Shown piece after piece: positions 1-64,000 of a DNA stretch of 64,000 bases; within the stretch, counting starts at the first letter, position 1, and every line of letters starts with the position of its first letter. The notes beneath the pieces are model-generated. The model saw only the letters and a list, made by a program, of their open reading frames with translations, searched no databases and was not told where the DNA came from. The DNA is taken from the NCBI RefSeq assembly GCF_003096095.1, contig NZ_CP015453.1:2542001-2606000 (forward strand), in the 5' to 3' direction. Origin of the DNA: Dietzia psychralcaliphila. Lineage in GTDB: Bacteria > Actinomycetota > Actinomycetes > Mycobacteriales > Mycobacteriaceae. The position numbers and the translations under genes are program-made.

Positions 1-3000
1 CCAGCACGACCTCGCGGACCTTGTACTTCTGGCACACCAGCCGCAGCCGCGACACGGACACCACCCGCCGGGCCTCGACCGGCATCGGTCCGTAGCGGTC
101 CACCAGTTCCTCGACCACCGCGTCGATGTCCTCGGGCGCCCGCGCCTGCGACAGCTTGCGGTAGGCCTCGAGCCGCAGCCGGTCGCCGTCGACGTACTCG
201 ACCGGAATGTAGGCGTCGACGGGCAGCTCGATCCGGATCTCGCCCTGTTCCTCCTCGACCTCTACGGTCTCGCCGTCGGCGATCGCGCGGTACGCCTCCA
301 CGGCCTCGCCCACCAGACGGATGTAGAGGTCAAAGCCGACGCCGGCGATGTGCCCGGACTGCTCGGCACCCAGCACGTTGCCGGCCCCGCGCAGCTCGAG
401 GTCCTTCATGGCCACGGCCATGCCGGCGCCCAGGTCGTTGTTCTGGGCGATGGTGGCCAGCCGGTCGTAGGCGGTCTCGGTGAGCGGCTTCTCGGGGTCG
501 TAGAGGAAGTAGGCGTAGCCGCGCTCGCGGGAACGGCCCACGCGTCCGCGCAGCTGGTGCATCTGGGACAGGCCCAGCTGGTCGGAGCGGTCCACGATCA
601 GGGTGTTGGCGTTGGAGATGTCCAGGCCGGTCTCGACAATGGTCGTGCACACCAGCACGTCGTAGTCGCGGTTCCAGAATCCGCCGACGGTCTGCTCGAG
701 TTGCTCCTCCCCCATCTGCCCGTGGGCCACCACCACGCGCGCCTCGGGTACCAGGTCGCGGATCCTCGCGGCGGTGGCGTCGATGGTCCGCACCCGGTTG
801 TGCACGTAGAACACCTGGCCCTCGCGCAGCAGCTCGCGGCGGATGGCGGCCGCGACGTGCTTGTCCGAGTGCGCGCCCACGTAGGTCAGCACGGGCAGCC
901 GCTCCTCGGGCGGGGTGAGGATCTGACTCATCTCGCGGATGCCGGCCAGCGACATCTCCAGCGTGCGCGGGATGGGCGTGGCGGACATGGTCAACACGTC
1001 CACGTGGGTGCGGAGCGAGGTGATGTGCTCCTTGTGCTCCACGCCGAAGCGCTGCTCCTCGTCCACCACCACCAGGCCGAGGTTCTTCCAGTGCACCGCG
1101 GTGGCCAGCAACCGGTGGGTGCCGATCACCACGTCCACGGTCCCGTCTGCCAGCCCCTTGAGAACCTCCTTCGCCTCGGCGTCGGAGGTGAACCGGCTGA
1201 GCCCCTTCACTGTCACAGGGAACCCGGTCATCCGCTCGACGAAGGTCGCCTGGTGCTGCTGCGCGAGCAAAGTGGTGGGCACCAGCACGGCCACCTGGGT
1301 GCCGTCCTGCACGGCCTTGAACGCCGCCCGCACGGCCACCTCGGTCTTGCCGTAGCCCACGTCGCCCACCACCACGCGGTCCATGGGGGCGGTCTTCTCC
1401 ATGTCCCCCTTGACCTCCTCGATCGCCGTCAGCTGATCGACGGTCTCGGTGAACGGGAACGCGTCCTCCATCTCCCGCTGCCACGGGGTGTCGGGTCCGA
1501 AGGCACGGCCCGGCGCGGATTGGCGCTTGGCGTAGAGCTGCACCAGCTCGGTGGCGATCTCGCGGACCGCCTTGCGCGCCTTACGCTTGGTGTTCTGCCA
1601 GTCGGCGCCGCCCATCTTGCTGAGCGTCGGGGCCTCGCCGCCGACGTAGCGGCTGAGCTGCCCGAGGGATTCCATCGGCACGAACAGGCGGTCGGCGGCG
1701 CCACCGCGCTTGCCGGCCGCGTACTCGATCACCACGTACTCGCGGCGACTCGACCCGTCCCCGCCGCGGACCTGCCGCTCGACCATCTCCACGAAGCGGC
1801 CGATGCCGTGCTGGTCGTGCACCACCCAGTCGCCGGCCTTGAGGGCCAGCGGGTCCACCTGGTTGCGGCGCTTGGCGTGGCGCGCCTTGGGGCGCGCGGT
1901 GGCGCCCAGTCGGTTGCCGGTGAGGTCGGTCTCGGAGACGACGACGAGGTGGTCCGCCTGCTCCCCGGAGTCCGAGGCCAGCGCGAACCCACCGTGCAGG
2001 ATCGCCTCGTACACCGACACCACACCGGCGGCGGGCTCGGATCCCGCCGGTGCGGCCGTGGCCGGGACCTCCGCCTCGGACAGGCGTTCCAGGACGCGGT
2101 CGACGGTGCCGTGGCCCGGGACCACCACCGCGGCCCGGCCGCCGGAGGACATGAGCGTGCGCAACCGGGAGAACATGGCCTGCATCTCCGAGTCCTTGCC
2201 ACGCGGGGCGGGCGGGTCGCCGGCGGGGGCGTCCACCACCAGGCCGTCCTCGGGGTCCGTCAAGAATCCCGGAGGGACCAGCTGCCACCAGGGCACGCCG
2301 GCGGTGGTGGCCTCCTCGCGGACGGTGGAGAAGGTGCGGTAGCCCGAGCCCGACAGGTCCAGGGTCTCGCTGTCCACGGGGGCGTCGCCGCCCATCGTCG
2401 CCGCGGTCCACGAGGCCTCGAGGAACTCTCGCCCCGCCTGGGCCAGGTCGGCGGCGCGGCGGCGGACCTTGTCCGGGTCGCACACCACCACGCGGGTCCC
2501 GGCCGGCATGAGCATGGGCAGCGTGGCCATCTCCTCCGGGACCAGCACCGAGGTCAGTGCCTCCATGCCGTCGCGGGGGATGCCCTCGGCCAGCGAGTCC
2601 AGCAGCTCCGCGAGGGTCGGGTTCTCGCGGTGTACCCGGGCCAGACGCTGCGCGCGCTCGCGGACCTCGTCGTCGAGCAGCAGCTCCCGGCACGGGAACA
2701 GCACGGCCGACCCGACCTCGCCCTCGGGTAGTGAGCGCTGGTCGGCCACGGAGAACTCGCGGATCTCGGCGATCTGGTCGCCGTCGAACTCCACGCGCAG
2801 CGGATGGTCGGCCGTGGTGGGGAACACGTCAACGATGCCGCCGCGCACCGCCACGTCACCACGACGGGCCACCATGTCCTCGCGGCTGTAGGCGAACTCG
2901 GTCAGGGTGGCCAGGAGATCGGACGGGTCGAGCTCGGCGCCGCGGGTCAGCCGGATCGGCTCCCGGCGGGCCGCCCCCGGGGAGATGGGCTGCACCACCG

Positions 3001-3409
3001 AACGCGCCGCCGCCACCACGATCCTCGGGGCCTGTCCCGCCATCACCGAGTTCAGGACCTGCAGACGGCGGCCGATCGTGTCGGAGGCCGGCGACAGACG
3101 CTCGTGCGGCAACGTCTCCCAACTGGGGAACTGCGCCACGGCGCCGTGTGGCAGGCCTGGGCCGTCGAACAGTCCCGCAAGCTCGTCGGCCAGCTCCTCA
3201 CACTCGCGCTCGGTGGCCGTGACCACCAGCAGCGGCGCGTGCTCGGCCAGGGTCGACACCAGGAACGGTCGCAGCGACTCCGCCGACCGGACCACCGCCG
3301 CGTCCCGGTCCAGGCCCGCCCGCAGATCGGCCAGCGCCGGGTTCGCTGCAACCGCACCGGCCAGGCCGGACAGGGCTGCGGTGGTGGGGCTGCTGACAGT
3401 GGTGGTCAC
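1..3409 (-). CDS. mfd: Transcription-repair coupling factor Mfd (C-terminus cut by window edge)
   Basis: Mfd is a DNA translocase that pushes RNA polymerase stalled at lesions off the template and recruits UvrA for nucleotide excision repair. Reading leftwards from a GTG at 3409, about 1136 codons are open; the family is about 1200 residues, so roughly 70-100 C-terminal residues lie off the window. The helicase Walker A segment [13 protein letters not shown] is encoded near 1330-1375 and the DEEQ box [14 protein letters not shown] near 1040-1083. The start is supported by GGAGG at about 3421-3425 upstream of the GTG. It diverges from the nitrilase cluster across a 336-bp spacer. In M. tuberculosis mfd sits beside a TetR gene (Rv1019); here that homologue lies 13.5 kb away. 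Confidence 0.95.
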
Positions 3410-3745
3410 GCGTGTGGGTCCTCCGGGTGGGGTGAGCGCGGCGGATGTGGCCGCACGGAAAGCACCAGTGTAATCCGCATCCGGCGGCGGAGCGCGGGCG
3501 CGACTCACAGGGCCGGGCGGGGCAGGTCCTGGGCCTCCCCAGCGCCGCCCCGGGACCGACCCTGAGCCGACCCAGGGCCGATCAGGGCGGTGACGCCGGA
3601 TGGCGTGTTACGGCGGCGCCGTTCGCATTTTTCCAATCGCAACCACCCGGTAACGGACCGACACGCAGCGGTAACGCCGCGGGCGTGTACTCGCTGCCAT
3701 GTCATCGGAACCCCTCCGGTGACCCCTTCCCCCGAGGAGTCCACA
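3410..3745. promoter_or_regulatory. Divergent intergenic region between mfd and the Nit1C-like cluster
   Basis: This 336-bp gene-free stretch must hold the promoters for mfd (leftward) and for the eight-gene cluster (rightward). I see no convincing -35/-10 pair. The clearest structure is a direct repeat GGTAACG at 3649-3655 and 3670-3676, spaced 21 bp start to start, about two helical turns, with a complementary GTTAC nearby at about 3607. These could be activator or repressor half-sites. They do not match the GlnR consensus well enough to name it. The ribosome binding site of the first cluster gene, GAGGAG, is at 3734-3739. Confidence 0.4.
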
Positions 3746-4270
3746 GTGCCCGAGTTCGACGCCACCATCACCGAGAACATCGCCACGTCACTCACGGAGA
3801 TCCCCCACCCGTCGCTGCCCAAGGGCACGAACATCTACGGCGGCACCAAGATCTTCCCGGACTACAAGGCCGAGGAGGGCGAGTCGTACTTCACGCTCGT
3901 GCACGGCATCGCGCACGAGTCCTCCGTCTCCTTCGTCGCGGTCCTGCAGGCCACCCGCGCCCTGCGGAAGGGATTCGAGTCGGCCATCTACTTCTACGGG
4001 CCCGGCGCGATCAACTGCCTGGCCACTCGTGGCTTCCCGACCACCGGGGACTCCGGCTTCCCCGGCGAGCAGAACATCAACGAGTCCCTCGAGTCGTTCA
4101 TCTCCGAGGGCGGGACCGTGTTCTGCTGCCGCTTCGGGCTCGGACTTCACGGCGGTCGCGAGGAGGACCTGATCGAGGGCGTGATCCCCGCGCATCCGCT
4201 GGACGTCCAGGACGCCCTGATCCACTACGCCCGTAAGGGCGCGATCATCAACTCCACCTACATGGTCTGA
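3746..4270 (+). CDS. MSMEG_0572/Sll0783-family nitrogen starvation response protein (NitB-like)
   Basis: This 174-residue protein opens the cluster. It matches my recollection of the MSMEG_0572/Sll0783 family, called NitB in Nit1C clusters. The biochemical role is unknown. In Synechocystis, Sll0783 is induced by nitrogen starvation and affects polyhydroxybutyrate storage (literature memory). The sequence is soluble, with no signal peptide or membrane span, and has glycine-rich conserved-looking stretches such as FYGPGAINCLATRGFPTTG and FGLGLHGGREEDLIEGVIPA. I chose GTG 3746 because GAGGAG lies six bases upstream and the protein then begins MPEFDATITENI. The nitrilase gene follows after four bases, so co-translation is likely. 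Confidence 0.85.
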   Translation: MPEFDATITENIATSLTEIPHPSLPKGTNIYGGTKIFPDYKAEEGESYFTLVHGIAHESSVSFVAVLQATRALRKGFESAIYFYGPGAINCLATRGFPTTGDSGFPGEQNINESLESFISEGGTVFCCRFGLGLHGGREEDLIEGVIPAHPLDVQDALIHYARKGAIINSTYMV

Positions 4271-4274
4271 CGCC

Positions 4275-5165
4275 ATGACCACCATCGGATCGGTCGCGGC
4301 CAACTTCACCCGCGACCTCGAGGAGAACTACCGGACCATCGCCCGCTACGCGGAGCTCGCCCGCGAGAGCGGCGTGGACTTCCTGGTCTTTCCCGAGGCG
4401 GCCATCGGAGGTTACCTCTCCAGCCTGGGCAATCATGGGGACACCGTGTCCACCGCCGGCTCACTGCCCCCCGCGATCAGGCTCGACGGCCCCGAGATCG
4501 CGCGCGTGCAGGAGATCGTCGGTGACCTGGTGGTGGCCATCGGGTTCTGTGAGCTCGACGACGACGGGGTGAGCCGCTACAACGCCGCCGCGGTCCTCGA
4601 CGGGCACCGCGTCTACGGCACCTACCGCAAGGTGCACCAGCCCCTCGGGGAGAACATGTCCTACGCGTCGGGCGGCGACTACCGGGTGTTCGACACCCCG
4701 GTCGGGCGGGTGGGCCTGCAGATCTGTTACGACAAGGCCTTCCCGGAGGCCGCGCGCGTCATGGCCCTGCAGGGGGCCGAGATCATCGCCTCCCTGTCCG
4801 CGTGGCCGGCGGCGCGGACCGCGACCGCGGCCAACCTCCAGGAGGACCGCTGGACCTACCGGTTCAACCTCTTCGACTCCGCCCGGGCGCTGGACAACCA
4901 GGTGTTCTGGGTCGCCTCCAACCAGGCGGGGACGTTCGGGTCCCTGCGGTATGTCGGCAACGCCAAGATCGTCGACCCCGGCGGGAACGTCCTGGCCACC
5001 ACCACCCTCGACGAGGGCCTGGCCGTGGCCGAGGTCGACGTGGCGGGGACATTCGCGGCCATGCGCGCCGGGATGTTCCACCTGCGCGACCGACGCCCCG
5101 ACGTGTACGGGTCGCTGGTCGAGGTCAGCGATCCGGCCGACGAGAGGACTCTCGCCAGTGCCTGA
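4275..5165 (+). CDS. Nitrilase, Nit6803/Sll0784 type (catalytic member, NitC-like)
   Basis: Carbon-nitrogen hydrolase superfamily enzyme of 296 residues, the family's usual length. The triad is intact: Glu41 in FLVFPEAAIGG, Lys119 in YGTYRKVHQP and nucleophile Cys151 in VGLQICYDKAFPE. Members hydrolyse nitriles to acids plus ammonia; Nit6803 is the structural reference, and the NitC homologue is needed for growth on cyanide in Pseudomonas fluorescens (literature memory). The natural substrate here is unknown. It sits four bases after the NitB-like gene, and its stop overlaps the next gene's GTG (GTGCCTGA). A paralogue at 9389-10261 in the same operon has lost the active-site residues, so this copy is the likely enzyme. 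Confidence 0.93.
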   Translation: MTTIGSVAANFTRDLEENYRTIARYAELARESGVDFLVFPEAAIGGYLSSLGNHGDTVSTAGSLPPAIRLDGPEIARVQEIVGDLVVAIGFCELDDDGVSRYNAAAVLDGHRVYGTYRKVHQPLGENMSYASGGDYRVFDTPVGRVGLQICYDKAFPEAARVMALQGAEIIASLSAWPAARTATAANLQEDRWTYRFNLFDSARALDNQVFWVASNQAGTFGSLRYVGNAKIVDPGGNVLATTTLDEGLAVAEVDVAGTFAAMRAGMFHLRDRRPDVYGSLVEVSDPADERTLASA

Positions 5166-5550
5166 GATGAGCTTCGCCGTCCGGTGGCCCGACGGGACGG
5201 TTCGGGACTACTACTCCCCCAGCCTGGTGATCCACGACCACCTGACCGTGGGCGAGCGGCTCAGCGTCACCGAGTTCCACCGCCGGGCCACCGACGCGCT
5301 CACCGAGGCCGGCGAGCGGGTCCGCGCCCGATACGGGTTCCTGTGCAGCTCCGCCGCCGACACGGCCGCGCAGGTGGACTCGGCGAGCCGGGCCCACCCC
5401 GGGGCCGCCCTCGTCGAGGTCGTCTCCATGCACCCCCCGCTGCCCTCTGCGTCCCAGCCCTCTGCGTCCCAGCCCTCTGCGTCCCAGCCCTCCGCGTCCC
5501 CACCCCCCGCGCAGGCCTCCCCCGCCCCGGACCCCCAGGAGAACCCATGA
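5158..5550 (+). CDS. MSMEG_0570-family nitrogen starvation response protein with repeat tail
   Basis: A 130-residue cytosolic protein. The first ~95 residues (PEMSFAVRWPDGTVRDYY...) match the small MSMEG_0570 family found only in these clusters, whose function is unknown. The last ~35 residues are a low-complexity Pro/Ser/Ala/Gln tail built from PSASQ repeats, not part of the family as I know it. I chose GTG 5158, which overlaps the nitrilase stop and gives VPEM; ATG 5167 is the alternative. The stop overlaps the flavoprotein ATG (ATGA at 5547-5550), indicating translational coupling. Confidence 0.82.
   Translation: MPEMSFAVRWPDGTVRDYYSPSLVIHDHLTVGERLSVTEFHRRATDALTEAGERVRARYGFLCSSAADTAAQVDSASRAHPGAALVEVVSMHPPLPSASQPSASQPSASQPSASPPPAQASPAPDPQENP
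5443..5502 (+). repeat. 15-bp in-frame minisatellite, four units
   Basis: Three identical copies of CCCTCTGCGTCCCAG and one diverged fourth copy run head to tail and encode the PSASQ pentapeptides at the C-terminus of the MSMEG_0570-like protein. The unit is a multiple of three, so copy-number change would lengthen the tail without a frameshift. Confidence 0.9.
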
Positions 5551-6830
5551 GCACCACGCAGGTCTCCCCCAGCACCCACGTCCCGGTGCTCGTCATCGGC
5601 GGTGGGCAGGCCGGGTTGTCGGTGAGCCACCACCTCGGCCGCGCGGGCGTCGACCACCTCGTGGTGGAGAAGCAGACCGCCGTCCACGCCTGGTCCGACA
5701 CCCGGTGGGATTCGTTCACGCTCGTCACGCCGAACTGGCACTGCCAACTGCCCGGCTACCACTACGAAGGCCCCGACCCCGACGGCTTCATGACCCGCGA
5801 CCAGGTGGTCGAGTGGCTGCACGGGTGGCTCGACACCTTCGACCCGCCGCTCGCCGAGCACACGGCGGCCACCCGGTTGCGACGGACCGGGACGGGTTTC
5901 GAGGTGACTCTCGCCGGCCCGGTCGGCGAGCGGACCGTCACGGCCGACGAGGTGGTCATCGCCACCGGCGGTTACCCGATCCCCGTGATGCCGTCCTACG
6001 CCCAGTTCCTCGATCCGCGCGTTGCGCAGCTCCACTCCGAGCAGTACCGCAACCCCGACCAGCTGGCCGAGGGCGCCGTCCTGGTGGTGGGGTCGGGGCA
6101 GTCCGGCGCGCAGATCGCCGAGGACCTGCACCTGGCCGGGCGCCGGGTCCACCTGGCCGTGGGCAACGCCCCGCGGGTCGCGCGGTTCTACCGGGGCAGG
6201 GACTGCATGACGTGGCTCGCGGACATGGGCCTGTACGACACCCCCGCGCAGCAGTACCCCGGAGGCAAGGCCGCGCAGGAGAAGACCAACCACTACGTCA
6301 CCGGCCGCGACGGCGGCCGGGATGTGGACCTGCGGCGCTTCGCGGCCGAGGGCATGCGGCTGTACGGGACACTGACCGCCGGAGAGGGCACGGAACTGCG
6401 GTTCGACCCCTCACTCACCGAGGCGTTGGACTCCGCAGACCGGGTGTACAACTCGATCTGCGCCGACATCGACCGGCACATCGCAGCGCACGGGATCGAC
6501 GCCCCTCCGGCCTCGAGGTACGAACCGGTATGGGCGCCCGGGGCCGACCCGACGTCACTCGACCTCGCGGCGGAGGGGATCACCACGATCATCTGGGCGA
6601 TCGGCTACCGGCCCGACTACCGCTGGATCGAGGCGAGCGCGTTCGACGGCGCCGGCCACCCCATGCAGACCCGCGGCGTGACGGAGGTCCCCGGCCTGTC
6701 GTTCGTGGGCCTGCCCTGGATGCACACCTGGGGCTCCGGCCGGTTCCTCGGCATCGACCGCGACGCCAGGTACCTCGCCGAGGGCATCATCGCCCGCCGT
6801 CACACCGCTCGAGAGGAACGGGCATCATGA
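5547..6830 (+). CDS. MSMEG_0569-family flavin-dependent oxidoreductase (NitH-like)
   Basis: A 427-residue flavoprotein resembling flavin-containing and Baeyer-Villiger monooxygenases. An N-terminal FAD Rossmann motif VLVIGGGQAGLS lies at about residues 14-26, and a second dinucleotide-binding motif VLVVGSGQSGAQ, presumably for NAD(P)H, at about 173-185. It is the flavin oxidoreductase component of Nit1C clusters. A role in oxidising a nitrile or cyanide-derived intermediate is plausible but unproven. The start overlaps the previous stop by ATGA, and its own stop overlaps the radical SAM ATG the same way. No transmembrane segments were noticed. Confidence 0.88.
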   Translation: MSTTQVSPSTHVPVLVIGGGQAGLSVSHHLGRAGVDHLVVEKQTAVHAWSDTRWDSFTLVTPNWHCQLPGYHYEGPDPDGFMTRDQVVEWLHGWLDTFDPPLAEHTAATRLRRTGTGFEVTLAGPVGERTVTADEVVIATGGYPIPVMPSYAQFLDPRVAQLHSEQYRNPDQLAEGAVLVVGSGQSGAQIAEDLHLAGRRVHLAVGNAPRVARFYRGRDCMTWLADMGLYDTPAQQYPGGKAAQEKTNHYVTGRDGGRDVDLRRFAAEGMRLYGTLTAGEGTELRFDPSLTEALDSADRVYNSICADIDRHIAAHGIDAPPASRYEPVWAPGADPTSLDLAAEGITTIIWAIGYRPDYRWIEASAFDGAGHPMQTRGVTEVPGLSFVGLPWMHTWGSGRFLGIDRDARYLAEGIIARRHTAREERAS

Positions 6831-7903
6831 CCACCTCCACCACCGGGGCGTCCACCTCGACCCGGGTCGACCTCGCACTGCTCGGCATCCGGGGCACCCC
6901 TCCGCTGCACCGCAGCGGGGGCGCGGGCCCCAGCGACGACGGCCACCTGGTCGTCTCCGGTCGCGACGCGGCGATCCCCCGCAACGCCGACAGCCCCTTC
7001 GTCTTCGACGGCGACCGGGTCCTGCGCGACGGCGTCGACACCGGCCTGGAGATCTCCGCGATCGGCCGGCCCCGGTTCTACGACCGCCAGACCTCCGACG
7101 GGGTGCCCTACGAGAAGATCGCGCGGCTCCACGGCCGGGGCGTCCTGGCCACGACGGTGGTGCAGACCTGCATCCGCTACCGTCGCGACGAGCGCTGCCG
7201 GTTCTGTTCGATCGAGGAGTCGCTGCGCGCCGGCACGACCGTTCCGGTCAAGCAGCCGGAGCAGCTGGCCGAGGTCGCCCGCGCCGCCGTGGACCTCGAC
7301 GGGATCACCCAGATGGTCATGACCACCGGGACCTCGGCGGGCCCCGACCGCGGAGCCGCCCACCTGGCCCGCTGCGTGCGTGCCGTCAAGAAGGCGGTCC
7401 CCGAACTGCCGATCCAGGTCCAGTGCGAACCGCCGGCCGACCTGGCGGTCCTCACCGATCTGCGCGACGCCGGTGCCGACGCGATCGGCATCCACGTCGA
7501 GTCGCTCGACGAGGACGCCCGCCGACGGTGGATGCCCGGCAAGTCGACGGTGCCCCTCGCGGAGTACCGGGCCGCGTGGGACGAGGCGGTCCGCGTGTTC
7601 GGGCGCAACCAGGTCTCGACCTACCTGCTCGTGGGCCTCGGCGAGGACCCCGACGAGATGATCGCCGGGGCCAGGGAGCTGGCCGAGTCGGGGGTCTACC
7701 CGTTCATCGTCCCGTACCGCCCCCAGTCGGGGACGCTGGCCGTCGACGTCGACGGGGCCCCCGCCCCGGAACAGCGGCGCGTGGAGTACATCAGCCGCGA
7801 GGTGGGCGCGCACCTGGAGCGCATCGGGATGGCCGGGGCCGACCAGCGCGCCGGCTGCGCGGCGTGCGGGGCGTGCAGCGTGCTGCAGTCGGTCGGGGGC
7901 TGA
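6827..7903 (+). CDS. MSMEG_0568-family radical SAM protein (NitD-like)
   Basis: A 358-residue radical S-adenosylmethionine enzyme. The cysteines that should bind the 4Fe-4S cluster are Cys115, Cys124 and Cys127 in CIRYRRDERCRFC. This is a C-x8-C-x2-C spacing rather than the common C-x3-C-x2-C. A cysteine-rich C-terminus (GCAACGACS) may hold a second metal or cluster. It belongs to the Nit1C radical SAM family; its reaction is not known to me. ATGA overlap with the preceding flavoprotein gene supports the start. The next gene begins four bases after the stop. Confidence 0.88.
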   Translation: MTTSTTGASTSTRVDLALLGIRGTPPLHRSGGAGPSDDGHLVVSGRDAAIPRNADSPFVFDGDRVLRDGVDTGLEISAIGRPRFYDRQTSDGVPYEKIARLHGRGVLATTVVQTCIRYRRDERCRFCSIEESLRAGTTVPVKQPEQLAEVARAAVDLDGITQMVMTTGTSAGPDRGAAHLARCVRAVKKAVPELPIQVQCEPPADLAVLTDLRDAGADAIGIHVESLDEDARRRWMPGKSTVPLAEYRAAWDEAVRVFGRNQVSTYLLVGLGEDPDEMIAGARELAESGVYPFIVPYRPQSGTLAVDVDGAPAPEQRRVEYISREVGAHLERIGMAGADQRAGCAACGACSVLQSVGG

Positions 7904-7907
7904 GTCG

Positions 7908-9389
7908 ATGCTCGACATCCGCGATCTCACCGGTCCCGCCCTTCCGGGCCGGACCCGCACGGCGGAGTCAGTCCTGGGGGCGGAGTCCGTCCTGGGCTCA
8001 GCCGCCGCGTCCCTCCTCGCCGGCGGGCGCCGCGCAGAGCCGGGCCCGGTGGTGCGGATCGCCGAGGATCCACGTACCGTCGCCGCCTACCACCGGCTCC
8101 GGCACGAGGAGTTCGTGCTCCGCCAGGGACTGTTCCCGGGCAGCGACCTCGACGACGTGGACGACGACACCCGCACGGTGGTGCTCGTCTCCGTCGCCCC
8201 CGACGGCACCGTTCTCGGCGGTGTCCGGATCGCCCCGTGCGCGCAGCCGGACATCGGGTGGTGGTCCGGCAGCCGACTCGTCGTGGCCGACACGGCCCAC
8301 TCCGGCGGCATCGGCCCGGCCCTGATCCGCTCCGCCTGCGCGCACGTGGAGGCCCGGGGTGTGCTGCGTTTCGACGCCACCGTCCAGGACCGCTACTCGC
8401 CGCTGTTCACCTCCCTGGGGTGGGTCGACACCGGGGCGGGGCCGGTCGTCGCCGGTCGCGCCCACCGCCGGATGCGGTGGCCGGTCGACCGGATCCAACG
8501 CCTGGCGGACTCCACCAAGTCCCTGCTGTCCGGACTCCTGTCCCCGTTCGCCGGGCAGTCCGGGGGCCTCGGTGCGACCGGGTTCCGCGGTGACGACGGG
8601 GCGCCGGTTCCGGGCACCGATCTCGTCGCGGCGTGCGACGCCATCCTGCCCTCGATGGTCGAGCGTGACCCCGAGTGGGCAGGCTGGTGCTCCGTCCTGG
8701 TGAACATCGGCGACCTCTCGGCCATGGGCGCCGACCCGGTGGGCTTGCTGGACGCCGTGGCCGCGCCGACCACCTCCCATCTCGAGAGGATCGTCAGGGG
8801 CGTGGCCGCGGCCGCCGCGGCCTGGGGTGTCCCCGTTCTCGGGGGCCACACCCAGGTCGGCGTGCCGTCGGCGCTGTCGGTGACCGCGCTCGGGCGGACC
8901 ACGCGGCCGGTGCCCGCCGGGGGCGGCCGCGTGGGCCATACCCTGTCACTGACCGCGGACCTCGGCGGATCCTGGCGACCGGGCTACCACGAGCGGCAGT
9001 GGGACTCCTCCAGCAGCCGGACCTCCGAGGAGCTGCGCCTGCTGGCCGGACACGTTGCGGAGATCGCCCCCGCCGCGGCCAAGGACGTGAGCATGGCGGG
9101 GATCGTCGGCACGGCGGGAATGCTGGCCGAGGCCTCCGGGACCGGTGCCCAACTCGACGTCGCGGCGATTCCGCGCCCCCAGGGGGCGAGCGTCGGCGCC
9201 TGGCTCACCTGCTTCCCGGGCTACGCCATGCTCACCGCAGACCGGGGCCCCGCCCCGGAACCCGCGGGGCCGGCGGTCAGCGCGGCGTGCGGGCGCCTCA
9301 CCGCCGAGCCCGGGGTGAGGCTGCGGTGGCCCGACGGCGAGGTGACCGTCGCCGTCGCCGGCACCGTCACCGGGTTCGGCCCCGCCTGA
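7908..9389 (+). CDS. MSMEG_0567-family GNAT acetyltransferase / AIR synthase-like fusion (NitE-NitF)
   Basis: A two-domain protein of 493 residues. Residues ~45-190 form a GNAT-type N-acetyltransferase domain (VVRIAEDPRTVAAYHRLRHE ... GIGPALIRSACAH). Residues ~200-490 resemble the PurM/ThiL/HypE AIR-synthase superfamily, which binds ATP (GDLSAMGADPVGLLDAVAAP, VPVLGGHTQVGVPSALSVTA). In cyanobacterial and proteobacterial Nit1C clusters these are separate proteins (Sll0786 and Sll0787); the fusion is typical of the actinobacterial version. The combination suggests acylation plus ATP-dependent activation of a small molecule, but the substrate is unknown. The stop overlaps the next ATG (TGATG at 9387-9391). 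Confidence 0.88.
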   Translation: MLDIRDLTGPALPGRTRTAESVLGAESVLGSAAASLLAGGRRAEPGPVVRIAEDPRTVAAYHRLRHEEFVLRQGLFPGSDLDDVDDDTRTVVLVSVAPDGTVLGGVRIAPCAQPDIGWWSGSRLVVADTAHSGGIGPALIRSACAHVEARGVLRFDATVQDRYSPLFTSLGWVDTGAGPVVAGRAHRRMRWPVDRIQRLADSTKSLLSGLLSPFAGQSGGLGATGFRGDDGAPVPGTDLVAACDAILPSMVERDPEWAGWCSVLVNIGDLSAMGADPVGLLDAVAAPTTSHLERIVRGVAAAAAAWGVPVLGGHTQVGVPSALSVTALGRTTRPVPAGGGRVGHTLSLTADLGGSWRPGYHERQWDSSSSRTSEELRLLAGHVAEIAPAAAKDVSMAGIVGTAGMLAEASGTGAQLDVAAIPRPQGASVGAWLTCFPGYAMLTADRGPAPEPAGPAVSAACGRLTAEPGVRLRWPDGEVTVAVAGTVTGFGPA

Positions 9390-10261
9390 TGCCCACGGTG
9401 ACCCTGGGGGCGCTGGCCGGGAACTTCGGAAGGGACCTCCCGCGATGCGTCGACAAGGCCGTCGGCATCATCGACGCCGCTGCCCGCGACGGCGTGGATC
9501 TCCTCGTCTTCCCCCATGCGACCCTCGGCGGCTACCTCGGCGCCCTGCGTGACCCCTCCCCCGAGACCCTCCCGCCGGCGCTCGATCCCGACGGCCCGGA
9601 ACTGGCCGCCATCGCCGCCGCGGCGGGAGACATGACCCTCTGCATCGGGTACACCGAGGCCGTCGACGGGACGCGGTACAACACCGCGGTCTGCCTCAGC
9701 GGCGACGGAGTCCTCGGGGTCCACAGGAAGGTCCATCAACCCGTGGACGAGGGGATCCACTACGGCGCGGGGGACTCGTTCCGCGCATTCGACACCCCGG
9801 TCGGACGTCTGGGGATGCTCATCGACTACGACAAGACCTTCCCCGAGTCGGCGCGGTCACTCGCCCTCGACGGCGCCCAGGTGGTGGCCGCGCTGTCGGC
9901 CTGGCCCGCCAGTGTGACCGACCGCGCCGCCCGGCTCCCCTCGGACCGCCAGTCCCGACTGTTCGATCTCTACGACTGCGCACGAGCCGCCGAGAACCAG
10001 GTGTTCGTGGTGGCCTCCAACCAGACCGGCGTCATGGGGTCCCTCCGGTTCCTCGGCCAGGCCAAAGTCGTGGGGCCCGGTGGCGAGGTCCTCGCGGCCA
10101 CCCGGTCCAAGGGCGGCCTCGCCAGGGCCGAGGTCGACATCGACACCGAGCTCGCGCGCTCGAGAAGAGTCCTCGACCACCTCCGGGAGCGCCGGCCCGA
10201 GACCTACGCGACGGAACCGACACGGTCACCAGCACCGAGAGGGGGTCCACCGTGCGCATAG
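9389..10261 (+). CDS. Nitrilase-fold paralogue lacking catalytic Glu and Cys (probable pseudoenzyme)
   Basis: A 290-residue protein aligning along its length with the nitrilase at 4275-5165. It keeps the fold landmarks (GNFGRDL, VHRKVHQPVDEG, VASNQTGVMGSLRFLGQAKV). The triad is broken: Glu is replaced by His43 (LLVFPHATLGG) and the nucleophile Cys by Asp146 (LGMLIDYDKTFPE, versus VGLQICYDKAFPE in the active copy); only Lys114 remains. The codons are plainly CAT and GAC and the frame is uninterrupted, so this is not a decayed pseudogene. It starts by TGATG overlap with the GNAT-AIR gene, and its TAG overlaps the next gene's GTG region. It may be a regulatory or structural partner of the active nitrilase, or a ligand-binding protein. 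Confidence 0.85.
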   Translation: MPTVTLGALAGNFGRDLPRCVDKAVGIIDAAARDGVDLLVFPHATLGGYLGALRDPSPETLPPALDPDGPELAAIAAAAGDMTLCIGYTEAVDGTRYNTAVCLSGDGVLGVHRKVHQPVDEGIHYGAGDSFRAFDTPVGRLGMLIDYDKTFPESARSLALDGAQVVAALSAWPASVTDRAARLPSDRQSRLFDLYDCARAAENQVFVVASNQTGVMGSLRFLGQAKVVGPGGEVLAATRSKGGLARAEVDIDTELARSRRVLDHLRERRPETYATEPTRSPAPRGGPPCA

Positions 10262-11355
10262 CCCTGCTCACCTACTCGACCCGACCGCGCGGGGGCGTGG
10301 TCCACACCCTGCACCTGGCAGAGGCACTCGCGCGGGCCGGAGCCGCCGTGACGGTGTACTCACTGGCCCGCGGCGCGGACGCCGGCTTCTTTCGCGAGGT
10401 CGACCCCGCCGTCACGGTCCGTCTCGCGCCCTTCCCGGATCGTGCCGGGGAGTCCGTCACGGACCGGATCGTGAGGTCGATCGAGACGCTGCGGGCTTTC
10501 GTTGATCCGGACGGGTTCGACATCGTCCACGCCCAGGACTGCATCAGCGCCAACGCCGTCGACCGGTGCATCCGCACGATCCACCATCTCGACGACTTCA
10601 CCACCCCCGTGCTGGTGGACTGTCACGAGAAGGCGATCGCCTCTCCCTACGCCCACGTGTGCGTCTCCCGGGCCGTCGCCTCCGAGGTGCAGCAGGGATG
10701 GGGGCTGGCCCCCACGGTGATCCCCAACGGCGTGGACCACGCCCGCTTCGCCGAGGCCGCCGGACCGGGCACGGCGCCCGCCTCCGCCCGCGAGCGGTGG
10801 CGCCGTGAACTCTTTCCGTACGTGCTGGCGGTGGGCGGGATCGAACCGCGAAAGGGCAGCATCGACCTCCTCGAGGCGTTCGCGCTGACGCGCCGTACCC
10901 GTCCGGATCTTTCCCTGGTCTTCGCCGGCGGTGAGACCCTCTTCGACTACCGCGACTACCGGGCACGGTTCGACCGCCGGTGCGCGGAGCTGGGGATCGA
11001 CCCCGTCGTCCTCGGCGTTGTCGCGGAGGACGACCTTCCGAGCCTGGTCGCCGCGTGCGACGTCTTCGCGTTCCCCTCCACCAAGGAGGGCTTCGGGTTG
11101 GCGGCGATGGAGGCACTCGCCGCGGGCCGGCCGGTGGTCGCGCGCGAACTGCCGATCCTCAGGGAGGTGTTCGGCTCGTCCGTGGAGTACGCCGCCTCGA
11201 TCCCGGAGCTCGCCGAGCGCCTGGAGTCGGCACTCGTCGCCGATCCCGCGCGGGCCCGGGACGGCAGGGCCCTGGCCGCCTCGCTCACCTGGGACGCCGC
11301 GGCAGTGGCCCACCTGGAGTTCTACGCCGAGCATCCCCGCGGCCGTCTCCCATAG
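10252..11355 (+). CDS. MSMEG_0565-family GT4 glycosyltransferase
   Basis: A 367-residue GT-B glycosyltransferase, last gene of the nitrilase cluster. The N-terminus has the donor/acceptor loop motif YSTRPRGGVVHTLHLAEAL. The C-terminal half carries the retaining GT4 signature FAFPSTKEGFGLAAMEALAAG with its EX7E-type glutamates, and a VGGIEPRKGS nucleotide-sugar loop. GTG 10252 overlaps the preceding stop by 10 bases. This family occurs only in the actinobacterial form of the cluster as I know it, which suggests a glycosylated product or carrier in those organisms. Donor and acceptor cannot be told from sequence. Confidence 0.87.
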   Translation: MRIALLTYSTRPRGGVVHTLHLAEALARAGAAVTVYSLARGADAGFFREVDPAVTVRLAPFPDRAGESVTDRIVRSIETLRAFVDPDGFDIVHAQDCISANAVDRCIRTIHHLDDFTTPVLVDCHEKAIASPYAHVCVSRAVASEVQQGWGLAPTVIPNGVDHARFAEAAGPGTAPASARERWRRELFPYVLAVGGIEPRKGSIDLLEAFALTRRTRPDLSLVFAGGETLFDYRDYRARFDRRCAELGIDPVVLGVVAEDDLPSLVAACDVFAFPSTKEGFGLAAMEALAAGRPVVARELPILREVFGSSVEYAASIPELAERLESALVADPARARDGRALAASLTWDAAAVAHLEFYAEHPRGRLP

Positions 11356-11408
11356 CCACCACCGGCACGGTCAGGCCGGGGCGGATCCGCCATCGGTACG
11401 CTTACCGC

Positions 11409-12107
11409 ATGCGCGAGACCACAGACGCCGAGAACGTCGACCCCGCGGGCGCCCCCGCCGAGCCGGTGACGATCGCCCCCGCCGCGAGCACCGACGCCGA
11501 CGCCCACTCCGGCATCGGTTCGCGGGTGTTCAGCGACCGGTGGATCGGCGTGCTGTTGACCCTCGGTTCGGTCATCGCGCTGGTGGCGTCGTTCCAGCTC
11601 AGCCTGGACAAGATCCGGCTCCTGGAGAACCCGGACTACACGCCGGCCTGCAACTTCTCCATCCTCATGAGCTGCAAGAGCGTCATCAACTCCGAGCAGG
11701 GCGCGGTCTTCGGCTTCCCCAACCCGTTCATCGGGCTGGTGGGCTACGCCGTCCTCATCGCGATCGGCGTCGCCGCCGCCTCCGGCGTGCGCTTCCCGCG
11801 CTGGTACTGGGTGGGTGCACTGCTGGGACTGACCTTCGCCGTCGGGATGGTGCACTGGCTGGCCTACCAGTCCATCTTCTCCATCCAGGTGCTGTGCCCG
11901 TGGTGCATGGTCGTGTGGGCCGCCACCATCCCGATGTTCTGGTACACCCTGCTGCACGTGCTGGCCAAGCTCACCGGCGCCGGCTGGGTCCGGGCGCTCC
12001 AGCGGTGGCACCTGGTCCCGGTGGTCGTGTGGTTCCTGGCCCTGGCCGCGGTCATCCTCTGGGCCTTCTGGGACTTCTACTGGGCGGACTTCTTCGGCAA
12101 CCTCTGA
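11409..12107 (+). CDS. Vitamin K epoxide reductase (VKOR) family membrane protein
   Basis: A 232-residue protein with a hydrophilic N-terminal ~40 residues followed by about five membrane spans. It carries the two VKOR cysteine pairs: Cys81-x7-Cys89 (ACNFSILMSC, exported loop) and the Cys163-x2-Cys166 active site (VLCPWC). In actinobacteria such proteins reoxidise DsbA-like thiol oxidases by passing electrons to menaquinone, so this probably supports disulfide formation outside the membrane. No DsbA-like gene adjoins it here. It starts at ATG 11409, 53 bases after the glycosyltransferase, and is probably not part of the nitrilase operon's function. Confidence 0.9.
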   Translation: MRETTDAENVDPAGAPAEPVTIAPAASTDADAHSGIGSRVFSDRWIGVLLTLGSVIALVASFQLSLDKIRLLENPDYTPACNFSILMSCKSVINSEQGAVFGFPNPFIGLVGYAVLIAIGVAAASGVRFPRWYWVGALLGLTFAVGMVHWLAYQSIFSIQVLCPWCMVVWAATIPMFWYTLLHVLAKLTGAGWVRALQRWHLVPVVVWFLALAAVILWAFWDFYWADFFGNL

Positions 12108-12172
12108 CGGGGGACACCTCGGACGGGAGTGACCTCTGACGAGCGGGGACCGTCGGCCGGCCCACGGCGCGC

Positions 12173-12226
12173 CCCACCCACCGGCACCGCCCCACCCACC
12201 GGCACCGCCCCACCCACCGGCACCGC
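12173..12226 (+). repeat. 18-bp tandem repeat, three perfect units
   Basis: Three identical copies of CCCACCCACCGGCACCGC lie in the leader of the GT2 gene, between the VKOR stop and the GGGAG ribosome binding site. An upstream in-frame GTG at 12129 would translate them as APPTGT repeats, but the Shine-Dalgarno position favours the start downstream of them. Confidence 0.9.
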
Positions 12227-12248
12227 CCCGCGACCTGAAGGGAGCCCG

Positions 12249-12953
12249 ATGCGCTTCGTGGGAATCGATGTGGTGATCCCGGCCCACGACGAGCAGGAAC
12301 TGCTCCCCTGGTGCCTGGACTCTCTCGCGGAGTGCGCCGACGCCACCCCGGTGCCGGTGACCGTGACCGTGGTGCTCGATTCCTGCACCGATTCCTCCGC
12401 GGACGTCGCACTCGGCCGGGCCCGGATCGTGCGGACCGACGTGCGCAACGTCGGCGCCGCGCGGGCCGTGGGGTTCGACTCCCTCCCCCGCCCCGCCTCG
12501 ACCCCGCAGGTCGGACAACGCTGGTACGCCACCACCGACGCCGACTCCCGAGTGCCCCGCACCTGGCTGGTCGACCAGCTGGCCCGGGCGCTCGACGGCG
12601 CCGACGTGGTCGCCGGGCTGGTCGAGGTGACCGACTGGTCCGGGTGGGACCCGGCCACGCGGGTGCGCTACCTCGAGGGCTACCAGGCCGGTTCCGACCA
12701 CCGGCACATCCACGGCGCCAACATCGGCATCTCGGCCCGCGCCTACCGCTCCCTGGGCGGTTTCGAGCCATTGCCGGTCCACGAGGACGTGCGCCTGGTG
12801 CACCGCGCCGAGGAGGCCGGTCTGGCGATCGCCTGGTCCACGGCGGCGCCCGTGACCACCTCCGCCCGTCGGCACTCCCGCACCCCCGGTGGATTCGCGG
12901 GGCACCTGGCTCTGACGGAGCTGGAAGACACCCGTAGCGAGGTCACCCCATGA
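12249..12953 (+). CDS. Family 2 glycosyltransferase
   Basis: A 234-residue GT-A fold transferase. It opens with the GT2 motif VDVVIPAHDEQELLPWCLDSL, has the metal-binding acidic motif TTDADSRVP near residue 98, and an acceptor-site HEDVRLVHR (ED-type) near 178. No membrane segment is seen. I chose ATG 12249 because GGGAG sits just upstream; GTG 12129 would add a repetitive Pro-rich leader. It is the first of four overlapping genes (GT2, acyl-CoA dehydrogenase-like, PIG-L deacetylase, methyltransferase), which suggests sequential modification of one sugar-containing metabolite or lipid. Its stop overlaps the next ATG by ATGA. Confidence 0.85.
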   Translation: MRFVGIDVVIPAHDEQELLPWCLDSLAECADATPVPVTVTVVLDSCTDSSADVALGRARIVRTDVRNVGAARAVGFDSLPRPASTPQVGQRWYATTDADSRVPRTWLVDQLARALDGADVVAGLVEVTDWSGWDPATRVRYLEGYQAGSDHRHIHGANIGISARAYRSLGGFEPLPVHEDVRLVHRAEEAGLAIAWSTAAPVTTSARRHSRTPGGFAGHLALTELEDTRSEVTP

Positions 12954-14044
12954 GCACGGCAGATCGCCCCCGCGGCGCCGACCTCGCCCGCGAATGGCTC
13001 CGCGCGGGGAGCGCCGACCTGCCACTGCCCGGCCACGGGGCCACCCGCGCCCGCTGGTCCGGGCTCACCGAGATGTGCGCCCACGACGTCTCGGCGGGCC
13101 GCCTGGTCGAGGCCCACGCCGACGCTGATGCGATCCTCGCCGAGATCGAGGGCACCCGCGTTGCGCCCGGCGAGTTCTGGGGCGTGTGGGCCGCCGAGCC
13201 GCCGATGCCACGGGTCACCGCCCGGCGCTCCGTGGCCGGCGGCAAGGGGTGGGTGCTCGACGGGGTCAAGGCCTGGTGCTCCGGTGCGGCGGTGTGCACG
13301 CACGCCCTGGTCACGGCCCTCGACGACGACGAGCCGCGCCTGTTCGCAGTGGACCTGCGTCACCCCGGTGTGTCAGCCCGGGCAGACGGCTGGGCGCACC
13401 CGGGGATGGCGGAGACCGGCACCACCGCCGTGGAGTTCCGGGATGTGCCGGCGCGCACGGTCGGCGACCGGCGCTCATACCTGGACCGGCCCGGGTTCTG
13501 GCACGGGGGTATCGGGGTGGCGGCCTGCTGGCTGGGCGCCGGGATCGCCGTGGCCCGGCCGCTCCTGGCCCGCTCGAGCAGGCCCGACGCGGACGAACAC
13601 GCGCTGGCCCACCTCGGCGCGGTCGACGTGGCGCTCGGCGGGGCGGTGTGGGCGCTCGACGCCGCCGCGCGTGAGATCGACGGCGCGGGCTCGGGCACCG
13701 GATCGGACCCGGCTACCGCCTCAGCAGCCGACCCGGCCGATGCCGCCGACCCGGCCGATGCCTCCGACCCGGTCGATGCCTCCGACCCGGTCGCTGTCAC
13801 CGGCGCCGATCTCGTCGCCGCTCGTCACCGGGCCGTCCGAGTCCGGGCGATCGTGGAGGCCGCGGTCGACGACACCCTCCGCCGGGTCGGACGGGCACTG
13901 GGTGCCGGCCCGCTCGCGATGGACCCGCACCACGCACAGGCCGTCCTCGACGCGAGCGTGTACATCCGGCAGTTCCACGCCGAACGCGATCTGGTCGGCC
14001 TCGGCCGGACCGCCCGCACCTACGGCGGTTGGGCCCGTGGGTGA
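12950..14044 (+). CDS. Acyl-CoA dehydrogenase-like flavoprotein
   Basis: A 364-residue protein with the middle beta-domain pattern of acyl-CoA dehydrogenases (GKGWVLDGVKAWCSGAAVCTHALV) and a C-terminal helical domain ending in the QFHAERDLVGLGRTARTYGGW type motif. I cannot place a catalytic base with confidence, so the activity may differ from fatty-acid beta-oxidation. An alanine/aspartate/proline-rich stretch made of an 18-bp repeat interrupts the C-terminal domain around residues 260-282. ATGA overlap joins it to the GT2 gene. The operon context suggests oxidation of an acyl group or amine on a glycosylated intermediate. Confidence 0.78.
   Translation: MSTADRPRGADLAREWLRAGSADLPLPGHGATRARWSGLTEMCAHDVSAGRLVEAHADADAILAEIEGTRVAPGEFWGVWAAEPPMPRVTARRSVAGGKGWVLDGVKAWCSGAAVCTHALVTALDDDEPRLFAVDLRHPGVSARADGWAHPGMAETGTTAVEFRDVPARTVGDRRSYLDRPGFWHGGIGVAACWLGAGIAVARPLLARSSRPDADEHALAHLGAVDVALGGAVWALDAAAREIDGAGSGTGSDPATASAADPADAADPADASDPVDASDPVAVTGADLVAARHRAVRVRAIVEAAVDDTLRRVGRALGAGPLAMDPHHAQAVLDASVYIRQFHAERDLVGLGRTARTYGGWARG
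13727..13795 (+). repeat. 18-bp in-frame minisatellite in the acyl-CoA dehydrogenase-like gene
   Basis: Two identical units GCCGACCCGGCCGATGCC, then a TCC-starting variant and a partial fourth copy, encode ADPADA/SDPVDA. The unit length keeps frame, so copy number can vary without breaking the protein. Confidence 0.88.
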
Positions 14045-14051
14045 CGCGCAG

Positions 14052-14822
14052 ATGAACGAGCCAGCGAGCTGGGCAGGCATCGGACCCGGCGACCGCGGCA
14101 CCCCGGCCGCGGACTGGGCCCGGTGGCTGGCCGAGCGCGCTCCCGATCCGGAGTTCACCGTCCCGGACGGGTGCCGACGGCTCGTCGTCGTCGCTCCCCA
14201 CCCCGACGACGAGATCCTCGGCGTCGGCATCACCGCCTCCAGGTTCGCGGCCGCGGGCGTGGACGTCACCGTGGTGGCGGTGACCGACGGCGACGCCTCG
14301 CACCCCGACTCCCCCACCCTCACCCCGCAGCGGCTTGCCGAGCTGCGGGTCGAGGAGAGTCGGCGCGCGTGCACACTGCTCGGGCTCCCCGAGCCCGTCC
14401 GACTGGGACTGCCGGACGGGCGCGTCCGCGAGCACCGGGCCCGCCTCACCGACGCACTCGTCGGGGCCGTCGGCGACCCTGGCCACGACACGCTCGTCCT
14501 CACGACGTGGCGCGGGGACGGCCACCCCGATCACGAGGCCAGCGGACGGGCGGCCGCCGACGCCTGCGCCGCCACCGGGGCCCGGCTGGTCGAGTACCCG
14601 GTGTGGACCTGGCACTGGGCCCCACCCGGCGACCCGCGGGTGCCGTGGGGACGCCGCCGCCGGGTGGTGCTCACCGATGTCGAGCTCGCCGCCAAGCGGG
14701 CTGCGGTGGCCGAGTTCGTCACGCAGGTCGCGCCGCTGTCGGCACTGCCCGGGGACGAGGCGATCCTGCCCGACTGGATCGTCGACCGGCTGGTCACACG
14801 AGAGGAGACGGTGTTCTGGTGA
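14052..14822 (+). CDS. PIG-L family (LmbE-like) zinc-dependent deacetylase
   Basis: A 256-residue protein with the PIG-L zinc motif VVVAPHPDDEILG (AHPDDE type) near residue 45 and the second histidine motif GDGHPDHEASG near residue 160. Family members such as MshB, Mca and PIG-L remove acetyl or acyl groups from N-acylated amino sugars. GTG 14037, which would overlap the previous stop by eight bases, is an alternative start. The stop overlaps the methyltransferase GTG (TGGTGAGC). Fused PIG-L/methyltransferase proteins are annotated in other bacteria, supporting a joint function: deacylation of an amino sugar followed by N-methylation. Confidence 0.87.
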   Translation: MNEPASWAGIGPGDRGTPAADWARWLAERAPDPEFTVPDGCRRLVVVAPHPDDEILGVGITASRFAAAGVDVTVVAVTDGDASHPDSPTLTPQRLAELRVEESRRACTLLGLPEPVRLGLPDGRVREHRARLTDALVGAVGDPGHDTLVLTTWRGDGHPDHEASGRAAADACAATGARLVEYPVWTWHWAPPGDPRVPWGRRRRVVLTDVELAAKRAAVAEFVTQVAPLSALPGDEAILPDWIVDRLVTREETVFW

Positions 14823-15388
14823 GCACTCCCGGCCACTACTTCGAGTCGATGTACGCGGACTCACCGGACCCCTGGGACTTCGCGACGGCCTGGTACGAGC
14901 TGCGCCGCTACGGGCTCCTGGTGGCGTCGCTGCCCGAGCAGCGGTACCGGGTGTGCTTCGAGCCCGCGTGCTCGGTGGGCGTGCTCACCGGGATGCTGGC
15001 GGCGCGCTGCGACGAGGTCCATGCCGTGGACGTGGTCGACGCGGCCACCGAGCAGGCCCGCCTGCGGATCTCCCGCGCGGGCCTGACCAACGCGCATATC
15101 CGTACCGCCGACGCGCTCGACCCGTGGCCGCACGCCACCTGCGACCTCCTGGTCCTCTCCGAGTTCCTCTACTACACGCCGGCCTCGGAGCTGGATGATC
15201 TCCTCAGCGATCTGCTGCCACTGGTCGAGCCCGGCGGGACGGTGGTGGCCTGCCACTGGCTGGGCCGATCGTCCGACCACGCCTGCACCGGGGAGGACGT
15301 CCACGCCGCGCTCGCCGAGCGCCGGGACCTCACCCTGCTGTCACACCACCGCGAAGAGGGCTTCCTCCTCGAGGTATTCCGCCGCTGA
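14819..15388 (+). CDS. NodS-like class I SAM-dependent methyltransferase
   Basis: A 189-residue methyltransferase. The SAM-binding motif I region reads CFEPACSVGVLTGMLA, followed by the acidic residue of motif II (VHAVDVVD) and motif IV (CDLLVLSEFLYY). The opening YFESMYADSPDPWDF is the pattern I associate with the NodS-like family, which N-methylates deacetylated chitooligosaccharide in rhizobia. The GTG start overlaps the deacetylase stop by four bases. With the deacetylase, GT2 and acyl-CoA dehydrogenase-like genes it forms a conserved-looking but unassigned pathway. The substrate is inference. Confidence 0.85.
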   Translation: MSTPGHYFESMYADSPDPWDFATAWYELRRYGLLVASLPEQRYRVCFEPACSVGVLTGMLAARCDEVHAVDVVDAATEQARLRISRAGLTNAHIRTADALDPWPHATCDLLVLSEFLYYTPASELDDLLSDLLPLVEPGGTVVACHWLGRSSDHACTGEDVHAALAERRDLTLLSHHREEGFLLEVFRR

Positions 15389-15421
15389 CCCCACGATCGC
15401 TCGTCTCGCCGCGCCCTCCGA

Positions 15422-16063
15422 TCAGGACCCCGCGGCCTCCGCCTGCTCCACCAGGTGGACGATCGCCTCCGCGTGAAGCCTGAACAGCGCCGCCACGTCG
15501 GCGTCGCCGGTCAACGACGCGAGGAAGATCCCGTCGCCCCCGCCCAGTGCGTACGTGGCCAGGAGCCGGGCGTCCGCACCCGCGAGCCCTGGCCGCACCT
15601 TCTCGAGCTCCGCCGCGATCCGTTCGATCGCCTCACCCCGCAGCCGGAGGTAGATCTCTCGGGCCACCGGTTCCACGGGACGCCGTTCCAGCGCCAGCAT
15701 CAGGACCAGCCGCAGGAAATCCGGCGACTCGCGGAACGTCCGGGCCACCCCCAGGCAAAGTTCGGTCACCCGCTCCTCGAGCGACTCCCCTTCGCCCCGG
15801 GTCACCTGACCCAGCCACAGTTCGATGCTCTCCTCCACCACCGCCGCCAGGAGCGCGTCCTTGTCGGCGAAATGCCAGTAGATCGAACTGGCGGGAAGCC
15901 CACTGACCTTGCTGACCTGAGCGATGGTCGTCCCCTCGTAGCCGCGCTCTCCCGCCACTGTCGCGGCGGCCTCGGTGATCTTCCGTCTGGACTCGCGGCC
16001 CCTCGCGCGGGTCCTCCGATCAGTCGTCTCCCCAGCGCCCTGGGTCCTCTCACGCTCTGCCAT
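15422..16063 (-). CDS. TetR-family transcriptional regulator
   Basis: A 213-residue regulator with an N-terminal TetR helix-turn-helix (residues ~25-70: ITEAAATVAGERGYEGTTIA ... GLPASSIYWHFADKDALL) and a variable ligand-binding C-terminal domain. ATG 16063 follows a strong GGGGAGG ribosome binding site. It is divergent from the HdeD-like gene, and a perfect 22-bp palindrome at 16120-16141 lies between them, so it probably represses both itself and the membrane protein. The ligand is unknown. Confidence 0.9.
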   Translation of the reverse strand: MAERERTQGAGETTDRRTRARGRESRRKITEAAATVAGERGYEGTTIAQVSKVSGLPASSIYWHFADKDALLAAVVEESIELWLGQVTRGEGESLEERVTELCLGVARTFRESPDFLRLVLMLALERRPVEPVAREIYLRLRGEAIERIAAELEKVRPGLAGADARLLATYALGGGDGIFLASLTGDADVAALFRLHAEAIVHLVEQAEAAGS

Positions 16064-16119
16064 GCGACCTCCCCGGTCCTGTGTCCAGCGCCTCATTGCC
16101 CGGGCACACCCCCGAGACT

Positions 16120-16141
16120 TACTGTAGTGATCACTACAGTA
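16120..16141. promoter_or_regulatory. Perfect 22-bp palindromic operator (probable TetR site)
   Basis: The half-site TACTGTAGTGA is followed at once by its exact complement, giving a symmetric 22-bp site. It stands 56 bp upstream of the TetR ATG and 41 bp upstream of the HdeD-like ATG, the expected place for an autoregulatory TetR operator. Confidence 0.82.
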
Positions 16142-16182
16142 GCGCGCGTCGGCGAGATGCCGGCGCCCGAAAGGTGGAAGAA

Positions 16183-16743
16183 ATGATCGAATCCCTCACC
16201 CGCAACTGGTGGGTGCAGTTGATCCGCGGTGGACTGGCGGCGGCGCTGGGCGCCACCGCGATCGCCGCTCCCGCTTCCGGTATGACGCTCGCCGTGTTCC
16301 TCGTGGCCGCGTTCGCGATCGGTGACGGCGCCATGACCGTCACCACCGGGTTGACCCTGCCGGGCGACCAATGGGGGCGGGGCGGTCTGATCGCCACCGG
16401 TGCCGGCTTCATCGTGCTCGGCATGGTCGTGCTGTTCTGGCCCGGGCTGTCCGCGACCGCACTCACGGTGCTGTTCGCCGCCTGGCTCGTGGCCTCCGGG
16501 GCGCTCGTGGCCTACGGCGCCCAGACTCTGCGTCCGGCCATCTCAGACTCGTGGATCATGGGAGTGCTGGGAGCGGTGCTCATCGCACTCGGCTTCGGCC
16601 TCGGGCTGTACGGCCCCTCGTCCATCGACACGTTCGTGACCTTCGCCGGCTGGTTCGGGCTGGCCGTGGGCGCCGTCATGGTCGCGGTCGCGTTCCGGCT
16701 GCGAGCCGATGTCGAACGACTACCCGCGCCGGCCGTGGCATGA
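16183..16743 (+). CDS. HdeD/DUF308-family six-helix membrane protein
   Basis: A 186-residue integral membrane protein with about six hydrophobic segments (e.g. LAVFLVAAFAIGDGAMTV, LIATGAGFIVLGMVVLFWP, WIMGVLGAVLIALGFGLGLY). It matches the HdeD/DUF308 architecture of paired repeats with a conserved GDG and W-P at helix ends. E. coli HdeD is linked to acid resistance; the actinobacterial role is unknown. ATG 16183 follows AAGGTGGAAGAA. Probably controlled by the divergent TetR through the palindrome upstream. Confidence 0.85.
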   Translation: MIESLTRNWWVQLIRGGLAAALGATAIAAPASGMTLAVFLVAAFAIGDGAMTVTTGLTLPGDQWGRGGLIATGAGFIVLGMVVLFWPGLSATALTVLFAAWLVASGALVAYGAQTLRPAISDSWIMGVLGAVLIALGFGLGLYGPSSIDTFVTFAGWFGLAVGAVMVAVAFRLRADVERLPAPAVA

Positions 16744-16821
16744 GCGTGGCGCCGACCGAGATCTGAATCCCGCGCCGGCCGTGGGATGGCGGCGGCACCG
16801 GCCGCGCCCCGAGGACGCGTC

Positions 16822-16898
16822 CGTGTCCCAGTCCGTGTCGGTGTACGGGACCGTGTCGGTGTACGGGTCCGGGTCCGGGTACGGGTCCGGGTCCGGGG
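16822..16898. repeat. GTCCGG/GTGTACGG low-complexity tandem repeat
   Basis: Between the convergent HdeD-like and TetR (Rv1019-like) genes a short-unit repeat alternates GTGTCGGTGTACGG blocks with GGGTCC and GGGTAC hexamers. It is outside both coding regions and shows no hairpin that would make it a simple terminator. Confidence 0.8.
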
Positions 16899-16901
16899 AC
16901 G

Positions 16902-17615
16902 CTACGGACGACCCGGCCCCGGACGCATATCGCGGCCCACCAACGCGCCCTCCGGGCTGCTCGGGCCGGTGTACTTCTCCCGCACGTCCGCCTCGAGGGT
17001 CGGCCTCGGGTCGAGGTGTGAGAGCCCGTTGAAGCACAGGTTGACGATGTGCGCGGCCACCTCCTCCTTGGGCGGGGTGCGCACGTCCAGCCACCACTGG
17101 GCGGTACCGGACACCATTCCCACCAGCGCCTGGGCGTACACGCTCGCGGTGACGGGGTCGAAGCCGCGGTTCACGAACTCCTCTTCGAGGATGTACGTCA
17201 CGCTCGCCGTGGCGTCGTTGAGCAGGGTCGAGTACGACCCCCCGGCGGCCGTCGATGACTCGCGGACCAGGATCCGGAAACCGTCGGTGCGTTCCTCGAC
17301 GTAGCGCAGCAACGCCATGGCCGCGCGCTCGATCCGCCGACGCGACCCCTCACCCTGGAGGGACTCGGTGATCTCGGCACCCAGATACGCCAGCTCGCGG
17401 TCGCACACCACGGCGTAGAGCCCCTCTTTGCCGCCGAAGTGCTCGTAGACCACAGGTTTGGAGACCCCCGCCACGGCCGCGATCTCCTCGACCGTCGCGG
17501 AATCGTAGCCGTATTCGGCGAAGATCCGGCGGCCCACCTCGATCAACTGCTGCCGTCGCTTGGCGGCCGTCATTCTGGTCCTCGGAGCCGGAATGCCCTC
17601 GCCCGTCATCATCAA
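16902..17615 (-). CDS. TetR-family regulator, Rv1019-like
   Basis: A 237-residue TetR protein. The helix-turn-helix at residues ~18-65 reads RRQQLIEVGRRIFAEYGYD ... VAGVSKPVVYEHFGGKEGLY. It has a long ligand domain and a C-terminal tail ending PGPGRP. The position near tRNA-Gln and glmU matches Rv1019 of M. tuberculosis, which neighbours mfd there and has been reported to regulate the mfd-mazG region (literature memory). Three consecutive ATG codons at 17607-17615 leave the exact start open by two residues. Confidence 0.85.
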   Translation of the reverse strand: MMMTGEGIPAPRTRMTAAKRRQQLIEVGRRIFAEYGYDSATVEEIAAVAGVSKPVVYEHFGGKEGLYAVVCDRELAYLGAEITESLQGEGSRRRIERAAMALLRYVEERTDGFRILVRESSTAAGGSYSTLLNDATASVTYILEEEFVNRGFDPVTASVYAQALVGMVSGTAQWWLDVRTPPKEEVAAHIVNLCFNGLSHLDPRPTLEADVREKYTGPSSPEGALVGRDMRPGPGRP

Positions 17616-17794
17616 CCCTTTCGCCGGTCCCCTCCGAGACTAGACGTCCGGATCCCGCACCCCCGACCGCCGCCCCTTCCCCACCGGACGCCCCTTCCCC
17701 GCCGGACCGGAACGGGGCCTCACCGGTGCGAGCAGGTCTGCACCAACGGGCCCCGTGTCGTATGCCAGACTATTACCGACCCGGACAGGGTCGT

Positions 17795-17869
17795 TCCCCC
17801 GTGGTGTAATCGGCAACACTTCTGATTTTGGTTCAGATATTCCAGGTTCGAGTCCTGGCGGGGGAGCCA
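17795..17869 (+). tRNA. tRNA-Gln (anticodon TTG)
   Basis: A clover-leaf can be drawn: acceptor TCCCCCG pairs with CGGGGGA (17859-17865), the anticodon arm reads TTCTGATTTTGGTTCAGA with TTG in the loop, the T arm is CCAGGTTCGAGTCCTGG, the discriminator is G and CCA is encoded at 17867-17869. Its position before glmU matches the mycobacterial tRNA-Gln location. Confidence 0.95.
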
Positions 17870-17888
17870 CCGTCGATCGCGTACGGGC

Positions 17889-18053
17889 TCAGCCCATGCC
17901 GCCGGAGATCGCAAGCGCCAGGACGAGCAGCAGGATCGCCACTGTCGCCAGGACGGCGAGCACGGGCTGGCGGCGGTTGCGCGGGGGGCGGACCTCTTCC
18001 TCCTCCCCCTGTCGGGTCGCGGACTGCGGGTCGGGCTCGTTCGCTCCGGTCAT
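17889..18053 (-). CDS. Small single-span membrane protein (54 aa)
   Basis: A 54-residue reading frame starts at ATG 18053, which overlaps the stop of the TPP enzyme by ATGA, so it is translationally coupled to it. Residues 1-29 are charged (GEEEEVRPPRNRRQ), and residues ~30-52 form one hydrophobic helix (VLAVLATVAILLLVLALAIS). It is too small for homology by eye. It may anchor or modulate the upstream enzyme at the membrane, which is speculation from coupling alone. Confidence 0.65.
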   Translation of the reverse strand: MTGANEPDPQSATRQGEEEEVRPPRNRRQPVLAVLATVAILLLVLALAISGGMG

Positions 18054-19858
18054 GTGAACCTCTCCTCCTCGATGCGGGCGTACTCCTCCAGCAGTACCAA
18101 CCCGTGGCCGCCCGCGTCGCCCTCGGCGCGCAGTCCCTCGCGCATGGCGCCCAGCAGCTGTCGGCCGTGGGGGAAGGGCGGCAGTAGCGGGATGTCGGGG
18201 TCGGTGACCGCCGCTATCACCGTGGGTCGGTCCGCCGAGAACGCGTCCTCCAGCGCCGCGTCGAGCTGCTCGAGATCCTCCACCCGCACCCCGCGCAACC
18301 CCAGCAGCCGGGCGTAGCCGGCCATGTCGAACTCCGGGACGTCCTGCGAGGGCGCGAACCGCGGGGCAGCCTCGGTCTCCCGTTGTTCCCAGCTCACCTC
18401 GGCCAGATCGCCGTTGCACAGCACCACCACGACCATCGTGGGGTCCGCCCAGCCGGGCCACGCCTCGGAGACGGTGATCAACTCGTTGATCCCCAGCATC
18501 TGCACGGCGCCATCGCCGGCCAGCACCACCACGGGCGTGGTCGGAGCCGTGGCCTTGGCGGCGATCGCGTACGGGATTCCGCACCCCATCGATCCCAGCG
18601 TCGACGACAGGTGTGCCCGGACGGAGGTGGGCAGGTCCATCTGCCGGGCGTAGTGGTACACCGAGCTACCCACGTCCACGGCGAGCCGGGAGTCGTGCGG
18701 CATGTGCCGACTGAGCCGGCGGGCCACCAGCTCCGGGTTGAGGCCCCGGGCCGGGACCTCGGCGCGCTCGCGCGAGATGTCCCGCCACTGCCCGACCCAT
18801 TTCTCCACGTCCCCGCGCCACGCGGACCGGTCGCGTTGCGCCACCCGCCCGGTCAGCGCGCGCAGGGCGTTCGCCGCGTCGGAGACCAGACCCACCTCGA
18901 CCGGGTAGCGGTTGGCCAGGTGCGCCGGGTCCAGGTCGATCTGCACGGCCCGTGCCTGCCCGGGCACCGGGTAGAACTCCGTCCAGGGGTCGTTCGATCC
19001 CACGATCAGGAGGGTGTCGCAGTTCTGCAGGATCCGCGCGCTCGCCGTGGTCCCCAGATGGCCCATCGTGCCGCCCACCAGCGCGTGTGACTCGTCGACG
19101 TACGGTTTGCCCAGCAGACTCATCGTCACACCGGCGTCCAGGCGCTCGGCCAGGTCCATCAGTTCCTGCTGCGCACCGGCCATGCCGCGCCCGGCAAGGA
19201 TCGCCACGCGCTCCCCCGCGTCCAGCACCTCCACGGCGCGCGCCAGGTCGCTGTCGCGCGGTGTCACCACCCCGTGGGTCCACTCGGGGGCGGTCACCAC
19301 CACCCCGTGCTCCTGAAACCCGTGCTCCTGGCCCAGGTCGGGGGCAGGGGCGTTCTGTACGTCGTGGGGGATGACCACGACGACGGGGGTCCGGTGCGTC
19401 AGGGCGGTGCGGAACGCCCGGTCGATCACCATGGGCATCTGCTCGGCCGCGGCGACGGTCTGCATGAAGGCCCCGGCGACATCGCCGAAGACGCTGCTCA
19501 GGTCGATCTCCTGCTGGTAGCCCGACCCGAGCACGCTCGTGTGCTGCTGCGCGACCAGCGCCACCACGGGCACGCTGTCCAGCTTGGCGTCGTACAGGCC
19601 GTTGAGCAGGTGCACGGCGCCCGGCCCCTGCGTGGAGTTGACCACCCCGACCCCGCCCGAGTACTTGGCGTCGGCCACCGCCATGAACGCCGCCGACTCC
19701 TCGTGCCGCGCCCGCATGAACCGTGGGGCCACCTCGGATCGCTGCAGCGCGCCGAGCAGCGGGTTGTTGCCGTCCCCGGCGTATCCGTAGATCCGTTCGA
19801 CGTCCCAGGCCACCAGTCGTTCGACGACGAGGTCGGCCACCGTCTTGTCGTGGGTCAT
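18050..19858 (-). CDS. Thiamine-pyrophosphate enzyme, pyruvate oxidase/dehydrogenase (quinone)-like
   Basis: A 602-residue member of the TPP-dependent POX/acetolactate synthase family. The N-terminal PYR domain holds the catalytic-glutamate motif RARHEESAAFMAVADAKYSG. The central FAD/nucleotide domain follows, and the C-terminal PP domain has the TPP motif VVLAGDGAVQML followed by VVVLCNGDLAEVSWEQRE. The likely reaction is oxidative decarboxylation of pyruvate to acetate with transfer to quinone, as for PoxB, but oxoacid specificity cannot be read. ATG 19858 has AGGGGA upstream. The small membrane protein gene downstream is coupled. Confidence 0.83.
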   Translation of the reverse strand: MTHDKTVADLVVERLVAWDVERIYGYAGDGNNPLLGALQRSEVAPRFMRARHEESAAFMAVADAKYSGGVGVVNSTQGPGAVHLLNGLYDAKLDSVPVVALVAQQHTSVLGSGYQQEIDLSSVFGDVAGAFMQTVAAAEQMPMVIDRAFRTALTHRTPVVVVIPHDVQNAPAPDLGQEHGFQEHGVVVTAPEWTHGVVTPRDSDLARAVEVLDAGERVAILAGRGMAGAQQELMDLAERLDAGVTMSLLGKPYVDESHALVGGTMGHLGTTASARILQNCDTLLIVGSNDPWTEFYPVPGQARAVQIDLDPAHLANRYPVEVGLVSDAANALRALTGRVAQRDRSAWRGDVEKWVGQWRDISRERAEVPARGLNPELVARRLSRHMPHDSRLAVDVGSSVYHYARQMDLPTSVRAHLSSTLGSMGCGIPYAIAAKATAPTTPVVVLAGDGAVQMLGINELITVSEAWPGWADPTMVVVVLCNGDLAEVSWEQRETEAAPRFAPSQDVPEFDMAGYARLLGLRGVRVEDLEQLDAALEDAFSADRPTVIAAVTDPDIPLLPPFPHGRQLLGAMREGLRAEGDAGGHGLVLLEEYARIEEERFT

Positions 19859-20042
19859 CTGTGTCCCCTCTCCGATGGACGGCCCTCTCGGTGGGCCCCA
19901 CCGTAGGGGCCGTACCGGCGGGCCTCCACCGGTACCGCGTAAGGACGTGCTCTCGGTCAGACCCACCCCTTATCCTTTCGGGGACGGTCCGCTCGCCGGA
20001 CGTGTACCTGACACCGGCACCCACGCCGCCATAGGAGACTTG

Positions 20043-21503
20043 ATGACGACACCCGACACCGACCGCGCGCACACCGCGGTGATCGTTCTGGCCGCCGGTT
20101 CCGGCACTCGGATGAAGAGCGCGACCCCCAAGATGCTGCACCGGGTGTGCGGGCGGACCATGCTCGGTCACGCGTTGCACGCCGCGGCCGGGATCCGGCC
20201 GGAGTCGATCGTGGTGGTGGTGGGTCATCAGCGTGAGCAGGTCGGTGCCGCGGTCGCCGACCTCGCCGTCGACCTGGGTGTCCCGGTGACCACCGCTGTG
20301 CAGGAACAGCAGAACGGCACCGGCGACGCCGTGGCCGCCGGTATGGCGGCGCTGCCCGCGGACTTCGTGGGCACCGTGCTCGTCACCACCTCCGACATCC
20401 CCCTGCTGGACGCCGACACGCTCCGCGAGGTGGTCACGCGCCACGACATGCGCCCGCGCGCGGCGGTCACCGTCCTGACCTCCACGGCCCCCGACCCCAC
20501 GGGGTACGGGCGGATCGTGCGGAACGACGACGGAGAGGTGCTGCGGATCGTCGAGCACAAGGACGCCTCGGACGACGAGCGTGCGATCGACGAGGTCAAC
20601 TCCGGCATCTACGCCTTCGACGCCCGTGTCCTGCGGGAGAAGCTGGGCGAGCTGGGCACCAACAACTCGCAGGGCGAGCTCTACCTGACCGACGTCATCC
20701 AGCTCGCCCGGCAGTCCAACGGGCTCATCCGCGGCCACCGCATCGAGGACCCCGATCTGGTGGCCGGGGTCAACGACCGCGTCCAGCTCGCCGGTCTGGC
20801 CGCCGAGATGAACCGTCGCCTGTGCGAGAAGGCCATGCGCGGCGGCGCGACGATCGTCGACCCCGGCAGCACCTGGGTGGACGTGGACGTCCGAATGGGC
20901 CGGGACGTGACCGTCCTGCCGGGGACCCACCTGACCGGGTCCACGGTGATCGGCGACGGCGCGACCGTCGGGCCGGACACCACCCTGCAGGACACCACGG
21001 TGGGCGAGGGCGCGACCGTCGTGCGCACCCACGCCGTCGGCGCCAGCGTCGGGCCCGGGGCCGAGGTCGGCCCGTTCGCCTACCTGCGCCCGCAGGCGGA
21101 ACTGGGCGAACGCAGCAAGATCGGCACGTTCGTGGAGGTGAAGAAGTCCACGATCGGGGCGCACACCAAGGTGCCGCACCTGACCTATGTAGGCGACGCG
21201 ACGATCGGCGAGCACACCAATATCGGGGCATCCAGCGTCTTCGTCAATTACGACGGGGTGAACAAGAACCGTACAGTGATCGGCGATCACTGCCGCACCG
21301 GTTCGGACACCATGTTCGTCGCGCCGGTGACCGTCGGAGACGGGGCCTATTCGGGCGCGGGTACCGTGATCAAGAACGACGTCCCGCCCGGGGCCCTGGC
21401 GGTGTCCGGCGGACGACAGAGGAACATCGACGACTGGGTGATCGAGAACCGGCCGGATTCCGGCTCGGCCGAGGCCGCCCTTCGTACCCGGAACGACTCC
21501 TAG
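20043..21503 (+). CDS. glmU: Bifunctional UDP-GlcNAc pyrophosphorylase / glucosamine-1-P acetyltransferase GlmU
   Basis: A 486-residue enzyme making UDP-N-acetylglucosamine for peptidoglycan and the cell-wall linker. The N-terminal uridylyltransferase motif VLAAGSGTRMKSATPKMLH is at residues ~14-32. A C-terminal left-handed beta-helix of hexapeptide repeats (e.g. VIGDGATVGPDTTLQDTTVG) carries the acetyltransferase site (FAYLRPQAELG, HLTYVGDATIGEHTNIG). AGGAG precedes ATG 20043. prs follows in the same direction, as in mycobacteria. Confidence 0.96.
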   Translation: MTTPDTDRAHTAVIVLAAGSGTRMKSATPKMLHRVCGRTMLGHALHAAAGIRPESIVVVVGHQREQVGAAVADLAVDLGVPVTTAVQEQQNGTGDAVAAGMAALPADFVGTVLVTTSDIPLLDADTLREVVTRHDMRPRAAVTVLTSTAPDPTGYGRIVRNDDGEVLRIVEHKDASDDERAIDEVNSGIYAFDARVLREKLGELGTNNSQGELYLTDVIQLARQSNGLIRGHRIEDPDLVAGVNDRVQLAGLAAEMNRRLCEKAMRGGATIVDPGSTWVDVDVRMGRDVTVLPGTHLTGSTVIGDGATVGPDTTLQDTTVGEGATVVRTHAVGASVGPGAEVGPFAYLRPQAELGERSKIGTFVEVKKSTIGAHTKVPHLTYVGDATIGEHTNIGASSVFVNYDGVNKNRTVIGDHCRTGSDTMFVAPVTVGDGAYSGAGTVIKNDVPPGALAVSGGRQRNIDDWVIENRPDSGSAEAALRTRNDS

Positions 21504-21520
21504 AAGGACGGACTCACCGA

Positions 21521-22498
21521 GTGAGCGAGTGGATCGACAACCAGAAGAACCTGATGTTTTTCGCGGGGCGCGCGCACCCCGAGCTATCTGAGCAGGTCGC
21601 CGCCGAGCTGGGGATCGAGGTCACCCCCCAGACCGCACGCGACTTCGCCAACGGCGAGATCTTCGTTCGCTTCGAGCAGTCCGTCCGCGGTTGCGACGCG
21701 TTCGTGCTCCAGAGCGCCCCGGCGCCGGTGAACAAGTGGATCATGGAACAGCTCATCATGATCGACGCGCTCAAGCGCGGCAGCGCCAAGCGCATCACGG
21801 CCGTCCTGCCCTTCTATCCGTACGCGCGCCAGGACAAGAAGCACCGCGGCCGCGAGCCCATCTCGGCCCGCCTGATCGCGGACCTGCTCAAGACCGCGGG
21901 CGCGGACCGCATCATCACGGTGGACCTGCACACCGACCAGATCCAGGGCTTCTTCGACGGCCCGGTCGACCACATGCACGCCCAGGGCCAGCTGTCGGAC
22001 TACGTGCGTGAGCACTACGGCACGGACAACATCTGCGTGGTCTCCCCCGACGCCGGCCGCGTCAAGGTGGGCGAGAAGTGGGCCGACGCCCTCGACGGCG
22101 CCCCCCTGGCCTTCGTCCACAAGACCCGCGACCCCAACGTTCCCAACCAGGTCAAGTCCAACCGGGTGGTCGGTGACGTCGAGGGACGCACCTGCGTGTT
22201 GATGGACGACATGATCGACACCGGTGGCACCATCGCCGGCGCCGTCAAGGTCCTCAAGGACGCCGGTGCCGGCGACGTGATCATCGCCTGCACCCACGGC
22301 ATCTTCTCCGACCCGGCCGCCGAGCGACTGGCCACGTGCGGCGCCAAGGAGGTCATCACCACCGACACCCTGCCGATCCCGCCGGAGAAGCGGTTCGACA
22401 ACCTCACCGTGCTGTCCATCGCGCCGCTGCTGGCCCGGACCATCCACGAGGTCTTCGAGAACGGCTCGGTGACCAGCCTGTTCAACGGGAACGCCTGA
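21521..22498 (+). CDS. prs: Ribose-phosphate pyrophosphokinase
   Basis: A 325-residue PRPP synthetase that transfers pyrophosphate from ATP to ribose-5-phosphate, feeding nucleotide, histidine, tryptophan and arabinogalactan precursor synthesis. Visible motifs are the flexible-loop region FYPYARQDKKHRGREPIS, the catalytic histidine motif VDLHTDQIQGFFD, and the PRPP-binding VLMDDMIDTGGT. The GTG start lies 17 bases after glmU. arsC begins one base after the prs stop, suggesting one transcript glmU-prs-arsC. Confidence 0.95.
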   Translation: MSEWIDNQKNLMFFAGRAHPELSEQVAAELGIEVTPQTARDFANGEIFVRFEQSVRGCDAFVLQSAPAPVNKWIMEQLIMIDALKRGSAKRITAVLPFYPYARQDKKHRGREPISARLIADLLKTAGADRIITVDLHTDQIQGFFDGPVDHMHAQGQLSDYVREHYGTDNICVVSPDAGRVKVGEKWADALDGAPLAFVHKTRDPNVPNQVKSNRVVGDVEGRTCVLMDDMIDTGGTIAGAVKVLKDAGAGDVIIACTHGIFSDPAAERLATCGAKEVITTDTLPIPPEKRFDNLTVLSIAPLLARTIHEVFENGSVTSLFNGNA

Positions 22499-22499
22499 C

Positions 22500-22859
22500 A
22501 TGTCCGCGGACCCCGCGGGCCGCGCCACGATCTACCACAACCCACGCTGTTCGAAGTCGCGGCAGGCGCTCGAACTGCTCCGGGAGCGGGGGGTCGAGCC
22601 GACGGTGGTCAAGTATCTCGACACCCCTCCCACGGTCGAGGAGCTGCGCACCCTCATCTGCGACGCCGGGTTGACGGTGCGGCAGGCCGTGCGGGTCAAG
22701 GAGACCGAGTTCACCGAACTCGGGCTGCTCGAGGCCTCGGACGAGGAACTGCTCGCGGCGATGGTGGCCCACCCCCGGCTCATCGAGCGGCCCTTCGTCG
22801 TCACCGACAAGGGGACCCGCCTGGCGCGGCCCACCTCCGCCGTCGAGGAGATCCTCTGA
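22500..22859 (+). CDS. arsC: ArsC-family (glutaredoxin-dependent) arsenate reductase
   Basis: A 119-residue thioredoxin-fold protein with the ArsC active-site segment NPRCSKSRQALEL (Cys17) and the conserved downstream arginine region RLIERPFVVTDKGTRLARP. Members reduce arsenate to arsenite using glutaredoxin, although some ArsC/Spx-like proteins have other roles. There are no arsenite pump or ArsR genes nearby, so a role in arsenic resistance is not supported by context. The gene starts one base after prs. Confidence 0.85.
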   Translation: MSADPAGRATIYHNPRCSKSRQALELLRERGVEPTVVKYLDTPPTVEELRTLICDAGLTVRQAVRVKETEFTELGLLEASDEELLAAMVAHPRLIERPFVVTDKGTRLARPTSAVEEIL

Positions 22860-22870
22860 CGGTCGCGGGG

Positions 22871-22950
22871 CCCGGCCTGATTTTCTGGTGCCCAGCCTGA
22901 TTTTCTGGTGCCCGGCATGATTTGGGGCCGGGCCTGATTTGGGGGCCGGG
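22871..22950 (+). repeat. 20-bp tandem repeat between arsC and rplY
   Basis: Two near-identical units CCCGGCCTGATTTTCTGGTG and CCCAGCCTGATTTTCTGGTG are followed by two diverged copies with GATTTGGGG. The last copy overlaps the -35 region of the probable rplY promoter, so repeat number could affect promoter spacing or upstream context. Confidence 0.85.
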
Positions 22951-22967
22951 CTCCGCGCCGCTAGGCT
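22939..22967 (+). promoter_or_regulatory. Probable sigma-70-type promoter of rplY
   Basis: TTGGGG at 22939-22944 and TAGGCT at 22962-22967 are separated by 17 bases, a fair match to an actinobacterial housekeeping promoter. The start of rplY is about 167 bases downstream, leaving a long leader in which no recognisable riboswitch was seen. Confidence 0.5.
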
Positions 22968-23133
22968 GATCGGGTCATCTCGGCGAGGGAGGACCCTGCA
23001 CGGGTCACTCCGTTATCGACGCGATCATTGTCGGTGTGGTCCCGGTGGACCGCCCCGGGCGATCGTCTCGGTCGCCGGGGAGGTCTCCCGCCCGCAGCGC
23101 GCACGCGCGCTCCCCACCGACAGAAGGTTCACC

Positions 23134-23766
23134 ATGGCCAAGGAAATCAACAACCTCAAGACCTCCATCCGCACCGAGTTCGGCAAGGGCTCCGCCCGCC
23201 GCGCCCGTCGCGAGGGCCAGGTCCCCGCGGTGCTCTACGGCCACCACACCGAGCCGCGCCACCTGCTCCTGAACTCCCTCGAGTTCGCTGCGGTCCTCCG
23301 TGCCCACGGCACCAACTCGCTGCTCACGCTCGACATCGAGGGCGAGGAGCAGCTCGCCCTGCCCAAGCAGATCGACGTGCACCCGCTGACCCGCATCATC
23401 GAGCACACCGACCTGCTCGTCGTGCGCAAGGGCGAGAAGGTCACGGTCGAGGTCTCCGTCACGGTCGTCGGCGACGCCTCCCCGGGCACCCTCGTGACCC
23501 AGGACGCCAGCTACGTCGAGATCGAGGCCGACGCGACCCTCCTCCCCGAGGGCCTGGAGGTGTCGGTCGAGGACGCCGAGGCCGGCCTGCAGATCACCGC
23601 CGCGGACATCGATCTCCCCGCCGGCAGCACCCTGATCTCCGACCCGGAGACGCTGATCGTCAACGTCATCGAGGCGCCGTCCGAGGCCGACCTCGAGGCC
23701 GAGGAGGAGGCAGCACCCCAGGGTGAGGCCGCCGAGGACGCCGCTCAGGCCGCCGAAGAGGCGTGA
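23134..23766 (+). CDS. rplY: 50S ribosomal protein L25/general stress protein Ctc
   Basis: A 210-residue two-domain form of L25 (CTC type) that binds 5S rRNA. The N-terminal domain (residues 1-95) carries the rRNA-binding [21 protein letters not shown] beta-rich TL5/Ctc domain follows, then an acidic Glu/Ala tail ([19 protein letters not shown]). The start ATG 23134 has AGAAGG upstream. A strong hairpin terminator follows at 23803-23844. Confidence 0.94.
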
Positions 23767-23802
23767 TTCCTCGCGCCGCGGCCTGAGCTGCGGTGACCCC
23801 GG

Positions 23803-23844
23803 CCGCGGGCCCGGTTCGACCACTGCGTCGGACCGGGCCCGCGG
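23803..23844 (+). terminator. Strong GC hairpin downstream of rplY
   Basis: CCGCGGGCCCGGT at 23803-23815 is exactly complementary to 23832-23844, giving a 13-bp stem and 16-base loop 37 bases after the rplY stop. There is no long T tract, as is usual for high-GC actinobacteria. It also faces the end of lysE on the other strand and may act on both. Confidence 0.75.
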
Positions 23845-23893
23845 TCATTGGGAGGAGCCCCAACCGCACAGGAACCCTATCCGTGGAGGAGCC

Positions 23894-24511
23894 CTATCCG
23901 CGGATGAGGCCGACGGCCAGGGCGACCATCATCACGGCGATCCCCGCGTCCAGCACCCGCCACGCCCCGGGCCTGGCGAACACTCCGCGCAGCGCCCTTC
24001 CACCGAAGCCGATCAGCATGAACCACGCCGTGCCGGCCAGGAACGCCCCGGCCGCGAACACCCAGCGCAGGTCCCCCGCCTGCTGGTTGGCGAGGGTGCC
24101 GAGGAAGACCACGCTGTCGAGGTAGGCGTGGGGGTTGAGCCAGGTGAACGCCGCGCACGCCGCGACCGCGCCCAGGGTCGAGGGGATGCGGGCGTCGTCG
24201 TCCACCGCCAACCCGCCGCCGGGGCGGATAGCGCGGGTCGCGGCGACGGCACCATAGGCCAGCAGGAACACCACGCCGAACCACGTCATCACCGTGATCG
24301 CGGCGGGCGCGGACTCGACCAGTACCCCCACCCCTGCCACCCCGAGCAGGATCAGGATCGCCTCCGAGAGGATGCAGAACATCACGATCGGCACCATCGC
24401 CACGTCGCCTCGGATCGAGCGTTGGAGGATGTAGGCGTTCTGTGCGCCGACGGCGGCGATGAGCCCGAGGCCCATGCCGGCGCCCATGAGAAGGGTGGAA
24501 GTGGTGGTCAC
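23894..24511 (-). CDS. lysE: LysE/ArgO-family basic amino acid exporter
   Basis: A 205-residue membrane protein with about six hydrophobic segments and the LysE family start GLGLIAAVGAQNAYILQRSI. Family members export lysine or arginine when cytoplasmic levels rise. GTG 24511 is the start. It is divergent from a LysG/ArgP-type regulator, reproducing the Corynebacterium lysE-lysG arrangement in which LysG with bound basic amino acid switches on lysE. Confidence 0.9.
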   Translation of the reverse strand: MTTTSTLLMGAGMGLGLIAAVGAQNAYILQRSIRGDVAMVPIVMFCILSEAILILLGVAGVGVLVESAPAAITVMTWFGVVFLLAYGAVAATRAIRPGGGLAVDDDARIPSTLGAVAACAAFTWLNPHAYLDSVVFLGTLANQQAGDLRWVFAAGAFLAGTAWFMLIGFGGRALRGVFARPGAWRVLDAGIAVMMVALAVGLIRG

Positions 24512-24537
24512 GCCCTCACGCTAGGTCCGCCGCGTCA

Positions 24538-24550
24538 GTAGTGCGACTAC
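24538..24550. promoter_or_regulatory. Inverted repeat in the lysE-lysG divergent region (candidate LysG box)
   Basis: GTAGT-GCG-ACTAC forms a 5-bp inverted repeat with the T-N9/11-A look of LysR-type boxes, located 27 bases from the lysE start and 29 bases from the regulator's ATG. The 67-bp spacer must hold both promoters. Confidence 0.5.
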
Positions 24551-24578
24551 AGTTTGTCCGCTAGCATTAGATCTACTT

Positions 24579-25478
24579 ATGCATGCACTTCACCTGGACC
24601 AGCTGCGGACCCTCGCCGCCGTCGTGGACCTCGGTTCGTTCGACGCCGCCGCCACCCAGCTGCACATCACCCAGTCGGCGGTGTCCCAGCGCATCCGCGC
24701 ACTGGAGGACTCGGCCGGCCGCATCCTGGTCCGCCGGGACCGCCCGGTCACGGCGACCGAGTCCGGCGAGACGGTCCTCAGGACCGCGCGGCAGATGCTC
24801 CACCTGGAGGAGTCACTGTCCCGCGAGTTCGACGGTCCGGACACCCCGGCCGGGCACGTGGTCCTGGCGGTGGCGTGCAACTCCGACTCGCTGGCCACCT
24901 GGTTCCTCGACGCGATGACCGAAGTCCACTCCTCCGGCCGGGTGGTCTTCGACCTCCGCCGCGAGGACGAGTCGTTGTCCTCCGATCTCCTCCGGCGGGG
25001 CGAGGTGATGGCGGCGGTGACCAGCGAGTCCCGACCCGTCCAGGGGTGCCGGTCGCTACCCCTGGGGTCGATGAGGTACCTGGCCTGCGCCAGTCCCGGG
25101 TTCGTGGCCAGGCACCTGAGGGACGGCTCGCCCACGACCGCGCTGGGCCGAGCCCCCATCGTGGACTTCGACCGAAGCGACGCCCACCAGAACCACCACT
25201 ATCGACGGCTGGCCCGACGCGAACCGACCGGACCCCGCCACTTCGTGCCCAGCTCCCACGACCACGTCAGGGCGATCGCCGCGGGGTTGGGCTGGGGCCT
25301 GGTCCCCGAGCGGCTGGCCACCCCCTGGTTGGTCTCCGGTGAGCTCGCCCAGGTCTCCCCCGACCACCCGCTCGACGTCCCCCTGTTCTGGCAGCACTGG
25401 AGACTCCAGTCCCCCGACCTCGACTCCCTCACCGCCGCGGTGCTCGAGACGGCCCGGGCGGAACTGCAGGCCCGATAA
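24579..25478 (+). CDS. lysG: LysR-family regulator, LysG/ArgP type
   Basis: A 299-residue LysR regulator. The N-terminal winged helix-turn-helix (residues ~1-60) reads LDQLRTLAAVVDLGSFDAAA ... HITQSAVSQRIRALEDSAG, and a periplasmic-binding-like effector domain occupies residues ~90-290. The divergent lysE gene identifies it as the LysG/ArgP type, which senses lysine or arginine. ATG 24579 is the first in-frame start; a nearby ATG at 24583 is out of frame. Confidence 0.88.
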   Translation: MHALHLDQLRTLAAVVDLGSFDAAATQLHITQSAVSQRIRALEDSAGRILVRRDRPVTATESGETVLRTARQMLHLEESLSREFDGPDTPAGHVVLAVACNSDSLATWFLDAMTEVHSSGRVVFDLRREDESLSSDLLRRGEVMAAVTSESRPVQGCRSLPLGSMRYLACASPGFVARHLRDGSPTTALGRAPIVDFDRSDAHQNHHYRRLARREPTGPRHFVPSSHDHVRAIAAGLGWGLVPERLATPWLVSGELAQVSPDHPLDVPLFWQHWRLQSPDLDSLTAAVLETARAELQAR

Positions 25479-25584
25479 CCCGAGTGTCAGCGGTGTCCGG
25501 CTGGACCGGCGACCGGTGTCCGGCGGGAACGGAGACCGGCGGTCCGACGGTCCGGCGGCCGACCCGGTCTGGGACCATGAGTCC

Positions 25585-26184
25585 GTGAGTACCGCTGACG
25601 CCCCCGGACCCAGACTCGTCGTGGGCCTGGCCAACCCCGGTCCCGACTACGAGGGCACGCGCCACAACATCGGCTGGGACGTACTGGTCGAGCTCGCGTC
25701 CCGCGCCCTGCCCATGCCGGCGAGCTTCCAGTCGCACAAACGGACCAACTGCGAGGTCGCGCAGACGCGGCTCGCCGACCAGCCCGTGATCCTGGCCCGG
25801 CCGCGCAGCTACATGAACCTGTCCGGCGGCCCCGTCGCGGCGGTGGCCAAGTACTTCTCCGTGGCACCCACCGACGTGATCGTGGTGCACGACGAGATCG
25901 ACATCGACTTCGGCCAGGTCCGCCTCAAGCGCGGTGGCGGCGAGGGCGGGCACAACGGCCTGCGCTCGGTGACCAGCGCCCTCGGCACCCGCGACTACAT
26001 CCGCGTCCGCGCGGGAGTCGGCCGCCCGCCCGGACGGATGGCGGTGGCGGACTACGTCCTCAAGCGCTTCTCCAAGCTCGAGCAGCCCGACGTGCCGTTC
26101 CTGATCCAGGACGCCGCCGACGCCGTCGAACTGCTGCTCAAGCATGGCCTCGACACCGCCCAGAACCAGGTTCACACGACGTGA
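25585..26184 (+). CDS. pth: Peptidyl-tRNA hydrolase
   Basis: A 199-residue enzyme that releases tRNA from peptidyl-tRNA dropped by the ribosome. Signature stretches include VVGLANPGPDYEGTRHNIGWD with the catalytic His, RPRSYMNLSGGPVAAV, VVHDEIDIDFGQVRLKRGGG and GHNGLRSV. I chose GTG 25585, eight codons before LVVGLANPG; an upstream ATG at 25577 is out of frame. Its stop overlaps the DUF1990 gene's GTG (GTGA). The rplY-pth order is that of mycobacteria, with lysEG inserted here. Confidence 0.94.
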   Translation: MSTADAPGPRLVVGLANPGPDYEGTRHNIGWDVLVELASRALPMPASFQSHKRTNCEVAQTRLADQPVILARPRSYMNLSGGPVAAVAKYFSVAPTDVIVVHDEIDIDFGQVRLKRGGGEGGHNGLRSVTSALGTRDYIRVRAGVGRPPGRMAVADYVLKRFSKLEQPDVPFLIQDAADAVELLLKHGLDTAQNQVHTT

Positions 26185-26678
26185 GTCGGGCAGGACGCAC
26201 GCGCAGGTTCACGCGCGAGGCCGTCCTGGGCAGCGGGCGGGATCTGCTCGAGCGGGCCGGTGAGGACCTGATGAACTGGGAGATGCACCGACGCGCGGGC
26301 CTCGTCGTCGTCGTGGATGGTGGGGTCGCCGTCGGTCGCCGGGTGCGGCTCAGGCCGCGCACCGGACCGGCCGCCTGGCTCCGGCTCACCGCTCCCTGCG
26401 AGGTCACCGACGTCGTCCACACCGCGCAGGCCAGGGGCTTCACCTATCGGGCCCTTCCCGGCCACCCCGAGCGCGGCACCGAGACCTTCCTCGTGCACCG
26501 CGACCCGGGCACCGACGTGGTCCGACTGCGGATCGACGCCGAATCCGCACCCGCGACGCTACTCGCCACGCTGGGCGCGCCCATCGCCCGCGCAGAACAG
26601 GACCGGATCACCCGCCGGTACCTCGCCGCGCTCGGTGGCATGGAACTCGGTGGCAGGGAACTCGGCGGCAGGCAGTAG
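26181..26678 (+). CDS. DUF1990 (UPF0548)-family protein
   Basis: A 165-residue soluble protein matching the DUF1990 family by the motif GFTYRALPGHPERGTETFLVH (residues ~79-99) and the pattern of a basic beta-rich core. The function is unknown. The last ~15 residues are a small GMELGG/RELGGR repeat. GTG 26181 overlaps the pth stop, so the two are co-translated. A bidirectional hairpin follows at 26710-26743. Confidence 0.75.
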   Translation: MSRAGRTRRFTREAVLGSGRDLLERAGEDLMNWEMHRRAGLVVVVDGGVAVGRRVRLRPRTGPAAWLRLTAPCEVTDVVHTAQARGFTYRALPGHPERGTETFLVHRDPGTDVVRLRIDAESAPATLLATLGAPIARAEQDRITRRYLAALGGMELGGRELGGRQ

Positions 26679-26709
26679 AGGTCACCAGCTCTGCCGTCCG
26701 GCGACGAGC

Positions 26710-26743
26710 CCGCGCCCCTCCCGGTTCACCGGAAGGGGCGCGG
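26710..26743. terminator. Bidirectional hairpin terminator between DUF1990 and nucleotidase genes
   Basis: CCGCGCCCCT (26710-26719) pairs with AGGGGCGCGG (26734-26743), with an inner CCGG/CCGG stem, one mismatch and a TTCA loop. It lies between the two convergent stops, 31 bases from one and 28 from the other. Confidence 0.78.
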
Positions 26744-26771
26744 TCGGCTCAGGTGGTGCGGTCCGTTCGCG

Positions 26772-28874
26772 TCAGCGCACCGGGGCGGGCGCGGTGGCGC
26801 CAGCCGTGACGGGCACCGTGATGACGGTCCCCGTGTCGGTAGTGATCGTCAACGCCGTCTCCCCGGCAGGGGTGCCCGCAGGGATCGTCACGGTGATGTC
26901 GACGCGGCCGTCGAGCGGGGTGACATGGGCGGCCGGCCCGAAGGTCACGTCATCGATCCCGGACACCGCGTCGAAGGTTCCGAGCGAGGCCCCGCCCAGC
27001 TCCACCGTGGCGGTCCGGGTGGTGGGCGCGCCGAGCGAGGTCAGGTCGAGATCGCTGAGGGTGAACGAGTACTCCTGCCCCGCCTGGACCGTGCCGGGCA
27101 GGTTCGAGGCGGCCACCGCACTGCGGGCGAAGTCGGGATCGATGCCCTCGACGCGGCGCTCGGCCAGGTAGCCCTGCCACGCCTCCGAGTCCACCAGGCC
27201 GGTGTCCCGCACGTCGGTGCCCTCGGCGAACTCCGTGAAGTTGTCGCCACCCGCGGCGAGGAAGCTGGCCGCGGCCACCCGGTAGCTCGCGGCCGGGTCC
27301 ACGGGGGCGCCGTCGATGGTGATCGAGGTGATCCGGTCGCCCGCGGGACTGGTCGGGTCGAACGTCCACGTGAGGTTGTCCGAGGTCCCCAACGCGAGGA
27401 ACGGTCGGGACGAGCCCGCAGGCTGCCACTGCTGCTCGAGGACGTTGCGGACCTGCTCACCCGTCAGCGACATGGTGACCAGGGTGTTGGCGAACGGCAG
27501 GACCTCGTTGGCCTCGGCCAGAGTGATGTTGCCGTCCTGGTCGGCCGGGTCGTTGAAGAGCTCCGCCCGCAGTCCGCCCGAGTTCATGAAGCCGATGTCC
27601 GCGCCGCCGCGGTCTGCCACGGCGTCCTTGACGAACTGGCCCACGAGGTTGCCCAGGGCCGACTCCGAGAGCCGATCGTCGCGGGTGCCGTTCCGGTAGG
27701 CCGTGGTGATGTCGCCGGTGACGGTGCCGACGGGCTGGCTGCCCACGATCTCGGCATCCGCCAGGGTGGCGTCGACGATCTGCTTGACGTCGGCCACGAC
27801 CGGGTTGGACAGGTCGGCACCGGCGGCCGACGAGGGCACCGCCACGTTCTCCTGGGTGAAGCCGATGACCTCGCGCGTCTCCGGGTCGACATCGAACGTC
27901 ACCCGGCCGATGTGACCGCCGTAGGACCCGGCCTGGAGCACCGGTCGGGTCGTCGGGCCCCCGGTCTCGGTGCCGCCGAGTGACCCGGTGAGCGACCCGA
28001 GCGAGCCCCCCGCCAGGCCGGTGCGGTCGACCGAGCCGACCAGGCCGGTGCGCTCACCGGCCGGCTTCTCGCCCTCCCAGGCGAAGAGCTGGTGGCTGTG
28101 ACCGGTGAAGATCGCATCCACGCTGCCGGCGGTGCGGGTGACGATGTCGTCGAACACCTCGGACTGGGCGCGCGCGACCTCGATCGACCCCGCGGCAGGG
28201 GCGCCCTCGTGGTACTCGGCCACGATGATGTCGGCCTCGCCGTTGGAATCGTCGCCGTCGGTCAGCTGGTCGGCGACACGGTTGACCGCGTCCACCGGGT
28301 CACTGAACTGGACGCCCACCATGCCACTCGGGCTGACGAGGGTCGGCGTCTCCTCGGTGACCACACCGATCACGCCGACGGTCAGCCCGCTGACCTCGTG
28401 GAGCGAGTACTCCTTCATGCCCACGCCGTCGACGGTCACGTTGGCGGCCAGGTAGTCCCAGTCCGCGGCGGGCTCGATGCGCCCCTGGAAGTCCTCGACG
28501 CCCCGGTCGAACTCGTGGTTGCCCACGGCCGAGGAGGCGAGCCCCAGCGCGTTGAGCACGTCGATGGTCGGTTGGTCGTCCCTGAACGCCGAGGCGAACA
28601 GCGACCCGCCCACGTTGTCGCCCGCGGACAGCAGCAGGCTCGAGTCCGCCCCGGCCTCGGCGCGCAGCGACTCGATCGTGTCCGCGAAGGCCACCGTGGA
28701 CGGCTGAGCGGCCGAGATGCGTCCGTGGTAATCCGTGATGTTGAGCAGGGTGACCTTGTCGGTCGCGGAGCCATCAGCGGTCTGCGCTGCGACGACGGGC
28801 GCGGAGACGAGCGCGCCGGTCGCGAGGGTGCAGACCACGGTCGCGGCGATGTGCCGGGACGTGAGCGAGAACAC
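26772..28874 (-). CDS. Secreted 5'-nucleotidase / 2',3'-cyclic phosphodiesterase-like metallophosphatase
   Basis: A 700-residue exported enzyme. A signal peptide covers residues ~1-30 (hydrophobic AATVVCTLATGALVSAPVVA, then AQT). The metallophosphoesterase domain has DYH (48-50), GDN (85-87) and GNHE (118-121), with a later GHSH. The 5'-nucleotidase C-terminal substrate-binding domain follows (LSESALGNLVGQFVKDAV ... FMNSGGLRAELF). A ~90-residue beta-sandwich-like tail ends the protein. It likely scavenges phosphate and nucleosides from external nucleotides. GTG 28874 is the start that places the signal peptide at the N-terminus; no good ribosome binding site is visible, so the start is less certain. 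Confidence 0.88.
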   Translation of the reverse strand: MFSLTSRHIAATVVCTLATGALVSAPVVAAQTADGSATDKVTLLNITDYHGRISAAQPSTVAFADTIESLRAEAGADSSLLLSAGDNVGGSLFASAFRDDQPTIDVLNALGLASSAVGNHEFDRGVEDFQGRIEPAADWDYLAANVTVDGVGMKEYSLHEVSGLTVGVIGVVTEETPTLVSPSGMVGVQFSDPVDAVNRVADQLTDGDDSNGEADIIVAEYHEGAPAAGSIEVARAQSEVFDDIVTRTAGSVDAIFTGHSHQLFAWEGEKPAGERTGLVGSVDRTGLAGGSLGSLTGSLGGTETGGPTTRPVLQAGSYGGHIGRVTFDVDPETREVIGFTQENVAVPSSAAGADLSNPVVADVKQIVDATLADAEIVGSQPVGTVTGDITTAYRNGTRDDRLSESALGNLVGQFVKDAVADRGGADIGFMNSGGLRAELFNDPADQDGNITLAEANEVLPFANTLVTMSLTGEQVRNVLEQQWQPAGSSRPFLALGTSDNLTWTFDPTSPAGDRITSITIDGAPVDPAASYRVAAASFLAAGGDNFTEFAEGTDVRDTGLVDSEAWQGYLAERRVEGIDPDFARSAVAASNLPGTVQAGQEYSFTLSDLDLTSLGAPTTRTATVELGGASLGTFDAVSGIDDVTFGPAAHVTPLDGRVDITVTIPAGTPAGETALTITTDTGTVITVPVTAGATAPAPVR

Positions 28875-29074
28875 GTGGATTGTCCGTTCGTCGTAGTTCC
28901 GGCACGCCCTTCTGGCAGACCGGTGCGGCACCCACGGTGCCCACGCGGCCGCACGAAACCAATAGTGGCCCTCAGGAGTTAGCGAGCTTGTCGCCCCCGC
29001 GTACCGGGTGTCCGCACCCTGTTTGACCTCGACTTTCCATCTGCCACTCCAGCCCCGGGCGTCACACGGCCGGA

Positions 29075-29105
29075 TTGGGAGGTGGAGCGGGAACGCACGT
29101 ACTCT
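29075..29105 (+). promoter_or_regulatory. Possible promoter of prfC
   Basis: TTGGGA (29075-29080) and TACTCT (29100-29105) are 19 bases apart, slightly long spacing, 44 bases before the GTG start of prfC. This is the best match in the 274-bp divergent region with the nucleotidase gene. Confidence 0.35.
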
Positions 29106-29148
29106 GAGAAGACGACGGCAAGGGCCGCCGGAGCACCGAGGAGGACGC

Positions 29149-30822
29149 GTGACCGAGACCGCCGAGGACACCGGGACGACCGGACGGCAGGCAGGTCCCG
29201 ATGCGTCACGACACGTCGCCGCGGAGGTCTCGCGCCGCCGCACCTTCGCCGTGATCGCCCACCCCGATGCCGGCAAGTCCACGCTCACCGAGGCGCTCGC
29301 ACTCCACGCGCGGGTCATCACCGAGGCCGGTGCCGTCCACGGCAAATCCGGTCGTCGGGCCACCGTCTCGGACTGGATGGAGATGGAGAAGGCCCGCGGC
29401 ATCTCCGTCAGCTCCACGGCGTTGCAGTTCACCTACAAGCCGGCCGGGTCGCCGGAGGACGACGACCCCTACGTCATCAACCTCGTCGACACCCCCGGTC
29501 ACGCCGACTTCTCCGAGGACACCTACCGGGTCCTCACCGCCGTGGACGCAGCGGTCATGCTCATCGACGCCGCCAAGGGCCTCGAGCCGCAGACGCTCAA
29601 ACTGTTCCGGGTGTGCAAGCACAACGGCCTGCCCATCATCACGGTCATCAACAAGTGGGACCGACCGGGGCAGGCGCCGCTGGAACTGTTGGACGAGATC
29701 ACCGAGCAGATCGGCCTGGTCCCCACCCCGCTGTTCATGCCGGTGGGCATCGCCGGCGACTACCGGGGCCTGCTCCGCCGCGGCGACGACGGGGCGCCCG
29801 AGGAGTACATCCACTTCACCCGCACCGCCGGTGGCTCGACCATCGCCCCGGAGGAGCACTACGACCCGGCCACAGCCGCCGAGCGTGAGGGCGATGTCTG
29901 GGAGACCGCCGTCGAGGAGTCCGAGCTGCTCTCGGCCATGGGGCAGGACCACGATCAGGAGCTGTATCTGGCCGGCGAGACCAGCCCGGTGATCTTCGCC
30001 TCGGCGATGCTCAACTTCGGCGTCCACCAGATCCTCGACGCACTGGTCGAGCTCGCCCCGCCGCCGCACGCGTGGGACACCGTCTCCGGCGTCCCGCGCG
30101 AGACCTCGGACCCGTTCTCCGCCGTCGTGTTCAAGGTGCAGGCCGGAATGGACGCCGCGCACCGCGACCGGCTCGCGTTCATGCGCGTGGTCTCGGGCGA
30201 GTTCGAGCGCGGCATGGTGGTCACGCACGCACAGTCCGCCAAGCCGTTCACCACCAAGTACGCGCTCACCGTCTTCGGCCGCGACCGCACCACCGTCGAG
30301 ACCGCCTACCCGGGAGACGTCGTAGGCCTGGTCAACGCCACCGCCCTGGCCCCCGGCGACACCCTCTACACCGGTAAGAAGGTGCAATTCCCCCCGATCC
30401 CCCAGTTCGCACCCGAGCACTTCGCCGTGGTCCGCGCGCAGTCGCTGGGCAAGTACAAGCAGTTCCGCAAGGCGATCGACCAGCTGGCCGCCGAGGGCGT
30501 GGTGCAGGTCCTGCGCAACGACATCCGCGGCGACGCCAACCCCGTCATGGCGGCGGTCGGTCCGATGCAGTTCGAGGTGGTCACCGCCCGCATGAAGACC
30601 GAGTTCAACGTCGAGGTGGTGGTCGACAATCTGCCGTACTCGATCGCCCGCCGCACCGACGCGGCCTCCGCGGACGAGCTCGGCCGCCAGCGCGGGGTCG
30701 AGGTGTTCCAGCGCACCGACGGCGAGCTGCTGGCACTGTTCGGCGACAAATGGCGCCTGCAGTACATCAGCAAGGAGATGGAGCACCTCACCATCGAGCC
30801 ACTCGTCGCCGACACCGCCTGA
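29149..30822 (+). CDS. prfC: Peptide chain release factor 3
   Basis: A 557-residue translational GTPase that recycles RF1/RF2 from the ribosome. G motifs visible: G1 AHPDAGKST, G3 DTPGHADFSEDTYR, G4 NKWDRPG, with the RF3-type GKSGRRATVSDWMEMEKARG switch I region. EF-Tu-like domain II and the RF3 C-terminal domain follow (AVGPMQFEVVTARMKTEFNV). GTG 29149 follows GAGGAGGA. Full length for the family. Confidence 0.94.
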   Translation: MTETAEDTGTTGRQAGPDASRHVAAEVSRRRTFAVIAHPDAGKSTLTEALALHARVITEAGAVHGKSGRRATVSDWMEMEKARGISVSSTALQFTYKPAGSPEDDDPYVINLVDTPGHADFSEDTYRVLTAVDAAVMLIDAAKGLEPQTLKLFRVCKHNGLPIITVINKWDRPGQAPLELLDEITEQIGLVPTPLFMPVGIAGDYRGLLRRGDDGAPEEYIHFTRTAGGSTIAPEEHYDPATAAEREGDVWETAVEESELLSAMGQDHDQELYLAGETSPVIFASAMLNFGVHQILDALVELAPPPHAWDTVSGVPRETSDPFSAVVFKVQAGMDAAHRDRLAFMRVVSGEFERGMVVTHAQSAKPFTTKYALTVFGRDRTTVETAYPGDVVGLVNATALAPGDTLYTGKKVQFPPIPQFAPEHFAVVRAQSLGKYKQFRKAIDQLAAEGVVQVLRNDIRGDANPVMAAVGPMQFEVVTARMKTEFNVEVVVDNLPYSIARRTDAASADELGRQRGVEVFQRTDGELLALFGDKWRLQYISKEMEHLTIEPLVADTA

Positions 30823-30982
30823 CACTCGCGCCACCCAGGCCCCATCGGCCCCGAAAGAGCTCTGAACAGCTGTCCAGAAATAGCCGGGATAGGCCCTGCG
30901 ACGGCCGGTTCGTGGTTAAGCTCCCTTTCACGCCGACGCCCCCGCCGACCCACGGCGGGTGCCGTCTGAGAGGGGCACGGGC

Positions 30983-32608
30983 ATGGGACGCAGCAGGTCG
31001 ACCGCGGGGAGAACGATCACAGGCGAGTGGCCGCGCGCAGCGTTGGCCCTGTTCATGGCAGTGATGGTGGTTGTTCCACTGACCGCCGCACCGACCCGCG
31101 CCGCCGCCCCCATCAGAGGCATGGTGGACGCCCACGCCCACATCGCCGCGTCCCAGGCGTTCGGCGGCGCGCTGCGGTGCGGTGAGCCGTTCGCCCCCGG
31201 CGGGATGGCGCAGGCCTTGGCGGACTGCCCCACCCACTCGGACTTCGGTCACTTCTCGCTGCTCGAGTCGATCCTCGGCGGTACCCCGGTCCCCGGCGGC
31301 ACGCAGGGCTACCCCACCTTCGCGCAGTGGCCGGCCCACGATTCGCAGCTCCACGAGCAGGCCTATTACACCGGCATCGAGCGGGCGTGGCGGGGCGGAC
31401 TGCGGGTGCTCAACAACCACCTGGTGGCCAACCGAGTGCTGTGTGAGGCGCTGATCGGCTCGCCGAACCCGTGCGACGAGATGGACCAACTACGCCGGCA
31501 GGTCGACTACATGAACCGGATGGAGGCCCACATCGACGCCGAGCACGGCGGTCCCGGCCAGGGGTGGTTCCGGATCGCGCGGTCTCCCGGGGAGGTTCGT
31601 GCGGTCGCGGCGCAGGGCAAGCTCGCGGTGACGCTGGGCGTGGAGGCGTCCGAACCGTTCGGGTGCCGGATGGTGAACGACGTGCCGCTCTGTTCGGCCG
31701 AGGACATCGACCGCGGCCTGGACGAGTTCGCCTCGTGGGGCGTGTCCACCGTGTTCCCGGTCCACAAGTTCGACAACGCCCTCGGGGGCGCCCGCATGGA
31801 CGAGGACCTGGCGGGCCTGGCCGTGAACATCGGCAACAAGATCGGGACCCAGCGATTCTGGGAGACCGAGCCGTGTACGGGCCCCGACGCGGACCACGAG
31901 CAGCCGATCGCCAGCACCGCGGTCGCGGACGGACTGGGTGCGGCGTCGTCGGGTGCGCCCGCGGGAGCAGCGCTGCCCGTGTACCCCGAGGCGCCCCTGT
32001 GCAACGTCCGCGGCTTGACCCCGCTCGGCGAGCACGCGGTCCGCGGGATGATGGCGCGCGGCATGGTGATCAACATCGACCACATGGGTGTCAAGACCGC
32101 GAACCGCACGCTCGACATCGCCGCGGAGACGCGGTATACGGGCCTGGTCGTGGATCACACCTGGGCCACCCCGGGCATCACGCGCCGCGTGCACGAACAG
32201 GGCGGGTTCGTGGCCGCGTTCGCCTGGCCCGCCGACCCCACCGAGAACTTCGAGACCAGTTTCCTCGAGGCGTGGCGGGCCAACACCGCCGGCGCGACCC
32301 GGCCGTTCGACGGCTACGGCTTCGGCTCCGACGTCAACGGCCTGGCCCCGCTCGCGGACCCCCGTCCCAGCGCGGCCACCGACCCGCTGGTCTACCCGTT
32401 CACCGCGCTCAGCGGCGAGGTGATGGACCGCTGGCAATTCGGTGACCGGGTTTACGATCTCAACGTCGACGGCGTCGCCCACTACGGCCTCTACGCGGAC
32501 TGGGCGGCCGACCTGCTGCACCGGGCCGGACCGGACCGCCCCGAGCTGGAGCGCCAACTCATGGGCGGCGCCGAGGCGTGGACGGCCAACTGGGAACGCG
32601 TGCGGTGA
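30983..32608 (+). CDS. Secreted membrane-dipeptidase-like (peptidase M19/amidohydrolase fold) protein
   Basis: A 541-residue exported protein. A signal peptide occupies residues ~1-40 (hydrophobic AALALFMAVMVVVPLTAAP). The mature chain opens with the metal motif GMVDAHAHI and has later histidines in the TIM-barrel positions expected for renal-dipeptidase-like enzymes (FPVHKFDNALGG, VINIDHMGV, VDHTWATPGI, GSDVNGL). Family members hydrolyse dipeptides or related amides. Substrate and metals are not determined. ATG 30983 follows GAGAGGGG. Its stop overlaps the MFS gene's GTG, so the two are coupled, suggesting hydrolysis outside followed by uptake. Confidence 0.72.
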   Translation: MGRSRSTAGRTITGEWPRAALALFMAVMVVVPLTAAPTRAAAPIRGMVDAHAHIAASQAFGGALRCGEPFAPGGMAQALADCPTHSDFGHFSLLESILGGTPVPGGTQGYPTFAQWPAHDSQLHEQAYYTGIERAWRGGLRVLNNHLVANRVLCEALIGSPNPCDEMDQLRRQVDYMNRMEAHIDAEHGGPGQGWFRIARSPGEVRAVAAQGKLAVTLGVEASEPFGCRMVNDVPLCSAEDIDRGLDEFASWGVSTVFPVHKFDNALGGARMDEDLAGLAVNIGNKIGTQRFWETEPCTGPDADHEQPIASTAVADGLGAASSGAPAGAALPVYPEAPLCNVRGLTPLGEHAVRGMMARGMVINIDHMGVKTANRTLDIAAETRYTGLVVDHTWATPGITRRVHEQGGFVAAFAWPADPTENFETSFLEAWRANTAGATRPFDGYGFGSDVNGLAPLADPRPSAATDPLVYPFTALSGEVMDRWQFGDRVYDLNVDGVAHYGLYADWAADLLHRAGPDRPELERQLMGGAEAWTANWERVR

Positions 32609-33894
32609 CCCGACCCGCCGACCGCGTCGGCCCGCTGTGGATCCTGGCGCTCACACTCGGCGTCGTGGCGGTGTTCGCCTCGTGGTTCGGCCCGCTGCAG
32701 ATCCTCCTGCCCGTACAGACCGACAGGATCGGCGGGCCGGGAGGACGGGAGGCGCTACTCGGACTGGTCGTCGGTGTCGGGGCGGCCGTCGCCCTGGTGG
32801 CCAACCCGATCTGGGGACTGATCTCCGACCGGTGCCGTGCGAGGCTCGGCACCCGCATGCCGGTGGTGTACGTGGGCACGGCGATCGGTGTGGCGGGCCA
32901 GGTGGTTCTCCTGACCGCCGACTCCGGCCCGGCCACTGTCGCGGGGTGGGTCCTCGTGCAGTTGGGGTTCAACGGACCGTTCGCGGTGCTGGCCGCCCTG
33001 ATGGCCGACCGCGTGCCCGAGCAGCAGCGGGGCGTGGTGGGGTCACTGTTCGGGGTGGGCCAGATCGTCGGCGTGATCAGCGGCGTCGTGGTGGCGGAGT
33101 CCGTCGGTGGTAGCGCGATCGGATACCTGGTGCTCGCGGTGCTCACGCCGGCGCTGCTCTCGGCGATCGTGGTGGCGGGGCGTGCGGCACCGGTCGCGTC
33201 CCCGGCCCACGCGGTCACAGGTGGTGGCGGGGTCGGCGATGACGCGGGAGCCGGGGCCGGAACGGGAGTCGACGGCCAGGCGGGAACCGACGCCGTCGCA
33301 CGTTCCAGGGTCGCCCTCGCGGACTTCCGTCCGACCCGTCAGTACGCGTGGGCGTGGCTGCTGCGGTTCCTCATGAACCTCACCAACGCCATCCTGCTGG
33401 TGTACCTGTTCTTCTTCCTCGACTCCGTGGTGGGGGCGCCCGACCCCGGCAGTTCTGTCCTCGTGGTCACCGTCATCACGCTCGTCCTCTCCGCGGTCTG
33501 TGCGGCGATGGCCGGGTCGTTCTCCGACCGGCTCCACCGGCGCCGCGAGTTCGCCGCGGCCGGGGCCCTGATCACCGCCGGCGGATTGCTCGGCCTCGCG
33601 GCGTCGACCACCATGCCCGCCGTGCTGGCCGCCGCAGCCGTGCTCGGCGTGGGCTGGGGACTGTTCATCGCGGTCGACATGGCGATCATCACCGGCTCCC
33701 TGGCGACTTCCGGCACCGCGGGCACCCTGCTGGGCGTGGCCAACATCGCCACCTCATTGCCGCAGGTGGTCGCACCCGCGATCGCCGTGCCGCTGGTCAC
33801 CTCGGCGGCCGGTTACCCCGCCCTCTACTGGGCGGGAGCCGGCATCGCCGTCGCCGCCGCCCTGTGCACCCTGCCGCTCCGCGGCGTCCGCTAG
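32605..33894 (+). CDS. Major facilitator superfamily transporter
   Basis: A 429-residue transporter with about 12 hydrophobic segments and the MFS loop-2/3 type motif GLISDRCRARLGTRMP and a second-half counterpart FSDRLHRRREF. A glycine/alanine/aspartate-rich linker (residues ~205-232, GGGGVGDDAGAGAGTGVDG) separates the two six-helix halves. It is coupled to the dipeptidase-like gene and precedes a GH1 glucosidase by 24 bases, so sugar or glycoside uptake is likely. The GPH/sugar-transporter look supports this weakly. Confidence 0.83.
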   Translation: MTRPADRVGPLWILALTLGVVAVFASWFGPLQILLPVQTDRIGGPGGREALLGLVVGVGAAVALVANPIWGLISDRCRARLGTRMPVVYVGTAIGVAGQVVLLTADSGPATVAGWVLVQLGFNGPFAVLAALMADRVPEQQRGVVGSLFGVGQIVGVISGVVVAESVGGSAIGYLVLAVLTPALLSAIVVAGRAAPVASPAHAVTGGGGVGDDAGAGAGTGVDGQAGTDAVARSRVALADFRPTRQYAWAWLLRFLMNLTNAILLVYLFFFLDSVVGAPDPGSSVLVVTVITLVLSAVCAAMAGSFSDRLHRRREFAAAGALITAGGLLGLAASTTMPAVLAAAAVLGVGWGLFIAVDMAIITGSLATSGTAGTLLGVANIATSLPQVVAPAIAVPLVTSAAGYPALYWAGAGIAVAAALCTLPLRGVR

Positions 33895-33918
33895 CACCCA
33901 CCTGGAAGGACCCCTTAG

Positions 33919-35364
33919 TTGCGCTCCCGAGACCCGATCCTGCCCCCCGGATTCCGCCTGGGCACGGCCACCGCCGCCGCCCAGATCGAGGGCGGGGCCG
34001 ACGCCGACGGGCGCGGCCCGAGCATCTGGGACACCTTCGCCGCCGAGCCCGGCCGCATCCGCGGCGGCGACACCCCGGCCGTGGCGTGCGATCACTACCA
34101 CCGTCATGCCGAGGACGTCCGCGACCTGGCCGACCTGGGCGTCGACGACTACCGGTTCTCGATCTCCTGGTCGCGGATCCTGCCCACTGGGCGCGGGCAG
34201 GTCAACGGGCCCGGCCTGGACTTCTACTCACGGCTCGTCGACGACCTCCTGGCGGCCGGCATCCGCCCGGTGCCCACCCTCTACCACTGGGACCTGCCGC
34301 AGGCCCTGCAGGACGAGGGCGGCTGGCTGGCGCGGGACACCTCGCAGGCTCTGGCGGACTACGCCGCCGTGGTGGTGGAGGCCCTGGGCGACCGCGTCAC
34401 CCGCTGGCTCACGCTCAACGAGATGAACGTCCACACCCTCTACGGCCACGGACTCACCGATCACGCGCCCGCCCTCGGGTTGGGGTTGGACTGCCTGCCC
34501 GTGGCCCACAACCTGCTCCGCGCACACGGGCTGGCGGTCCGGGCGATCCGCGCCGCCGGCCCCCATCACGAGGTGGGGGTGGTGCAACAGCACTTTCCCG
34601 TCACGGCCGCCACCGACGCCCCCGAGGACGTGGAGGCCGCCGACCTCTTCCGCATCCTGACCAACTGGCTGTTCTCCGATCCCGTCCTCCGCGGCGCCTA
34701 TCCGCAGGACTGGGTGGCCGAGCTCGTCATGAACTCCGCGGGCCTGACCCCCGCGCAGCTCGAGCAGGACCTCGTCGTCATCGCGAGCCCCCTCGACCAC
34801 TACGGCGTGAACTACTACGAACCCACGGTGATCGAATCCCCCCGACCGGACACGGACTATTCCGGGGTGCTCGAGGTGGACTTCCCGGAGGACATGCCGT
34901 TCCGCCCGGTGCGTACCGAGGGCGTCGAGCGGACCGACTTCGACTGGCCCGTCGTGCCGTCGGGACTCACCGACATCCTCGTGGCGCTCCACGAGCGCTA
35001 CCCGGGGCTGCCGCCGGTGACGGTCACCGAGAACGGGTGCTCGTACCACGACAGCCCCGGTGCGGACGGCGCGGTCCACGACGAACGTCGGATCGACTAC
35101 CTGCGCGCGCACCTGGCCGCCGTCGCGGACGCCGTCGACGCCGGCGTGGACGTGCGCGGGTACTACGTGTGGTCGGCGATGGACAACTTCGAATGGGCCG
35201 CCGGGTACGCCGAGCGCTTCGGCCTGGTCCACGTAGACCACACCACCCAGACGCGGACCCGCAAGGACTCCTGGTACTGGTACCGCGACCTCATCGCCAG
35301 GCATCGGAACCGGGGCGCCGGGTTTGGTCCGACACGGGCCTCCGGGGCGCATCCGGCGGACTAA
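33919..35364 (+). CDS. GH1 family beta-glucosidase
   Basis: A 481-residue cytosolic glycoside hydrolase. GH1 signatures: N-terminal FRLGTATAAAQIEGG, acid/base Glu168 in LTLNEMN (a variant of the usual NEP), and nucleophile Glu371 in VTVTENGCSY. The C-terminal WSAMDNFEWAAGYAERFGLVHVD is the aglycone/glycone-binding region. It cleaves beta-glucosides or similar. The start is TTG 33919, supported by AAGGA nine bases upstream; no ATG/GTG fits the conserved N-terminus. It is likely in one transcript with the MFS gene. Confidence 0.93.
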   Translation: MRSRDPILPPGFRLGTATAAAQIEGGADADGRGPSIWDTFAAEPGRIRGGDTPAVACDHYHRHAEDVRDLADLGVDDYRFSISWSRILPTGRGQVNGPGLDFYSRLVDDLLAAGIRPVPTLYHWDLPQALQDEGGWLARDTSQALADYAAVVVEALGDRVTRWLTLNEMNVHTLYGHGLTDHAPALGLGLDCLPVAHNLLRAHGLAVRAIRAAGPHHEVGVVQQHFPVTAATDAPEDVEAADLFRILTNWLFSDPVLRGAYPQDWVAELVMNSAGLTPAQLEQDLVVIASPLDHYGVNYYEPTVIESPRPDTDYSGVLEVDFPEDMPFRPVRTEGVERTDFDWPVVPSGLTDILVALHERYPGLPPVTVTENGCSYHDSPGADGAVHDERRIDYLRAHLAAVADAVDAGVDVRGYYVWSAMDNFEWAAGYAERFGLVHVDHTTQTRTRKDSWYWYRDLIARHRNRGAGFGPTRASGAHPAD

Positions 35365-35373
35365 GCTGGGCGG

Positions 35374-37047
35374 ATGACCACCGATTCGACCCCCGGGCGC
35401 CGTCGAACTCTGGGCATCCTCAGCGTGTGCGCGTCCGTCGCGCTCCTCGGTTCGGCGTGCGGGACGCCGGTGGCCACGCCCGGGCCCGACGAGAGCCCGG
35501 CCGCCTACTCGGGGCTCGAGGTCAACGAGGACCGGATCGACTACGCGGTCGGGAAGGTCACCGACATCGTCGAGCAGGAACTGGAGGCCTCCGGCATCCC
35601 GGGCGCGGCCGTGGCCGTGGTGCACGGCGGCGAGGTGGTCCTCGCGGAGGGTTTCGGCGTCCGCGACACCGCGACCGGCGCGGCGGTGGACGAGCGCACC
35701 GTCTTCCCGCTGGCCTCGATCTCCAAGTCGGTCAGCGCCACGGTGGTGGCGGCGGAGAGCGCGAACGGCGAGGTCGACTGGTCCACGCCCGTCACCGAGT
35801 ACCTGCCGTGGTTCGAGCTCTCCGATCCCCGGTTGTCGCCCTTCGTGACCGTCGGCGACGTCTTCTCGCACCGCTCCGGGTTGCCCGAGCACGCCGGTGA
35901 CGACCTCGAGGACCTGGGTTACGACCGGCCGGCGGTCCTGCACGGACTGCGTCATCTGCCGCTGACGCCGTTCCGCGCCTCGTACGCGTACACCAACTTC
36001 GGGTTGACCGCCGGCGCCGAGGCGGTGGCGGTCGCGGCGGGGACGCCGTGGGACGAGCTCGGCCGCGAGCGGATATTCGACCCGCTCGGCATGGACGACA
36101 CCTCCTTCTCCCACGCCGAGCTGCTCGAGCGGGACAACCGGGCGGTCGGCCACGTCCACGCCGACGCCGATCAGGGCGATCCGAACGGGGACTGGGTGCC
36201 GGCCGACCCGCAGCGCGACCCCGACCCCCAGGCCCCGGCGGGTGGCCTGAGTTCGTCGGTGACCGACATGGCCGGGTGGATGGCGATGGTGCTGGACGAC
36301 GGCAAGGGGCCCGACGGCTCGCAGATCGTCCCCGTCGAGGCGCTGCGCGAGGCCCTCACCCCGCAGATCGTCTCCTCGCCGCCGCAGGCCGCGGTGGACC
36401 GCCCCGGCTCATACGGCTACGGGTTCAACATCGGCACCAGTTCCTCGGGGCGGGTCCAGTGGAGCCATTCGGGGGCCTTCGCGCTGGGCGCGGGCACGGC
36501 GATGCTCATGATGCCCTCGCTCGACGTCGGGATCATCACGCTCACCAACGCCTCGCCGAGCGGGGTGGCGGAGACGATCAACGCCCGCTTCGCCGACTAC
36601 GCCCAGTACGGGGACCCCACGCTGGACTGGCGGGAGCTGTTCGGCGGGGCGTTCGCACCACTACTCGATCCCGTCGGCGACCTGGTGGACGCGCGGCAGC
36701 CCGCCGATCCGGCTCCGCCGCGGGACCCGGCCGAGCTCATCGGGACCTACCGCAACGACTACTTCGGGACCATCGAGGTGCGCGGTTCAGGGGACTCGCT
36801 GGAACTGTCTGTGGGCCGCGGCGCCGCCCCCTGGCCGCTCGAGCACTGGGATGGCGACACGTTCGCCGTCGAACCGGTCAGCGAGAACTGGCCGCCGGGC
36901 TCTCGGGGTTCCGTGACGTTCGACGACGACGAGGTCACCGTCGAACTCCTGGACGGCAACGGTCTCGGGACCTTCACCCGCGCGCCCGCCGACGACGAAC
37001 CCGGTGCCACCGCGGACACCGACGAACCCGGCCCGACCGGCGCCTGA
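35374..37047 (+). CDS. Class C beta-lactamase-like serine hydrolase lipoprotein
   Basis: A 557-residue lipoprotein: lipobox LLGSAC with Cys29, so it is anchored outside the membrane. The serine beta-lactamase/penicillin-binding-protein fold shows Ser115-x-x-Lys118 (SISK), Tyr206-x-Asn208 (YTN) and a His-Ser-Gly box (WSHSGAF). A C-terminal ~130-residue beta-domain (DUF3471-like: IGTYRNDYFGTIEV) follows. Such proteins are often esterases or peptidases rather than antibiotic-resistance enzymes. It starts nine bases after the GH1 gene and ends in an acidic Pro/Thr tail. Confidence 0.85.
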   Translation: MTTDSTPGRRRTLGILSVCASVALLGSACGTPVATPGPDESPAAYSGLEVNEDRIDYAVGKVTDIVEQELEASGIPGAAVAVVHGGEVVLAEGFGVRDTATGAAVDERTVFPLASISKSVSATVVAAESANGEVDWSTPVTEYLPWFELSDPRLSPFVTVGDVFSHRSGLPEHAGDDLEDLGYDRPAVLHGLRHLPLTPFRASYAYTNFGLTAGAEAVAVAAGTPWDELGRERIFDPLGMDDTSFSHAELLERDNRAVGHVHADADQGDPNGDWVPADPQRDPDPQAPAGGLSSSVTDMAGWMAMVLDDGKGPDGSQIVPVEALREALTPQIVSSPPQAAVDRPGSYGYGFNIGTSSSGRVQWSHSGAFALGAGTAMLMMPSLDVGIITLTNASPSGVAETINARFADYAQYGDPTLDWRELFGGAFAPLLDPVGDLVDARQPADPAPPRDPAELIGTYRNDYFGTIEVRGSGDSLELSVGRGAAPWPLEHWDGDTFAVEPVSENWPPGSRGSVTFDDDEVTVELLDGNGLGTFTRAPADDEPGATADTDEPGPTGA

Positions 37048-37059
37048 CCTCCCCCGCCC

Positions 37060-37171
37060 CTGCATTCGGACCGCGGGGCGTTCAGGCCGCCCTGCGTCCG
37101 GACCGCGGGGCGTTCGGGCCGCCCTGTGTTCGGGCCGCCCTGCGTTCGGACCGCGCTGCGTTCGGACCGCG
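37060..37171. repeat. Seven tandem 16-bp units between convergent genes
   Basis: Seven consecutive 16-bp blocks cover 37060-37171 without gaps. Their consensus is CTGCGTTCGGACCGCG, with some blocks reading GGGCGTTCGGGCCGCC. The last two are identical. The array begins 12 bases after the stop of the beta-lactamase-like gene and ends seven bases before the stop of the AI-2E gene on the other strand. Confidence 0.92.
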
Positions 37172-37178
37172 CGGTGCG

Positions 37179-38312
37179 TCAGTCCGGCGCCGGCAGCTTG
37201 CCGGCGCGCCGCCGGTCGCGCTTGGTGTCGGCGTCGGGGGTGGTCAAGAAGGTCGAGAACCACCGCATCCGCGGGTCGGCGTCCACCAGGAAGGCCTTGA
37301 CGGCGAGCGTCAGCGGCACCGCCAGGATCGCGCCCAGCGCGCCCGCCACCGAGGCCCAGAACACCAACGACAGGAACGTGACGGTAGGGGTGAGCCCCAC
37401 GGCATCGCCGGTGAACTTGGGCTGGATGAAGCTCTGGATGACCAGGTTGACCACGCTGTAGATCACCACCACCCAGATGGCGTCGACCGGTCCCCCGGTC
37501 AGCAACGCGAAGAGCACCGGCGGTACGAGGCCCAGGACGAAGCCGATGTTGGGGATGTAGTTGGTGACAAAGGCGAGGACGCCCCACACCAGCGCCAGCG
37601 GCACCCCGATGATCAGCAGCGCCACCACGTCGATGACCGCCACGATGAGACCGAAGATCGTCGAGACGATCCAGTACGACTTCACGCCATGGGTGAACGA
37701 GCTGAGGGCGTCCGCCAGGCGGGGCCGCTGGCGGGCGATCACGGCCCGACGACGGGCGATGCCGGGGATATCGAACACCAGGAAGGTCAGCGCGATCACC
37801 AGGACGGTGAGCTGGCCGCCCGCCGAGGACAGTTGCCCCGCCACGTTCTGGACGGTGCCGATGATCGTGCCGGGGTCCACTCCGGCCAGGCTCGAGGAGA
37901 CCTGGTCCTCATTCACCCCGAACCGGCCGAGGAACTCGATGGTCTGGTTGTACAGCTCGACGAACCTGTCCTGGTACTGCGGGATCTCCTCGGCGGCGAT
38001 CCACAACGCCCACACGAGCATGCCGACGAGCGCTGCCAGCAGGAGATAGAGCACCAGCAGGACGATGATCATCCCGCCCCACCTCGGCATGCCTGCGCGA
38101 TCGAGCAGCCGCTGGAGCGGCTGGGCGGCGATCACCAGGTTGAGGGCGAGGAAGGCGGGCATGACCATGTTCGCGTGTTGGGAGATCCCCCAGAGCACCA
38201 CGAACGCGGCGGCCACCGACACCACGGTGACGGCGGCGATCCCCCAGCTCTTGGGCTCTTCGTGCGGGGCGACCAGATCGGGTTCGCGCTCGCCGTCACC
38301 GGTGGTGGTCAT
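37179..38312 (-). CDS. AI-2E family transporter
   Basis: A 377-residue membrane protein with about eight hydrophobic segments and the family's conserved central helix pair (GVLAFVTNYIPNIGFVLGLVPPVLFALLTGGP) and C-terminal FIQPKFTGDAVGLTPTVTFLSLVFW. Members are proposed exporters of autoinducer-2 or Na+(Li+)/H+ antiporters; the substrate here is unknown. A cytosolic basic tail (TKRDRRRAGKLPAPD) ends the protein. A standalone gene, convergent with the beta-lactamase-like gene. Confidence 0.88.
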   Translation of the reverse strand: MTTTGDGEREPDLVAPHEEPKSWGIAAVTVVSVAAAFVVLWGISQHANMVMPAFLALNLVIAAQPLQRLLDRAGMPRWGGMIIVLLVLYLLLAALVGMLVWALWIAAEEIPQYQDRFVELYNQTIEFLGRFGVNEDQVSSSLAGVDPGTIIGTVQNVAGQLSSAGGQLTVLVIALTFLVFDIPGIARRRAVIARQRPRLADALSSFTHGVKSYWIVSTIFGLIVAVIDVVALLIIGVPLALVWGVLAFVTNYIPNIGFVLGLVPPVLFALLTGGPVDAIWVVVIYSVVNLVIQSFIQPKFTGDAVGLTPTVTFLSLVFWASVAGALGAILAVPLTLAVKAFLVDADPRMRWFSTFLTTPDADTKRDRRRAGKLPAPD

Positions 38313-38366
38313 GGTCCCTCCTCGACCCGCGCCCCGTGCGCTGGACGCGGATCAGAGTAGACCCTG

Positions 38367-39410
38367 TCAGCTCCCGGTCAGAGCCGAACGGATGGCGTCG
38401 ACGTGAACGTCGTCGAGGTCGGACGGATCCCAGGTGGGATTGCGGTCCTTGTCGATCACCACGGCCCGCACACCCTCGACGAAGTCCGGGCGGGCGGTGA
38501 TCCATCCACCCAGTGCCAACTCGTTGTCCAGGCACTCACGCAGATCGGCCGCCGCGGCCCCCGCGCGGAGCAGCTCGATGGTCGCGATGACCGACGTCGG
38601 GCAGTGCGACCGCAGCATCTCCAGGGTCGCGGTGGCCCACTCGTCCTGCTCACCGGATTCCAGGGCTGCGACCATCTCCTGCACGGTCCCGCGGGAGAAG
38701 ACGTCCTCGATCCGGTCGATGTGGTGCTCCACGGCGGACTCCCCCGCCGCCGAGTGCTCGAGGCCGAACCGGTCGAGGGCGGCGTCCAGGCCGACCTCGC
38801 CGATGGCGGTGACGAAGGCGTCGCGGTCCTCGTCGTCGATCAGGTGGGTGGCCAGACCCGTGTACAGCGCGTCGGCGGAGTTCATCCTGACCCCCGTGGT
38901 GCCCAGGTAGATGCCCACCGCGAGGCCCCGGGTCCCTCCGCCGCACAGGCGGGGCAGGAAGTGGCTGGCGCCGACGTCGGGGATGAACCCGATGGCCGTC
39001 TCCGGCATGGCCATCATGACCTTCTTGGTGACCACGCGATGCGAACCGTTGATGGAGACCCCGAGCCCGCCGCCCATCGCGACGCCGTGGATCACGGCGA
39101 CCGTCGGCACGCGGTGCGTGTGGTACGCGAGATCCATCGCGTACTCCTCGGAGAAGAACTCCCGGTTGGTCTGGTGCTCCCCCGCGGCCGCGGCGTCGCG
39201 CAGCGCGCGGATGTCGCCGCCCGCACAGAACGCCTTCTCCGAGGTGCTGGTGGTGACGACGGCCTCCACGCCCGCGTCCTCCGCGGCGGCATCCAGGGCG
39301 GAGTGCAGGGCCCGGCACATGGGGAGGTCGAGGGAGTTCAGGGCCTTGGGGCGGTCCAGGACGATGTGCTGCATCCGGCCTTCTCGCCGGGTGGTGACGA
39401 ATTCGCTCAT
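38367..39410 (-). CDS. Enoyl-CoA hydratase/isomerase family, 3-hydroxyisobutyryl-CoA hydrolase-like
   Basis: A 347-residue crotonase-fold enzyme, longer than plain enoyl-CoA hydratases (~260) and of the length of 3-hydroxyisobutyryl-CoA hydrolases of valine breakdown. Oxyanion-hole motifs: EKAFCAGGDIRALRD and VIHGVAMGGGLGVSINGSHR. The active-site region MAMPETAIGFIPDVGASHFLPRLCG matches the HIBCH type. It resembles M. tuberculosis EchA9 in type. Two palindromes upstream (39420-39465) suggest specific regulation. Confidence 0.87.
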   Translation of the reverse strand: MSEFVTTRREGRMQHIVLDRPKALNSLDLPMCRALHSALDAAAEDAGVEAVVTTSTSEKAFCAGGDIRALRDAAAAGEHQTNREFFSEEYAMDLAYHTHRVPTVAVIHGVAMGGGLGVSINGSHRVVTKKVMMAMPETAIGFIPDVGASHFLPRLCGGGTRGLAVGIYLGTTGVRMNSADALYTGLATHLIDDEDRDAFVTAIGEVGLDAALDRFGLEHSAAGESAVEHHIDRIEDVFSRGTVQEMVAALESGEQDEWATATLEMLRSHCPTSVIATIELLRAGAAAADLRECLDNELALGGWITARPDFVEGVRAVVIDKDRNPTWDPSDLDDVHVDAIRSALTGS

Positions 39411-39419
39411 GTTCCCAGT

Positions 39420-39465
39420 GTGTCAGGCCGGCCTGACACCGTCGCCCGGATACTAGGAATTCCTA
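39420..39465. promoter_or_regulatory. Two palindromes upstream of the hydratase gene
   Basis: A perfect 20-bp palindrome with half-site GTGTCAGGCC (39420-39439) is followed 14 bases later by the perfect 12-bp palindrome TAGGAATTCCTA (39454-39465). The first lies 10 bases upstream of the ATG, well placed for repression. Which regulator binds is unknown; a TetR gene lies at 40483-41046. Confidence 0.6.
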
Positions 39466-39505
39466 CCTAGACCGCCCCCGCAATCGGGCCGCGCCCCACC
39501 TCTCG

Positions 39506-40408
39506 TCAGAGCAGCTCCGACGCCACGTCCGGCACGTACTTGAACTCCTCGCGCGGCGGCCGCTCGTAGCTGGCGCCCTCGGGCCGCTCCGGGATGTCGA
39601 ACGACGGCGGCTCCAACTTCTCCCACGGCACGGTGGAGAGCAGGTGCGAGATCACGTTGATCCGCGATCGCTTCTTGTCCTCCGACTCGACCGTGTACCA
39701 GGGCGCCTCGGGGATGTCGGTGTGGATGAACATCTCATCCTTGGCCCGGCTGTACGCCTCCCACCGATTGATGGACTCCAGGTCCATCGGCGAGAGCTTC
39801 CATCGACGCATGGGATCGGAATGGCGGTCCCGGAAGCGGCGCTCCTGCTCCTCGTCGGAGACGGAGAACCAGTACTTGCGCAACATGATCCCGTCCTCCA
39901 CCAGCAGGCGCTCGAAGATCGGCGCCTGGTGCAGGAAGCGGCGGTACTCGTCGGTGGTGCAGAAGCCCATCACGCGCTCCACGCCGGCCCGGTTGTACCA
40001 GGAGCGGTCGAAGATCACGATCTCCCCGGCCGCGGGCAGGTGCTCGATGTAGCGCTGGAAGTACCACTGGGTCTTGTGCACCTCGTTCGGCGCGGGCAGC
40101 GCGACCACACGGGCGTGCCGGGGGTTGAGGTACTGGGTCATGCGTTTGATCGCCGAGCCCTTGCCGGCGGCGTCCCGGCCCTCGAACACCACCACCAGCC
40201 GGTTGCCGGTCTCCTTGAGCCAGGCCTGCATCTCCACGAGCTCGGCCTGCAACCGCTCGAGTTCGGCCTCGTAGGCCTTCTTGGGCAGTTTCTCCAGGCC
40301 GCTGGGGAGCACGTCCTTCTTCTTGGACCCGCTCTTGCCGCCGCTTCCCGAGGACTTGCTCTTGCCGCCCTTCGGGGTGGCCTTCTTGTCGTCCTTCTTG
40401 CCGCTCAT
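39506..40408 (-). CDS. ppk2: Polyphosphate kinase 2
   Basis: A 300-residue PPK2, which uses polyphosphate to phosphorylate nucleoside (di)phosphates. Walker A GRDAAGKGS is at residues 77-85, Walker B-like VIFDRSWYNRAGVERVMG near 131, and the lid region RFRDRHSDPMRRWKLSPMDL follows. The first ~32 residues are a lysine/serine/glycine-rich tail (KKDDKKATPKGGKSKSSG) that may bind polyphosphate. ATG 40408 places this tail at the N-terminus. Confidence 0.93.
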   Translation of the reverse strand: MSGKKDDKKATPKGGKSKSSGSGGKSGSKKKDVLPSGLEKLPKKAYEAELERLQAELVEMQAWLKETGNRLVVVFEGRDAAGKGSAIKRMTQYLNPRHARVVALPAPNEVHKTQWYFQRYIEHLPAAGEIVIFDRSWYNRAGVERVMGFCTTDEYRRFLHQAPIFERLLVEDGIMLRKYWFSVSDEEQERRFRDRHSDPMRRWKLSPMDLESINRWEAYSRAKDEMFIHTDIPEAPWYTVESEDKKRSRINVISHLLSTVPWEKLEPPSFDIPERPEGASYERPPREEFKYVPDVASELL

Positions 40409-40482
40409 GGTCGCGATCCTACGGCCCCGGGCGCACCCACCCGGGCCGATCCGGGTGCAGCCGGCACCCGGCTCGCGCGACA

Positions 40483-41046
40483 ATGGCGTGCGTGAGGTCC
40501 CGAGACGCCATCCTGGAAGCCACCCGATCGGTGATCGGGGAGGTCGGCTTCGACGGGGTGAACATCGCGGCCGTGGCCAAGCGGGCCGGGGTGAGCCGGC
40601 AGACGGTGTACTCGATCTTCGGCACCCGCGAGGACCTGGTCTCCCAGGCCGTCTCCGACCGGTTGACCACGCTGAACGGTGCCTTCACGGACTTACTCGA
40701 GTCGGCCGCCACCCCGCTGGAACTGTTGGTGGAGATCATCGTCCAGGCCCGCCACCGCATCCTGGGCGACCCGATGCTGCGTGTCCTCACGCTGTCCGGC
40801 AGCGGCAACCCGGTCTTCGATCCCGGTGCCGCCGAACGCGCCCTCGCGTACTGCGTGGGCCTGCTCGCGCCCGCCGTCGACCGATTCCCCGAACTGTCCG
40901 GCCGCGTCGAGTTCCTCGCCGACATCGGAGTGCACGTGGGCTGGTCGGTGCTGTGTCTCGACGACCCCGACTCCCGGTCCGACGCCGACCTGCGCGAGTT
41001 CCTCACCGCCTGGCTCGCGCCGCTAGTGGGAGCGCGAGCCGGGTGA
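40483..41046 (+). CDS. TetR-family transcriptional regulator
   Basis: A 187-residue TetR protein. The helix-turn-helix (residues ~8-53) reads ILEATRSVIGEVGFDGVNIA ... AGVSRQTVYSIFGTREDL. The C-terminal domain is otherwise unplaced. ATG 40483 or GTG 40492 could start it. Its stop overlaps the HAD hydrolase GTG (GTGA), so it is co-translated with that gene. It is divergent from ppk2, whose promoter it may control. Confidence 0.85.
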   Translation: MACVRSRDAILEATRSVIGEVGFDGVNIAAVAKRAGVSRQTVYSIFGTREDLVSQAVSDRLTTLNGAFTDLLESAATPLELLVEIIVQARHRILGDPMLRVLTLSGSGNPVFDPGAAERALAYCVGLLAPAVDRFPELSGRVEFLADIGVHVGWSVLCLDDPDSRSDADLREFLTAWLAPLVGARAG

Positions 41047-41774
41047 GCGCGGGCCGGGTGAGCGGAACCGCACTGGTCCTGTGGGACCTCGACCTCACGC
41101 TGCTCGACCCCGCCGGGTTCGGCTCGCGGATGATCGCTCCCGCACTCAGCGAGATGCTGGGCCGCGACCCCGTCATGGGAGCGTCATTCGCCGGGCGGAC
41201 CGACCGGGCGATCCTCACCGACCTGCTCGAGAGAAACGGGATAACCCGGCCCGACGACGAGGACATCACCCGCCTGATGGACGCGGTCGCCGAGCGGTGC
41301 GAGGCCCACGGGCAGAACCTCCTCGACGCCGGAGGCGGAGCGCTTCCGGGAGCGCACGAGGCGGTGACAGCGCTCGCCTCGGTCGAGGGGCTGCATCAGG
41401 GGATCGTCACCGGCAACATGCGTCGCACCGCCCTGCTCAAGCTGCGACTCTGCGGGTTCGACGGCCTGCCGGATCCGGGGCTGGGGGCGTTCGGCGATCA
41501 TCACACCGACCGCGCCGACCTCGTCCGTGGGGCTGTCGACAGGGCCCGCGGCCGCGGGCTCGACGTGGCCGCCACCGGTGCGGTGGTGATCGGTGACCAT
41601 GTCCACGACGTCCGTGGCGCACTCGACGCGGGGGTCCGCTGTGTGGCCGTGGCCACCGGCCGGGTCCCCGCTGACGAGCTCCACGCCGCCGGTGCCCATG
41701 CTGTCCTCCCGGACCTCACCGATCCCCACGCCCTACTCGCCGCTATGCACGACGCACTCCTCGCCCCCTCCTGA
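41043..41774 (+). CDS. HAD-superfamily hydrolase (phosphoglycolate phosphatase-like)
   Basis: A 243-residue phosphatase-like protein. HAD motif I LWDLDLTLLD has the Asp nucleophile at residue 15 and general acid at 17; motif II is IVTGN, and motif IV is GDHVHDVRGALDAG. A helical cap lies between motifs I and II, the Gph/beta-phosphoglucomutase type. The substrate is unknown. GTG 41043 overlaps the TetR stop; GTG 41058 is an alternative. Confidence 0.87.
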   Translation: MSAGRVSGTALVLWDLDLTLLDPAGFGSRMIAPALSEMLGRDPVMGASFAGRTDRAILTDLLERNGITRPDDEDITRLMDAVAERCEAHGQNLLDAGGGALPGAHEAVTALASVEGLHQGIVTGNMRRTALLKLRLCGFDGLPDPGLGAFGDHHTDRADLVRGAVDRARGRGLDVAATGAVVIGDHVHDVRGALDAGVRCVAVATGRVPADELHAAGAHAVLPDLTDPHALLAAMHDALLAPS

Positions 41775-41828
41775 CTCCAATCCACGCGTTCTTGACCCCG
41801 CCACCGCGCCCGTCCGCCCCCTCTCAGG

Positions 41829-41896
41829 CCCCCAGCCGCACCGCCCAGTGGTCGCAGCACCGCGCAGACCCCCAGCCGCACCGCCCAGTGGTCGCA
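41829..41896 (+). repeat. 28-bp direct repeat abutting the left palindromic element
   Basis: A 28-bp sequence (CCCCCAGCCGCACCGCCCAG plus TGGTCGCA) occurs at 41829-41856 and again at 41869-41896 without mismatch. The second copy runs into the left terminus of the 75-bp element that starts at 41888, so the terminus GTGGTCGCA is present twice. Confidence 0.92.
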
Positions 41897-41962
41897 CTCT
41901 CCGTGCCGCAAGTCGCGACTACCGTGCCAGAAGGGCCAATTCACCACGGTGGTTGCGACCAC
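41888..41962 (+). repeat. 75-bp palindrome-ended element, copy 1 (left of DUF559 gene)
   Basis: The ends are inverted repeats: GTGGTCGCACTCTCCGTG at the left matches the complement of the right end (GTGGTCGCAACCACCGTG) at 14 of 18 positions. The interior holds CCGTGCCAG. Copy 2 at 43016-43090 is the same length in opposite orientation; I count 54 of 75 identical positions without gaps after inversion. Confidence 0.85.
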
Positions 41963-41992
41963 GGGCCCCGGCTGCCTGGCGGAGGCGGCCAC

Positions 41993-42880
41993 TCACGGTG
42001 CACAACGCCCTCGAACGAGAGCCGCTCTGATCTGTCGCACGACCGCCGACGGGTTGCGCAACATCTGAGCGGTTATCCGCACCACCTGCCAGCCCAGTTC
42101 TGCGAGTTCGGCGTTGATGCGGGAGTCTCTCTCCCACGTAGAACGGCTGCTGTGGACTCTGCCGTCATAGAAGATCGCCACCTTCTCTCGCGAATAGCCG
42201 AAGTCGGCGGTCGTGACGATCACCCCGTGCTCGCTGTAGATCGTCACCTGCGCCTCCGGATCGGGTAGATCGGATCGCCAGAGCAGCAGTCTCAGCCTGG
42301 TCTCCGGTGGGGAGTCCGCCCGCCTATCGCAGTGGCTAAGCAGGCCCCGCACTCTGGGGAGCCCGCGCACACCGCTCAGCTGTAGCGCCAACTCGCTCAC
42401 TTCAGACACGTCGGTCCCGGTCCGATTGCACAGTGCGTCGACCTTCGCAATTGCGCGCTCGTCGTCGTCATCCCACCGTGCCACGTCGATTGCCGTGCGG
42501 GACACGGCCGTCATCTGCACGCCGTGCCGGGTGGTGAGTTGACCCGCGGGTAGGGGGCTTCGTAGTCGGCGTAGCCGCACGCCGACGGGAGCATGCGGAG
42601 TCCCGGGCGCATATATCTCGACCTGTCGAGTGATCGACTCCGGGGCGTACCAGCGCTCACCGTGTAGATGGGCCGCGGCCATCCCGCACACCACTGACCC
42701 TGGTGGTGCCCAGAGAGCCGCGGCACGCACGAGGATAGTTGGAACGAGAGGCATCGGGGCGCTCACATAGACATCTGGGAACACCCGGTGGTGCGCGGTA
42801 CGGAGTCTGTGCTCGGAAACTCGGCCAGATGCGAGCGCAGCGCTACCGAGGAAAGGCTCGCCGGGTTCAGGTGCTGTCAC
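41993..42880 (-). CDS. AbiEi-like/DUF559 (Vsr-like endonuclease fold) protein
   Basis: A 295-residue protein. The N-terminal ~130 residues (winged-helix-like, VSEHRLRTAHHRVFPDVYVS ... CGMAAAHLHG) resemble the AbiEi antitoxin/transcription-regulator type. The C-terminal ~110 residues resemble the DUF559 very-short-patch-repair-like nuclease fold (SPPETRLRLLLWRSDLPDPE ... VAIFYDGRVHSSRSTWERDSRINAELAELGWQVVRITAQ), with Glu and the Asp/His positions of a PD-(D/E)XK-like site. No partner toxin gene adjoins it. GTG 42880 is the start. The function of this multi-copy actinobacterial family is not established. It is bracketed by the two 75-bp elements. Confidence 0.75.
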   Translation of the reverse strand: MTAPEPGEPFLGSAALASGRVSEHRLRTAHHRVFPDVYVSAPMPLVPTILVRAAALWAPPGSVVCGMAAAHLHGERWYAPESITRQVEIYAPGTPHAPVGVRLRRLRSPLPAGQLTTRHGVQMTAVSRTAIDVARWDDDDERAIAKVDALCNRTGTDVSEVSELALQLSGVRGLPRVRGLLSHCDRRADSPPETRLRLLLWRSDLPDPEAQVTIYSEHGVIVTTADFGYSREKVAIFYDGRVHSSRSTWERDSRINAELAELGWQVVRITAQMLRNPSAVVRQIRAALVRGRCAP

Positions 42881-43224
42881 CCAACGATCATCTGTCTACC
42901 GAGGCGAGACTAGCGCTTGGACTAGCCCGACTGTGGATGAGGTGGACGATCATCCACAGCCCGCCACGACGGCGGCGACCGGAATGCACCGACGGCCCCG
43001 GAAACAGCCCAGCTACTGGTCGCACTCACCGTGGAATCTCGCCAGATCTGGCACGGAAGCTACGACCCGCGGCACGGTGGGTGCGACCAGCGGAGGGGGC
43101 GGACGGATGGGACGGGGGCGAGAGCCCGAGGGGTGCAAGGCCGGGGCGAGAGGACGTATGGACGGAGGCGGCGCGGGGCTGATCACTGGGCGCAGGCGCG
43201 GAGGCGCCGCGCCGGCGGGGCGGG
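42881..43224. other. 344-bp gene-free region upstream of the DUF559 gene
   Basis: This spacer lies between the DUF559 start and the ABC-F stop. It holds the second 75-bp palindromic element (43016-43090). The remainder (43091-43224) is G-rich with no supported reading frame. Promoter elements for the DUF559 gene were not recognised. Confidence 0.6.
43016..43090 (-). repeat. 75-bp palindrome-ended element, copy 2 (right of DUF559 gene)
   Basis: Ends are CTGGTCGCACTCACCGTG and its near-complement CACGGTGGGTGCGACCAG. It is oriented opposite to copy 1, so the pair brackets the DUF559 gene as an outer inverted repeat. The shared interior block reads CCGTGCCAGA on the minus strand. Confidence 0.85.
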
Positions 43225-45072
43225 TCAGCCCTCGACGCGCTCGCCCAGCTCCATCCAGCGCTCCTCGAGCTGCTCCTTCTCGGCACCGACGTCTTTGAGA
43301 TCGCGGTCCAGAGAGGCGAGCTTCTCCGTGTCCACGGCCTCACCCGCGGCGGCGGTGAGTGCGTCGTGGAGGGTGGCCTCCCGCTGATCGAGTTTGACCA
43401 TCTGGCGCTCGATCTTGGACATCTCCTTGCGCAGCGCCCGCTCGTCCACCGAGCTCAAGCCGGAGCCCCCGCCTGAGCCGGTTGCGCCGCCCGACGCAGA
43501 GGACCCCGAGGCCGAGCCGACCGACGTGGCAGCCTCGCGCAACACCTTGCCCGAGTCGCCCGCCGCCCCGGCCTTCTTGCGGCGCTCGAGGTACTCATCG
43601 ATGCCCCGCGGCAGGTTGGTGAGCCCGCCGTCACCGAACAGCGCCCACACCGAGTCGCAGATGCGCTCGACGAGGTAGCGGTCGTGGGAGATCACGACCA
43701 TCGTGCCGGGCCAGCCGTCGAGCAGGTCCTCGAGCTGGCGGAGGGTGTCGATGTCCAAGTCGTTGGTGGGCTCGTCGAGGAGCAGCACGTTGGGCTCGGC
43801 CATGAGCACCCGCGTGAGCTGCAGGCGCCGCCGCTCGCCGCCGGAGAGGTCGCCGACCGGGGTGCGTTGCCGGGCCGGTGTGAAGCCCAGCCGCTCGGCC
43901 AGCTGCGAGGCGCTGAGCTCGATGTCGCCGAACGCCACGCGCGCGGCCACGTCCTCGATCGCCTCGAGCACCCGCTGGTTCAGCGGCAGGTCGTCGAGCT
44001 CCTGCCGCAGCCAGCCGATCTTCACCGTCTTGCCCTCCTTGCGGCGGCCCGACCCGAGCGGGGCCTCACCGGCCAGCGCACGCAGCAGGGTGGTCTTGCC
44101 GGAGCCGTTGACGCCCACCAGACCCAACCGCTCGCCGGGGGCGAGACGCCAGGTGAGATCCTCCACCAGGGTGCGGCCGTCGGGGGCGTCTAAACGCGCG
44201 TCCTCGAGCTCGATCACGACCTTGCCCAGACGCCGGGCCGCGAAGCTCGACAGGCGTAGCGAGTCGCGGGGCGGCGGCACGTCCTTGATCAGCGACTCCG
44301 CGGCCTCGATACGGTATCTCGGCTTGGACGTCCGAGCCGGTGCGCCGCGACGCAGCCAGGCCAGCTCCTTGCGCATGAGGTTCTGCCGGCGCGACTCGCT
44401 GGCGGCGCTCTGCCGGTCCCGCTCGGCGCGCGCGAACACCCAGTCGTTGTACCCGCCCTCGAACTGCTCGACGCGGCCGTCGACCACCTCCCAGGTGTGG
44501 GTGGCGACGGTGTCGAGGAACCACCGGTCGTGGGTGACGACGATGAGCGCAGACGACCGGGAGCGGAGGTGATCCGCGAGCCACTGGACCCCCTCGACGT
44601 CGAGGTGGTTGGTCGGCTCGTCGAGGACCAGCAGGTCTAAGTCCTGGACCAGGGCCGCGGCCAGGGAGACCCGCCGCCGCTCGCCGCCGGACAGATCGTC
44701 CACCGGGGTGTCCAAGCCCAGGTCGTGGATGCCGATGCCGTCGAGCACCGCGCGGATCCGCGAATCGCCCGCCCATTCGTGGGTGGCCACGCCGAGGCCG
44801 CCCAGCACGGACTCGCCCACGGTGTCGGCGGCCAGCTCGGTGCGCTGGGTGACCACGGCCAGTCGTAGGCCGCTCACCCGCGAGACGCGTCCGGTGTCCG
44901 GCTCGGCCACCCCGGTGAGGATCTCGAGCAGCGTGGTCTTGCCACCCCCGTTGAGGCCGACCACGCCGATGCGGTCGCCGGCGTTGACGCCCAGGGAGAC
45001 GTCGTCGAGCACCTGTCGGATCCCGAAGGACACCGACCCCTGCTCGAGGTTGATGAGGTTGGTGGGGGCCAT
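43225..45072 (-). CDS. ABC-F family ATPase (Uup/Ettp-like)
   Basis: A 615-residue soluble protein with two ATP-binding cassettes and no membrane spans, so an ABC-F ribosome-acting factor rather than a transporter. Walker A sites GLNGGGKTT (residues ~42-50) and GVNGSGKTT (~325), with signature motifs LSGGERRRVSLA and LSGGERRRLQLT. A Ser/Gly linker (~530-560) leads to a C-terminal coiled coil (SKIERQMVKLDQREATLHDAL ... LERDLKDVGAEKEQLEERW-like). It lies downstream of ispE, an arrangement found in corynebacteria. Substrate or antibiotic target is unknown. Confidence 0.9.
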   Translation of the reverse strand: MAPTNLINLEQGSVSFGIRQVLDDVSLGVNAGDRIGVVGLNGGGKTTLLEILTGVAEPDTGRVSRVSGLRLAVVTQRTELAADTVGESVLGGLGVATHEWAGDSRIRAVLDGIGIHDLGLDTPVDDLSGGERRRVSLAAALVQDLDLLVLDEPTNHLDVEGVQWLADHLRSRSSALIVVTHDRWFLDTVATHTWEVVDGRVEQFEGGYNDWVFARAERDRQSAASESRRQNLMRKELAWLRRGAPARTSKPRYRIEAAESLIKDVPPPRDSLRLSSFAARRLGKVVIELEDARLDAPDGRTLVEDLTWRLAPGERLGLVGVNGSGKTTLLRALAGEAPLGSGRRKEGKTVKIGWLRQELDDLPLNQRVLEAIEDVAARVAFGDIELSASQLAERLGFTPARQRTPVGDLSGGERRRLQLTRVLMAEPNVLLLDEPTNDLDIDTLRQLEDLLDGWPGTMVVISHDRYLVERICDSVWALFGDGGLTNLPRGIDEYLERRKKAGAAGDSGKVLREAATSVGSASGSSASGGATGSGGGSGLSSVDERALRKEMSKIERQMVKLDQREATLHDALTAAAGEAVDTEKLASLDRDLKDVGAEKEQLEERWMELGERVEG

Positions 45073-45084
45073 TACTGCTCCGGT

Positions 45085-45156
45085 GTCTGTTGCGGTGTCT
45101 ATTACAGGGTGTGTTGCGGGGTCTTCTACGGCGTCTTTTGCGGGGTCTGCTGCGGG
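45085..45156. repeat. Six 12-bp tandem units straddling the ispE stop
   Basis: Degenerate 12-bp units (e.g. GTCTTTTGCGGG, GTCTGCTGCGGG, GTCTGTTGCGGT) run without gaps for 72 bp. On the coding strand they encode the PQQTPQK tail of IspE, and they continue past its stop toward the ABC-F gene. Confidence 0.85.
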
Positions 45157-46112
45157 TTGTCGATGACGTGGGCTCCGCCGACCGGGCCGTGCGTGAGTCG
45201 GACCTCGCGCGCGACGCCGGTCTCGCTCACCTCCGCGGCCACCGCGATCGCCTGCTCGCGGTCGGCGCAGAAGAACAGGCAGGTGGGACCGGAGCCGGAG
45301 ACCATGCCGTGCAGCGCACCGGCCTCGGCGCCGGCCCGCAGGGTCTTGCGGAGAGCGGGCATCAGCGAGAGCGCGGCGGGCTCCAGGTCGTTGGCGAGCA
45401 GCCCGGCCACGCGCGCCGGGTCCTGGCCGGCCAGCGCCTCGACCAGTGCCTCCACGCCGCCGCTGCGGGGCAGGTCGCGGCCGGTCTCGGAACGTTCGGC
45501 GCGTAGGCGGTCGAGTTCGGCGAAGACCACCGGGGTGGACAGCCCGCCGTCGGCGATGGCCACCACCACGTGCTGCTCGGCGCGGGCGTGCAGCAGCGGT
45601 GCGAGAGTCTCACCCCGACCGGTGCCGAGGGCCGTGCCACCGCGGATGCAGAACGGCACGTCGCTGCCCAGTCGCGCGGCCCGCTCCTCGAGCGCCGCCC
45701 GGCCCAGGCCGAGGCCCAGCAGTCGATCGGTGGCCACCAGCGCGGCGGCGGCGTCCGCGCTCCCGCCCGCCATCCCACCGGCCACGGGGACCCCCTTGAC
45801 GATCCGGATCGCCAGGCGGGCCCCGGACCCGGCCTCGCCGCGGAGCAGATCGACCGCCTTCGCCGCGAGATTGGTCCGGTCCGTGGGCACCTGAGCGGCC
45901 CCCGGCCCGGAGACGACCACCACGTCGGGATCGTCGTCGTCGACCAGCGCAACGGTGACCTGTTCCCACAGGTCCACGGCCCGGTACACGGTGAGCAGGT
46001 CGTGGAAACCGTCCGCGCGCAGATCGCCGACTCCCAGGTGGAGGTTGATCTTGGCGGGGGCGACGGCCGTCACGGCGCGCGCGCCGGCGGGGGTGGAGAC
46101 GTCACGGGGCAC
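45126..46112 (-). CDS. ispE: 4-diphosphocytidyl-2-C-methyl-D-erythritol kinase
   Basis: A 328-residue GHMP kinase of the MEP isoprenoid pathway. The start motif VTAVAPAKINLHLGVGDLRADGFHDL and the ATP-binding VPVAGGMAGGSADAAAALVATD are clear, as is the C-terminal GMVSGSGPTCLFFC. The last residues (NPQQTPQKTP) come from a 12-bp tandem repeat and look like an expansion. GTG 46112 is 10 bases after the ksgA stop, matching the rpfB-ksgA-ispE operon of mycobacteria. Confidence 0.94.
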   Translation of the reverse strand: MPRDVSTPAGARAVTAVAPAKINLHLGVGDLRADGFHDLLTVYRAVDLWEQVTVALVDDDDPDVVVVSGPGAAQVPTDRTNLAAKAVDLLRGEAGSGARLAIRIVKGVPVAGGMAGGSADAAAALVATDRLLGLGLGRAALEERAARLGSDVPFCIRGGTALGTGRGETLAPLLHARAEQHVVVAIADGGLSTPVVFAELDRLRAERSETGRDLPRSGGVEALVEALAGQDPARVAGLLANDLEPAALSLMPALRKTLRAGAEAGALHGMVSGSGPTCLFFCADREQAIAVAAEVSETGVAREVRLTHGPVGGAHVIDNPQQTPQKTP

Positions 46113-46122
46113 GCCGACCAGC

Positions 46123-47046
46123 CTACGGCTCGCGGTGCGCCGGCCCTATCCCGAGCCGCCGCGCCGCCTCCGCGATGCGCACGTAGTCGGCGGTGGTGAG
46201 CTGCTCCCCACGCGTCTTGGGGTCCACACCCGCCTCGACGAGCGCGAACTCTGCCTCCGCGGCGGATCCCGCCCACCCGGACAGCGCCGCGCGCAGGGTC
46301 TTGCGCCGTTGGGCGAAGGCGGCGTCGGCCACCGCGAACACCCGCTTGCGGTGCGCCTCGCCCAGGTCCCACGGCGGGGTCTCGTACGCGTCGATCCGCA
46401 CCAGACCCGACTCGACGTTGGGCACCGGCCAGAAGACGTTGCGCCCCACGGTCCCGGTGCGCCTGACGGTGCCGAAGAACCCGGCCTTGACGCTCGGCAC
46501 GCCGTAGACACGGGATCCCGGGGGTGCGGCCAAGCGGTCGGCCACCTCGAGTTGCACCATCACCAGCGCCGTCCGCAGCGTGGGCACCTCGGCGAGCAGG
46601 TGCAGCAGGACCGGGACGGAGACGTTGTAGGGCAGGTTGGCCACGAGTGCGGTCGGCCCGGTCTCGCCGAGGTCGGCGCGGTGAGGATCGGCACCGTGAG
46701 GATCGGCGCCCTGAGGATCGGCACCCTGCAGGTCAGCCCCGCGCACGTCGAGCGCGTCGGCGGTCACCACGGTGAGGTTCCCCGCGAGCTCGGGCGCGCG
46801 CTCGGCGACGGTCCGGGGCAGCCGCCCGGCCAGGACGGGATCGATCTCGATCGCCACCACCCGACCCGCGGCGTCGAGCAGCGGCAGGGTCAGGGAGCCC
46901 AGCCCCGGGCCCACCTCCACGACGGTGTCGCCGGGCCCCACCCCGGAGACGGTGACGATCCGGCGGACCGTGTTGGCGTCGTGGACGAAGTTCTGCCCCT
47001 TGGATTTGGTGGGCTTGAGGTCCAGTTCTTCGGCGAGCGCGCGCAC
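46123..47046 (-). CDS. ksgA: 16S rRNA dimethyladenosine transferase RsmA/KsgA with repeat insertion
   Basis: A 307-residue SAM methyltransferase that dimethylates A1518/A1519 of 16S rRNA. Motifs: [43 protein letters not shown] and the catalytic [18 protein letters not shown]. Between motifs II and IV a pentapeptide repeat ([20 protein letters not shown]) encoded by a 15-bp repeat is inserted. GTG 47046 is the only usual start, but CAGGAG touches it directly, so spacing is poor. The residues upstream (DLLGPQE) resemble those in mycobacterial KsgA, so a rarer upstream start is possible. Confidence 0.9.
46681..46740 (-). repeat. 15-bp in-frame minisatellite inside ksgA
   Basis: Four 15-bp units, plus-strand form GTGAGGATCGGCACC with variants, encode [10 protein letters not shown] repeats in the middle of the methyltransferase domain. 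It is unusual for a conserved rRNA-modifying enzyme. Confidence 0.9.
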
Positions 47047-47099
47047 CTCCTGGGGGCCGAGGAGATCGGCCTGCCCGCGGAAGGTCGCGTCCGGACCGG

Positions 47100-48278
<1,179 letters not shown>

Positions 48279-48418
48279 TCAGTTCTCTCCTCGCATCGCC
48301 CGCGCTCGCCCATACGGGCGTCCGCGATTCATCACAAGAGCGTAACGACTCACCCGCCCCGGGGCAATGTGACACCCCTGACGTGCGACGACGACGAGTT
48401 GGACAGATCACGTTTTGT

Positions 48419-48448
48419 TACATAAATCCCGGCAGGCGCATGAGTCAC
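48419..48448 (-). promoter_or_regulatory. Possible rpfB promoter with long leader
   Basis: On the minus strand GTGACT (48448-48443) and TATGTA (48424-48419) are 18 bases apart, about 145 bases upstream of the rpfB GTG. The leader between contains short GC-rich hairpin sequence (CCCCGGGG around 48360). Mycobacterial rpfB also has a structured leader, but I could not match a known riboswitch. Confidence 0.35.
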
Positions 48449-48523
48449 ACGCGCCACACGGCGGGATGCAGCGGTGGGCAGCGGGGCCGGGCAGCGGAGG
48501 CGGACTCGCTCCCGGCCGTGATC

Positions 48524-49390
48524 TCAGACGGTCAGGCCGAAGACACCGCGGGCCGTGTCGGCGGCCTCGGCGACGAACTCTGCCGGCGACTGACCGCGGA
48601 CCTCGGCCACGACCCGGGCGGTGTAGCCCACCAGTCCCGGCTCGTTGCGGGCTCCACGGAACGGTTCGGGCGCCATGTAGGGGGCGTCGGTCTCCACGAG
48701 CAGCTGACCCGCGGGGGCCAGGCGGGCGGCCTCGCGCAGGTGGTCGTTGGCCTTGAAGGTCACGTTCCCGGTGAACGACAGCACGTAACCGCGGTCCAGC
48801 GCCTCCCGGGCCACCTCGAGCGGCGAGGAGAAGCAGTGCAGCATGACGGACGGGATGCCCGAGTCCGGGCCGGCCACCTCGCCGAGGACCCGCATCAGGT
48901 CGTCGTCGGCCTCCCGGTTGTGGATCATCAGACACTTGCCCACCTCGGCGGCGAGCCCGGCGTGCCAGCGCAGTGACTCCTCCTGCTCGGCCGGGTCGGC
49001 GCAGCCGTCCATCTTCCCCACCCAGTAGTGGTCGAGGCCGGTCTCCCCCACCGCTACCACCCGGGGGTGCGCGGCGAGCTCGCGCAGCCGTTCCCGGACG
49101 GCGGGGCCACTGTCCGGGTCGGTGAGCTCCCGTGCCCGCGTGGGGTGCACCGCGACGGCGGCGTACACCCGCTCGTCGGCCTCCGCGGCGGCCACCACGG
49201 CTTCCGACTCGGCCAGGTCGTCGCCCACGGTCACCATCGCCGCCACCCCGGCCAGGGCGGCCCGGTCGGCGGCGGCGCGAACCTCGTCCGCCGTGCGGTG
49301 GCCGCAGGAGTACAGGTGGGTGTGGGCATCCACCAGCCCGGGGAGCAGCTCGGGGAGGACGGGGGTCGGACGGGGCTTGCGCTTGGCCAT
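48524..49390 (-). CDS. tatD: TatD-family metal-dependent DNase
   Basis: A 288-residue TIM-barrel hydrolase. Metal-ligand motifs are visible: LVDAHTHLYSCGH, AVAVHPTRAREL, VAVGETGLDHYW, MIHNREADDD, LHCFSS and VETDAPYMAPEPFRGARNEP. TatD proteins are 3'-exonucleases linked to DNA repair and fragmentation. It lies upstream of rpfB on the same strand, and its start is eight bases beyond the metG stop, so metG-tatD are likely co-transcribed. Confidence 0.93.
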   Translation of the reverse strand: MAKRKPRPTPVLPELLPGLVDAHTHLYSCGHRTADEVRAAADRAALAGVAAMVTVGDDLAESEAVVAAAEADERVYAAVAVHPTRARELTDPDSGPAVRERLRELAAHPRVVAVGETGLDHYWVGKMDGCADPAEQEESLRWHAGLAAEVGKCLMIHNREADDDLMRVLGEVAGPDSGIPSVMLHCFSSPLEVAREALDRGYVLSFTGNVTFKANDHLREAARLAPAGQLLVETDAPYMAPEPFRGARNEPGLVGYTARVVAEVRGQSPAEFVAEAADTARGVFGLTV

Positions 49391-49397
49391 CGGGAGA

Positions 49398-51236
49398 TCA
49401 GTCCTCGCGCCGGATCGGCGCCCATTCGGGCCCGGTCTCGGCGAGTTCGGGGTCGACCTTGGCGAACAGCGGGCTGGGTTTGGCCAGCGGGGTCCCGGGA
49501 GTGAGCTCGGTGCGCGCCCACGTGGCCTGCTCGGAGGCGTAGTCGCCCATGATCACCGGGTAGCTGCGTCCCGCCTCGGGTAGGCCCGTCCCGACCAGGT
49601 CAACCGGCATGTCGTCGGTCACCTCGTGCACCTGGGGCGACGCGGCCCACACGCCCTGCCCGCCGATCGCGCCGTGGATCTGCTGCGCGGCCGACGGCAT
49701 GTACGGGGTGAGCAGGGTGTTGGCGTCGGAGACCACCTGCAGCGCGGTGTGCAACACGGTGCCCAAGCGCTCGCGCTGGTCCGGTTCCTTGGCCAGCTTC
49801 CACGGCTCGGTGGCCGCGATGTAGCGGTTGGCGGCGCCCACGACCCGCATGGCCTCGGTCACGCCCGCCTTGAACCGGGAGCGCTCGAGATGCCCGCCGA
49901 TGGTGGCGAAGGCCGATTCGGCATCGCGCAGCAGCTCGGCGTCCAGGTCGGTGAGGGTGCCGGGTCGCGGGATCTCACCGAAGTTCTTGTGTGCCATGGA
50001 CACCGTGCGGTTGACCAGGTTCCCCCAGCCGCCCACCAGCTCGGCGTTGGTGCGGCGCACGTACTCGTCCCAGGTGAAGTCGGTGTCCTGGTTCTCCGGC
50101 CCGGCCACCGAGATGAAGTACCGCAGTGCGTCCGGGCCGAACTCGGCCAGGAAGTCGCGGACGTAGATCACCACGCCCCGCGAGGACGAGAACTTGGACC
50201 CGGACATCGTGAGGAATTCGGACGAGACCACCTCGGTCGGCAGGTTGAGCGCGCCCAGTGCGCCCGGCTCGCCGCCGTGGGCTCCCCGGCCGTCGTACCC
50301 GATGAGCTCCGCAGGCCAGATCTGCGAGTGGAAGGTGATGTTGTCCTTGCCCATGAAGTAGTGGGAGACCGCGTCCGGGTCCGTCCACCAGCGCCGCCAC
50401 GCCTCGGGCTCGCCGGAACGCCACGCCCACTCGATCGAGGCGGACAGGTAGCCCACCACCGCGTCGAACCACACGTAGAGCTTCTTGTCGCCCCGGTCCT
50501 GCCATCCCTCTACCGGGATCGGGATGCCCCAGTCGATGTCGCGGCTCATCGCGCGCGGGCGCAGGTCCTCGAGCAGGTTGAGCGAGAACTTCAGGACGTT
50601 GGGCCGCCAGTCCTCGCGGCCCTTGAGCCAGTCCCCCAGCGAGTCCGCGAGCGCGGGCAGGTCGAGGAACCAGTGCTCGGTCTCGATGAACTTCGGGGTC
50701 TCCCCGTTGATCTTGGAGACCGGGTTCTTCAGGTCGGCCGGGTCGAGCTGGTTGCCACAGTTGTCGCACTGGTCGCCCCGGGCGCCGTCGTCACCGCAGA
50801 TCGGGCAGGTGCCCTCGATGTACCGGTCCGGCAGCGTGCGGCCCGTCGAGGGACTCACCGCCCCGGTGGTGGTCTTGGCCACCATGTACCCGTTGCGGTG
50901 CAGTCCCTTGAAGAGCTCCTGGACCACCGAGTAGTGGTTCCGGGTGGTGGTGCGGGTGAACAGGTCGTAGCTCAGCCCCAGACCGGCGAGGTCGTCGACG
51001 ATCACCCGGTTGTACCGGTCGGCGAGGGACTGGACCGACACCCCCTCCTTCTCGGCCTGCACGAGAAGCGGGGTGCCGTGCTCGTCGGTACCCGAGACCA
51101 TCAGCACGTCATTGCCGGCCATCCGCTGGTACCGGGAGAAGACGTCCGACGGCACCCCGAACCCCGAGACGTGTCCGATGTGCCGGGGGCCGTTCGCGTA
51201 CGGCCATGCGACCGCGGTCAGGACTGTCTTCGCCAT
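49398..51236 (-). CDS. metG: Methionyl-tRNA synthetase
   Basis: A 612-residue class I aminoacyl-tRNA synthetase. The HIGH box reads [16 protein letters not shown], the KMSKS-type loop is the actinobacterial variant [10 protein letters not shown], and a four-cysteine zinc knuckle [18 protein letters not shown] lies near residues 133-150. The length and zinc motif match the Streptomyces/Corynebacterium type. ATG 51236 begins [16 protein letters not shown]; the upstream in-frame ATG would add nine non-conserved residues. Confidence 0.95.
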
Positions 51237-51294
51237 GGGCCCCAGAGTAGTGGTCGCGTCCACGGCAGCCGTGCCGGGAGTCCCCCGGCCCGCG

Positions 51295-52851
51295 TCAGGC
51301 GTTCTCGGCCGCCGGATCGTGCGAGAGCGACTTGTGGATCGACACGCACAGGGCTATCAGCACCAGGACGAACGGCGACGCCGCGATGATGGTCATGTTC
51401 TGCAGACTCGACAGCGCGTCACCGCCACCGTCGCCGGCCACGAGCATGATGATCGCGACCGCGGCCGTGAAGGTACCCATCAGCATGACGATCCACCGGG
51501 ACGGCTCCTCGACGCCGTGCTGGGCCATTCCGCCCATGACGATCGACGCCGAGTCGGCCGAGGTGATGAAGAAGACGGCGATGAGCACCATGGCGACCAC
51601 CATCAGCACCGGCGCGAGGGGCAGTTCGCGGAGCAGGTTGAACAGCTGGGGTTCGAGAGCGCCGTCACCGAAGACGCTCCGCCCGGCGTCCTCGAGGTAC
51701 AGGGCGAACCCGCCGAAGATCGAGAACCACAGCACCGACAGGGTGCTGGGGATCAGGACCACACCGATGATGAACTCGCGGACCGTGCGGCCCCGGCTGA
51801 TCCGGGCGAGGAACATGCCCACGAAGGGCGACCAGGAGATCCACCAGGCCCAGTAGAAGACCGTCCAGCCGGACAGCCACTCGGCCGCCTCGCCGTTCTC
51901 GCTCACCGCGGTGCGGGAGGCCATGTCGAAGAAGTCGGAGAAGTACGCACCGACCGTGGTGGGGACCAGGTCGAGCATGAAGAACAGCGCACCGGAGAAG
52001 ATCGCGACGAACAGGGCGAGCGAGATCGCCAACACCAGGTTGATGTTGGACAGGATCCGGATGCCGTTGCCGATGCCGGAGGCAGCCGAGGCGAGGAACA
52101 CCAGGCCCAACACCACGATGACGCCCACGACGAGCGCGATGCCGCCGCCGCTGACCGCGCCGGTCTCGTTGAGACCGGCCCGGATCTGGAGCGCGCCGAG
52201 GCCCAGGGAGGCGGCGGTGCCGAAGATGGTGGCCACGACCGTGGCGATGTCCAGGACCTTGCCAATCCATCCGTTGGCCCGCTTCTCGCCGATGAGCGGG
52301 ACGAACGCCTGCGAGATCAGGTGGCCGCGCTTGAAACGGTAGGCGGCCAGCGCGAGCGCCAGCCCCACCACGGCGTACATGGACCACGGGTGGAGGGTCC
52401 AGTGGAAGGCGGTGGTGGCCATGGCCACGTCGTACTGCTGCTCCTGGCCCGGGGGCGGGGTCTGGAAGTGGGTGAGCGGTTCGGACACGCCGTAGAACAT
52501 GAGCCCGATGCCCATGCCGGCGGCGAACATCATGGCGATCCAGGACCGGGTGCTGTACTGCGGCTTCTCGTCATCGCCGCCCAGGCGGATGCCGCCGAAG
52601 CGGGAGAACGCGAGGTAGATGGTGTAGGCCACGACGGTGGTGGCCACGACGATGAACAGCCAGCCCACCGTGTGGACCACCACGTCGAAGGCCCTGCCCG
52701 CGGCGCTCTCGAACGAGACCGTGTAGAACAAGCCCCACACCACCACGATCAGGGCGATCACGGCGGCGGGGATGATTACCGCGAAGTCGGCGCGTGGCCG
52801 TGTTGTCGGCGTGGTCCCGGGGTCACTTTTCTGTTCGTTGGCACTGGACAT
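51295..52851 (-). CDS. BCCT-family betaine/choline/carnitine transporter
   Basis: A 518-residue transporter with 12 predicted membrane segments and the BCCT signature [29 protein letters not shown] near residues 330-358. The glycine-rich [17 protein letters not shown] segment forms the Na+/substrate path. Members take up compatible solutes such as glycine betaine with Na+, protecting against osmotic stress. The N-terminal (~20) and C-terminal tails are short, so the osmosensing tail of BetP is absent. It is divergent from pabB across 81 bases. Confidence 0.92.
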
Positions 52852-52932
52852 TCATGAAACCTTGTCAACAACTCCGGCGGAGTGCAAGATAATAAGTTCT
52901 TCACCGGCACAGGTGCGTGTAAGCATGAACGG

Positions 52933-54186
52933 GTGCCCGACCGTCTGATAGCCGTCCCGGAACTGCTGCGCGCGTTGCGCGACCGGGCGCGGTCACTGGG
53001 ACTCGCGCCCCCGGCCGCCTTCCTCGGCGACTGGCGGGACCGTCGTGCCGTGGTGGTCCCGTCGGTCGACCTCCGGCCCGTGGCGCAGGAGGCGGCGTTC
53101 GCGGAGAGCGACCACCTCGTCGTCGTCTACCGGTCCTTCCCCGACACCGTGCCCGGCGCCGCTCCCCCGCTCCCGGCCGCGGTGCGCGGCGAGGCCTCCG
53201 GGTGGCTCACACTCGAGGCCGACGGCCGGTGGTCACGCCACGGCGACGCCCCCGACCCGGAGCAGGTGGTGCGCGACCACGGTCGCGGCCGCCGACACGA
53301 CCGCGCCGCCGCCGGACACAACAACGACGACCACGACGGCAACGACGGCAACGACAACACCGACAGGGAGGCCGGCCGTCTCCCGGACTGGGCTGCCCCG
53401 GACCGCGCCGCGCACCGCGCGGCCGTCTCGGATTGTCTCGAGGCGATCCGCGCCGGCGAGGTCTACCAGGCCTGTCTGAGCACGAGGCTGCACGGCACGC
53501 TCCGCGCGGACCCGCTCGAGACTTTCCTCGCGATCACCGGCCACGCCCCCGCCGCCCGCTCCGCCTACCTCGAGGGCCCGTGGGGGGCCGTGCTCGGCTT
53601 CTCGCCGGAGGAGTACCTGGTGCGCCGCGGCCAGGTGGTCCGGTCCAGCCCCATCAAGGGCACACTCTCGGCGGACCGGGACCCGGCTCTGCTGTTGCAG
53701 TCCGCCAAGGACATCGCGGAGAACATCATGATCGTCGACCTGGTCCGCAACGACCTCGGACGCGTGGCCGACGTCGGGTCGGTGACCGTGACGGACCTGC
53801 TCGCCATCCGCCCGGCACCGGGCGTGCACCACCTGGTCTCCACCGTCACCGCCCGCACGACCGCGGACAACACCGCACTGGTGGAGGCCACCTTCCCGCC
53901 CGCCTCGGTGACCGGGACCCCCAAGTCCCGGGCCCGGGAGCTCATCGCCGGGTGGGTACCGGTCTCGCGGGGTCTGCACTGCGGGGCGTACGGCTTCGCC
54001 CTGGGACGGGACCTCGAGCTCGCCGTGGCCATCCGCACCCTGGAGGCCACCCACGACGGCCGGGTGGAGCTGGGCGTGGGCGGCGGCATCACCATCGACT
54101 CCGACCCCGACGCCGAGTGGGACGAGTGCGTGCACAAGGCCGCCTTCACCTGGGGTGGCGGACCGGCGCCGTGGGGGCCGGGCTGA
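52933..54186 (+). CDS. pabB: Aminodeoxychorismate synthase component I
   Basis: A 417-residue chorismate-utilising enzyme for p-aminobenzoate and folate. The catalytic C-terminal domain has AGEVYQACLSTRL, VRSSPIKGTL, IMIVDLVRNDLGRV and PPASVTGTPKSRARELI. A low-complexity Asn/Asp/His stretch (GHNNDDHDGNDGNDN, residues ~128-142) lies between the N-terminal region and the core. GTG 52933 gives VPDRLIAVPELLRAL; GTG 52882 is a weaker upstream choice. PIKGT supports PabB/TrpE-family activity; the mycobacterial synteny (Rv1005c) favours PabB. Confidence 0.9.
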   Translation: MPDRLIAVPELLRALRDRARSLGLAPPAAFLGDWRDRRAVVVPSVDLRPVAQEAAFAESDHLVVVYRSFPDTVPGAAPPLPAAVRGEASGWLTLEADGRWSRHGDAPDPEQVVRDHGRGRRHDRAAAGHNNDDHDGNDGNDNTDREAGRLPDWAAPDRAAHRAAVSDCLEAIRAGEVYQACLSTRLHGTLRADPLETFLAITGHAPAARSAYLEGPWGAVLGFSPEEYLVRRGQVVRSSPIKGTLSADRDPALLLQSAKDIAENIMIVDLVRNDLGRVADVGSVTVTDLLAIRPAPGVHHLVSTVTARTTADNTALVEATFPPASVTGTPKSRARELIAGWVPVSRGLHCGAYGFALGRDLELAVAIRTLEATHDGRVELGVGGGITIDSDPDAEWDECVHKAAFTWGGGPAPWGPG

Positions 54187-54191
54187 CGGGA

Positions 54192-55088
54192 CTACTCGTC
54201 AGCGGTGTCCTCAGCCGTCTCGTCGGCCGTCTCGTCGGCCGTCTCGTCGGCCGTGCGCGCGTCGATCACCGCCTGGTAGAGGTCCCGCTTGGTCATCGAC
54301 GACCCCTCGGCGACCGCCGCGCACGCGTCCTTGAGCCGCTCGCCGGCCTCGACCCGTTCCTCGACGATCTCGACCAGGTCCTCCGTAGTGGCGGAGGAGT
54401 CGGCGGAGTCCGCCCCCTCGATCACCACCACGATCTCCCCGAGCACCCCGCCGGCCGTCCGTTCCGCCAGCTCGCCGAGGGTGCCCCGCAGGACCTCCTC
54501 GTAGGTCTTGGTGAGCTCGCGACACACGGCCGCGCGTCGGTCGGCACCCAACACCGCGGCGGCGTCGGAGAGCGTGTCGGCGAGCCGGTGCGGCGACTCG
54601 AAGAACACGCACGTGCGCTCCTCGGCGGCCAGGCGCGCCAGCCAGGTCCGGCGGCGGCCCGCGCGGCGCGGCGGGAAACCGTCGAAGCAGAACCGGTCCA
54701 CCGGCAACCCGCTCAGAACCAACGCCGTGGTCACCGCCGACGGGCCGGGTAGACAGGTCACCGCGAGTCCGGCCTCGATGCACGCGATCACCAGCGAGTA
54801 CCCCGGATCCGACACCGCGGGCATCCCGGCGTCGGTCACCACGGCCACCACGTCACCGGCGCGGACCAGGTCCAGGAGCTGCGGCACGCGGCCGGCCTCG
54901 TTGTGCTCGTAGAAGCTCATGACCCGGCCCGGGATCGTGATCCCGAGCGCGGTCGCGAGCCCACGCAGGCGCCGGGTGTCCTCCGCGGCCACCACGTCGG
55001 CGGTGGCCAGAAGATCCCGGAGTCGGGTGGAGGCGTCGCCCGGGTTCCCGATGGGGGTGGCGGCCAACACGACACGTCCGGACGTCAT
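54192..55088 (-). CDS. rsmI: 16S rRNA (cytidine-1402 2'-O)-methyltransferase RsmI
   Basis: A 298-residue tetrapyrrole-methylase-fold enzyme that 2'-O-methylates C1402 of 16S rRNA at the decoding centre. Motifs VLAATPIGNPGDASTRL, AAEDTRRLRGL, VTDAGMPAVSDPG and PGPSAVTTALVLSGLP are clear. A RsmI-type C-terminal helix region (SMTKRDLYQAVIDA) is followed by a repetitive acidic tail TADETADETADETAEDTADE made by a 12-bp repeat. ATG 55088 begins MTSGRVVLAATPIGN. Confidence 0.93.
   Translation of the reverse strand: MTSGRVVLAATPIGNPGDASTRLRDLLATADVVAAEDTRRLRGLATALGITIPGRVMSFYEHNEAGRVPQLLDLVRAGDVVAVVTDAGMPAVSDPGYSLVIACIEAGLAVTCLPGPSAVTTALVLSGLPVDRFCFDGFPPRRAGRRRTWLARLAAEERTCVFFESPHRLADTLSDAAAVLGADRRAAVCRELTKTYEEVLRGTLGELAERTAGGVLGEIVVVIEGADSADSSATTEDLVEIVEERVEAGERLKDACAAVAEGSSMTKRDLYQAVIDARTADETADETADETAEDTADE
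54200..54252 (-). repeat. 12-bp in-frame repeat at the rsmI 3' end
   Basis: At least three exact copies of GCCGTCTCGTCG (54214-54249), with diverged flanking copies, encode the TADE repeats at the RsmI C-terminus. Confidence 0.88.
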
Positions 55089-55205
55089 GCGCTCCACCCT
55101 ATCCCCGGTCGCCGTGGTCTCACCTCGCCCGTGCCCTCGCCCGCCCGTGTCCCCGCGTGCCCGGATCCCCGACGCCCGTGTCCCCGGCGCCCGGCAGGCC
55201 CCCAT

Positions 55206-55211
55206 TATGCT
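55206..55211 (+). promoter_or_regulatory. -10 box of a probable leaderless pmt promoter
   Basis: TATGCT ends six bases before the GTG start codon, the spacing expected when transcription begins at the start codon itself. No Shine-Dalgarno sequence is seen, which agrees with a leaderless mRNA. No clear -35 was found. Confidence 0.45.
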
Positions 55212-55217
55212 CGCGGT

Positions 55218-56729
55218 GTGACCTCGACCCCAAGCGTGCGCTCCCCGGGCCGCCCGCTTCCGGAACCGGACACCGGGCCGGTCGACACCACCCGGGACTG
55301 GATCGTCACCGGCGTCATCCTGGTCCTGGCCTTCGTCTCACGCTTCTGGGGTCTGACCTCTGCCACGGACAAGGGCACACCGGTCTTCGACGAGAAGCAC
55401 TACGCCCCCCAGTCGTTCAGCATCGCCCAGCTGGGAATCGAGGAGAACCCGGCCTACGGTCTGGTGGTCCACCCGCCCGTCGCCAAACAGATCGAGTCGC
55501 TCGGCGGGCTTCTCTTCGGCTACACGCCACTGGGCTGGCGGTTCACCGCGGCGATCTGTGGCGTGCTCGTGGTGCTCATGGTCATGCGGATCACCAGGCG
55601 GCTGACCCGGTCCACCCAGCTCGGTCTGATCGCGGGCCTCCTGCTGTGCCTGGACGGGGTCACCTTCGTGACCTCACGCATCGGCATGCTGGACATCTAC
55701 CAGGTCCTGTTCGTCACCGCCGCCGCCGGCGCCCTGCTCGTCGACCGCGACCAGATGCGCGGCCGAATGCACCGCGCCGCGCTCGCCGGCCGGCTCCACC
55801 TGTCGGATTTCGGGCCGCGCCTCGGCTTCCGCTGGTGGCGGTTCACCGCCGGCGTCATGCTCGGGCTGGCCCTGGGTGTCAAGTGGTCCGGCCTGTACTT
55901 CATCGCCTTCTTCGGCCTCATGACCGTGGCCTGGGACTGGGCGTTGCGCAGTCGCTACGGGGTGCGGCGGCCCCTGGCGGGCGCGTTGATCCGGGATTCC
56001 GTCCCGGCCTTCATCACGCTGGTCATCTGGCCCGCGCTGATCCACATGTTCACCTGGCTGCCGTGGTTCGCCGGCGAGAACTCGGTGTACCGGCACGCGG
56101 TGGGTTCCAAGGTCGACGACAACTGGCTTCCCGATTCTCTCCAGTCGTGGCTCTACTACCAGTCGTCCGTGCTGGACTTCCACTCCTCGCTCACCACCTC
56201 GGCGGGCAACCGACACCCGTGGGAGTCCAAACCGTGGACCTGGCCGATGAGTCTGCGGCCGATGCTCTACTACGTCGAGCAGGGCGAGGACGTGACCGGC
56301 TGCGGCCAGGACTCGTGCGTCCGCGCCATCATGCTCCTGGGGACTCCCGCGATCTGGTGGCTCGCGGTCCCGGTGCTCGGCTGGGCGTTCTGGCGCGCGG
56401 TGATCTGCCGCGACGGCCGGTACGCGTTCCCGCTCGTCGGCTACATGGCGGGCTACCTGCCGTGGTTCTTCCAGCACGACCGCCAGATGTATTTCTTCTA
56501 CGCCTCGGTGATGGTGCCGTTCTTCGTGATGATGGTGGCGCTGGTCCTGGGCGAGATCGCCGGCAAGTCCACCGACTCCCCACAGCGACGAACCACCGGC
56601 CTGGGGATCGTGTGTCTCTACCTGGCACTGGTGGTGGCCAACTTCATCTACATGCTGCCCATCCTGTCGGGGATGCCGATCACCCCGACGGAGTGGAACG
56701 AGCAACTCTGGCTGCCGTCCTGGCGCTGA
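55218..56729 (+). CDS. pmt: Polyprenyl-phosphate-mannose protein mannosyltransferase (Pmt)
   Basis: A 503-residue GT-C membrane enzyme that O-mannosylates secreted proteins, usually during Sec export. About ten hydrophobic segments are visible. The first extracytoplasmic loop has the catalytic acidic motif TPVFDEKHYAPQSF (DE at about residues 57-58), and loop regions include VVHPPVAKQIESLG and the C-terminal HDRQMYFFYASVMVPF. It corresponds to Rv1002c, next to rsmI and divergent from it. GTG 55218 appears leaderless. Confidence 0.93.
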   Translation: MTSTPSVRSPGRPLPEPDTGPVDTTRDWIVTGVILVLAFVSRFWGLTSATDKGTPVFDEKHYAPQSFSIAQLGIEENPAYGLVVHPPVAKQIESLGGLLFGYTPLGWRFTAAICGVLVVLMVMRITRRLTRSTQLGLIAGLLLCLDGVTFVTSRIGMLDIYQVLFVTAAAGALLVDRDQMRGRMHRAALAGRLHLSDFGPRLGFRWWRFTAGVMLGLALGVKWSGLYFIAFFGLMTVAWDWALRSRYGVRRPLAGALIRDSVPAFITLVIWPALIHMFTWLPWFAGENSVYRHAVGSKVDDNWLPDSLQSWLYYQSSVLDFHSSLTTSAGNRHPWESKPWTWPMSLRPMLYYVEQGEDVTGCGQDSCVRAIMLLGTPAIWWLAVPVLGWAFWRAVICRDGRYAFPLVGYMAGYLPWFFQHDRQMYFFYASVMVPFFVMMVALVLGEIAGKSTDSPQRRTTGLGIVCLYLALVVANFIYMLPILSGMPITPTEWNEQLWLPSWR

Positions 56730-56769
56730 GCCTCCCCGCCGTCGACCCTCCCGGGCACAGCGGCACCCC

Positions 56770-56840
56770 CTGACGTGGAGTCACTCCGTCAGCCGCATGG
56801 CACGATCGACCTGCGGAAACATTGCAGGCAGTGACTCCAC
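56770..56840. terminator. Hairpin region between convergent pmt and doxX genes
   Basis: A compact hairpin CTGAC-GT-GGAGT-C-ACTCC-GTCAG spans 56770-56792. In addition GTGGAGTCACT (56775-56785) is exactly complementary to 56830-56840, allowing an alternative long-range stem. The region separates two convergent genes and may terminate both. Confidence 0.5.
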
Positions 56841-56872
56841 CAGAGAGGCGGATCCGGTGGGCCCTGGCGCGA

Positions 56873-57280
56873 TCACCCTCCCAGCGCCCTGTCGATGCTG
56901 AACCGGCCCGCCCCGACCGCGGCGACGAGTAACACGCCCACCCCCAGCGCCACCACGAGCTCCCAACCGTTCTGGGTGACGAAGGGACCGTTGGTGGCGT
57001 GGACGAAATACAGAGCGCCCGCCATGTCCACGGCCAGCAGGATCCCGGCCAAGGGCGTGAGGATGCCCGCGATGAGCGCGATCCCGGCGATCAGCTCGAC
57101 CCCCGCGACGATCGCGGCGGTGACCTCGGGCTGCGGGATGCCGTAGCCGGCGAACTGCTCCCCCACCCGGCCCAGTCCCAGCGTGAAGAACTTCTGCCAC
57201 CCGTGGGCCACGAACACCGCCCCGAGCCCGATCCGGGCCAGCAGGATGGCGGCGTCGTTGAGGGTGTCCATCCCCCTCAC
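56873..57280 (-). CDS. DoxX-family membrane protein
   Basis: A 135-residue protein with four hydrophobic segments and the DoxX hallmarks LARIGLGAVFVAHGWQKFF and GYGIPQPEVTAAIVAGVELIAGIALIAG. Members include MmpL-linked DoxX of mycobacteria, which joins a redox complex with SodA and SseA, but no such partners are here. GTG 57280 overlaps the stop of the short-chain dehydrogenase upstream (GTGA), so the two are co-translated; ATG 57271 is an alternative. Confidence 0.87.
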   Translation of the reverse strand: MRGMDTLNDAAILLARIGLGAVFVAHGWQKFFTLGLGRVGEQFAGYGIPQPEVTAAIVAGVELIAGIALIAGILTPLAGILLAVDMAGALYFVHATNGPFVTQNGWELVVALGVGVLLVAAVGAGRFSIDRALGG

Positions 57281-58140
57281 GGGAGGATTCCCTCGCCGGC
57301 CTTGTTGATGCGACGGCTCAGGAACTTCATCGCGAGCATGTAGAGGGGCGGGGCGAATTTCTGGGCGGCGAAGCCCAGTCGGATGTCCGGCGAGGTGTAG
57401 ACGATGTAGCGGCCCTTACGCACGCCCTCGAGCGTCTTCTCGGCCGCGACCTCCGGGGTGACGGCGTGGCGCCGGAACTGGTCCACGGTCTTGGCCACCT
57501 CGGGGTCCGAGCGGTCCACGCCCGCGATCTCGACGGTCTCCACCAACGGGGTGTCCACGCCTCCCGGGCAGACCAGGTGCACACCGATCCCGTACGGCGC
57601 CAGATCGAACCGCAGCACCTCGGCGATGCCACGTATGCCGAACTTGGCGGCGCTGTAGGCGGCGTGCCACGGCAGACCCAGCAGACCGGCGGCGGACGAG
57701 ACCATGACCAACGCCGCGGGCCGCCTGGCGGCCATCATCGCCGGGATGAACGCCTCGATCACGTGGATGGTGCCCATGAGGTTGACCTCGACCATGGACC
57801 GCCACACGCGGTGTTCGAGCAGGTCAGGCCGGCCCCAGGCCGAGTTGCCCGCGACGTGGAAGACCGCGTGCGGGGCACCGTGCGTGGCACTCACGCTCTC
57901 GCCGAACTCCCGCACCGCCTCGTACTCGGTGATGTTCAGGACCTCGGAGACCAGCACCGCGGCGCCCTCGTCCCGGCAGGCCTGCGCAGCGGTCTCCAAC
58001 CCGGCGGCATCGCGGTCCGTCAGCACCAGCCGGGCACCCTCGCCCGCCAACCGGATCGCCACGGCGCGGCCGATCCCGCTGGCCGCGCCGGTGACCACAC
58101 AGGTCTTTCCGCGATAGTCGGTGATCCGTCGCCTCGACAT
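57277..58140 (-). CDS. Short-chain dehydrogenase/reductase
   Basis: A 287-residue SDR with cofactor motif TGAASGIG (residues 17-24) after CVV, the structural VFHVAGNSAWG (NAG-like), catalytic Ser in MVSSAAG and the YxxxK pair in HAAYSAAKFG. An acidic residue after the second strand (LVLTDRD) suggests NAD(H) preference. A longer C-terminus (APPLYMLAMKFLSRRINKAGEG) resembles mycobacterial SDRs acting on lipids. The substrate is unknown. Coupled to the DoxX gene. Confidence 0.87.
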   Translation of the reverse strand: MSRRRITDYRGKTCVVTGAASGIGRAVAIRLAGEGARLVLTDRDAAGLETAAQACRDEGAAVLVSEVLNITEYEAVREFGESVSATHGAPHAVFHVAGNSAWGRPDLLEHRVWRSMVEVNLMGTIHVIEAFIPAMMAARRPAALVMVSSAAGLLGLPWHAAYSAAKFGIRGIAEVLRFDLAPYGIGVHLVCPGGVDTPLVETVEIAGVDRSDPEVAKTVDQFRRHAVTPEVAAEKTLEGVRKGRYIVYTSPDIRLGFAAQKFAPPLYMLAMKFLSRRINKAGEGILP

Positions 58141-58238
58141 GTGGTTCCCTTCCGGCCCGGGTCGTCAGGAGCGGGCCTCTCGGAGTCCCACCGTAGCGGC
58201 CCGCCGGCGTCAGGCAGGCGGTCTGACGCCGGTCCGCG

Positions 58239-59450
58239 TCACCCGCGCGCCGGGATGGGCGGCACGTAGTCGCGCAGGACGCAGCGGCTCCCGCTGTAGA
58301 TCGTGGCCATGCAGCGGTTGCAGTGCACGCACAGGGAACGGCGACGGTCGTCGGCCATCAGCTTGTTGGGCAGGTCCGGCTCGCGCAGCAGGCCCCGGCC
58401 CATGGCCACGAACTCGAAGCCGGCGCTCATCGCCTTGTCGATCGACGGACGGTCGACTATCCCGCCGAGCAGCATCATCGGCAGGCTGACGGCCTCGCGG
58501 ATCTGACGGGCGTCGTCGAGCATGTAGGCGTCCGTGTAGGGGTACTCCTTGAACATCCTGGGGCCGACGACCTTCATACCCAGCTTGATGACCGGCGGCT
58601 GGGTGGCGGCGAACTCGTGCAGCGGCGCGTCGCCCTTGAAGAGGTAGATCGGGTTGAGCAGTGAGCTGCCCACGGTCATCACCAGAGCATCCGCCGAGCC
58701 GTCCTCCTCGATCCACCTGGCCACCTGCACGGCCTCGTCGATCCAGAAGCCGCCGGGCACGCCGTCGTCCATGTTGAGCTTGATGGTCACCGCGATCCGG
58801 TCGCCCATCGCGTCGCGGACGGCGCGGCCGATGCGTCGGGCGAACCGCGCGCGGTTCTCGAGGGACCCGCCGTAGGCGTCTTTGCGCTTGTTGAGCTTGG
58901 GGCTGAGGAACTCGCTCACCAGGTAGTTGTGCCCGAAGTGCACCTCGATGGCGTCGAACCCGGCCTCCGCCGCACCGCGGGCTGCGCGGACGTGGTCCTC
59001 CACGATCCGGTCGATGTCCGCCTCGGTGCAGGCCTTGGTCAACGACATGCCCGTGGGGGCCGGGATCCGGGACGGCCCCATCGCCGGCATCTTGTTGGAG
59101 GTGGAGTTGGCCACGGCGCCCGCGTGGCCGACCTGCGCGGAGACGGCCGCTCCCTCGGCGTGCACGGTGTCGGTGAGCTTGCGCAGCATGCCTCCGTCGT
59201 CCATGCCCCAGTGGTACTGGTGCCGGTCGGTGCGGCCCTCCGGCGAGGTGGCCAGGTAGGCGACGGTCGTCATGCCGACGCCGCCGCGGGCGTATTCGGC
59301 GTGGAACTCGATGAGCTCGTCGGTGACCCGACCCTCGGGGCAGCGGCCCTCGAACGTCGCCGCCTTGACGATGCGGTTGCGCAGCGTCACGTTTCCGATC
59401 TTCGCCGGACTGAAGACGTCGGGGACAGGGCTACCGGGTGCGAGGGTCAT
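58239..59450 (-). CDS. NADH:flavin oxidoreductase (old yellow enzyme family) with Cys cluster
   Basis: A 403-residue FMN TIM-barrel enzyme. FMN/substrate motifs: VFSPAKIGNVTLRNRIVKAATFEG, AQVGHAGAVA, EVHFGHNYLVSEFLSPKLNKR and the phosphate-binding LLGGIVDRP ... FEFVAMGRGLL. The C-terminus has CVHCNRCMATIYSGSRC, a cysteine pattern like that holding a 4Fe-4S cluster in 2,4-dienoyl-CoA reductase-type members, although no C-terminal FAD/NAD domain is present. ATG 59450 is placed six bases after a TATAGT box, so the mRNA may be leaderless. Confidence 0.87.
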   Translation of the reverse strand: MTLAPGSPVPDVFSPAKIGNVTLRNRIVKAATFEGRCPEGRVTDELIEFHAEYARGGVGMTTVAYLATSPEGRTDRHQYHWGMDDGGMLRKLTDTVHAEGAAVSAQVGHAGAVANSTSNKMPAMGPSRIPAPTGMSLTKACTEADIDRIVEDHVRAARGAAEAGFDAIEVHFGHNYLVSEFLSPKLNKRKDAYGGSLENRARFARRIGRAVRDAMGDRIAVTIKLNMDDGVPGGFWIDEAVQVARWIEEDGSADALVMTVGSSLLNPIYLFKGDAPLHEFAATQPPVIKLGMKVVGPRMFKEYPYTDAYMLDDARQIREAVSLPMMLLGGIVDRPSIDKAMSAGFEFVAMGRGLLREPDLPNKLMADDRRRSLCVHCNRCMATIYSGSRCVLRDYVPPIPARG

Positions 59451-59456
59451 GCGCGA

Positions 59457-59462
59457 ACTATA
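59457..59462 (-). promoter_or_regulatory. -10 box of a probable leaderless promoter (old-yellow-enzyme gene)
   Basis: On the minus strand TATAGT ends six bases before the ATG, with no Shine-Dalgarno sequence between. The adjacent AACGCGTT palindrome overlaps it by one base at its upstream edge and could be an operator. Confidence 0.5.
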
Positions 59463-59594
59463 ACGCGTTCCATTCGGCTGTTCACGCACTTTGGCCAGCA
59501 CTTTTGCACTCAGTGCACGCAGCTCCGGCCACTGCCCGGCCACTGCCCGGCCGCCTCCCGCCGCGGGTCGGCCTCCCCGGCCCGCTCGGCCTGC

Positions 59595-59999
59595 TCAGCC
59601 CTGGGGGTTGAGCGATGTGGAGTCGATACCCGAAAGCGCCTGATCCGCCAGGTCTGCCGCCGAGTCCGTGGGGACCACCCTCTCCAGTACGCTCCCCACG
59701 CCCGGAACGCCACCGACGAGGGCGGAGACCGAACCGTTGGTGTCCCCGGCGAGCAGGTGGTCGATCGACTCGCCGAGTGCCGGAGCGATCACGCAGACCA
59801 CGCTCGTCGGGAGGCCCGCGCCGGCGAGGTTGGCCACGCTACCGGCGTTGCAGGCCGCGGTGGCGGCCGAGCCGACCGGACCGCTGGTGGATCCCGGCAG
59901 CGAGCCGGTGACTGAGCCGAGCTGCGCGGACGCCGTTCCGGCGCCCGCGAGGAGGGTTACGGCGGCGACGCCGCACACGATGAGAAGCCTTCCGGACAT
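59595..59999 (-). CDS. Small secreted protein, unknown function
   Basis: A 134-residue protein with a clear signal peptide (LLIVCGVAAVTLLAGAGTASA, cleavage after residue ~24). The mature chain is rich in Ser, Gly, Ala and Thr, with two cysteines (AACNAGS and VVCVIAPAL) that could form a disulfide. AGGGAGAGCGAC precedes ATG 59999. I do not recognise the family; secreted proteins of this composition are common in mycolic-acid actinobacteria. Confidence 0.75.
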   Translation of the reverse strand: MSGRLLIVCGVAAVTLLAGAGTASAQLGSVTGSLPGSTSGPVGSAATAACNAGSVANLAGAGLPTSVVCVIAPALGESIDHLLAGDTNGSVSALVGGVPGVGSVLERVVPTDSAADLADQALSGIDSTSLNPQG

Positions 60000-60119
60000 G
60001 TCGCTCTCCCTGGAGTCGTTCGGGGGCGGCAGTCGCCGCCTGCAGACCAGCACATCAGAGTTCGCTTACCTGAAGATGAACAATGCGCGGAATCCGGACG
60101 CGCCCACGGCCAACTGGCC

Positions 60120-60455
60120 CTATCCGGATCCCGGGCGCCGATCCGTGTGGGCGGATCCGTGCTGATCGTCGGCGGGCGCGACCCGGTCGGCGTGGCCGAG
60201 TGACTTCCCCGGTGCCACGAGGTCTCGTACGGCTCGCTTCAGCTCGGTGATCTCGGGGAATCCGCCGTCCCTCTTGCGATTCCAGACCTGCTCGTCGTCG
60301 ACGTCGATGCGGAACGTGCCGCCGGTCGCCGGCACCAGGGCGACCTCTCCGATCTCACCCTCGAAGGTCTGGAGCAGCTCGCCCGCGTACCACTGGGCCC
60401 GAAGCATCCACCGGCACTGCGTGCAGAAGGTGATGGCGATCCGAGGGGATGGCAT
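60120..60455 (-). CDS. Rdx/SelW-like thioredoxin-fold protein
   Basis: A 111-residue protein of the Rdx family (SelW/SelT/SelH-like). The redox motif is Cys11-x-x-Cys14 in ITFCTQCRWMLRAQWYAGEL, with a selenocysteine-free CxxC. The conserved FEGEIGEVALVPATGGTFRI and VWNRKRDGGFPEITELKR follow. The C-terminal ~25 residues are a basic/polar extension beyond the usual ~90-residue domain. The cellular role is unsettled in bacteria. GTG 60464 is an alternative start. Confidence 0.85.
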   Translation of the reverse strand: MPSPRIAITFCTQCRWMLRAQWYAGELLQTFEGEIGEVALVPATGGTFRIDVDDEQVWNRKRDGGFPEITELKRAVRDLVAPGKSLGHADRVAPADDQHGSAHTDRRPGSG

Positions 60456-60483
60456 ATCGCCCACAGTGCCACAGCCGAGTTCG

Positions 60484-62010
60484 TCAGTTCCGCGCGGCGA
60501 GCTCGGGTGGCCCCGGGTGCTCGTCGCCGAACATCGAGTCGATGTCCTCGACGCTCTTGCCGGTGGTCTCGATCCGGAACGTCCAGGTGATGACGGCGCC
60601 GAGCAGTGAGGTACCCACGAGAATCGCCAGCACCGTGCTGGTGCCCCACGAGACGAGGAGAATCGGGAACAGGAACGAGGTGAGCACCGCGCCGACCTTC
60701 GCGAAGGAGGCCGCCATGCCGGCCCCCATGCCGCGGAGAGAGGTGGGGAACACCTCCCCGGCCACGACGTAGGTCATCGAGTTGGGGCCGAGGTTGGTCA
60801 TGAACTGGAACAGGATGAATCCGCCGAAGATGAGCACGGTCTGCACCGTCCCGGTGGCGTACGTCGACGCCGCCGCGATCGCCAGTCCGACTGCGCACCC
60901 GACGAACCCGATGATCTGCAAGCGCATGCGGCCCAGTCGGTTGACGAGCAGGATGGCCACCACGATGCCGACCAGGAGGAAGGTGTCGATGAAGGCGGCC
61001 CCCTCGGCGCCGAGCAGGTCGTTGTGGATGATCGCCGACGACGACGAGGCGTTGTGGTCGACATCCCCGAGAGTGGTCGCGATGATCGTCGGCGTGAAGA
61101 TGCCGATTCCGTAGGTGCCGAGATCCTGCAGGAACCACGGAACGGACGCCAGGATCGTCGATCTGCGCCACGGTCTGCGGAACAGCGATCCAAGCTTCTG
61201 CCCCTCGGCCGCTTCCGTGCTGCGTTCCGTTGCCAGCGAGACCACCGAGGGGTACCGGGGGGTGCGGTCGAGCAGCTTCTTGAGTTCGACCTGGGCCTCG
61301 TCGACCCGGCCGACGTTCGCGAGCCAGTGCGGGCTCTGCACGATGAACAGTCGGCCGACGGCCACGAGTGCCGCCGGCACCACCACGACGCCGAACATCA
61401 GTCGCCAGGAATCGAGCGAGTCGGTGTTGGTGAGGATCGCGACGCCGACAAGCGTGCCCGCCACGGCGCCCACCGCCTGGAACGCGAACGCCGACAGGAC
61501 CTTTTGCCCCCGGGACGCCGTCGACTGTGTCTCGGAGATCATCGTGTGCGCGGTGGGGTAGTCGCAACCGAGAGCGATGCCCATTCCGAGTAGACAGATC
61601 AGGAAGACGACGAATCCCGGCGCCACCGTCGCGCCCAGGACGAACAGGGTGAACAGCACCATCTCGATGAGAAACATCTGCCGTCGACCGAACCGGTCCG
61701 ACAGCCCGCCGAGCGCGGTCGCGCCGACCATGATGCCCGCGAGGGGTGCCGCGGTGAGGAGGCCGGTCTCGACCGTCGAGAGGGACCAGTAGGCGGTGAT
61801 GAGCGGCAGGGCGACACCGATGAGGAACACGATCAGGCCCTCGAAGAACTTGCCCGCGGAGGCGAGCCACCAGATCCTGCTCTGCATGCTCGTCATGCCG
61901 CCCGCACCCGCCGGGGTGCCGTCGCGCCACTGCGGGGTCTCGTCGATATATCGCTGCACCGTCGACGGGACCTCGGGAACGCCGTCGCCCTCACTCGCGC
62001 GTGTCGCCAT
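60484..62010 (-). CDS. MFS transporter, sugar-porter type
   Basis: A 508-residue transporter with 12 hydrophobic segments. The MFS signature GGLSDRFGRRQMFL lies between helices 2 and 3 and the repeat-half equivalent VNRLGRMRLQ in the second half. The sugar-porter-like GEVFPTSLRGMGAGM motif is near helix 10-11. The cytosolic N-terminus is ~45 residues. The substrate is unknown; this family includes carriers of sugars, organic acids and aromatic acids. Confidence 0.87.
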   Translation of the reverse strand: MATRASEGDGVPEVPSTVQRYIDETPQWRDGTPAGAGGMTSMQSRIWWLASAGKFFEGLIVFLIGVALPLITAYWSLSTVETGLLTAAPLAGIMVGATALGGLSDRFGRRQMFLIEMVLFTLFVLGATVAPGFVVFLICLLGMGIALGCDYPTAHTMISETQSTASRGQKVLSAFAFQAVGAVAGTLVGVAILTNTDSLDSWRLMFGVVVVPAALVAVGRLFIVQSPHWLANVGRVDEAQVELKKLLDRTPRYPSVVSLATERSTEAAEGQKLGSLFRRPWRRSTILASVPWFLQDLGTYGIGIFTPTIIATTLGDVDHNASSSSAIIHNDLLGAEGAAFIDTFLLVGIVVAILLVNRLGRMRLQIIGFVGCAVGLAIAAASTYATGTVQTVLIFGGFILFQFMTNLGPNSMTYVVAGEVFPTSLRGMGAGMAASFAKVGAVLTSFLFPILLVSWGTSTVLAILVGTSLLGAVITWTFRIETTGKSVEDIDSMFGDEHPGPPELAARN

Positions 62011-62089
62011 GGTGCAGAACGGTACTCATGCACGACCCGGGTCACCGCACTGCTGGTGAACCTCGTGTAAATGATCGGGGGCGTCGCCC

Positions 62090-62407
62090 TCAGGCGCCCG
62101 CGCCCAGTTCCACGAGCAGGACCCCGCCGGCGATCAGCACGATCCCGGCCCCCATCAACGGCGTGAGGGGTTCGCGGAAGAGCAGCCTGCTCAGGACCGC
62201 GGCCAGGGCCACGCCGGCGGCAGTCCAGATACCGTAGGCGACCCCAAGTGGCATCCCCTCGGCCAGGGCCAGAGAGAGGAAGACGAAGGCCACCAGGTAG
62301 CCGGGGACGACGGCGGCGTACCACCGCGCGTTGTCGACGGCCATGCGGAGCGAGAGCGTCGCGGCGAGTTCACAGCAGATCGCGACGGCGAGGTAGGCCC
62401 AGGCCAT
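62090..62407 (-). CDS. Small multidrug resistance (SMR) family protein, partner 1
   Basis: A 105-residue four-helix SMR protein. The essential glutamate is Glu13 (AICCELAATLSLRMA), and the family motif GMPLGVAYGIWTAAGVALAAVLS is clear. It overlaps the second SMR gene upstream by one base (TGATG), so the pair is co-translated and probably forms a heterodimer, as EbrAB or YkkCD do. It may export cationic drugs or guanidinium-like compounds. Confidence 0.9.
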   Translation of the reverse strand: MAWAYLAVAICCELAATLSLRMAVDNARWYAAVVPGYLVAFVFLSLALAEGMPLGVAYGIWTAAGVALAAVLSRLLFREPLTPLMGAGIVLIAGGVLLVELGAGA

Positions 62408-62769
62408 CAGCCGGTCCCCTCAGCGCGTGCCCGGGCGCGCTGGGATCCCAGTTCGACGCACAACACCCCGGCGATGATCACCGCGATGCCGGCGACCATC
62501 AGCGGGGTCAGCGGCTCGTGGTAGATCAGGGACGACAGGCCCGCGGTCAGCGCGACGCCGGATGCCCCCCAGATGCCGTACGCCACCCCGAGCGGGACGC
62601 CCGCCCGAAGGGTCAGAGCGAGGAAGGCGAACGCGCCCACGTACCCGACGGCCACCATCGCGTACAGCGCGGGCGTCGTGAGCGCTCCCTTCAGCGAGAG
62701 CGAGCCCGCCACCTCGAGTGCGATCGCTGCGGCGAGGAACAGCCACTTGCCGCCCACATCGGTCTTCAT
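62407..62769 (-). CDS. Small multidrug resistance (SMR) family protein, partner 2
   Basis: A 120-residue four-helix SMR protein, with Glu19 in AIALEVAGSLSLKGA as the essential acidic residue and GVPLGVAYGIWGASGVALTAG as the signature. The C-terminal extension ARARAEGTG is short and basic. ATG 62769 with GAGGAA upstream is chosen over the in-frame ATG at 62811. The tRNA-Ala gene begins 72 bases beyond this start, on the same strand. Confidence 0.89.
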   Translation of the reverse strand: MKTDVGGKWLFLAAAIALEVAGSLSLKGALTTPALYAMVAVGYVGAFAFLALTLRAGVPLGVAYGIWGASGVALTAGLSSLIYHEPLTPLMVAGIAVIIAGVLCVELGSQRARARAEGTG

Positions 62770-62840
62770 CTGTCGCGGTTCCTCCAGCAAATGACGGATG
62801 TCCCGGGCCATCTGCGGAGATGGTCCGGGACATCACATTG

Positions 62841-62913
62841 TGGAGCTAAGGGGAATCGAACCCCTGACCTTCTCGATGCGAACGAGACGCGCTACCAACT
62901 GCGCTATAGCCCC
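62841..62913 (-). tRNA. tRNA-Ala (anticodon CGC)
   Basis: On the minus strand acceptor GGGGCTA pairs with TAGCTCC and includes the G3-U70 pair that identifies alanine tRNA. The anticodon arm TCTCG-TTCGCAT-CGAGA carries CGC, the T arm is AGGGGTTCGATTCCCCT, and the discriminator is A. CCA is not encoded. Confidence 0.93.
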
Positions 62914-63032
62914 CCGGCACCCTCGCGGGCGACGGTGCCGCCCTTTCGGGAAGCGGTGCCACCCTCTCGAGCAGCGAGGGATACCTTACCAGCACGTCCG
63001 GGCGAGCGACCAAACCGGGAGCTCCGGTGGCC

Positions 63033-63590
63033 TCACGAGCTCGCCGTGTGCGTGTGCATCCGCACCCCGTCGTCGTTGAAGATGCTGATCACCTGCGCGG
63101 GCCGCGCACCGGCTGCAGACAGGCTGTGGGGGACCCTGGTGTCGAACTCGGCCGCCTCGCCGCGGGTCAGGATCAGCTCCTGGTCGCCCAGGACCAGCCG
63201 CAGCTTCCCGGAGAGCACGTAGAGCCATTCGTAGCCGTCGTGGACCCGGGGCTCGGGCGCCGTGCTCGCGGGCGGGTAGGTGATCTTGTAGGTCCCGATC
63301 GACGACCCCTCGGGAGCCAGCGGCGCGATCACCATGCCGTCCCGGTGGATCACCGGACGCCTCACCCTGGGGTCGACCGTCGCCGGGGCCACCAGGTCGT
63401 CGAGGTTGATCCCCAGTTGGCGCGTGAGCGGCAGGAGCAGCTCGAGGCTGGCCTGACGTTTGCCCGACTCGAGCCGGGACAGCGTGCTGGCCGACATCCC
63501 CGCCCGCTCTGCCAGCTCGTCCAGCGTCCACCCCTTGCTGTGCCGGTACGCGCGCAACCGCATCCCGACCTGCTTCAGTTCCCCGGACAT
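63033..63590 (-). CDS. XRE-family regulator with C-terminal cupin domain
   Basis: A 185-residue regulator. The helix-turn-helix (residues ~6-60) reads LKQVGMRLRAYRHSKGWTLD ... GMSASTLSRLESGKRQAS, and a cupin effector-binding domain (~105-180) has EWLYVLSGKLRLVLGDQELI and FDTRVPHSLSA. This arrangement often controls a divergent enzyme gene. Here that is the flavoprotein beginning at 63658, across a 67-bp spacer with an inverted repeat. ATG 63590 is chosen; TTG 63608 would add six residues. Confidence 0.88.
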   Translation of the reverse strand: MSGELKQVGMRLRAYRHSKGWTLDELAERAGMSASTLSRLESGKRQASLELLLPLTRQLGINLDDLVAPATVDPRVRRPVIHRDGMVIAPLAPEGSSIGTYKITYPPASTAPEPRVHDGYEWLYVLSGKLRLVLGDQELILTRGEAAEFDTRVPHSLSAAGARPAQVISIFNDDGVRMHTHTASS

Positions 63591-63611
63591 CGCCCAACCC
63601 CTTGCCAATAG

Positions 63612-63627
63612 TGCAAACCTGCTTGCA
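63612..63627. promoter_or_regulatory. Inverted repeat in the divergent regulator-flavoprotein spacer
   Basis: TGCAA-ACCTGC-TTGCA is a 5-bp inverted repeat with a 6-bp spacer, near the middle of the 67-bp divergent region. It is a candidate operator for the XRE-cupin regulator. Confidence 0.45.
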
Positions 63628-63657
63628 GTTTACGCACACGAGGCGTGAACTACTGCC

Positions 63658-64000
63658 ATGAACACGAAACGGGAGTCAGACGAACACTGGGACGCCATCG
63701 TGGTCGGCGGAGGGGCCGCCGGCCTGTCGGCGGCGCTGATGCTGGGCCGGGCACGCCGCCGCGTGCTGGTGGTGGACGCGGGCGAGCCGCGCAACCGCTT
63801 CGCCGCGCACATGCACGGCGTCCTCGGCCACGAGGGGATGGACCCGCTCGACCTGCTCCGCCGGGGTCGCGAGGAGCTGCGGGAGTACGACGTGACGGTG
63901 CGGACGGGGTCCGTGACCGTGGTCCGTGACAGCGGGGTCGACGACACGGGGAACGACGAGGCCGGGGCCGGCCTGACCGTGGAGTTCGCCGATGCGGCGC
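63658..64000 (+). CDS. Thioredoxin reductase-like FAD/NAD(P)-dependent oxidoreductase (3' end cut by window edge)
   Basis: The first 114 residues of a TrxB-type flavoprotein. The FAD Rossmann motif AIVVGGGAAGLSAALMLGRA is at residues ~14-33, and PRNRFAAHMHGVLGHEGMDPLDLL follows, typical of the thioredoxin-reductase-like family often paired with XRE or TetR regulators. The NAD(P)H-binding half and any CxxC motif lie beyond the window. It is divergent from the XRE-cupin gene and probably under its control. Confidence 0.85.
   Translation, partial: MNTKRESDEHWDAIVVGGGAAGLSAALMLGRARRRVLVVDAGEPRNRFAAHMHGVLGHEGMDPLDLLRRGREELREYDVTVRTGSVTVVRDSGVDDTGNDEAGAGLTVEFADAA

Follow-up and report, generated by a model that had tools for sequence, protein, structure and literature searches.

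A conserved twin without the catalytic cysteine in the nitrilase superfamily, encoded in a gpr/Nit1C-like gene cluster

Gene clusters of the gpr and Nit1C types range from cyanobacteria to mycobacteria. In M. smegmatis, the eight-gene gpr cluster (MSMEG_0565 to MSMEG_0572) is strongly induced by GlnR in nitrogen starvation, according to excerpts of the gpr study, in which the individual genes behind the peroxide phenotype could not be identified and MSMEG_0566 is labeled a putative aliphatic amidase (PMC6039565). GlnR binds upstream of MSMEG_0572, as stated in passages of two further papers (PMC4222082, PMC3662644). The Nit1C cluster, as outlined in parts of Podar et al. 2005 (PMC1199592), has one subfamily-1 nitrilase together with a radical SAM protein, a GNAT protein, an AIRS-like protein, a flavoprotein, and a small ORF; a glycosyltransferase is noted there for the Nit1C clusters of Burkholderia and Rubrivivax. 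Abstracts tie the Pseudomonas nitrilase NitC to cyanide assimilation.

We analyzed a stretch of 64,000 nucleotides from the Dietzia psychralcaliphila genome, here called the window, which holds a cluster of this kind with two genes for proteins of the CN-hydrolase fold. One of them, the active copy, encodes an intact catalytic site; the other, which we call the twin, has lost the catalytic Cys and Glu (Table 1). Pseudoenzymes are catalytically dead paralogs kept beside an active one, and the window resembles such pairs in retaining the active and the inactive paralog together. The twin belongs to a conserved family without the catalytic Cys in the nitrilase superfamily. A literature search, chiefly of non-subscription papers, found no description of an active/dead pair or of a Cys-less nitrilase twin in this superfamily.

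Table 1. Features of the cluster in the window, with the diagnostic sites of the twin
Feature	Position	Strand	Evidence or remarks
Two GlnR-box-like sequences (candidate), upstream of the operon	3639-3654 and 3660-3675	+	Pattern scan; lead only
MSMEG_0572/Sll0783 family nitrogen starvation response protein, first operon gene	3746..4270	+	TIGR04044, 251.1 bits (cut-off 109.85), matched on 3590-4270; no Pfam match
Active copy, CN-hydrolase, MSMEG_0571 position	4275..5165	+	Intact Glu41-Lys119-Glu126-Cys151
Small MSMEG_0570-type ORF, between active copy and flavoprotein	5167..5550	+	Position and similarity among loci; no Pfam match
MSMEG_0569 family flavin-dependent oxidoreductase	5547..6830	+	TIGR04046, 639.5 bits (cut-off 498.35), matched on 5535-6830
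Radical SAM protein, MSMEG_0568 position	6827..7903	+	PF04055; no NCBIfam match
MSMEG_0567-type GNAT and AIR-synthase-like fusion	7908..9389	+	TIGR04050, 490.2 bits (cut-off 312.2); TIGR04045, 74.3 bits (cut-off 68.45)
Twin, CN-hydrolase fold, MSMEG_0566 position, 290 aa	9389..10261	+	Asp146 in place of Cys, His43 in place of Glu; Lys114 and Glu121 present
His43, catalytic-Glu site	9515..9517	+	CAT; orthologs mostly Asp
Lys114, catalytic Lys	9728..9730	+	AAG; present in 33/33 class-sample and 80/80 named twins
Glu121, second conserved Glu of the superfamily	9749..9751	+	GAG; invariant in the 31-row alignment A1 and in 80/80 named twins
Asp146, nucleophilic-Cys site	9824..9826	+	GAC; Asp in every twin read
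Glycosyltransferase of the MSMEG_0565 family, closing the conserved cluster	10252..11355	+	TIGR04047, 455.9 bits (cut-off 259.85)

Gene content of the cluster and the altered site of the twin

Models TIGR04044, TIGR04046, TIGR04047, TIGR04050, and TIGR04045 matched the operon above their cut-offs and PF04055 recognized the radical SAM gene, which marks the locus as a gpr/Nit1C-like cluster. The starts of the genes at 3746 (GTG), 5547, and 6827 were chosen in this analysis. In terms of the gpr cluster, the window matches the family models of 0572, 0569, 0567, and 0565, and the radical SAM gene, the small ORF, and the two CN-hydrolase genes occupy the other positions. The gene order is that of Mycolicibacterium litorale (L104); by position, that is, by synteny alone, the twin corresponds to MSMEG_0566 and the active copy to MSMEG_0571. 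The amidase label given to MSMEG_0566 in the excerpted gpr study contrasts with the orthologs at this position, since none of the 33 sampled has the catalytic Cys. Compared with the Nit1C cluster as portrayed in parts of Podar et al. (PMC1199592), the window adds a glycosyltransferase and has, instead of one subfamily-1 nitrilase, two copies of another CN-hydrolase branch, one of them without Cys and Glu. Gene order is at its most constant downstream of the twin, where the glycosyltransferase comes next in 31 of 33 loci of the class sample and 80 of 80 named loci (both samples are described below). The Nit6803 family (TIGR04048), which we take to be the nitrilase of classical Nit1C clusters, has a cut-off of 502.6 bits, against which the twin scored 40.3 and the active copy 34.0. 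The placement in Nit1C made by the sequence-only reading of this DNA is therefore apt for the operon, which is Nit1C-like, but not for its nitrilases. An early idea that the cluster product is viridisamide found no support.

The twin gene translates to 290 amino acids with no internal stops and the active-copy gene to 296, and the two products are paralogous CN-hydrolase proteins with 49% identity (blastp). By its CN_hydrolase domain and alpha-beta-beta-alpha fold, the twin belongs to the nitrilase superfamily; the Glu-Lys-Cys triad of its catalytically active enzymes is missing, Glu being replaced by His and Cys by Asp. Glu41 of the active copy (GAG, 4395-4397) aligns with His43 of the twin, and Cys151 (TGT, 4725-4727) aligns with Asp146. 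Lys119 and Glu126 align with Lys114 and Glu121, with AAG and GAG, respectively, in both copies. These columns bear out the two substitutions and the retained Lys noted in the sequence-only reading, which speaks of a TGC codon where the active copy has TGT. It had further described the frame, codon use, and overlapping start as normal, in agreement with the intact frame, a GC3 of 0.883 close to that of the neighbors (0.943, 0.919, and 0.894 in three operon genes), and an ATG at 9389 that shares one base with the TGA of the upstream gene. At the other end, the next gene begins at 10252 and so contains the stop codon (10259-10261). Among proteins of known structure, the P. horikoshii amidase PH0642 (6ypa, 1j31; 28% identity) has Cys146, according to the 6ypa title and the alignments, where the twin has Asp. 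The Medicago N-carbamoylputrescine amidohydrolase MtCPA (5h8i; 24% identity), for which sections of the structural paper give the triad Glu48-Lys121-Cys158, also has Cys there (PMC4812014). The nearest named relative, within the best 80 of 507, is the Dietzia natronolimnaea twin (92% identity).

Conservation, descent, and selection

An unbiased count was obtained from a class sample of 394 genomes, 49 of which matched at E <= 1e-40. Counting the window, the CN-hydrolase copies read in it and in 48 other loci comprise 33 twins and 48 active copies. Every one of these twins carries Asp for Cys and retains Lys; the Glu site is Asp in 24, Gly in 7, Gln in 1, and His in 1, the window. Active copies have Lys and Cys in 48 of 48 and Glu in all 47 with the column present, the Glu region of the remaining one (L044) being absent at a contig end. 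No same-position ortholog with an intact E-K-C triad, the case that the sequence-only reading had named as contrary to its proposal, was found among the 33 twins. The named loci are a biased set, the best 80 of 507 relatives from a species-genome scan in which one of two seeds contains Asp. Within these best 80 of 507, Asp at the Cys site, Lys, and the second Glu are each present in 80 of 80 twins, and the Glu site is Asp in 74 and His in 6 (Dietzia natronolimnaea, Smaragdicoccus, a Nocardiaceae MAG, and three Williamsia). The active copies of the named loci are intact in 71 of 72, with one damaged exception (L157) that is unreadable at Glu and Lys. Eight of the 80 loci have no readable active copy, six at a contig edge (L083, L088, L090, L097, L106, and L154) and two with the copy elsewhere in the genome (L121 and L159). 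Because the Glu site reads Asp in 24 of 33 twins and otherwise Gly, Gln, or His, the His at site 43 is best regarded as incidental. A new chemistry using His and Asp, as had been suggested, finds little backing in these counts, in which His is a minority state (1/33 and 6/80).

In a phylum sample of 396 genomes, a threshold of E <= 1e-60 left 9 matches, among them five from other classes. Outside the class there is one full pair, with a twin (L180) that has Asp at the Cys and Glu sites and, as judged by eye, seems to have Asp at the second-Glu site, and an active copy (L186). Two single-copy clusters (L181 and L182) have E-K-C intact, as do four stand-alone relatives (L183, L184, L187, and L190), around which the stretches examined held no other cluster gene.

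The substrate pocket is largely unchanged in the twins, which keep Lys, the second Glu, Tyr, Trp, and a D-Y-D-K elbow, with Asp146, Lys114, and Glu121 as the unchanging residues in the 33 class-sample twins. Pocket entropy, counted with L044 excluded, is 0.26 for the twin versus 0.10 for the active copy, so that the twin is the less constrained of the two. In alignment A1, which covers 31 of the 33 class-sample twins, Cys85 is the sole invariant Cys and Cys102 is nearly invariant. Arg273 and Arg274, invariant C-terminal columns in the active copy (alignment A2, 36 of 48 copies), are relaxed in the twin. The helix residues Gln188 and Ala201 had been considered as twin-specific interface signatures, an idea weakened by the six other-class E-K-C relatives, which have Gln at the first site in 6 of 6 and Ala (2) or Ile or Val (4) at the second. 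Since all six carry Gln there, Gln at the first site is probably ancestral.

Twins and active copies separate in a 96-row tree with one change each (support 85 and 87). In an 81-row tree, midpoint rooted for drawing only, the twin clade has support of 100/95 and the active clade 96/90; the other-class single-copy cluster genes fall in with the active copies (98/86), and a group of its own unites the stand-alone relatives (100/99). The second copies thus form their own clade in both trees, as the sequence-only reading had proposed checking. Asp at the Cys site, Lys, a single clade, and an in-cluster location, which we propose as marks of the twin clade, were all found, with one exception in location (L062). 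The twins are an old family of paralogs to the CN hydrolase that the cluster itself encodes, and they probably date back about as far as the actinobacterial form of the cluster. The simplest descent would be one in-cluster duplication, followed by Cys-to-Asp and Glu-to-Asp changes on the stem of the twins and, later, by replacement of the Asp at the Glu site with Gly, His, or Gln. Given such a single duplication, the genomes of two genera of one family (g56 and g72), which make up 14 of the 16 twin-less class-sample genomes, would have lost the twin.

The twin is under strong purifying selection, about as strong as that on the active copy. Median dN/dS over 27 disjoint close pairs, a set from which L044, L124, L125, and L157 had been left out beforehand, was 0.057 for the twin versus 0.059 for the active copy. 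These values replace those from a wider set (3938 of 5356 pairs; medians 0.25 and 0.35) that included saturated pairs. In Williamsia, the in-cluster active copy, rather than the twin, looks worse kept: dN/dS in the pair L117/L123 is 0.189 for the active copy and 0.021 for the twin, and the in-cluster active copy of L157 has a damaged 5' half. Selection for a role without the Cys mechanism, the central proposal of the earlier reading, is strongly supported by the absence of the triad in 33 of 33 twins, their own clade, and a dN/dS like that of the active copy. A local recent loss or a sequencing error is ruled out by the 33 of 33 orthologs and by dN/dS. More broadly, a redundant or decaying gene, or an error of sequencing or assembly, would explain the lost residues only; the twin is present and selected across many families, and the Williamsia active copies look worse kept than the twin, so that we give this explanation practically no weight.

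Partners and possible roles of the twin

The active copy is also present in 32 of the 33 class-sample genomes with a twin. The exception, G028, has a lone twin (L062) outside any cluster and without the flavoprotein. In sixteen other genomes of the class sample, the active copy occurs with no twin. The TIGR04046 flavoprotein scored above its cut-off in 31 of 33 genomes with a twin versus 2 of 16 without (Fisher, 1.9e-8). We dropped this raw table as proof of an association, because two genera account for 14 of the 16 genomes lacking a twin and an independent-pairs (phylogeny-aware) test, with 3 usable contrasts only, was not significant. The flavoprotein occurs without a twin in clusters of G038 and G230 and in other-class loci L191 and L193. 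Conversely, TIGR04046 was not found for two twin-bearing clusters, L060 (genome G022 searched) and L197 of G738 (locus searched); both have a different FAD enzyme (best Pfam match FAD_binding_3 or DAO) between the active copy and the twin. The genomes of Kitasatospora arboriphila and Rhodococcoides trifolii have the flavoprotein and the active copy together at a different locus, with the twin left in the cluster.

Rate covariation was measured in 79 of 95 loci with all seven genes, after removal of near-copies, and in subsets of 27, 46, and 33. For the 79 loci and the three subsets, the rank partial correlation of the twin was 0.39, 0.42, 0.36, and 0.34 with the flavoprotein and -0.03, 0.09, 0.12, and 0.09 with the active copy. 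Pearson correlations with the twin over the 79 loci were 0.41 for the radical SAM protein, 0.37 for the flavoprotein, and -0.13 for the active copy. In Rhodococcus-type clusters, identity to the window is 54-59% for the flavoprotein, 57-60% for the active copy, and 69-72% for the twin. Between cluster types the flavoprotein has thus diverged as far as the active copy, so that the twin also tolerates more than one form of flavoprotein. Co-occurrence and rate covariation lean to the flavoprotein rather than the active nitrilase, with exceptions, and rate covariation can reflect shared laxity instead of contact. The pairing with the active nitrilase raised in the sequence-only reading is not specifically supported by these correlations, nor by the two genomes in which the active copy sits with the flavoprotein away from the twin.

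The twin probably does a different job in the same nitrogen-starvation gene cluster, and sequence comparison suggests that it is most likely a ligand-binding subunit of this little-understood pathway. It presumably cannot run the thiol-acyl mechanism, and we therefore infer a non-hydrolytic subunit. The old pocket of such a subunit would still accept a pathway intermediate of the nitrile, amide, or amine type. Its most likely role would be to bind, protect, or hand over the compound of the flavin-dependent oxidoreductase step, as a homodimer of the nitrilase type or as a dimer with the active copy; hydrolysis would be left to the Cys-containing copy. In its full form, a pocket-retaining non-thiol subunit that binds a pathway intermediate and has a handover role at the flavoprotein step, this is the account that we tentatively favor. 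Several observations speak against it. The Pearson correlation puts the radical SAM protein slightly above the flavoprotein; the independent-pairs test was not significant with its 3 contrasts; flavoprotein clusters exist without a twin and a twin without the flavoprotein (G028, L062); and the flavoprotein sits with the active copy, away from the twin, in K. arboriphila and R. trifolii. Moreover, the flavoprotein varies between cluster types like the active copy and more than the twin, and the twin pocket is less constrained than that of the active copy, with an apparent Asp, by eye, at the second-Glu site of L180. A twin family with Asp for Cys and a largely intact pocket would offer a handle on the pathway intermediate, and the twin is a natural case of the capacity of the nitrilase fold without its thiol.

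A real but lesser possibility is that the twin is an obligate structural or allosteric partner, forming mixed alpha-beta-beta-alpha dimers or filaments in which it stabilizes or regulates the active subunit. The near-constant company of the active copy (32 of 33 twin genomes), which extends to L121 and L159, where it is encoded elsewhere, fits this arrangement, as do the adjacency of the two genes in 9 class-sample loci (gaps of -10 to +24 bases with script-chosen starts) and the common dimer architecture of nitrilases, in which, from sections of the MtCPA paper, the dimer mate helps wall the active-site mouth (PMC4812014). However, the twin-active rank partial correlation is about zero, the active copy stands without a twin in 16 genomes of the class sample, active copies have diverged further than twins between window- and Rhodococcus-type clusters, and the C-terminal Arg273 and Arg274 columns are relaxed in the twin. 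A hetero-oligomer with the active copy is possible, although covariation does not favor it. We consider it unlikely that the twin is a new enzyme using Asp146, Lys114, and Glu121 (with Asp, His, or Gln at site 43 in most) for acid-base chemistry or an Asp nucleophile. These three residues stay constant, in contrast to the Glu site, among the 33 twins of the class sample and the 80 named ones (the best 80 of 507 relatives), the pocket is tightly conserved, and dN/dS is as in the active enzyme; yet Gly at site 43 in 7 of 33 indicates that this site is not needed, the Glu121 site of L180 seems by eye to be Asp, a buried Lys-Asp pair could be purely structural, and ligand-binding pseudoenzymes can keep conserved pockets too. 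Quite unlikely, in our estimate, is an early single conversion in Actinomycetota to a Cys-free, carboxylate-rich, possibly metal-binding site built on the same residues, which would carry out a new non-hydrolytic step on the flavoprotein product, for instance by trapping or dehydrating a reactive nitrogen intermediate or by passing it on to the active hydrolase. That the twin is still a CN hydrolase, through another nucleophile or a water-mediated mechanism, would be in keeping with its fold, Lys, and second Glu, but nucleophile and Glu are both replaced in 33 of 33 sampled twins and Cys85 is the only invariant Cys of A1, with Cys102 nearly so, which makes this very improbable.

Candidate GlnR boxes upstream of the operon

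The two GlnR-box-like sequences upstream of the operon are offered as a lead only. The loose form of the pattern is not enriched across the window (47 found, 60.8 expected). GlnR-like boxes also lie upstream in L080, and the loose pattern occurs upstream in 18 of 117 loci versus 5 of 117 in a control stretch.

Variation at the flavoprotein position

The twin is a CN-hydrolase-fold protein with Asp at the catalytic Cys site. At two loci, L060 and L197, a different FAD-dependent oxidoreductase occupies the place held in other clusters by the MSMEG_0569 family flavoprotein. In three Williamsia genomes (L115, L117, and L123), the cluster contains the active copy, the paralogue with an intact Glu-Lys-Cys triad, and lacks the flavoprotein; a second active copy is found elsewhere in each of these genomes, adjoining a flavoprotein. 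The in-cluster active copy appears to be under weaker constraint in L117 and L123 and is damaged in a further Williamsia locus, L157. The observation also covers loci L160 to L162.

Twins in other contexts

The twin of L062 (genome G028) stands alone, with no cluster gene nearby, and neither a close active copy nor a TIGR04046-family flavoprotein was found in that genome. In trees, the twin of Kitasatospora arboriphila L121 groups with a Williamsia twin, and this placement suggests that the cluster moved horizontally into a streptomycete. A Gordonia/Dietzia-like cluster is present in L083, a contig labeled Acidobacteriaceae bacterium, whose twin is 79% identical to that of the window; perhaps the contig was misbinned or the cluster was acquired by recent transfer.

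Upstream boxes and tandem repeats

The paired GlnR-box-like sequences lie approximately 75 to 100 bases upstream of the first operon gene, and both are also present in Dietzia natronolimnaea L080. The 15-base repeat encodes an S-Q-P-S-A repeat. Of the two downstream frames containing 18-base repeats, the first is glycosyltransferase-like, with scores below family cut-offs, and the second is weakly SfnB-like, also below the cut-off.

Coordinates of the features discussed
Feature	Locus	Position	Strand	Remarks
Different FAD-dependent oxidoreductase	L060	8360-9847		Flanked by active copy and twin
Different FAD-dependent oxidoreductase	L197	7704-9140		Flanked by active copy and twin
Two GlnR-box-like sequences	Window	3639-3675	+	Common part CGGTAAC; spacing 21 bases
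15-base tandem repeat, 3.9-4.7 copies	Window	5442-5511		C-terminal part of 0570-type small ORF
18-base tandem repeat	Window	12170-12229		Within frame 12129-12953, downstream
18-base tandem repeat	Window	13728-13790		Within frame 12950-14044, downstream
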